The translations under genes were made by a program, and so were the position numbers. This document shows, piece by piece, positions 1 through 35,910 of a stretch of 35,910 bases of DNA (positions within the stretch are counted from its first letter, which is position 1; each line of letters opens with the position of its first letter). Source of the DNA: Deltaproteobacteria bacterium (GTDB lineage Bacteria; Desulfobacterota; UBA8473); contig JAUXFK010000003.1 of NCBI GenBank assembly GCA_030623035.1, forward strand, positions 1 through 35,910, read 5' to 3'. The notes below the pieces were generated by a model, which did not search any database, had not been told where the DNA came from, and worked only from the letters and a program-made list of their open reading frames with translations.

Positions 1-94
1 AGAATTGGCAATCGCTCTTTTTCTTTGATTTTATTAAATCCTTTAATTTCAATTGGTTAGTGCTCAGAGATATCTTTTATAATCATTTAAAGTA

Positions 95-880
95 ATGAGT
101 AAAATAATGACTAAAACCCTTTGCATAGCGAACCAAAAAGGGGGGGTAGGAAAAACCACTACAGCCATTAACCTTTCCGCGTCTCTTGCAGTTGCCGAAA
201 AGAGGACTCTGCTTATTGACATAGATCCCCAGGGAAATGCCTGTAGTGGCGTAGGTTTGACCAGAGACCAGATCAAAGACAACATCTATCATGTTCTTAT
301 GGAAGAAAAAGGGATTGAGGATGTTATAAAAAATACAGAGCTTTCATTTCTAGATGTAGTCCCCTCAAGTTTCGATCTCATAGGGGCTGAAATAGAATTG
401 GTTAATGTTCCGTCAAGGGAGTTTAGGCTATTTAGGACATTACAAAAGATTAAAGATAAATATGATTACATCATAATTGATTGTCCGCCTTCCCTGGGTA
501 TATTAACGCTCAATTCCCTCGCCACCGCCGATTCAATCCTAATTCCTGTGCAGTGTGAGTATTATGCCCTTGAAGGACTAAGCAGTCTTTTAAAGACAAT
601 AAGATTGGTCAAAAAAGGGCTGAATCCCGGATTGAAAATAGAGGGGTTCTTGCTGACCATGTTCGATAGCCGAAACAATCTTTCACACCAAGTTTCTGAA
701 GAGGTCAAAAAACATTTCAAGGATAATGTCTTCAATGCCATAATACCCAGAAATGTCAGACTAGGGGAATGCCCTAGTTTCGGTAAACCAATCTTGCTTT
801 ATGATATAAGCTGTAAGGGCGCCAGGAGCTATTTACAATTGGCACAAGAAATAATGGGTCATGGAAGGAAAAAACAGTGA
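95..880 (+). CDS. parA: Chromosome partitioning ATPase ParA/Soj
   Basis: Deviant Walker A motif [16 protein letters not shown] near the N-terminus, IDIDPQGNA and [12 protein letters not shown] motifs; overlaps parB by 4 nt (GTGA). An internal ATG at 107 is an alternative start. Confidence 0.96.
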
Positions 881-1731
881 GTAAGAGGAAGGCGTTAGGG
901 AAAGGATTAAACGCATTAATCCCGGATATTGAACCCAATAATGAAATAAAAAATGACTATATATTCTGTAATATAGAAAACATTCAATCCAATAAGTTCC
1001 AGCCAAGAAAGGAGTTTGACGAAGGCAAAATAGATGGTCTCGTTTCGTCTATAAAAGAAAAAGGTATTATCCAGCCATTAATCGTAAGAGAAACCCTATT
1101 TGGCTATGAACTAATCGCCGGGGAAAGAAGATGGCTCGCTGCGAAGAAGGCTGGTTTTAAAGAGGTTCCTGTTATTGTAAAGAAGGCTTCTGATGTTGAA
1201 GCCTTAGAGCTTTCCTTAATCGAGAATATCCAGAGGGAAGACCTCGGCACTTTAGAAGAGGCCGAAGCTTACAAAATGCTTATAGAGGAGTTCAATCTGA
1301 CCCAAGAAGAAATTGGGAAAAGAGTAGGAAGGGATAGATCTACCATCACAAATTCACTTCGGCTATTAAAGCTCCCACCTGAGATAAGGGATGGTCTTTC
1401 AAAAAATACGATTACGATGGGACACGCTAGAACATTGTTGAGCCTGGAAACCCTCCCGAAGCAAAGGGATGCTTACAGGAAAATAATGAGGGAGGGGCTT
1501 TCCGTTAGACAGACCGAGAAATTGATAAGTAGACTTAAAAGAGGAAAAGACAATAAGCCATCAGAAAAACAAGACGACATCTACTTGAATTCAATTAAGG
1601 ATAACCTTGTAAAACGTCTCGGCACACAGGTAAAGATAATTCGAAAAAAAGGGGGGGGTGGAAGTATAGAGATATCGTTTTATTCTAATGAAGATTTGGA
1701 TAGAATTATAGATACATTGAAGAAAATTTAA
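877..1731 (+). CDS. parB: Chromosome partitioning protein ParB/Spo0J
   Basis: [10 protein letters not shown]-terminus, QPLIVRE...[30 protein letters not shown]-type box and HTH region; GTG start overlapping the parA stop. Confidence 0.96.
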
Positions 1732-1895
1732 TCAATTTCGTAATTTTTTGCCATCTAAAGGAGCTAACGAGATTTTATGATTTTAATTGTCTTTTTCTTA
1801 CGATTTGAATTGTTTTGTTAAAGAGTTACTGAATTTCACATTTTTTACACAATATATAGTATTTTAATTGACTTTTACTACATTATATTGTATAT

Positions 1896-2154
1896 TGTTA
1901 ATTGATTTCCCTCAGCAAAAAAATCGGTCACAGCAAGGGCAATCACATTATAAGCCCGTGCAAAACTCGCGCCTGTTATGAGCGTAAAAAAAGAACAGTA
2001 TTGATCTTTGTAATTGAACAGTTACTAATGTATCTGTTCATACGCGTAACCATCAAGCAACACTTCTGTTCTTTCTTAACGCTCTATACACCGCTCAAAC
2101 AGTTGCACGCGTTATAATGTGACCGCCCTTGCTATGTTAACTCAATAAGCATTT
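1896..2154. repeat. Palindromic intergenic element, family A copy 1
   Basis: Left arm ccctcagcaaaaaaatcggtcac...aatcacattata..cccgtgcaaaactcgc...agaacag, right arm ctgttctttcttaacgct...cgctcaaacagttgcacgcgttataatgtgaccgccc...gttaactcaataagcattta. Same motifs recur at 4714, 13672 and 27612. Confidence 0.85.
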
Positions 2155-2296
2155 ATTGTATATTATTACAAGCAATGATTTTAATCGTTTTTGACGAAAT
2201 TTCTTGAGTTATCTTATTCCAGGATTCAAAATGAAAAGTGAAAATATTAAATTGTTTGAGTGAGCTTGTGAGCGATTTTTATTTTCAAATAGGTGA

Positions 2297-4711
<2,415 letters not shown>

Positions 4712-4713
4712 AC

Positions 4714-4980
4714 GTAACAGTTTAGCTTTTTTAAATGTTATTTGCTTCAATGGTGGTCAAATTTTAACGCGTGCAACTGTTTGAACATCTTAGTGAGCGT
4801 TAAGAAAGAACAGGGGAAAAGCCTCGTTTTTCTAGGATGTTAATCGTTCCAAAGCTTATCGGCTGAATTTAATAGCTGAATGCTGTTCTTTCTTTATGCT
4901 CTTTTAGATGCGAGTTCTGCACGGGTTAAAATTTGATTGCCGTTGAAGCTTGGCCAGTGCTTTCTGTTTCATAAGGCTAA
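4714..4980. repeat. Palindromic intergenic element, family A copy 2, starting 3 nt after the gyrB stop
   Basis: gtaacagtttagcttttttaaa at the left end; hairpin arms caaattttaacgcgtgcaac / gcacgggttaaaatttg; core gagcgttaagaaagaacag / ctgttctttctttatgctc; nearly identical to 13672-13912. Confidence 0.88.
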
Positions 4981-5120
4981 AATAATACATATAAACATAT
5001 TACTGAAATCACTAAATACAATGCACCTTATCCTGCCCTTATGACCAACTAAACCTAACATCTTATTAACCTTACGGGTTTCTGTCTTCTTAAAAATATA
5101 AAGGAAAACTAAAGAGTATT

Positions 5121-7553
5121 ATGTATTTACAACAACATAAAATCCCGGTAAGCATCGAAGATGAAATGAAAAAATCCTATATGGATTATGCGATGAGTGT
5201 CATTGTAGGAAGAGCCTTGCCGGATGCCAGGGACGGACTGAAGCCGGTTCATCGCAGAATTCTCTATGCAATGAATACTATGAGCAATTATTGGAACAAG
5301 CCTTATAAAAAATCAGCCAGGATTATCGGGGATGTTATAGGGAAGTATCATCCTCATGGCGATGCAGCTGTATATGATTCCATAGTTCGTATGGCCCAGG
5401 ATTTTTCTATGCGCTATCCTCTTATAGATGGACAGGGAAATTTCGGTTCCATCGATGGAGACCCTCCAGCAGCCATGAGGTATACAGAGATAAGAATGTC
5501 CCGCCCGTCCTCTGAAATTCTTTCAGACATTGAAAAAGAGACTGTGGACTTTATCGCAAACTATGACGACTCCCTCTTTGAACCCACGGTTTTGCCGACT
5601 AAGTTCCCAAATCTCCTGGTCAACGGATCTTCGGGTATTGCCGTTGGAATGGCTACAAATATCCCCCCTCATAATTTAGTAGAAGTAATAGATGGAGTTA
5701 TCGCCACAATAGACAAGCCCGACATAAGCATTAACGACTTAATTGAGTTCATACCCGGGCCTGATTTTCCCACTGCCGGCTTCATATGTGGTAAAAGCGG
5801 TATTAAAACTGCCTATGAGACCGGGAGAGGAATAATCCAGGTAAGGGCAAGGGCGAATATTGAAAAAACAAAAAACAGCCCTAAAGAATCTATTGTAATC
5901 ACTGAGCTTCCCTACATGGTTAATAAAGCAAAGTTAATCGAAAAGATAGCTGAACTATCAAGAAAGAACAAGATAGAGGGAATCTCAGAACTCAGAGACG
6001 AGTCAGATAGAGAAGGAATGCGGATAGTTATTGATCTAAAAAGGAATGAAATTTCAAAGGTCATACTCAACCAGCTATACCAGCATACCCAGATGCAGGT
6101 ATCCTTTGGTATTATAATTCTGGCTATTGTTGGCGGTCAGCCAAAGGTTCTCAATCTAAAAGAATCTCTCAACCATTTCATAAATCACAGAAAAGAAATT
6201 GTCATTAGAAGGACTTCTTTTGAATTAAAGAAAGCAGAGGAAAAGGCACATATCCTTGAAGGCTTAAGGGTTGCCCTTTCGAACATTGATGAAATCATCT
6301 CCCTTATCAAGTCCTCGAAAGGCCCACAAGAAGCCAGGGAAGGCCTTATAAGCAGATTCTCGTTATCCGCTATTCAGGCTCAGGCAATTTTAGATATGAG
6401 GTTACAGAAGCTCACCGCATTGGAACAAGAAAAAATCATAGAAGATTATATGGAAATCATTAAATCAATAGAAAAATACAGGCTGATCCTTTCGAACGAA
6501 AGGCTTGTCCTTGATATTATTGTTGAAGAGCTAACCGCTTTAAAAAAGTCGTATGGTGATGAGAGGCGAACAGAGATAATAGAAGAGAATACGGACATCT
6601 CTTTAGAAGACATGATCGTTGAAGAAGATATGGTTGTAACGGTTACCCACAGCGGATATATAAAGAGAAGCCCTCTATCCCTTTATCGAAGCCAAAAGCG
6701 AGGAGGTAAAGGCAAGAAAGGTACAACTACAAACGAAACAGATTTTGTAGAACATCTATACGTTCCTTCAACCAGAGATTTTATTCTCTTCTTTACGGAT
6801 AAGGGTAAGGTTTTCTGGTTAAAAGTCTATGAAATACCTCAGGCAGGCAGGACATCCCGCGGCAAGCCTATTGTCAATCTGCTTAACCTTGGTCATGATG
6901 AAAATATTACAGCGATCCTTCCGGTTAAAGAATTTATAGATGACAAATTTATCATTATGGCAACAAAGAATGGAATAATAAAAAAGACCCCGCTTATCGC
7001 TTTTTGCAACCCTCGCGTCTCCGGGATAATCGCTATAAACATTGATGAAGGAGACAGGCTAATCGATGTGAGGCTGACCGATGGCAACCAGGACATCTTT
7101 CTTGGCACCAGATTCGGAAAGTCTATCCGTTTTAATGAAGCCCAGATAAGGAGTATGGGAAGAATATCCAGGGGGGTCAAAGGCATTAAATTAAATAAAG
7201 GTGATAAACTCGTTGGTATGGAAATTATAAATGATGGCACTACTATTCTCTGCGTCACTGAAAAAGGCTTAGGCAAAAGAACCAGGGGCTCGGATTACAG
7301 GCCTCAAAAGAGGGGCGGGTCCGGTAATATTACAATAAAGTCTACAGAAAAGAATGGCCCAGTCGTTGGCTTGAAGCATGTAAACGATGAAGATGATTTA
7401 ATGCTCATTTCTGATAGAGGAAAGATCATCAGGATTAATGCGAAGGGTATTCCAATAACAGGAAGAAACACCCAGGGAGTAAAATTAATCGTTATCTCTG
7501 CTGATGAGAAACTAGTAAGTATAGCCAGACTGGCGGATAATGGGAATGGCTGA
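5121..7553 (+). CDS. gyrA: DNA gyrase subunit A
   Basis: [81 protein letters not shown] active-site region, GyrA-box [10 protein letters not shown]. Confidence 0.98.
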
Positions 7554-8367
7554 ATCAAAGCGGAAAATTCATAGATGGATTAAAACAGGTTTTTTATTGG
7601 CTATTATTATCCCCTTTTGCACTGCCATTAATTGTAGTAAACAAGACTCAGATCATCTTCAAAAGGCCGAAGACTTAAGGGATAAAGGCGCCTATGTACA
7701 AGCCTGCTTAGAATATAATAAAATTATAGACAAATACCCCGATAGCCCTTTTGTTGCAGAAGCCCTCTTTCAACTTGGCAACACTTATCGCCTCTATATC
7801 AAAGATTATAAAAATGCCATTAATAATTATAAAAGATTGACCTCTTGCTTTCCTGACTCAGGGTTTGCTCCTCTTGCCCAAAAAAACATTGCAGAAATCT
7901 ATATGGATAAATTTATTGACTATAAGGCTGCCATATTAGAATATCAGAGGGTTTTGGACAATTATCCGGAGTTAGAGGATGCCGACGAATTTCAGTACCA
8001 GATCGCCCAATGTTACTCACTCATCAATGACTTTGAACAGGCCAGGGTAGAGTATGGAATCCTCCTTGAAAACTTCCCGCAAACAAAACTGGCGGATGAT
8101 GCTTATTTACAGATTGCCGGCAGCTATTATCTTGAAGATCGTCTTGAAACTGCGATAGAATCCTATAAGGAAGTTATAAAAAAGCACCCAAAAACGATGA
8201 GTTCAATCTATGCAGAGTTCTACATTGGCAATTGCTATGAAGAGATGGAAAAACTCCAGGATGCCTTAAATATCTATGAAAATATTCTCAACAAATACAA
8301 TGACAAAGAAGTCGTACAGATAAGGATAGATAACATTAAGAAAAGATTAAAAAAAAGGACACGATGA
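7540..8367 (+). CDS. TPR-repeat outer-membrane lipoprotein, BamD/YbgF-like
   Basis: N-terminal hydrophobic signal ending in a Cys (TAINCSKQ), followed by serial TPR motifs ([40 protein letters not shown]). Overlaps the gyrA end; an ATG at 7546 may be the true start. Confidence 0.8.
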
Positions 8368-9386
8368 TTAGAGAAATAGGTGTTTTGGGAGCTGGGAGCT
8401 GGGGAACTACCCTTGCAAACCTTTTAGCAGAGAAAGGATATACGGTTACCCTTTGGGTATATGAACCGGAGCTTTGCGAGATAATAAAAAGAAAACGAGA
8501 GAACACATTTTATCTTCCCAATTCAAGGTTGTCATATAATATTTATCCGACCACCTCTTTTGCTGAAGTCTGCAAAGACAAAGGAATGCTTGTATCTGTT
8601 ATGCCTTCTCATGTGGCAAGAAACGTAATCTCACAAACCATTCCTTTTCTTTCGGAGAAACCCATTGTAGTCAGTGCATCCAAAGGCATTGAGTCTGATA
8701 CCTTGATGAGTATGTCCCAGGTATTAAAAGAAGTTCTACCTGCTACATTACATGAAAATCTGGTCTACTTGTCAGGCCCCAGTTTTGCAAAAGAGGTCAT
8801 TAAGAAAACACCTACTGCAGTATCTGTTGCATCAGAAAACCCAGAGGCATGCAGCATTGCACAGAAGGTCTTTTCAACTAAATTTTTCAGAGTTTATACG
8901 AACTCAGATGTTACAGGAGTAGAACTGGGGGGAGCACTAAAGAACGTTATTGCCATTGCTGCCGGAACCTCCGATGGCCTGGGGTTTGGTCACAATACTC
9001 GAGCTGCCCTGATTACTCGAGGGTTAGCGGAAATCTCCCGCATGGGAGTTCTCATAGGGGCAAATCCTCTTACCTTTTCCGGTTTAACCGGTCTTGGAGA
9101 TCTCGTACTTACATGTACCAGCGACTTGAGTAGAAACAGGTCCGTGGGGCTACAGCTAGGCAAAGGAAAAAAACTAAAGGAGATATTAGATGGCATGAAT
9201 ATGGTAGCCGAAGGGATAAAGACTACAAAGGCTGCTTATTATTTTGCCAAAAAACTTAATGTTGAGATGCCTATTACAGAGCAGATTTATTATTTGCTTT
9301 ACGAAGACAAGCCAGCCAGAGATGTGGTGACTCAGCTTATGAGCAGAGACCTGAAAAGTGAATTGGAGTCTTACAATACCCTTTAG
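8364..9386 (+). CDS. gpsA: Glycerol-3-phosphate dehydrogenase [NAD(P)+]
   Basis: GAGSWGTTLANLLAEKG, LSGPSFAKEV, GGALKNVIAIAAGTSDGLGFGHNTRAALITRGLAEI, TGLGDLVLTCTSDLSRNRSVG. Confidence 0.97.
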   Translation: MIREIGVLGAGSWGTTLANLLAEKGYTVTLWVYEPELCEIIKRKRENTFYLPNSRLSYNIYPTTSFAEVCKDKGMLVSVMPSHVARNVISQTIPFLSEKPIVVSASKGIESDTLMSMSQVLKEVLPATLHENLVYLSGPSFAKEVIKKTPTAVSVASENPEACSIAQKVFSTKFFRVYTNSDVTGVELGGALKNVIAIAAGTSDGLGFGHNTRAALITRGLAEISRMGVLIGANPLTFSGLTGLGDLVLTCTSDLSRNRSVGLQLGKGKKLKEILDGMNMVAEGIKTTKAAYYFAKKLNVEMPITEQIYYLLYEDKPARDVVTQLMSRDLKSELESYNTL

Positions 9387-9443
9387 ATTTCCTTTTCTTT
9401 TCGGCTTTTGTAAACCTTCTCAATCCGTTTATGGAGTTTTCAA

Positions 9444-12400
9444 ATGATTGGTTCAGATCCTCTCTTTTTAGGTATCGATGTAGGTTCGGTTAGTGTCAAT
9501 ACAGTAATAATGAACCAAGAAAGGTCTGTTCTGGAAGAACACTATAACAGAACAATGGGGGATCCCATAGAAACTGTTAGAAGGGTTCTTACGGAAATAT
9601 TCTCTCGTATCAATAAAGATCAATTAAAAGCTGCCTCGATTACAGGAACAGCAGGTAAATTGGTAGCACAACTCATAGGGGCAACCCCTGTCAACGAAAT
9701 TATTGCACAGTCTAACTCTATAAACTATCTCTACCCCCAGGTAAGGACAGTTATTGAAATTGGAGGAGAAGACTCCAAGCTGATCTTACTTGAATCCGAT
9801 AATCTTCAAAACAAGGCGAAGATATTAGATTTTGCAATGAATACCATCTGCGCTGCCGGCACTGGATCCTTTCTCGATCAACAGGCCCATAGATTGGGTC
9901 TGAGCATTGTAGAGTTTAGCAAACTGGCATTAAAATCGAAAACCCCACCACGCATTGCCGGAAGGTGTAGTGTATTTGCTAAAACAGATATGATTCACTT
10001 ACAACAGTGTGCCACCCCCGACTTTGATATCGTTGCAGGGCTGTGTTATGCACTGGCAAGAAACTTTAAAGGTAATATTGGGAAAGGCAAGACTTTTACT
10101 CCTCCCATTTCATTTCAGGGTGGGGTAGCTGCCAATATCGGCATGAGAAAGGCATTCATCGACGTATTGGAATTGAGGGAACAGGACTTAATCATTCCAG
10201 AATATTTTGCATCAATGGGAGCAATTGGCTCTGTGATATCTACTATGGAAAATCCGGACACTCAAATAGTGTTCATTGGACCGGACAGGATCAATGGCTA
10301 TCTTGAATCCAACAAAGAAAAAGTTGTATTGCTCAGCCCTCTTTCACTTTCTTGTGAGCATAAAAGAAAAAACCCCCCACAAAACACCATTCATTCCATA
10401 TGTGAAAGAGTAGACAGGATTGACGCCTATTTAGGGATAGACGTAGGATCCATCAGTACAAACGTTGTGGTTATTGATAAAGACAAAAACCTTCTCTCAA
10501 AAAGATACCTGATGACTACAGGAAACCCCATAGAAGCAATAAGAAGGGGGCTGAAGGAGGTTGGCGAAGAGGTTGGCGACTTTGTAAACATACGAGGCGT
10601 AGGAACAACAGGCTCGGGCAGGTATTTGACAGGTGACTTTGCTGGTGCAGATATTGTAAGAAATGAGATAACTGCTCAAGCTACTGGGGCGATTCATTTG
10701 GATTCGAAAGTCGATACAATATTCGAAATCGGAGGTCAGGATTCAAAATATATTAGCATTAAAAACGGGGCAATCGTCGATTTTGAAATGAATAAGGTTT
10801 GTGCTGCCGGCACAGGATCTTTTTTGGAAGAACAGGCAGAAAAGTTAGGGATATCTATTAAGGATGAATTTGGAGAGTTAGCCTTAAACGCATCTTCGCC
10901 TGTTTCTCTTGGTGAACGCTGCACAGTATTTATGGAATCCGATCTGGTCCATCACCAACAGAGAGGAGCCGATAAAGACAACCTCGTTGCAGGGTTGAGT
11001 TATTCTATAGCGATTAACTATCTAAACAAGGTAGTAGGAGATAGAAAGGTAGGAAATCGTATATTCTTTCAAGGAGGAACGGCCTTCAACCTGAGTGTGG
11101 TAGCTTCCTTTGAAAAACTGCTAGGCAGACCCATTATAGTCCCTATGAACAATGAGGTTATGGGGGCTATAGGAGTGGCAATCCTTTCAATGGAGGCGGA
11201 CATAGAAGGTAAAAGTAATTTTAAAGGGTTCGATCTTAGCGAAAGAAGTTATGACCTTACTTCTTTTGAATGCAATGGTTGCCCAAATATGTGCGAGATT
11301 AGAAAACTCACCGTTAAAGGAGAAAGTCCCCTTTTCTATGGAAGCAGATGTGAAAAATATGAAGTAGATAAAAAGAAAAAGAAAGGGGATGATCTCCCGG
11401 ATCTTTTTGCCGAAAGGGAAGACCTTCTGCTCAATATTTGTCGAGAGGATAGCAAACAAGATGATAATGCCCCTGTAATAGGGATTCCCAGGATTCTCTT
11501 CTTCCATGAATTGCTTCCCCTATGGAAGTCGTTCTTCAATGGGTTGGGATTTAAGGTTGTCTTTACTGAAAACAGCAATAAAAAACTAATCCATCAGGGG
11601 GTTGAATGTTCTGTAGCTGAGACATGTTTCCCTATAAAGGTCTCTCACGGGCATATACTCGAACTGATAAACAGCGGTATTAAGAGGATATTCTTGCCAA
11701 GTATTATAAATATGAAAGAGACCAACCCTGATGTGGAACACAGTTTTAATTGCCCTTATGTACAATCCTTCCCATATACTGTCAAGTCTGCCATAAACTT
11801 TGAACAATACGGAGTGACGCTATTGCAACCCGTAATTCACCTTGGAAGAGGAAGGGACGGCATAAGGAAGGCGCTTTATAAGATGGCAAAGCAGCTACGG
11901 ATACCTTCTAAAGGTATCAAAGTTGCCCTTTCCAGGGCTTTTGAGATTCAGGATGTTTTTTATTCTAAACTAAAGATCCGTGGAGCAGAGGTTTTAGATA
12001 ATCTCAAAGAAGACCAGAAGGCTATGGTCATCGTAAGCAGGCCTTACAACGGTTTCGACACCGGCATCAATTTGAACCTGCCAAAGAAACTCAGAGATCT
12101 GGGGGTTCTTGCTATCCCATCAGATTATCTGCCTATAGAAGGCCCTGATATTAAAGATACCTGGGGACATATGTACTGGAAGTATGGACAGCGGATCTTA
12201 AGCGCAGCCCATATTATAAGAAACAGCCCTAATCTATATGCCATATACATCACCAATTTTGCATGCGGCCCCGATTCATTTATATTGCATTTCTTCAGGG
12301 AAAAACTAAAAGGAAAACCATACCTTCAAATAGAGATTGATGAGCACAGTGCAGATGTTGGAGCGATTACACGTCTTGAGGCCTTCCTCGATACATTGAA

Positions 12401-13664
12401 TAACGTCAAAAAAGATAGCACGATTAAAAAACAAAAAAAAGGATTGTTTACTTCTGTCGACAGTGCAAATAGCAGAAAGGTTTATATCCCTTATATGTCT
12501 GACCATGCAATTGTCCTCTCCGCTGCATTCGATGTCTGCGGAATACCCTCTGAACCAATGCCGGAATCCGACGAGATTACCCTGGAGCTGGGAAGGAAAT
12601 TTACTTCAGGTAGAGAGTGTTTTCCATGTATCCTTACTACCGGAAATATGGTAAGGCTATTAAAATCCCCTGACTTCGATCGTGAAAAAACCGCCTTCTT
12701 CATGCCGGCTGCCAATGGCCCATGTCGTTTTGGCCAGTATCACCGATTTCACCGTATGGTTCTCGACGAATTGGGTTTTGATGATATACCCATCTATGCC
12801 CTTAGCCAGGATGAGACCCTTTATCAAGAACTACAAAGCGCTGGTAAAAAGATAATCCGTCTGGCATGGCAGGGCATCATGGCTGTCGATATTATCGAGA
12901 AGAAACTGAGAGAGACAAGACCCTTTGAGAAAATTCCGGGAGAGACAGAAAGGGTATACCAGCATTGCTTACAAAGTTTTTCTGATGCGATCAGAAAAAA
13001 AGGAGGGCTACTTGAAACCTTAAAGGATGCACAGGCTGAATTCAACAAAATAGAACTAAATAACTCAATAAAGAAACCGATTATTGGTGTAGTGGGAGAG
13101 GTTTATGTCCGTTCAAATAAATTCAGCAATGAAAACATCATCTTAGAGATTGAAAGGCTTGGTGGAGAGGCATGGGTTCCTCCGTTTTCGGAATGGATAT
13201 TTTACGCAAACTTTACGTCCAAGATGAGGAGCATAAGAGATAAGAACTATAAGTGTTTATTCAGCACTTACTTTGCTGAATTCTTTCAAAAACTGGATGA
13301 ACATAGATTGGTAAAGGTATTTGACGGATCTCTTAAGAACCTTCGAGAGCCTTCTACCAGGCAATTACTGAAATACGCAAAACCCTATCTTGATCCTTCT
13401 TTTGAAGGCGAAACAATCGTTAGCATTGGAAAATCTGTGGACTTCTACAAAAAAGGAGTGAGCGGTCTTATAAATGTTATGCCATTTACCTGTATGCCAG
13501 GTACAATCGTAAGCGCTTTACTAAAGAGATATAGAGAGGATTATAACAATATCCCCGTTCTAAATATGGCCTTTGATGGACAAAAAACCACCAATACCCA
13601 GACTAGATTAGAGGCCTTCATCTATCAAGTCAGGCAGTATCAAGAACAGATGGAAAATAATTAA
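9444..13664 (+). CDS. Large 2-hydroxyacyl-CoA dehydratase activase-type (BcrA/BadF/HgdC) fusion with two ASKHA domains plus DUF2229-like and HgdB-like regions
   Basis: Two ASKHA domains, LGIDVGSVSVNTVIM...EIGGEDSKLI...NTICAAGTGSFLDQQ and LGIDVGSISTNVVVI...EIGGQDSKYI...NKVCAAGTGSFLEEQ, then CNGCPNMCEI, IGIPRILFFHELLPLWKSFFNGLG and Cys-containing VECSVAETCFPIKVSHGHI and GRECFPCILTTGNMVR segments. Confidence 0.9.
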   Translation: MIGSDPLFLGIDVGSVSVNTVIMNQERSVLEEHYNRTMGDPIETVRRVLTEIFSRINKDQLKAASITGTAGKLVAQLIGATPVNEIIAQSNSINYLYPQVRTVIEIGGEDSKLILLESDNLQNKAKILDFAMNTICAAGTGSFLDQQAHRLGLSIVEFSKLALKSKTPPRIAGRCSVFAKTDMIHLQQCATPDFDIVAGLCYALARNFKGNIGKGKTFTPPISFQGGVAANIGMRKAFIDVLELREQDLIIPEYFASMGAIGSVISTMENPDTQIVFIGPDRINGYLESNKEKVVLLSPLSLSCEHKRKNPPQNTIHSICERVDRIDAYLGIDVGSISTNVVVIDKDKNLLSKRYLMTTGNPIEAIRRGLKEVGEEVGDFVNIRGVGTTGSGRYLTGDFAGADIVRNEITAQATGAIHLDSKVDTIFEIGGQDSKYISIKNGAIVDFEMNKVCAAGTGSFLEEQAEKLGISIKDEFGELALNASSPVSLGERCTVFMESDLVHHQQRGADKDNLVAGLSYSIAINYLNKVVGDRKVGNRIFFQGGTAFNLSVVASFEKLLGRPIIVPMNNEVMGAIGVAILSMEADIEGKSNFKGFDLSERSYDLTSFECNGCPNMCEIRKLTVKGESPLFYGSRCEKYEVDKKKKKGDDLPDLFAEREDLLLNICREDSKQDDNAPVIGIPRILFFHELLPLWKSFFNGLGFKVVFTENSNKKLIHQGVECSVAETCFPIKVSHGHILELINSGIKRIFLPSIINMKETNPDVEHSFNCPYVQSFPYTVKSAINFEQYGVTLLQPVIHLGRGRDGIRKALYKMAKQLRIPSKGIKVALSRAFEIQDVFYSKLKIRGAEVLDNLKEDQKAMVIVSRPYNGFDTGINLNLPKKLRDLGVLAIPSDYLPIEGPDIKDTWGHMYWKYGQRILSAAHIIRNSPNLYAIYITNFACGPDSFILHFFREKLKGKPYLQIEIDEHSADVGAITRLEAFLDTLNNVKKDSTIKKQKKGLFTSVDSANSRKVYIPYMSDHAIVLSAAFDVCGIPSEPMPESDEITLELGRKFTSGRECFPCILTTGNMVRLLKSPDFDREKTAFFMPAANGPCRFGQYHRFHRMVLDELGFDDIPIYALSQDETLYQELQSAGKKIIRLAWQGIMAVDIIEKKLRETRPFEKIPGETERVYQHCLQSFSDAIRKKGGLLETLKDAQAEFNKIELNNSIKKPIIGVVGEVYVRSNKFSNENIILEIERLGGEAWVPPFSEWIFYANFTSKMRSIRDKNYKCLFSTYFAEFFQKLDEHRLVKVFDGSLKNLREPSTRQLLKYAKPYLDPSFEGETIVSIGKSVDFYKKGVSGLINVMPFTCMPGTIVSALLKRYREDYNNIPVLNMAFDGQKTTNTQTRLEAFIYQVRQYQEQMENN

Positions 13665-13671
13665 AATATGT

Positions 13672-13947
13672 GTAACAGTTTAGCTTTTTTAAATTTTAGT
13701 TGCTTCAACGGTGGTCAAATTTTAACGCGTGCAACTGTTTGAACATCTTAGTGAGCGTTAAAAAAAACAGGGGGAAAGCCTTGTTGTTCTAGGATGTTAA
13801 TCATTCCAAAGCTTATCGGCTGAATTTAATAGCTGAATGCTGTTCTTTCTTTATGCTCTCTTAGATGCGAGTTCTGCACGGGTTAAAATTTGATTGCCGC
13901 TTTAGTGACCGATTTTTTTTGCTGAGGGAACTCAATAGCCATTTAAT
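13672..13947. repeat. Palindromic intergenic element, family A copy 3 (mosaic ends), starting 8 nt after the upstream CDS stop
   Basis: Left part near-identical to copy 2 (gtaacagtttagctttttt...gggttaaaatttgattgccg); right end tgaccgattttttttgctgagggaactcaatagccattta is the type seen in copies 1 and 4. Confidence 0.87.
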
Positions 13948-14001
13948 GTAAAATTTACTGACATTTGAAAAACGAGTATACATCTTATCGATTTTAAAAG
14001 G

Positions 14002-14014
14002 AAAGGAGGTGATT
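14002..14014 (+). promoter_or_regulatory. Very strong Shine-Dalgarno sequence
   Basis: aaaggaggtgatt is an extended match to the canonical anti-SD complement; upstream of the GTG at 14020. Confidence 0.8.
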
Positions 14015-14019
14015 GATAG

Positions 14020-15051
14020 GTGGGAACTACACTTTTGCGAGTTTTCCTGGTTTTATTCTGTTCCATTTGTGGTTATTATATTGTTTATGAATTTTTTGGC
14101 TCTTTATCCATGGCAATATTGGGAGCATTCGCAGGCCTGTTTATTTCTTCAACTGTAATTATTTTAGAGAAGAGCATTGTGAAATATCCGATGAGATCCA
14201 TAGTTGGGGGATGTATAGGGCTGATCATTGGTCTTATTATTGCAAATTTGTTTTCTTATGCATTTTTATTCGGATTACTCGGGGGACAGGTTCCCGGTCT
14301 TATAGTCCATATATTAACAAACTCCATTGTAGGTTATATCGGCCTGAGGGTGGGGAGCAAGAAAGGGGAGGAGCTCCAACTAGTTGATTTAACGACGTTT
14401 TATAAAAGGCATCCCGCTGCAGAGAGTATAAAAATCTTAGATACCAATGTTATTATAGATGGCAGAATAGCAGACATCTGTGAGACTGGATTCATTGAAG
14501 GGACATTTATCGTTCCCCATTTTATTCTCCATGAATTACAACTTATTGCCGATTCTTCTGATCCTATTAAGCGAACCAGAGGGAGGAGCGGCTTAGACAT
14601 ATTGGAAAGCATGCAAAAACAGGTTGATTTAGATGTGAGAATTATAGAGCAGGATTTTCCTAAGATAAAGGAGGTGGATGACAAGCTGGTAGCACTGGCT
14701 AAGGAAATGAAGGCAAAGGTCATTACAAATGATTTCAACCTCAACAAGGTAGCGCAGCTTCAAGGAGTATCCGTATTAAATATAAATCAATTGGCAAATG
14801 CCCTCAAGCCGGTCGTGCTTCCTGGAGAGGTTATGAATGTTCGGATACTGAAAGAAGGGAAGGAGTCGGGACAGGGGGTGGCATACCTCGATGACGGCAC
14901 AATGGTTGTGGTCGATAATGCGAAAAGATATGTAGGGAAAAAGGTCGAAGTATCTGTGACCAGTGTTCTACAAACTACTGCTGGAAGAATGATTTTTTCT
15001 GTCTTAAGAGAAGAAGCCTCCGATGGGATTGTACAGAATCTCGGTTATTAA
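14020..15051 (+). CDS. PIN-TRAM domain integral membrane protein, YacL-like
   Basis: N-terminal TM helices, PIN segment KILDTNVIIDGRIADICETGFIEGTFIVPHFILHELQ...KVITNDFNLNKVAQLQGVSVLNINQLA, C-terminal TRAM-like GQGVAYLDDGTMVVVDNA; GTG start preceded by aaaggaggtgatt. Confidence 0.93.
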   Translation: MGTTLLRVFLVLFCSICGYYIVYEFFGSLSMAILGAFAGLFISSTVIILEKSIVKYPMRSIVGGCIGLIIGLIIANLFSYAFLFGLLGGQVPGLIVHILTNSIVGYIGLRVGSKKGEELQLVDLTTFYKRHPAAESIKILDTNVIIDGRIADICETGFIEGTFIVPHFILHELQLIADSSDPIKRTRGRSGLDILESMQKQVDLDVRIIEQDFPKIKEVDDKLVALAKEMKAKVITNDFNLNKVAQLQGVSVLNINQLANALKPVVLPGEVMNVRILKEGKESGQGVAYLDDGTMVVVDNAKRYVGKKVEVSVTSVLQTTAGRMIFSVLREEASDGIVQNLGY

Positions 15052-15100
15052 ATGTTTGCAAAAGAGACAGGGTTTTAAAAGGTTCCAAAATGAGGAGTCG

Positions 15101-15784
15101 ATGAGGGTTGTTGTCCTGGTCCCCGCTGCAGGAATGGGAAAGAGAATGAGGCGCTGCATCAGTAAGCCATTTCTTCATATAGGGGGTAAAGCGATATTAG
15201 CCAGGACCCTTTTACAGTTTGAAGACTCAGACAGTGTTAACGAGGTTTATGTTATTATCTCTAAAATGGAGGAGCGTCGCTGTAAAGAAGAGATCATAGA
15301 AAAATACAATCTGAAAAAGGTGACTAAAATCGTTATCGGTGGTAATGAAAGGCAGGTTTCTGTTAAAAACGGTCTCGATGCAATTGAACAGGGCTGTGAT
15401 GTGGTGATGATACATGATGGCAACCGTCCATTTATTACCTCCCAGCTTATAGATGAATCGATATCAAAAACCATAGGGTACGGTGCAACTGTAGTCTCAA
15501 TTCCAGTAAAGGACACGGTTAAGGCCGTCTCTTCTGATGGGGAGATTATAGACACATTGGATCGAAAGAAACTCTGGCTTGCCCAGACCCCTCAGACTTT
15601 TCAATATGATATTATAAAAAAGGCATACGAAAATGCCTTTTTAAATAATCTGTCTTCTTATGATGATTCCTCTTTAGTGGAGCTTTTAGGGATAAAGGTT
15701 AGAACCATAATGGGTTCTTATAAGAACATTAAGATTACAACACCCGAGGATCTGATTATAGCTGAGGCCTTTCTGAAGGATTGA
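15101..15784 (+). CDS. ispD: 2-C-methyl-D-erythritol 4-phosphate cytidylyltransferase
   Basis: VVVLVPAAGMGKRMR, VMIHDGNRPFI, LAQTPQTFQYDII, KITTPEDLIIAEAFL. ATG at 15101 with upstream gaggag is preferred over the ORF start at 15023, which overlaps the upstream CDS. Confidence 0.95.
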   Translation: MRVVVLVPAAGMGKRMRRCISKPFLHIGGKAILARTLLQFEDSDSVNEVYVIISKMEERRCKEEIIEKYNLKKVTKIVIGGNERQVSVKNGLDAIEQGCDVVMIHDGNRPFITSQLIDESISKTIGYGATVVSIPVKDTVKAVSSDGEIIDTLDRKKLWLAQTPQTFQYDIIKKAYENAFLNNLSSYDDSSLVELLGIKVRTIMGSYKNIKITTPEDLIIAEAFLKD

Positions 15785-15798
15785 GAAGTCAATCCCTT

Positions 15799-16228
15799 AG
15801 TGCTCTAACTCGTAAATTCGGTGTCGTATTTTAGGTCAGAGTTCCGATCGTTGACCCGTCGGATTCGGGGGACCCTAAAGTGTAAAGTGCCTAAAGTGAG
15901 CTAAAGTGCCTAAAGTTAAAATATTCTAAGTGACTATTGAGTTAACTCCGAATAAAAGAAATTTCATGTTAATTATTAAAGGGATAGCATTATTAGAAAT
16001 TTATTGGACGCTCTCGTCTCTTATTTTTTAGAATCGAGACGTTACCCATAATGTTTTCGGAGCGAATTCAATAACCATTATATTATATTTTGATTTCATT
16101 CTTAAAATCCGCTCTGATTCTTGTCCTGTTTGCTTTATGGCTGTTTGCTCTAATCGAAGTTCCGTAATACATGACTAATGCTCTGAAAGCGTATCCCTTA
16201 ACTTTAGTTCACTTTAGGCACTTTAAAC
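15799..16228. repeat. Family B element copy 1: left outer arm + taaagtgcc-type arms + core, interrupted by a nested family A-ended insert
   Basis: Outer arm agtgctctaactcgtaaattcggtgtcgtattttaggtcagagttccgatcgttgacccgtcggattcgggg...ccctaaag recurs inverted at 18681-18761; core attttgatttcattcttaaaatccgctctgattcttg...aatgctctgaaagcgtat recurs in the same orientation in copy 2. Confidence 0.9.
15929..16086. mobile_element. Nested MITE-like insert inside family B copy 1
   Basis: TIRs gactattgagttaactccg / cggagcgaattcaataaccatta. Copy B2 carries the uninterrupted sequence atattctattttgattt at the equivalent position, so this block is absent there. Confidence 0.82.
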
Positions 16229-16250
16229 TTTTAGGTATTAAGGCCGGTTT

Positions 16251-16730
16251 ATGAGAATAGGTTTTGGTTATGATGTCCATCAGTTGGTTGAAGGCAGGAA
16301 GCTTATATTAGGCGGAGTTGATATACCCTTTCATTTGGGGTTGCTGGGGCATTCTGATGGTGATGTTCTTCTTCATGCAATCTGTGATGCTATACTGGGG
16401 GCTATTGGAGCGGGGGATTTGGGGAAACATTTCCCTGAAAGCGATCTCAAGTTAAAAGGTATATGCAGCATGGAATTGCTCGGGGTGGTAAGAATCTTAA
16501 AAAAAGATAGAGGGTTCAGGATCAATAATATTGATTCTACAATCGTCGCCCAAAATCCTAAATTGGCGGATTATATTGACAGGATGGTTGAAAACATTGC
16601 CGGTGTTTTGGGTATGAATACCGGTAAAGTGAATGTGAAAGCCACAACTACAGAAGGGTTGGGGTTTGCTGGTAAGGGGGAGGGGATTGCTGCTTATGCA
16701 GTGGTTTTAGTAAGATCGATTGAAGATTAA
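16251..16730 (+). CDS. ispF: 2-C-methyl-D-erythritol 2,4-cyclodiphosphate synthase
   Basis: MRIGFGYDVHQLVEGRKLILGGVDIPF, GHSDGDVLLHAICDAILGA, GDLGKHFPESD, VNVKATTTEGLGFAGKGEGIAAYAVVL. Confidence 0.98.
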   Translation: MRIGFGYDVHQLVEGRKLILGGVDIPFHLGLLGHSDGDVLLHAICDAILGAIGAGDLGKHFPESDLKLKGICSMELLGVVRILKKDRGFRINNIDSTIVAQNPKLADYIDRMVENIAGVLGMNTGKVNVKATTTEGLGFAGKGEGIAAYAVVLVRSIED

Positions 16731-16772
16731 AAGGCCCCTCTTCGAAGTCTTTTGTTGTAATATCGTATTATT

Positions 16773-16843
16773 TTAGCCTTATGAAACAGAAAGCACTGGC
16801 CAAGCTTCAACTGCAATCAAATTTTAAAAAGCTAAACTGTTAC
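16773..16843 (-). repeat. Short (71 bp) derivative of the family A copy 2 termini
   Basis: Reverse complement gtaacagtttagctttttaaaatttgattgcagttgaagcttggccagtgctttctgtttcataaggctaa joins the left end (4714...) directly to the right end (...4980) of copy 2 without the central hairpin. Confidence 0.85.
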
Positions 16844-16876
16844 AAATTAATAAAGGGCATATAGTAGGTAACCGAT

Positions 16877-17581
16877 TTGCTTAGATCCATATACTTCTGG
16901 ATTGTTATTACCGTTATTACCATATTATACCTGCCTGTGGTAGCCTTGAGTCTCCCCTTCAACAAAAGGGGAAGGGTGACACGGTTTCATGTTAATACCT
17001 GGGGCGGGTTGTGTCTCTTTGCCAGTGGTGTGAAGCTTCGAGTAACCGGCATGGAGAACATTATTCAGGATAAACCTCAGATATTAATGTCAAACCACCA
17101 GAGTATGCATGATATTTTTGCATTATGTGCATTGCCGCTTTCCTATAAGTGGTTGGCAAAGAAGGAACTTTTTAAGGTTCCCATTTTCGGTTGCCTGTTG
17201 TACATGATAGGCTGTGTCAGTGTTGACAGGTTTAATCCCCAAAAGGCAAAAAAGGGCATGGATGCTGCTCAGGCTAAAATTCAAAGTGGGGCATCAATAA
17301 TGATCTTTCCCGAGGGAACGAGAAGTTATGATGGTAGACTGCAGCCTTTTAAAAAAGGTGGATTCCTGCTGGCCTTGAAGAAGAAAATCCCCATAGTCCC
17401 GATTACAATCAAAGGCAGCAATGAGATCATGAAGAAGGGGACTATGAAGGTTCATCCAGGAGATATAGATATTATAATTGATGAGCCGATAGAAACCAAA
17501 GATTTACGAGTTAGAGACAGGAGAGACCTTGTTCAAAAGGTTTATGATATAATCAGTAGAAATCTAGGTGAAGATGTCTGA
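16877..17581 (+). CDS. plsC: 1-acyl-sn-glycerol-3-phosphate acyltransferase
   Basis: NHQSMHDIF (HX4D-type), FPEGTRSYDG and VPITIKGS acyltransferase motifs; TTG start. Confidence 0.93.
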   Translation: MLRSIYFWIVITVITILYLPVVALSLPFNKRGRVTRFHVNTWGGLCLFASGVKLRVTGMENIIQDKPQILMSNHQSMHDIFALCALPLSYKWLAKKELFKVPIFGCLLYMIGCVSVDRFNPQKAKKGMDAAQAKIQSGASIMIFPEGTRSYDGRLQPFKKGGFLLALKKKIPIVPITIKGSNEIMKKGTMKVHPGDIDIIIDEPIETKDLRVRDRRDLVQKVYDIISRNLGEDV

Positions 17582-17634
17582 ATATTAAATCCCCTTAAAA
17601 GCGATGCTTGATATGGTTTTAAAAGGATGCTTTA

Positions 17635-18465
17635 ATGACGGTTCCCCATGCGATTATCTTAGGAATTCTTCAGGGGCTGACGGAATTTTTGCCTGTAAGT
17701 AGCTCAGGACATTTGGTTATTGCGCAGCATTATTTAACGGGATTTAATCAGCCGGGGATCCTATTCGATGTTATGTTTCATATGGGGACGCTATTCGCAG
17801 TTCTGATATACTACAAAAAGGATATCTTCCTTATTTTAAAGTCAATCTTCGATGGGTTTCATGTCCGGCGAGGGTATAAAGATAAAGACTGTGATATATA
17901 TAGATCACAGCGAAGATTTGCGTTATTGATTGTTGTGGGGACTCTTCCCACAATTGCAGTCGGGTTTTTATTTAGGGATCATGTTGGGATTTTATTCGAT
18001 TCTGTTAAGTTCACTGCGTCCATGTTAATTGTAACAGGCATACTTCTGGCTTTTGCGGATCGTATCAAGGTAAAAAAGCGAGATGTAAAAGCCTTAACCC
18101 TTAAGGATTCTCTTCTCATTGGCTTCGTTCAGGGGCTCTCGATTACACCCGGTATTTCTCGGTCAGGTTCTACAATCGCTACAGGCCTGTTCAGAGGGAT
18201 TGATGGTGAAGAAGCTGCAAGATTTTCTTTTTTGCTTTCAATCCCAGCCATTCTGGGAGCAACAGCACTGGAAATTCCGGAAATCTTACACATTAAGGCT
18301 GGTGATATCCTGGCCTGTACAATTGGTACTTTTACTGCTATGATAACAGGTATCCTGGCCATACGGTTTTTTATCAGGATATTAAAGCAGCAAAAGTTAA
18401 GATACTTTGCTTATTATTGTTGGGGTCTTGGATCAATGGTTATACTGCTTAATTTTTTATCATAG
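17635..18465 (+). CDS. uppP: Undecaprenyl-diphosphatase
   Basis: GILQGLTEFLPVSSSGHLVIAQ and GFVQGLSITPGISRSGSTIATGL motifs; multi-TM protein. Confidence 0.97.
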   Translation: MTVPHAIILGILQGLTEFLPVSSSGHLVIAQHYLTGFNQPGILFDVMFHMGTLFAVLIYYKKDIFLILKSIFDGFHVRRGYKDKDCDIYRSQRRFALLIVVGTLPTIAVGFLFRDHVGILFDSVKFTASMLIVTGILLAFADRIKVKKRDVKALTLKDSLLIGFVQGLSITPGISRSGSTIATGLFRGIDGEEAARFSFLLSIPAILGATALEIPEILHIKAGDILACTIGTFTAMITGILAIRFFIRILKQQKLRYFAYYCWGLGSMVILLNFLS

Positions 18466-18498
18466 TACACGCATTCTTAAATATGATTACGTATTAAG

Positions 18499-18761
18499 TT
18501 TAAAGTGCCTAAAATGAGCTAAAGTGCCTAAAGTTAAAATATTCTATTTTGATTTCATTCTTAAAATCCGCTCTGATTCTTGCCATGTTTGCTTTATGGT
18601 AGTTTGCTCTAATGGAAGTTCCGTAATACATGACTAATGCTCTGAAAGCGTATTCCTTAACTTTAGTTCACTTTAGGCACTTTAGGGTTCCCCGAATCCG
18701 ACGGGTCAACGATCGGAACTCTGACCTAAAATACGACACCGAATTTACGAGCTAGAGCACT
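18499..18761. repeat. Family B element copy 2 (uninterrupted core, outer arm on the right)
   Basis: gtttaaagtgcctaaaatgagctaaagtgcctaaagttaaaatattctattttgatttcattc...aactttagttcactttaggcactttagggttccccgaatccgacgggtcaacgatcggaactctgacctaaaatacgacaccgaatttacgagctagagcact. Confidence 0.9.
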
Positions 18762-18818
18762 TAACCGGCAGTAAGGTTTCGGATAAAAGGATAAAGTGGC
18801 CGGAATAAAAGAGATAGG

Positions 18819-21092
18819 ATGGATTTAAAAAAGAATAGAGATATAAGACCTGGCAATAAGTACAAAGCGGGTAAAATGGCATCTTTTTCATTAAAAAACA
18901 GGATCGTTAGAGAGATTGTTGGATTGGTAATCTTTGGTCTGGCTGTTTTTATAACTTCCAGCCTGATCTCTTATGACCCTAAAGATCCATCCTTTAACAG
19001 CTATGTCTCTAATGTAGAAAAAGTCAATAACCTGTGGGGTATTACCGGGGCTTATCTGTCTGATGGTATCTTACAGGTTTTTGGTCTGGCTTCCTATCTT
19101 TTCTCGATCATTCTCTTTGTTGTATCTTTGCGATTATTCTTTATAAAAGAGTTCAGGTTTAATTATTACAAGTTAATCGCCTATGTCCTGTTGATTTTAG
19201 CAACAACCGGGATATTGAGCTTGAGGTTTAATAATCTAAGGATTTTTGATCAGCCGGTTATATCAGGTGGAGTTCTGGGCGGGGTATTGGTCAGTGAACT
19301 GGAGAGATACTTTAATCGAATGGGTGCATATACGCTCCTTGTGTTGGTCTTTGTTTCCTCCTTAATGGTCAGTGTGAATATATCATTATTGTGGGTTGGA
19401 AAGAAAACCAAGAACTTGTTTTTAACCGCATTGGGAGGGCTCAAAGTTTTTTATGTCAAATACAAAGAGAAGTTTAAACGTCCGAAAGAAAAACTTTCTA
19501 AAAAGAAGAAAAATAAGAGGACTTATAAGTCTAAGTCACCTGCTATCATAGATTCTTCGCAAAAGAGTCAGAGAGTTAAAGAAGATGTAGAATTGAAACA
19601 GGAAGAGTTTGATATCCCAAGGCCAAAAGGTACTTATCAATTTCCCCCCTTGTCGCTTTTGGACACTCAGGAGCAGAAGAGAACCAGAATAGATCGAGAG
19701 AGTCTGGTAATGAACTCAAAGATTCTTGAGAAGAAACTCCTTGATTTTGGAGTAGAGGGCAAGGTTACGGAGGTAAGGCCGGGGCCGGTCATAACCATGT
19801 ATGAATTTGAACCTGCACCAGGGGTTAAGATCAATCGAATCGTTAACCTTTCAGATGATCTGGCATTGGCACTCAGGGCGATTAGTATCCGGATTGTGGC
19901 TCCTATACCTGGTAAGTCTGTTGTAGGCATAGAAATACCAAATTCTGTCAGAGAGACAGTCTTTTTTAAGGATATAGTAGATAAAGATGTTTTCTACAAA
20001 GCCGGCTCTAACTTGACTGTAATTTTAGGGAAGGATATCTTTGGAAACCCGGTAGTCACTGACCTTGTAAAGATGCCACACCTGTTGATAGCCGGAGCAA
20101 CAGGAACTGGGAAGAGTATTTCAGTAAACTCTATGATTTGCAGTCTCCTGTTTAAGGCTGACCCGGATGAAGTGAAGATGATAATGATAGACCCAAAGAG
20201 ACTGGAACTATCCGTTTACGGAGGAATCCCCCATCTTTTATGCGAGGTGGTTACTGAGGCGAAACAAGCTGCAACAGTATTGAAATGGCTGGTTGAAGAG
20301 ATGGAGCGCAGGTATCGCCTGCTTGCAGAAAAAGGGGTGAGGAACATAGAGCGTTATAATCAGAAACTTGACAGTGAGTCAATAGATCCGGCCCGGGTAA
20401 TCGTAGATTTAAAGAAGGATGCTTCATCTGATGATGGATTAGAATCCGGGGAGAAGTTACCTTATATCGCTGTAATAATTGATGAACTGGCAGATCTGAT
20501 GATGGTTTCGTCAAAGGAAGTTGAAGAGTCAATTGCAAGATTAGCGCAGATGGCAAGAGCTGCTGGTATTCATCTGGTAGTCGCTACCCAACGTCCTTCC
20601 GTAGATGTGTTGACCGGCATAATTAAGGTTAATTTCCCTGCAAGGATTTCCTTCCAGGTTTCGTCCAAGGTTGACTCACGTACGATATTGGATACAAACG
20701 GTGCAGAGCACTTATTGGGATCAGGTGATATGCTTTTTATGCTGCCGGGCACGGCAAAGATTCAACGGATTCATGGGGCATACCTTTCGGAAAAAGAGAT
20801 AAAGAGAGTGGTCGATTTTATAAAGGAGCAGGGGATGCCGGTTTACAACCAATCTATGCTGGAACCCAAGGAAGATGTTCATGCAAAAAACAGTCTTGAG
20901 TATGACGAAAAGTATGATGAAGCTCTGGAACTGGTAGCCAATACAAAACAGGCTTCGATCTCAATGGTTCAGAGGCATCTAAGAATAGGTTATAATAGAG
21001 CGGCCAGGATAATTGAGAAGATGGAAGAAGAGGGAGTAGTTGGACCGTCCGATGGTGTGAAACCAAGGAAGGTCTTGATAAACAGGCTTTGA
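18819..21092 (+). CDS. ftsK: DNA translocase FtsK/SpoIIIE
   Basis: N-terminal TM helices, LIAGATGTGKSISVNSMI Walker A, PHLLCEVVTEAKQAATVLKWLVEEMERRY, PYIAVIIDELADLMM, and a C-terminal winged-helix gamma-like domain. Confidence 0.97.
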   Translation: MDLKKNRDIRPGNKYKAGKMASFSLKNRIVREIVGLVIFGLAVFITSSLISYDPKDPSFNSYVSNVEKVNNLWGITGAYLSDGILQVFGLASYLFSIILFVVSLRLFFIKEFRFNYYKLIAYVLLILATTGILSLRFNNLRIFDQPVISGGVLGGVLVSELERYFNRMGAYTLLVLVFVSSLMVSVNISLLWVGKKTKNLFLTALGGLKVFYVKYKEKFKRPKEKLSKKKKNKRTYKSKSPAIIDSSQKSQRVKEDVELKQEEFDIPRPKGTYQFPPLSLLDTQEQKRTRIDRESLVMNSKILEKKLLDFGVEGKVTEVRPGPVITMYEFEPAPGVKINRIVNLSDDLALALRAISIRIVAPIPGKSVVGIEIPNSVRETVFFKDIVDKDVFYKAGSNLTVILGKDIFGNPVVTDLVKMPHLLIAGATGTGKSISVNSMICSLLFKADPDEVKMIMIDPKRLELSVYGGIPHLLCEVVTEAKQAATVLKWLVEEMERRYRLLAEKGVRNIERYNQKLDSESIDPARVIVDLKKDASSDDGLESGEKLPYIAVIIDELADLMMVSSKEVEESIARLAQMARAAGIHLVVATQRPSVDVLTGIIKVNFPARISFQVSSKVDSRTILDTNGAEHLLGSGDMLFMLPGTAKIQRIHGAYLSEKEIKRVVDFIKEQGMPVYNQSMLEPKEDVHAKNSLEYDEKYDEALELVANTKQASISMVQRHLRIGYNRAARIIEKMEEEGVVGPSDGVKPRKVLINRL

Positions 21093-21117
21093 ATTAAACA
21101 CACACCGGAGAAAAACA

Positions 21118-21804
21118 TTGAGAGTTTTTAGGATTATTTTGCTTTTTGGAGCGTTATTCGTTTTACCTGTTTTATTTCCAGAGTTGGCTTCAGGTATTGT
21201 GCTGGAAGAGATTATTGATAAAGTTCAGGGTGTTTATAAAGGGACAAAGGACTTTAAAGCAGAGTTTATTCAAGAATCTATCATCAAGTCGATAGATAAA
21301 ACCGAAGTCTCGAAGGGGAAGATATATTTTAAAAATCCAGGAAAACTCCGCTGGGATTATGATGTTCCTGACAGACAGGAGATTGTTACAGATGGGAAGA
21401 CCCTCTGGATGTATGTGCCTCAAGACAGACAGGTGATGATAAATAAACTCTCCGATGTATATCAATCCAACACCTCTACCTTCTTTCTGTTTGGAATGGG
21501 AGACCTAAAGAGAGATTTTTATATCCATTTGGTCAAACCTGATTCTAATGATGTAGAAAAAGGGTATATATTAAAACTCACCCCAAAAGAGTCACAGCCG
21601 AATATCAGCGAGTTGTTTCTTTTAATAGATAAGGCTACCTTCCAGGTTATAGAAACCTATTTTTACGATTTTTATGAAAATTTTATTCGAATCAAGTTTA
21701 AAAATGCCGTAATAAACAGAGGTTTATCAGATTCGTTATTTGTCTTTACCATCCCTAAAGGTGTAGAGGTTTTAGAGGCGCCCCAGATGTTCGAAGAGCA
21801 ATAA
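21118..21804 (+). CDS. lolA: Outer-membrane lipoprotein carrier protein LolA
   Basis: Signal peptide then TKDFKAEFIQESI...SKGKIYFKNPGKLRWDYDVPDRQEIVTDGKTLWMYVPQDRQVMI; TTG start. Confidence 0.9.
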   Translation: MRVFRIILLFGALFVLPVLFPELASGIVLEEIIDKVQGVYKGTKDFKAEFIQESIIKSIDKTEVSKGKIYFKNPGKLRWDYDVPDRQEIVTDGKTLWMYVPQDRQVMINKLSDVYQSNTSTFFLFGMGDLKRDFYIHLVKPDSNDVEKGYILKLTPKESQPNISELFLLIDKATFQVIETYFYDFYENFIRIKFKNAVINRGLSDSLFVFTIPKGVEVLEAPQMFEEQ

Positions 21805-22051
21805 AACCTTGATATATCTTCCCTTCCTGCCCTCTATAGGGGGCAGGGCCCTGTACTGCGGGGATCGCGAACCTGTCCCCACAGTTCCGAATCATTTACT
21901 GACCGCCGGAGGCATAGTCATAGACAGGGCGCGCAGCCCGGAAGAGAAAGCCTGGTCGATACTTAACCCTCCCCTTCAAATTGTCATTTTTTAATTGACA
22001 AAAACCAAATCTTTTGTATTGTTTCTTCGTTTAATCTGAATGAAAAACATC

Positions 22052-22203
22052 GTAACTGTTTAGCCGGATAGTGATTTGTATGGTCTTTGACGAGCATTTT
22101 TGAGTTATTTTGTTAAAGATTCAAATGCCTTCCTTGACCTTGAACAAAATTGCTCATTTCTGGATAGACACTCGTTAGCCCTTTAAAATGGCTAAACAAT
22201 TAC
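22052..22203. repeat. About 152-bp TIR element (gtaactgtttagcc / ggctaaacaattac) containing a family C terminus
   Basis: Terminal 14-mers are inverted with one mismatch; the internal ccttccttgaccttgaacaaaattgctcatttctggatagacact is the reverse complement of the 25801 element end. Confidence 0.75.
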
Positions 22204-22244
22204 AAAACATCAGGAAAAAGGAGTGGTTGTGTTTGAATCAGCAA

Positions 22245-22281
22245 AAGAGATATTGCTCAAGAAATATCTCTTGATTTTTTT
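22245..22281 (+). terminator. Rho-independent terminator-like hairpin
   Basis: Perfect 10-bp stem aagagatatt / aatatctctt with an 8-nt loop followed by gatttttttg. Confidence 0.7.
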
Positions 22282-22378
22282 GATAGATTTATTATAATTG
22301 AGAAAAGATTGTTGATTATGACGTTTTTTTAAAGAAATAAAACACAATGAGGTGTAATCTTTTTTGGGGAATAGGAGG

Positions 22379-22402
22379 CAGGGCTTCTTGCCCTGTTTTT
22401 TT
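22379..22402 (+). terminator. Rho-independent terminator-like hairpin just upstream of rfaE1
   Basis: cagggc-ttctt-gccctg followed by ttttttt; ends 21 nt before the rfaE1 start. Confidence 0.72.
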
Positions 22403-22423
22403 ATGGATTTAGGGCAGATGTAG

Positions 22424-23434
22424 ATGAAGAGGGTTTTGGATGCAAAAAGGGGAATGAAGGTTCTGTCAAGGTTTCAAGAATCAAATGTCCTTGTTCTCGG
22501 TGATATAATGCTAGATGAATTTATATGGGGAAAGGTGTCGAGGATCTCTCCTGAGGCCCCTGTCCCTGTAGTGAATGTTACCTCAGAGAGCTTCCGTTTA
22601 GGTGGAGCCACAAATGTAGTTAATAATATTTTCTCCTTAGGTGGAAATGTATATGTGTGTGGTGTAGTTGGAGATGATGAGAATGGAGAGAAACTGGTTA
22701 ACAGTTTAATGGATATGGGTATTGATACCACTGGAATCATTATTGAAAAGGGCAGGCCTACTTCAGTAAAGACAAGGGTAATCGCCAATAACCAGCAGGT
22801 AGTTCGATACGACCGTGAAGATATTTCTAATATTAACCTGAATAGTATGCAGAAGATCATTTCATACATAAGAACGAATCTGGACAGTATAGATGCAATT
22901 ATTATATCTGATTATGGAAAGGGAATTGTCTCTGAGCAATTGATTCGAGAAATCCGTATTCTGGTTGGAGACAATGATAAGATCATATCAGTAGATCCTA
23001 AAGTGAATCATTTTTCTTATTATAAAGGTGTCACAGTAATTACTCCGAATAACATTGAGGCCGGCGAGGCTACCGGTATTGAGATCGAAGATGAGGAGAC
23101 ATTGCTGCGAGTTGGGGAGGTTTTATTAGACAGATTGGCCTGCAAATTGCTTTTGATTACCCGTGGGGAAGAAGGTATGACGTTGTTTGAGAAAGGCGGA
23201 GATATAACACATATCCCTACATTGGCAAAAGAGGTCTATGATGTAACTGGGGCTGGTGATACTGTAATAAGTGCTTTAACACTTGCACTGACAGCCGGGG
23301 CATCTTTAAAGGAGGCTTCGGCTATTGCCAATTATGCGGCTGGGATTGTAGTAGGGGAGGTAGGGACAGCGACAGTGACCGTGGAAAACTTAAAAGATGC
23401 TATAAAGAGCAATAGAGTCATAAAAGATGAGTAA
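22424..23434 (+). CDS. rfaE1: D-glycero-beta-D-manno-heptose-7-phosphate kinase (RfaE1/HldE N-terminal domain)
   Basis: VLGDIMLDEFIWGKVSRISPEAPVPVV, GGATNVVNNIFSLGG, VDPKVNHFSYYKGVTVITPN, DVTGAGDTVISAL; no nucleotidyltransferase domain. Confidence 0.94.
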   Translation: MKRVLDAKRGMKVLSRFQESNVLVLGDIMLDEFIWGKVSRISPEAPVPVVNVTSESFRLGGATNVVNNIFSLGGNVYVCGVVGDDENGEKLVNSLMDMGIDTTGIIIEKGRPTSVKTRVIANNQQVVRYDREDISNINLNSMQKIISYIRTNLDSIDAIIISDYGKGIVSEQLIREIRILVGDNDKIISVDPKVNHFSYYKGVTVITPNNIEAGEATGIEIEDEETLLRVGEVLLDRLACKLLLITRGEEGMTLFEKGGDITHIPTLAKEVYDVTGAGDTVISALTLALTAGASLKEASAIANYAAGIVVGEVGTATVTVENLKDAIKSNRVIKDE

Positions 23435-23960
23435 GCCCAATGTCCCGAAACCAGTAAAACTGATAGCCAGTGTATTTTCAAAGACCAATGAATTGATTGT
23501 AGCAGCAACAGAAGAGTTATCAAGGAAATTTGGCAGGATTGATTTTATTTCTGAGATATTCCCTTTCAACTCCACAACATACTATAATAAAGAGATGGGT
23601 AAAGATCTGATTCGGAGGTTTTTGTCGTTTAATAAAATGATTTTGCCCCATAGACTGCCCGATATAAAACTCTATACCAATAAGATTGAGAAGGATTTTT
23701 CAGATTGTCAGGGGGATAGAAGGTTGAACATAGATCCAGGTTATATTTCCTTAAGCCACTTAATCCTTGCAACAGGGAAAGGATATGCACACAGGCCGTG
23801 TCTGAGAAAAGGGATATATGCTGACTTGACTTTAATATACAAAGATAAGAGATTCCAGGCTTTGGATTGGACATATCCGGACTATAGGTCCAAAGAGATT
23901 ATAGAATTGATGAATACAGTGAGAAGAAACTATGTATTCCAACTTAAAGGGTTAAAATGA
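23427..23960 (+). CDS. DUF4416 family protein
   Basis: PVKLIASVFSK, FGRIDFISEIFPFNSTTYYNKEMG, LNIDPGYISLSHLILATGKGYAHRPCLRKGIYADLTLIYKD are typical of this family; overlaps the rfaE1 end. Confidence 0.85.
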   Translation: MSKPNVPKPVKLIASVFSKTNELIVAATEELSRKFGRIDFISEIFPFNSTTYYNKEMGKDLIRRFLSFNKMILPHRLPDIKLYTNKIEKDFSDCQGDRRLNIDPGYISLSHLILATGKGYAHRPCLRKGIYADLTLIYKDKRFQALDWTYPDYRSKEIIELMNTVRRNYVFQLKGLK

Positions 23961-23967
23961 GAGAACG

Positions 23968-24846
23968 ATGTTAAAGAGTATGACTGGTTATGGATGGGGA
24001 GAGAGTCTTTTGGAAGATGGCGGTATCGTTGTTGAGGTAAAGTCGGTTAACCACAGATACCTTGATTTTACTTCGAGAGTGCCAAAGAGGTTTCTCTCCT
24101 ATGAGAGTGAGATAAGAAAGGATATATATAAAAGATTTTCCAGAGGGCGTTTTGAGGTTACTATTCAATCAAATTATACGAAAGAAGGGGAACAAAAGGC
24201 AGAGTTAAATATTGAGTTAGCAAAAGAGTATTATTCAGCCTTAAGAGAATTAAAGGACAGGTTACAACTCGATGACGAGATAGGTTTGGGTTTGCTTGCC
24301 GGGTTAAAAGATGTAATTATTGTTAAGGAGATAGATTCCGAGCATAAAGGGGAACAAGATGCATTTAAAGAAGCTTTTGAGAGTGCATTAGATTCTTTAG
24401 AAAGAATGAGAGTATTTGAGGGCGAAGTTATTTATAAGGATTTTTTAGAGAAATTGGGTACTGTCAGGAGGTTAATTGATGAAATTAGAATAAAATCCCC
24501 CCAGGTTTTGATCTATTATAGAGACAGGCTTGCAAAAAGAGTAAAGGAGCTAAGCGGTGCCTTTGAACTTGATATTCAAAGGCTTAATCAAGAAGTCGCT
24601 TTATTTGCAGAAAAAAGTGACATTACAGAAGAGCTTGTTCGCATTGGAAGCCATCTTGAACAGTTCGGTATGATTATAGACATGGATGAGCCCGTTGGAA
24701 GGAAGTTGGATTTTCTACTTCAAGAGATAAATCGTGAAGCCAATACCATAGCGTCCAAGGCGAATGACTCGGAGATTTCACAGAAGGTTGTAAAGATTAA
24801 AAGTGAACTGGAGAAGATCAGGGAACAGGTTCAAAACATAGAATAA
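23968..24846 (+). CDS. yicC: YicC family endoribonuclease-like protein
   Basis: [12 protein letters not shown]...[20 protein letters not shown]-terminal [49 protein letters not shown]. Confidence 0.95.
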
Positions 24847-24881
24847 CAATAATTAGATCTTATATGAGTTGGAGGTTATTG

Positions 24882-25139
24882 ATGAGTTTGTTATTGAATA
24901 TCGGATTTGGAAATGTAGTTGTATCATCAAGAGTAGTAGCGATTGTTTCTCCTAGCTCTGCCCCTATGAAGAGGTTAAAGGATGAGGCGAAAAAGGACAG
25001 GAAGCTGATAGATGCTTCTCAAGGGAGGAAGACCCGATCTATTATAATAACGGACAGTAATCATGTTATCCTATCCGCAGTTCAGGCGGAGACTGTGGCG
25101 CAGAGATTCGATTCTGAAGATGGTTCAAAAACGTATTAA
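24882..25139 (+). CDS. DUF370 / RemA-like regulatory protein
   Basis: [76 protein letters not shown] matches the RemA/DUF370 pattern; ATG at 24882 has a ggagg SD 7 nt upstream. Confidence 0.92.
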
Positions 25140-25167
25140 TTAAACAGGATTTAACAGACCAAAGCAA

Positions 25168-25782
25168 ATGGATAAAGAGGGATTATTGTTTGTATTATCA
25201 GCCCCATCTGGTGCTGGGAAAACATCATTATGTAAAGAGGTCGTTAGTTTTTTTCCTGATCTATGGCACTCTGTATCATACACTACGAGGCCTTGTAGGC
25301 CAGGGGAGAACGATAGAGTTGATTATCATTTTGTCTCCAAAGAGAAGTTCAAAGAGATGGTTGATACCAGGAAATTTGCAGAATGGTCTGAGATTTATGG
25401 GGATAGATATGGCACTCCAATAAACGCCTTGAAAGAGCATAAAAGCAATGGAATTGACATGATTCTCGATATAGATGGAAAAGGGGCCAGACAGCTCAGG
25501 GATAGCTTTCCAAAAGGTATCTATATATTCGTACTTCCTCCATCGTGGGAAGATCTGGAGGAGAGACTAAGGGCTAGAATGACGAATACGGATAAGGAGA
25601 TTAAAAAACGTTTGAAAAATACAAAAAAAGAGCTTCAGTATATTTTTGACTACGATTATATAGTTATAAATAATAACTTCGAAACGGCAGTATTCGAACT
25701 CATTTCAATAATAATTGCAGAAAGATGCCGCAGAGAGAGGGTCTTTCATAAGGTTGATGAACTATTAAAACCGGGCCTTTGA
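25168..25782 (+). CDS. gmk: Guanylate kinase
   Basis: LSAPSGAGKTSLCKEV P-loop, SVSYTTRPCRPGENDRVDYHFVSKEKF, FAEWSEIYGDRYGTP, ILDIDGKGARQLR. Confidence 0.97.
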   Translation: MDKEGLLFVLSAPSGAGKTSLCKEVVSFFPDLWHSVSYTTRPCRPGENDRVDYHFVSKEKFKEMVDTRKFAEWSEIYGDRYGTPINALKEHKSNGIDMILDIDGKGARQLRDSFPKGIYIFVLPPSWEDLEERLRARMTNTDKEIKKRLKNTKKELQYIFDYDYIVINNNFETAVFELISIIIAERCRRERVFHKVDELLKPGL

Positions 25783-25800
25783 ACCGCTTTAAACTTAAAT

Positions 25801-25944
25801 AGTGTCCATCCAGAAATGAGCGATTTTGTTCAAGGTCAAGGAAGGCGAAGCTTTTAACCACAGGAATATATTGAGATATTTCGAGGATTAAAATCTGAGC
25901 CTGACACAGAGATTGGGCAAAAGGGCCATTTATGGATGGACACT
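25801..25944. repeat. Family C TIR element (144 bp) overlapping the transposase stop codon
   Basis: agtgtccatccagaaatg at the left and catttatggatggacact at the right; related copies at 22119-22172 and 27525-27602. Confidence 0.85.
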
Positions 25945-26413
25945 AAATATTTGCCCGTTCATCTATGAGATCGTGTTCTTTTGTATCTTGAAGTAAACTC
26001 TTTAACTCTTCTATATTTAAACTCCCCATAGTCTCTATATAAAAATTTCCGCTCCAAAGCTTTTTTATCCTGTACTTCTTCTGTATCTCCCTATGCCTAT
26101 TTAAGATTGAAAATGATGTCCTTTCTATTATATCCTTAACAATGCCGGGTATGTAATGGGTGGGTTTGGCACATAAAATCAGATGGGCATGGTCTGGATG
26201 AAGAACCAGCCCAAATAACTCGTATCCCTTATAAAGAGTAATTTCTTTAAAGATTATTTCCAGTTCTGTTGCTGTTTTACTGGTAATTATAGGCTGTTTC
26301 TTGGGTGTAAAGAGTATCAGATGATAACTGATCCTATATGCAAGGTCTGAATATCTATTATAATTTGTTTCCTTAAGGGGTTTGAAATAGGAGCAAAGGA
26401 TAATATGGGGCAT
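25943..26413 (-). mobile_element. IS200-like (Y1/HUH) transposase CDS
   Basis: YHLILFTPKKQPIIT, HPDHAHLILCAKP (HUH), KKLWSGNFYIETMGS with a candidate catalytic Tyr; single-domain TnpA_IS200/REP-associated type; no adjacent tnpB. Confidence 0.85.
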
Positions 26414-26469
26414 ATTTTTTTGTGAAATTTTAAATCCCTCTTTTTAAACTGACCTTTAAGTATGATTGA

Positions 26470-27507
26470 TCAGGGAAAGAGGGGCAGGTTCTTTATCCCT
26501 GAGTCCTCAGGGAATCCATACATAATGTTCATATCTTGAATTGCTTGCCCTGAAGCGCCTTTAACCAGATTGTCTATTGCAGATATTACGACTATCCTTT
26601 TTGTCCTTGGATCGAATCGCATTCCTATATCACAGAAATTGCTCCCTTTAACCAAAGAGATATTGGGAAGACTGTCTTCAGGGTGTATTCTTACAAATCT
26701 CTCTTTACTATAGAAATCGGTGTAAATCCCTATTAACTCTGATGTTGAAATGTCTTGAAGGGAGTTTGAATATATAGTGGTCAGTATACCTCTATTTACG
26801 GGTATTAAATGTGGAGTAAAAGAGATGATGACATTTTTATGGGCAAGCAGGCTTAACTCTTGCTCTATCTCAGGTGTATGCCTGTGTTCTCCTATCTTAT
26901 AAGCATTAAGCCCTTCATTAACCTCACAGAAAAGATATTCCGTTGCCACTGTTCGACCGGCCCCAGAGACACCTGATTTGGAGTCCACAACTATATTTTT
27001 TATGTCTATTAAATTGTTCTTCAGTAAAGGGGCGAGTCCGAGTATCGCACTGGTTGGGTAACAACCCGGATTGGCAATAAGTTTCGCCTTTTTTATTTTA
27101 TCCCTGTGCAACTCAGGAAGGCCATAGACAGACTCCTTTAAAAGGTCTGGGGAGGTGTGGCTGCTATACCATTTTTCATAGACCTCAGGATTATTAAAGC
27201 GAAAATCCGCACTGAGGTCTACGACCTTTTTACCCCTCTTCATCAACTCGGGAACGATATTCATTGCTACCTTATGCGGTAAAGCACAGATTATGAAATC
27301 AGAGAGATTACAGATATGATCTGGCGATGGGCTTGTAAATTTAAGGTTTATTTCTGAAGCAAAGGCAGGAAAGACTTCCGACACCTTCATTCCATCAAAC
27401 TTTCTTGATGTCAATGCGGTTATCTTTGCATCCGGATGTCTAAGCATAAGTCTGATCAGTTCTTGACCTGTATACCCACTTGCACCAATTATTGCAACTT
27501 TTAGCAT
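26470..27507 (-). CDS. argC: N-acetyl-gamma-glutamyl-phosphate reductase
   Basis: [66 protein letters not shown]. The ORF can extend to a GTG at 27519. Confidence 0.97.
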
Positions 27508-27524
27508 CTTTTTTCTCACTGATC

Positions 27525-27602
27525 TCCACAGAAATGCCCCTTTTGCCCAATCTCTTCACTTTCTTTGATCTGAAACAGGATTACTCATTTCTGGATGGAC
27601 AC
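27525..27602. repeat. Short (about 78 bp) family C derivative
   Basis: Reverse complement gtgtccatccagaaatgag...agagattgggcaaaaggggcatttctgtgga matches both ends of the 25801-25944 element without its middle. Confidence 0.75.
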
Positions 27603-27611
27603 ATAATAATA

Positions 27612-27873
27612 AATAATGGCTATTGAGTTAACTCAGCAAAGGCGGTCACATTATAACGCGTGCAACTGTTTGAGCAGTGTAGTGAGCGTTAAGAAAGAAC
27701 AGGAGATTGTTTCTTGGTTGTGAGTCGTAACATATTTATTTGTGACTGTCTAATTCAAATGATCAATACTGTTCTTTCTTTATGCTCACTAAATCGCGAG
27801 TTTTGCACGGGTTATAATGTGATTGCCTTTGCTGTGACCGATTTTTTGAAAAGAGAAGTCAATAACCATTTAA
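27612..27873. repeat. Palindromic intergenic element, family A copy 4
   Basis: aatggctattgagttaactcagcaaaggcggtcacattataacgcgtgcaactgtttgagc...gagcgttaagaaagaacag / ctgttctttctttatgctc...gcgagttttgcacgggttataatgtgattgcc...gaagtcaataaccattta. Confidence 0.88.
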
Positions 27874-27875
27874 TA

Positions 27876-27902
27876 AAAAAAAGGCCAAAGAGGCCTTCTT
27901 TT
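27876..27902 (-). terminator. Rho-independent terminator for rplM-rpsI
   Basis: On the minus strand gaaggcctctttggccttttttttatt: aaggcc/ggcctt stem plus a T-tract, just 3' of rpsI. Confidence 0.8.
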
Positions 27903-27917
27903 AGATATATAGAAGTT

Positions 27918-28310
27918 TTACCTCTTGGAGTATTGAAATCTTGCCCTTGCCCCTTTTTGTCCGTATTTCTTTCGTTCTTTGATTCTTGAATCCCTGGTTA
28001 TAAACCCAGCCTTCTTTAAAATCGGTCTAAAATTGTCGTTTACCTCTAATAGTGCCTTTGTTATACCGTGTTTTATCGCTCCAGCCTGACCGGATGTGCC
28101 TCCACCTCGGACAGTCGCAAACACGTCGTAATTCTCAGATGTGGCAGTTAATCCAAACGGTTGCCTGATTACCATCTTTAAGGTTTCACGTTTGAAATAT
28201 TCATCGATGGATTGGTTGTTAATCTTAAATTTACCACTGCCGGGTTTTAACCATACCCTCGCTATGGATGACTTTCTCTTTCCTGTTGCATAAAAACTCT
28301 CTTCTGCCAT
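27918..28310 (-). CDS. rpsI: 30S ribosomal protein S9
   Basis: [77 protein letters not shown]; start refined to MAEESFY. Confidence 0.98.
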
Positions 28311-28376
28311 TAAAAACTCCTCCATTTTCAAACAAAATAGATCACTGGAGAGGGGATAAAGGGGTCATTGTCCTTA

Positions 28377-28805
28377 TTAAATATCCAGGATTTCAGGATT
28401 TTGAGCCTCGTGTGGATGTTCATCTCCAGCATATATCTTTAATTTTGTAATCATTTTTCTGCCAAGTCTGTTTTTGGGTAACATGCCTTTTACAGCCAGC
28501 CTTATAAGCTCCCTGGGGTCTTTTTGCTGTAACTTCTCTGCAACAATCGATTTGAGACCTCCAGGATAACCACTATGGTGATAATAAACCTTCTGTTGTA
28601 GCTTTTTCCCTGTTAGAATAATCTTCTTTGCATTTATAATAACTATAAAATCTCCTGTATCTACATGGGGTGTATAGATAGGTTTATGCTTCCCCCTCAG
28701 TATTATAGCACTCTTGCTGGCCAGCCTTCCAAGGGCTTCCCCCTTTGCGTCTATTAAATACCACTTTCTTTCAAATTCACCCGCTTTGGCACTGAAAGTC
28801 TTCAT
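28377..28805 (-). CDS. rplM: 50S ribosomal protein L13
   Basis: [68 protein letters not shown]...[10 protein letters not shown]; start refined from the longer ORF. Confidence 0.98.
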
Positions 28806-28982
28806 TGTCTTCTCCAAACTCCGCTCGTTGTTTATAAACTTTGATATATTAGTGGTTTTCTTTTTTTTTGTCAAGCAAAATGTGGGCTTGCATAGGGGTG
28901 CTTCAAAATAAACTGTACCATTTTTCAGATTGCAGTAGGATTCCTTATAAGCAGTTGCAAGGTATGATTTTACAACCCTTTT

Positions 28983-29003
28983 TGAGTTAACCCAATAGCC
29001 ATT
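28983..29003. repeat. Solo family A terminus
   Basis: gagttaacccaatagccattc matches the family A TIR (rc gaatggctattgggttaactc). Confidence 0.55.
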
Positions 29004-29021
29004 CACAACTTATGAACTCAT

Positions 29022-30449
29022 TTAGAGGAGAAACTCAGCAGACTGAATTCCGTAGGCCGAGGGATGAATGCTTTTTTTAATATTTCGTAGATATGAGCCT
29101 TTTTGAGTATCCAATTCTTCCAGACTGACAGTCTTTCCTTTTCTAAAACGGCCTTGATCATCAGACAACAATAAAACGACCCGAGGTCGAGCTTTATCGC
29201 TATCTTCAGGGGATTCGATTACTAGACCCAATTCATCTGTGTCCAGTTTCAAAAGTGTTCCCACCGGATAGATCCCTAACATATTGATAAATAATTTTAG
29301 CAGGATTGGATCATAATCTTCCCCTATCTTTTCAAGCATAGTTTCAAGAGCACGGTCTGGGCTAAATGGAGCAGGTCGATATACCCGAGCAGATGTAAGG
29401 GCGTCGAAGACATCTGCTATGGTTATGATTCTTCCGAACAGGCTTTGGCTTTTCTTTCTATTCAGCCGAGGATAACCTGAAAGATTGAATTTCAGATGAT
29501 GCTCGAAAGGAGGAAGAAAGCTTTCGACCTTAAAGTCATTTGAAGCATTTAATTGGATGATATATTTCACGCTTCTCAAAGGGTGTTTCTCTATCTCCTC
29601 AAACTCTTCATCGCTCAATCGACCGGGCTTATTAAGGATATCCAGGGGTATGTCCAACTTTCCCAAATCGTGAAGAAGCCCACAGATGCCGAGTTTTCTT
29701 AAAGACATTTTCGATAGCCCAATTTGTTTCCCAAGACACAGGGAGAGTAACGCAACATTGACCGAGTGGGTATATGTGTAGTCATGATAATCCCGAATCG
29801 TGCTTAAACTGAGGAGTATGGGCTTATCCTCGGTATGCATGTCCATCATATCTTGAATAATCCGTTTTATCTTCCGAACTCCCACCTTTTTTTGTGAGCC
29901 TAATTTATCGGTCAATTCTTTTAACGAGGTCAAGGCATTAAAGTAACCTTTTAGGGCCAATTCCTTTCGTTCGAGATCGTGTTCCTGAAGGTCTGTCTCT
30001 TCTCCCTTCTCGATCTGTATCCATGAAAACTCCTTCCTCTTACTGAGTTGCATTACGAGCCAATCTATGGGATCCTCTTGACCTTCAGCTTTGTTTAGGA
30101 TGCGTATAAAACTCAGGATATTATCATAAGAGGCATCCTTGATGGCTGCAAAGAAGCGAAGCCCTCGAAGCTTTCGATTTTTGAAGTAATCGAGCATCTC
30201 TTGGACGAGACTTAAGTTATCACGTCGGTAGGGAAGCTTCTCTTCCTCCAGGTAGAACCTATCACGGGACATAGAAATCATCAAAGATCTCTCGTGCACC
30301 CACCAAGGAGCCAGGACTTCGTTGAACTCTTTCGCACAGTCTAAAAGTAACTGATTGTTATCCTGGTGGATCTTGACGGACTGAACGAGCCTATACAGGA
30401 GTCTAAGAAAATTCTCTCCTAAAAGGGTTTTTTGTTTTTCTAAATCCAT
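29022..30449 (-). CDS. HD-GYP domain protein (putative cyclic-dinucleotide phosphodiesterase)
   Basis: HSVNVALLSLCLG, CGLLHDLGKLDIPLDILNKPGRLSDEEFEEIEKHPLRSVKYI, FEHHLKFNLSGYPRL, RIITIADVFDALTSARVYRPAPFSPDRAL. Confidence 0.9.
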   Translation of the reverse strand: MDLEKQKTLLGENFLRLLYRLVQSVKIHQDNNQLLLDCAKEFNEVLAPWWVHERSLMISMSRDRFYLEEEKLPYRRDNLSLVQEMLDYFKNRKLRGLRFFAAIKDASYDNILSFIRILNKAEGQEDPIDWLVMQLSKRKEFSWIQIEKGEETDLQEHDLERKELALKGYFNALTSLKELTDKLGSQKKVGVRKIKRIIQDMMDMHTEDKPILLSLSTIRDYHDYTYTHSVNVALLSLCLGKQIGLSKMSLRKLGICGLLHDLGKLDIPLDILNKPGRLSDEEFEEIEKHPLRSVKYIIQLNASNDFKVESFLPPFEHHLKFNLSGYPRLNRKKSQSLFGRIITIADVFDALTSARVYRPAPFSPDRALETMLEKIGEDYDPILLKLFINMLGIYPVGTLLKLDTDELGLVIESPEDSDKARPRVVLLLSDDQGRFRKGKTVSLEELDTQKGSYLRNIKKSIHPSAYGIQSAEFLL

Positions 30450-30460
30450 TTTTTATCCAG

Positions 30461-32155
30461 TCAACTGTATGCCTTCATGGCCTTTCGGTAGGCAATTCGC
30501 ACACTTGGAAACAGGCTTCTGGAAGCCTTTTTCAGGATATCTTTTGCTTCCTCTGTCTCCAATAAGATCAAAGCGATTGCTGCGCCATTCCGATGTGATG
30601 ATCTGGTATTACTGGGTATCCAAGCTTTTGTTAAAAGATGTTTTTTTAAAAACGGGGCTGAAACAGAGGAGCCACATTTCCCCAGGATTCTATAACAGGC
30701 CAGTAGGTGCTCGCGATCTGTGTTTTGCCCCACCTTTTTTTCAATATAGTCTAGTAACAGACTTTCTGCCAGCTCACTTTTTTGGCTGCCCATATAGTTC
30801 AACAATAATTGTCGAATCTCCTTGTTATCATCTTCGATTAATGGGAAAAGCTTCTTGAGCAACTGCGCATCTCTTTTGAGCAAATGTTTGAGTGCCTGTT
30901 TGCGTACCCCATAAGAAGAATGGTGGGTCATGCTTAGAAGTATCTGAGTAGGTTTTTCCCCCTCAAGCTGCCCCAGTACATAGACAAGCTTTTGGGCTGT
31001 AGAATCGTCTGATTGATTCATCAATAGCTCTAAGGGACGGATATCTTTCCTTGCCAAGACCTTGATGACTTCCATGACTTCTCTTTGTATACCTGGGGAT
31101 TGAATCTGAGGTAACATAGGACCAATTGTAAGAATCGCCCTTGAGGGAAGGAGTATGAGCAGCTGCTTTAAAGGCTTCATTTGGTTTTGATCAAGCATGT
31201 CCAAAGTGGACCAAAACCGTAAAAGAACGCCTAGGACATCGGGGGTTGTGGTTTTAACAAAAAAACTGTCTATTAAAGCAGACGCCCATGGGTTATTGGA
31301 TTTGTATGTTTTTTGGATTTTATATAATTCGTTAGTGAGTTTGAGCGCAAATTGAAATTCGGCTTGCTCAAGAGAATGTTGAAACTCATTTTTCAGAAAT
31401 TCTAAAACAATGATAAAGTCGGTTTTGGAACTTTGATCAGTGAGGAGAATTGTCAGCAATTCCAAAAGGTCTTGCCTAGTGTTATAATTCTCCTGAACCG
31501 CGATCATCTTTCGAAGTTTACTGACTTCTTCGGGTGTCAATTTCCAGAAGTTTTCTTCTTTGCTTTCTGGCGGTATCGCCATTGGAATGTCTTGTATCTC
31601 TTCCTGCTGGGCTGTGTTATTGCTTTCAGACTCACTTGCATGGAAAAGGGACAAATCGAGTGATAGTTCAGCCTCCCAATAAACATCTGTGGCTTGGTAC
31701 CGTATATGAGGAAAATCTGATTCCCAAAGCGCTGTTACCAAATCCCCTTCAGCCTCGTCTTGCGGATCCTTGTAATGGTCTATCGTCTTGATAAAGTCGT
31801 TGATTTCATCTTGGGATAGGCCTTCTCTTATCTCAAGCCATTGAATACCATCTCGAAAAAAGATGAAGGCCAATCCCTCTTTTTCAGGTGGGTCTTGATG
31901 CAAAACTTGGTTTTTATAGAGAAGCTGTTTCTTATTCACATCGATTTTTATGACATGGAAATTCTTCAATAAGTCATCGATATGGGCATTGACTTTGGCG
32001 ATAGAATTTTGACAAATGGTATGATTCTCAGGATAAAGCGAATAGTTTTTTAGGGCTATCAATACGAGCTGTATTACATCTCTGATTGCCCTAAGTTCTT
32101 TGCTTGTTGGAAAATTATCTAAAAGGTCTAAACCTCTACCCGCTGTTTTATCCAT
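30461..32155 (-). CDS. HEAT-repeat domain protein encoded directly upstream of the HD-GYP gene
   Basis: C-terminal repeats such as AQKLVYVLGQLEGEKPTQILLSMTHHSSYGVRKQALKHLLKRDAQLLKKLFPLIEDDNKEIRQLLLNYMG; 11-nt gap to the HD-GYP CDS. Confidence 0.8.
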   Translation of the reverse strand: MDKTAGRGLDLLDNFPTSKELRAIRDVIQLVLIALKNYSLYPENHTICQNSIAKVNAHIDDLLKNFHVIKIDVNKKQLLYKNQVLHQDPPEKEGLAFIFFRDGIQWLEIREGLSQDEINDFIKTIDHYKDPQDEAEGDLVTALWESDFPHIRYQATDVYWEAELSLDLSLFHASESESNNTAQQEEIQDIPMAIPPESKEENFWKLTPEEVSKLRKMIAVQENYNTRQDLLELLTILLTDQSSKTDFIIVLEFLKNEFQHSLEQAEFQFALKLTNELYKIQKTYKSNNPWASALIDSFFVKTTTPDVLGVLLRFWSTLDMLDQNQMKPLKQLLILLPSRAILTIGPMLPQIQSPGIQREVMEVIKVLARKDIRPLELLMNQSDDSTAQKLVYVLGQLEGEKPTQILLSMTHHSSYGVRKQALKHLLKRDAQLLKKLFPLIEDDNKEIRQLLLNYMGSQKSELAESLLLDYIEKKVGQNTDREHLLACYRILGKCGSSVSAPFLKKHLLTKAWIPSNTRSSHRNGAAIALILLETEEAKDILKKASRSLFPSVRIAYRKAMKAYS

Positions 32156-32258
32156 TCGCCTATTTTTCCTTACTGGCTAAAATGACGGATTTGATTAAAC
32201 ACCCGTTCTACTTTTTTCTTAGACATCTTAAAGTTCTATTATGAAATTATTTCTATGC

Positions 32259-33059
32259 CTATCCTACCATGCTGTATCCGCCGCTTACGCTGAGGACCTG
32301 GCCGGTAATATGACCTGCTGCTTTATTTGAGCCAAGAAATACGACTGCATTGGCTATGTCCTGGGGCTTCCCAATCTTGCGAAGGGGGTATGCCTTTGAG
32401 ATCTTCTCCAGTTGTTCAGGGGTAAAGAAGTCTTTGGACTGCTTCCACATGCTTTTATCTCCAATCTCCACGTCTTCTGATGGCACTGTTACTCCAGGAC
32501 ATACAATATTTGCCCTTATCCCGTTACGACCGTTTTCCCTGCCGATGGTCTTCATAAAACTGTTAACAGCAGCTTTGACCCCACCATAGACTGCCTCTTT
32601 GAATTCACCCTGCCGACTGGCATCTGAACTAATGCTGACAATTGCCCCGCTTTTCTTTTCTATCATATAATCAAGGGCTGTTTTGGTACAGTTCAATACC
32701 CCCACGTAATTGATAGTTATGACTTTGTTCCAAAAATCTGGAGTTGTATCGACAAAAAGCATGAGGTTATCCCAGCCAACATTGTTGACCAAGACATCGA
32801 TCTGCCCGAACTCTTCGAAACCTTTCTTAAACATAGCCTGTACATTGTCCAGACTCGTTACATCACATTTGACTGTTATGGTCTTACCACCGGCATTTAA
32901 AGCATTGGCCTCTTTTACAACCTTTTCAGCCTGTTCTGTATCGACATCTCCGATCACCACATTTGCACCTTCTCTTGCAAAGGTTAAAGATATAGCCCGA
33001 CCAATATTGGATCCTCCTCCAGTAACGACTACGGTCTTTCCCTTATAATCTAAGTCCAT
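32259..33059 (-). CDS. SDR-family oxidoreductase, similar in style to 2-hydroxycyclohexanecarboxyl-CoA dehydrogenase/3-oxoacyl-ACP reductase
   Basis: KTVVVTGGGSNIGRAIS (TGxxxGIG variant), NNVGWDN, SISSDASRQGEFKEAVYGGVKAA (YxxxK), NIVCPGV; start refined to MDLDYKG with an aggagg SD. Confidence 0.88.
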   Translation of the reverse strand: MDLDYKGKTVVVTGGGSNIGRAISLTFAREGANVVIGDVDTEQAEKVVKEANALNAGGKTITVKCDVTSLDNVQAMFKKGFEEFGQIDVLVNNVGWDNLMLFVDTTPDFWNKVITINYVGVLNCTKTALDYMIEKKSGAIVSISSDASRQGEFKEAVYGGVKAAVNSFMKTIGRENGRNGIRANIVCPGVTVPSEDVEIGDKSMWKQSKDFFTPEQLEKISKAYPLRKIGKPQDIANAVVFLGSNKAAGHITGQVLSVSGGYSMVG

Positions 33060-33193
33060 TTTAAATCCTCCTTTTGATATGATTTTAGTAATAAATGCCT
33101 GTGCCTTTTTTATCAAGATAGGAGATGTGTGTCAATAAAATTATAGAAGAAAATTTTTGTAAATAAGCCTGTAATACTCCAAACCCCTTTTAC

Positions 33194-33245
33194 TTGACAA
33201 TGTGAGTCTATTTGGCTATATTCCCTTTCATTGAACAGGTGTTCA
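33194..33245 (+). promoter_or_regulatory. Sigma70-type promoter with an overlapping operator-like palindrome
   Basis: TTGACA (33194-33199), 17-nt spacer, TATATT (33217-33222); perfect inverted repeat TGAACA-GG-TGTTCA at 33232-33245. Confidence 0.55.
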
Positions 33246-33338
33246 TCCAGCCGTCCCAACAGATTACTCTGTCTGGAAAGCTAAGCCCTGCCCAACTTGT
33301 CTTGACTTTCTTTTTTCTTTATAATAGTCTTTCAATTA

Positions 33339-33581
33339 TTACTACAGCGGCAGTTTTTACAAGCTGTTTGAGAGACCTCTTGACGAACATATATTGATTT
33401 TTTTGTCAATCGTTCTTAGTTCTGTGGAGCACAAAAATCTTAAGTTGTTTGAGGGCGATAGCCCGAGTTCTTAAGATTTTGCGCAGAGAACTTAGAACGA
33501 TTAAAAAACTCAATCCGAGTGAGGAAAGAGGCCTCTCGAACAGGCTGTTAGCGGGATTATCCGAAAGTGTCGCTGTAGTAT
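33339..33581. repeat. Family E long-hairpin TIR element upstream of otsA
   Basis: TIRs tactacagcggca / tgtcgctgtagta; nested inner arms caagctgtttgagagacctctt / gaggcctctcgaacaggctgtt, and caatcgttcttagttctgtg / cagagaacttagaacgatt, with apical aaaatcttaag...cttaagatttt. Confidence 0.85.
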
Positions 33582-33622
33582 TATAGTTCCTATTTTAAGT
33601 AACCCATGTTGGAGGCTGTATC

Positions 33623-34770
33623 ATGGATAGGTTGTTGATCATTTCCAATAGGTTGCCGGTCAGTATTGAAAAAAGAAAGGGTGCTTTGCACTTTCATCCG
33701 AGTGTTGGAGGTTTAGCAACTGGCTTAAGTGCGTTATATAAATCATACAGTAGCATATGGATAGGTTGGCCTGGGATAGCGCTGGATAATATCAAAGAAG
33801 GAGCGGAAGAGATCGAGACAAAATTGATGTCCGAGCTTGACTGCAAACCTATTTTCCTCTCACAAACCGATATTGAAAAGTACTATCATGGTTTTAGTAA
33901 TCGGACACTATGGCCGCTCTTCCATTACTTTCCCCAATATGTAGTCAATGATAGAAGTTTCTGGGAGGCCTATAAAAGGGTAAATAAGCTTTTCAGTGAT
34001 TCTGTCCTGGAGATTGCAAGAAAAGGGGATACAATATGGATACACGATTTTCACTTAATGTTACTCCCAAGTCTAATAAGGGAGAAATTGCCTGATGCAG
34101 CGATAGGCTTTTTTCAGCATATACCCTTTCCATCTTTTGAGATCTTTCGCTTGCTTCCATGGCGTGAGGAAATCCTGGAAGGTTTATTAGGGGCTGATTT
34201 GATAGGTTTCCATACGTATGATTATGCAAGACATTTTCTATTAAGTGTGCACCGGTTGTTAGGTTACGAATATAGTATGGGTCAAATCAATGCCCATGAT
34301 CGCATAATTCGAGTAGATACATTCCCAATGGGGATAGATTATGCACGATTTTCAAATGCTGTTTATAATCCAGAAGTAAAAAAAGAGATTGCCAATTTAC
34401 AAGACAAGCTACATGACCGTAAAATAATAATATCAATAGATCGGTTAGACTACACAAAAGGAATTCCACAGCGCCTGGAAGCTTTTTCAGCCTTTTTGAA
34501 TAGAAACCCGGAGTATAAAGAGAAGGTGAGTTTTATCCTGGTTGCTGTTCCTTCCCGTACACAGGTAGAACATTATCGGTTACTGAAGAAGGAGGTAGAC
34601 GAACTTACCGGTAAGATTAATGGGGAGCATGGAAGGATTGGTTGGGTACCTGTTTGTTATCTTTACCGCTTTTTAGATTTTCCTGCACTTGTTGCTTTAT
34701 ATATTGTCGCTGATGTTGCTGTTGTTACCCCCCCCCCATTAGGGACGGCATGAATCTCATAGCATTGCAC
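33623..34770 (+). pseudogene. otsA: Trehalose-6-phosphate synthase (GT20), frameshifted and truncated
   Basis: LLIISNRLPVSIEKRKG, GGLATGLSAL, WIHDFHLMLLP, GFFQHIPFPSFEIFRLLPWR, GFHTYDYARHFL, SIDRLDYTKGIPQRLEAF are diagnostic. The frame ends VVTPPPLGTA* after a C10 tract, while the neighbouring frame reads IRDGMNLIA and then diverges. Confidence 0.9.
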
Positions 34771-34787
34771 CAATGTGGAGGCCTTGT

Positions 34788-35671
34788 ATGATCTTTGAAG
34801 GTATAGCTATAGGAATTTTAACAAATTTATTCTCTCCAGAAAACATTCAGAAAATATACGATAGGCTGAGAAAGAAAAAAAGAACGCAAAAAATTGAAAT
34901 AAAGGATATCAGAAAATTCTGGAAGATATATAGGACAAGCGAGCTTGAACTGAAAGATGGTATGCTTATAAAGATAAAAGGGACTCTTTCAAAGTACGCA
35001 CCAATGATTATTGGCGATCCTAAGGAGAAGAGGGAACTTCATGAACAATATCGAAAAAAGTTGGACAAAGAAAAGGTAAAGGAGACCAGCGTAATTGATC
35101 CTATACTTAGTTTGACTTCAGGGAATACTGTGTGGCGTATAAACCCAATTGGTGATTTTATATACTTTGGATTATACCAAGGTATAGCAAGAAATTCAAT
35201 TCCGGTTTTTGTTAGAAACGACTATTATAGTTCAATAGAGGGGATTTTTTTAAAGATGATAATCCGTACTGTGTAGATGTAGTTCTAACTGGAATTTTGG
35301 GGGAATTTCCTTCCGAAACTATCAAGAAAGTCGAGGTTATTGGGGAGGGGCCAGTTCATGGATTATTTGTAGGTGATGATAATACAAAAATAGAATATCT
35401 GAAAGAAGCAAGCTATTTAGATGGAGACATTTGGATTGCTCTGAAATATGAAGAAGGAGAACATATGATTAGTAGATTTCTTGATCTTGGAGATATCGAG
35501 GACTTTGAAGACGAATGTGAAAAATTGAAAGAAGATATCAAAAATATTTGTTCAAAGTTATCAAATTCAAAAGTAATTTTACAATTTGACCAAATCCATC
35601 GACTTTTGTCTGTAAAACAGACAATTGAAATTGGGGATTGCTGGAAAAAGCTTTACAATAAATCCAAATAA
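34788..35671 (+). pseudogene. Uncharacterised protein gene split by a frameshift
   Basis: ORF 34773-35276 ends SSIEGIFLKMIIRTV* just after a T7 tract; shifting frame at the tract gives KDDNPYCVDVVLTGILGEFPSETIKKVEV..., which continues into ORF 35297-35671. Confidence 0.6.
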
Positions 35672-35700
35672 TTTACAGTTTTTATCGTTTATTAATAATA

Positions 35701-35910
35701 TGGAGATTTACGAAATAGATGTCATAGAATGTCTCAAAAAGTTTGGTATATAGACAGATAAGCTACTTGTAACCCAGATGTCAAGGTTTGATAAGTGGGA
35801 AGCCCCAGAAGGTGTAATAAAAGTACTTAGGCTTGTTGAGCGAGATGTTGGAGAACAGATGAGAATGACCCGTATCAGCATTATTTCCATTCTTACATTA
35901 ACGATTCTGC
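35701..35910 (+). pseudogene. GT4 glycosyltransferase (trehalose synthase TreT-like) fragment with an in-frame stop
   Basis: Frame from 35701: EIDVIECLKKFGI*TDKLLVTQMSRFDKWEAPEGVIKVLRLVERDVGEQ; the (Q)xSRFDxWxxPxGVI block is typical of TreT-like GT4 enzymes. Confidence 0.5.

Follow-up and report, generated by a model that had tools for sequence, protein, structure and literature searches.

An element with IS1595-type ends nested in a second repeat family of a Deltaproteobacteria genome

The window analysed here is a stretch of 35,910 nt from a Deltaproteobacteria bacterium (contig JAUXFK010000003.1). It contains two copies of a repeat of about 300 bp, designated B. Copy 1 (15800-16230, minus strand, delimited by alignments, right boundary approximate) is located between ispD and ispF. 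Copy 2 (18465-18760, plus strand) adjoins the stop codon of uppP, the ORF of which ends at 18465, and lies upstream of ftsK. The repeat finder returned the same B copies as direct alignment. A genome search gave 48 B pieces in the source genome; the genomic repeats were gathered by searching. In copy 1 the right arm is found at the left in reverse complement while the interior is oriented as in copy 2, a layout that an inversion of the interior between its inner repeats TAAAGTGCCTAAARTGA would produce. The opposite arm of copy 1 has eroded. Several genomic B copies had an identical triplet on both sides, TAA/TAA or TTA/TTA, which indicates a 3-bp TWA duplication and hence another transposase family for B. 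These flanks point to a different MITE family from that of the element inserted in copy 1. The window gave no match in an Rfam search.

Pairwise alignment of the two B copies showed a lone gap of 159 bases in sequence otherwise about 95% identical, in agreement with the preliminary description of an extra block in copy 1 and a matching empty site in copy 2. The extra bases span 15921-16087 of copy 1. Several equivalent placements of the gap are possible because of local homology at the junction. The biologically supported placement divides the 159 bases into a 151-bp element (15929-16079, plus strand) and an 8-bp target duplication. The left duplicate ATATTCTA (15921-15928) is the same as the empty site, which occurs singly at 18539-18546 in copy 2. 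The right duplicate ATATTATA (16080-16087) carries one C-to-A change, and the insert's own duplication matches at 7 of 8 positions. The ends of the element, AGTGACTATTGAGTTAACTCCG...CGGAGCGAATTCAATAACCATT, differ from AATGGCTATTGAGTTAACTC at 2 and 4 of 20 positions, which confirms the family A-type terminal inverted repeats described for the block; the left end deviates from the consensus at 2 positions. The element sits between ispD and ispF without disrupting a gene, and no ORF of at least 100 aa was found inside it. Its folding is stronger than that of shuffled sequence (z = -3.3). Such folding is expected from its inverted repeats, so no function was inferred from it.

A family set was assembled from inward-facing pairs of the end AATGGYTATTGA that lay 25-300 bp apart, with up to 3 mismatches in both ends combined. 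The set comprised 25 same-ended elements (AATGGYTATTGA...TCAATARCCATT) in the source genome and 9 candidates in other genomes. For flank comparison, each element was taken to start with the first A of AATGG and to finish with the last T of CCATT. The flanking 8-mers matched at 7-8 positions in 14 of the 25 elements, whereas 2000 shuffles re-pairing the flanks gave an expectation of 0.94 and a maximum of 6. Mean flank identity was 0.74 at length 8 and 0.34-0.50 at every other length. Perfect 8-mer flanks were present in seven elements, and perfect 5-, 6-, 7- or 9- to 12-mers in none. The other genomes repeated the 8-bp result, with at least 7 of 8 positions matching in five of the nine candidates. 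Two further elements of family A lie in the window: one of 260 bp (1894-2153, minus strand) with a perfect 8-bp duplication TATTGTAT/TATTGTAT, and one of 256 bp (27615-27870, plus strand) with a strong fold-back and flanks TAATAAAT/TAATAAAA matching at 7 of 8 positions.

Three arrangements of A-type ends outside the window were also recorded. A 30-bp perfect palindrome, AATGGTTATTGAGTTAACTCAATAACCATT, occurred at L016 106-135 in the source genome and at L118 1239-1268 in a member of Planctomycetota. It consists of two overlapping ends with no interior, flanked by 8-mers that match at 7 and 6 of 8 positions, and it possibly arose by deletion between GAGTTAACTC repeats or represents a minimal element. 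On contig C114 of the source genome (L094, 217-1265), two A-type ends stood 1049 bp apart around two small ORFs, one of which showed a zinc-ribbon-like Cys pattern; the outer 8-mers matched at 6 of 8 positions. This could be a passenger-carrying element or a chance arrangement. On contig C138 (L106, 5064-6581), two A-type elements surrounded bioB with a perfect outer 8-mer AAACTCAA. A composite transposon was not claimed there, because the flanks themselves belong to another repeat.

The state of the insertion point was compared among the intact B sites. Ten distinct sites, copy 2 and nine elsewhere in the genome, were empty and read ...AAAATATTCTATTTTGATTT... with no more than two substitutions outside the variable bases of the pattern. 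Only copy 1 of the window was filled. Since ten intact sites are empty at the same place, B copy 1 is the older and the insertion the younger, which upholds the order of events proposed in the preliminary description. A second full copy of the insert was found at C114:1114-1265, outside any B element, with 91% identity; its flanks matched at 1 of 8 positions, without a duplication. Its presence outside B shows that the block is a repeat in its own right and did not belong to ancestral B. Among 118 genomes searched, which included the source genome and seven of its family, the block was present in the source genome only, and no B copy carrying it was seen in other species. At a contig start (L052 on C14, 1-90), a fragment of the 151-bp element was joined directly to B interior at a point that differs from that in window copy 1.

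The exact end pattern AATGGYTATTGAGTTAACNC was searched in 84,980 genomes and found in 21 stretches, which came from Deltaproteobacteria, Planctomycetota, Candidatus Kuenenia and unnamed bacteria. One of these, L123 (JAFDED010000101.1) of the same phylum, contains a transposase ORF with the end at its 3' tip; the product of this ORF matches PF12762 DDE_Tnp_IS1595 (E 8e-24) and PF12760 Zn_ribbon_IS1595 (E 1e-16). The 3' end of this gene and the window element at 27615 have 24 of 24 bases in common, AATGGCTATTGAGTTAACTCAGCA, 20 of which were preselected by the search pattern. The telling evidence is therefore the position of the end at the gene tip, together with two more copies of the transposase in the L123 genome (91-92%), which were found via the protein and also bear this end, mismatched at 2 of 15 positions. 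Full-length IS1595 elements from elsewhere in the phylum, about 1 kb long, had perfect 8-bp duplications and cousin ends such as TCGCCTATTGACTTAGCTGACC and TGGGGGTATTCAATTAACTCC, and the register of ends and duplication agreed with that of the A-ended elements. IS1595 members usually make 8-bp target site duplications and encode a zinc finger and the DDE_Tnp_IS1595 domain (PMC8101967), and ISApl4 targets A/T-rich 8-mers (PMC12561309).

The close end match was limited to one side of the transposase-bearing copies. At L200 and L201 the 5' end was a cousin (TACGCCTATGAACTTAGCTCAGC and TTTGCCTATTAACTTAGCCAGC), and the flanks showed no 8-bp duplication. A complete autonomous element bearing the matching end on both sides was not found, seven other genomes that carry the end sequence included. 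Searches with PF12762 and the L123 protein gave no match in the source genome, which is 85% complete in 268 contigs, and a check of singleton ends in 20 contig stretches found no transposase between paired ends. A MITE does not strictly need its source transposase in the same genome. Relatives of the L123 transposase did not occur in viral contigs; in plasmids there were only distant IS1595 members with less than 60% identity.

The preliminary description had read the junctions as compatible with a 2-bp target duplication, TA, of the kind made by IS630/Tc1-mariner-type MITEs, and the 159-base gap does allow a placement in which the block ends in TATTA and each junction has TA. However, TA was present on both sides of none of the 25 same-ended elements, while the family signal lies at 8 bp; the TA reading would also offset the two ends of the insert by 6 bases, and the same ends occur on an IS1595-family transposase element. 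The lack of TA flanks at the other same-ended copies tells against that duplication and against no other part of the description, and the surplus bases seen at the right end belong to the 8-bp duplication. We regard the IS630/Tc1-mariner reading as scarcely credible. It is nearly as improbable that B originally contained the block and that the remaining copies lost it. From two copies alone gain and loss are not separable, but ten independent empty sites against one filled would demand repeated precise excision, and the block is bounded by an 8-bp duplication of its own and is also present outside B. A chimeric assembly of two repeats would suit a genome in so many contigs, several of which end inside B and two at the insertion point. 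We give it equally little weight, as the junction is exact and is set between the unique genes ispD and ispF, and a chimera would not produce a target duplication.

Movement of the A-ended elements by some other family that makes 8-bp duplications, such as IS66 or an undescribed transposase, with the IS1595 end match being secondary, is unlikely but deserves somewhat more consideration than the preceding explanations. The source genome holds a second family with 8-bp duplications and GTAAC ends, and an IS1595 gene was not found in its incomplete sequence. Against this stand the identical end at the IS1595 gene tip, its recurrence on two more copies, and a register of ends and duplication as in full IS1595 elements; the ends of the second family are unrelated in sequence to the A ends.

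Judged from sequence comparison, the block is very probably a MITE of IS1595 type, non-autonomous and mobilised in trans, that sits inside an unrelated MITE with 3-bp TWA duplications. The borders, the 8-bp duplication, the empty sites and the order of events can be read off the sequence directly, whereas the mobilisation in trans is inferred. In the mechanism we propose, a DDE transposase of the IS1595 family, acting in trans and presumably of the L123 subgroup, would recognise the terminal inverted repeats of about 20 bp, AATGGYTATTGA..., and would insert the element of 151 bp at the A+T-rich 8-mer ATATTCTA of a B element already in place. The staggered 8-bp cut would then be filled by gap repair, which would duplicate the 8-mer, and one base of the right-hand duplicate would have changed later.

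Resemblance to the IS1595 family lies in the terminal sequence of the family A elements, identical at 24 of 24 positions to the 3' end of the IS1595 element of the same phylum, in the A+T-rich 8-bp duplication and in the register of the ends. The block is unlike IS1595 elements in lacking a transposase gene and in being 151 bp long instead of about 1 kb, and only one end of the known transposase-bearing copies matches closely. Trans-mobilised bacterial MITEs, such as MITEPye1 with its IS1182-type ends (PMC11578231), are likewise short and non-coding; they have terminal inverted repeats and a fold-back, make target duplications and share their ends with an insertion sequence. The IS family is a different one, and here one MITE lies inside another. 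The TIMEs, miniature elements derived from Tn3 (PMC4133298), are comparable in being short and ends-only, in moving in trans and in building mosaics, but they belong to the Tn3 family and not to IS1595. The IS1595-type MITE is known as a kind, and the 151-bp element is a new example of it. The nested insertion is clean, with many empty sites, but the event itself is of an ordinary kind. It also illustrates that comparison of two copies can misplace a target duplication, and that the 8-bp length, as opposed to 2 bp, emerged only from the family as a set.

The second MITE family, designated C, is bounded by the ends GTAACAGTTTAGC/GTATTATTTTAGC. It has many copies in the genome and is represented in the window at 4714-4988, 16765-16843 and 22052-22203. 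Its 8-bp duplications were perfect in 15 of 25 elements. GTAA ends with 8-bp duplications are reminiscent of IS66. The window further contains a Y1 (IS200-like) transposase gene (25943-26413, minus strand; PF01797, E 2.7e-19). Inverted repeats GTGTCCATCCAGAAATGAG are found near this gene at 25796-25846 and 27554-27602, and also at 22127-22177. The gene is possibly a REP-associated transposase with its repeats.

The same A ends enclosed quite different fold-back interiors in different genomes of several phyla. The 256-bp element at 27615-27870 folds extremely well (z -10.5). Its fold-back core occurs between A ends and, with about 75% identity, between GTAAC ends, and the GTAAC-ended elements make 8-bp duplications of their own. 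A related genome carries the same core with a third kind of flank. In the window, a chimera at 13672-13943 (plus strand) has the shared core between a C-type end (GTAACAGTTTAGC) on the left and an A-type end on the right. Its flanks showed no target duplication, so the chimera was probably made by recombination in the core. It is possible, although we put this forward tentatively and with some doubt, that a pair of IS1595-type ends of about 20 bp is a portable frame around unrelated fold-back interiors, some of them similar to dispersed palindromic repeats, in deltaproteobacteria, Planctomycetota and other bacteria. The finding of one core between both A and GTAAC ends in the source genome would on that reading reflect exchange of interiors and ends between transposase systems.

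The results link an abundant intergenic repeat of this lineage, hitherto without a name, to a specific transposase family. If ends and interiors are modular, these elements would lend themselves to the study of how MITEs arise.
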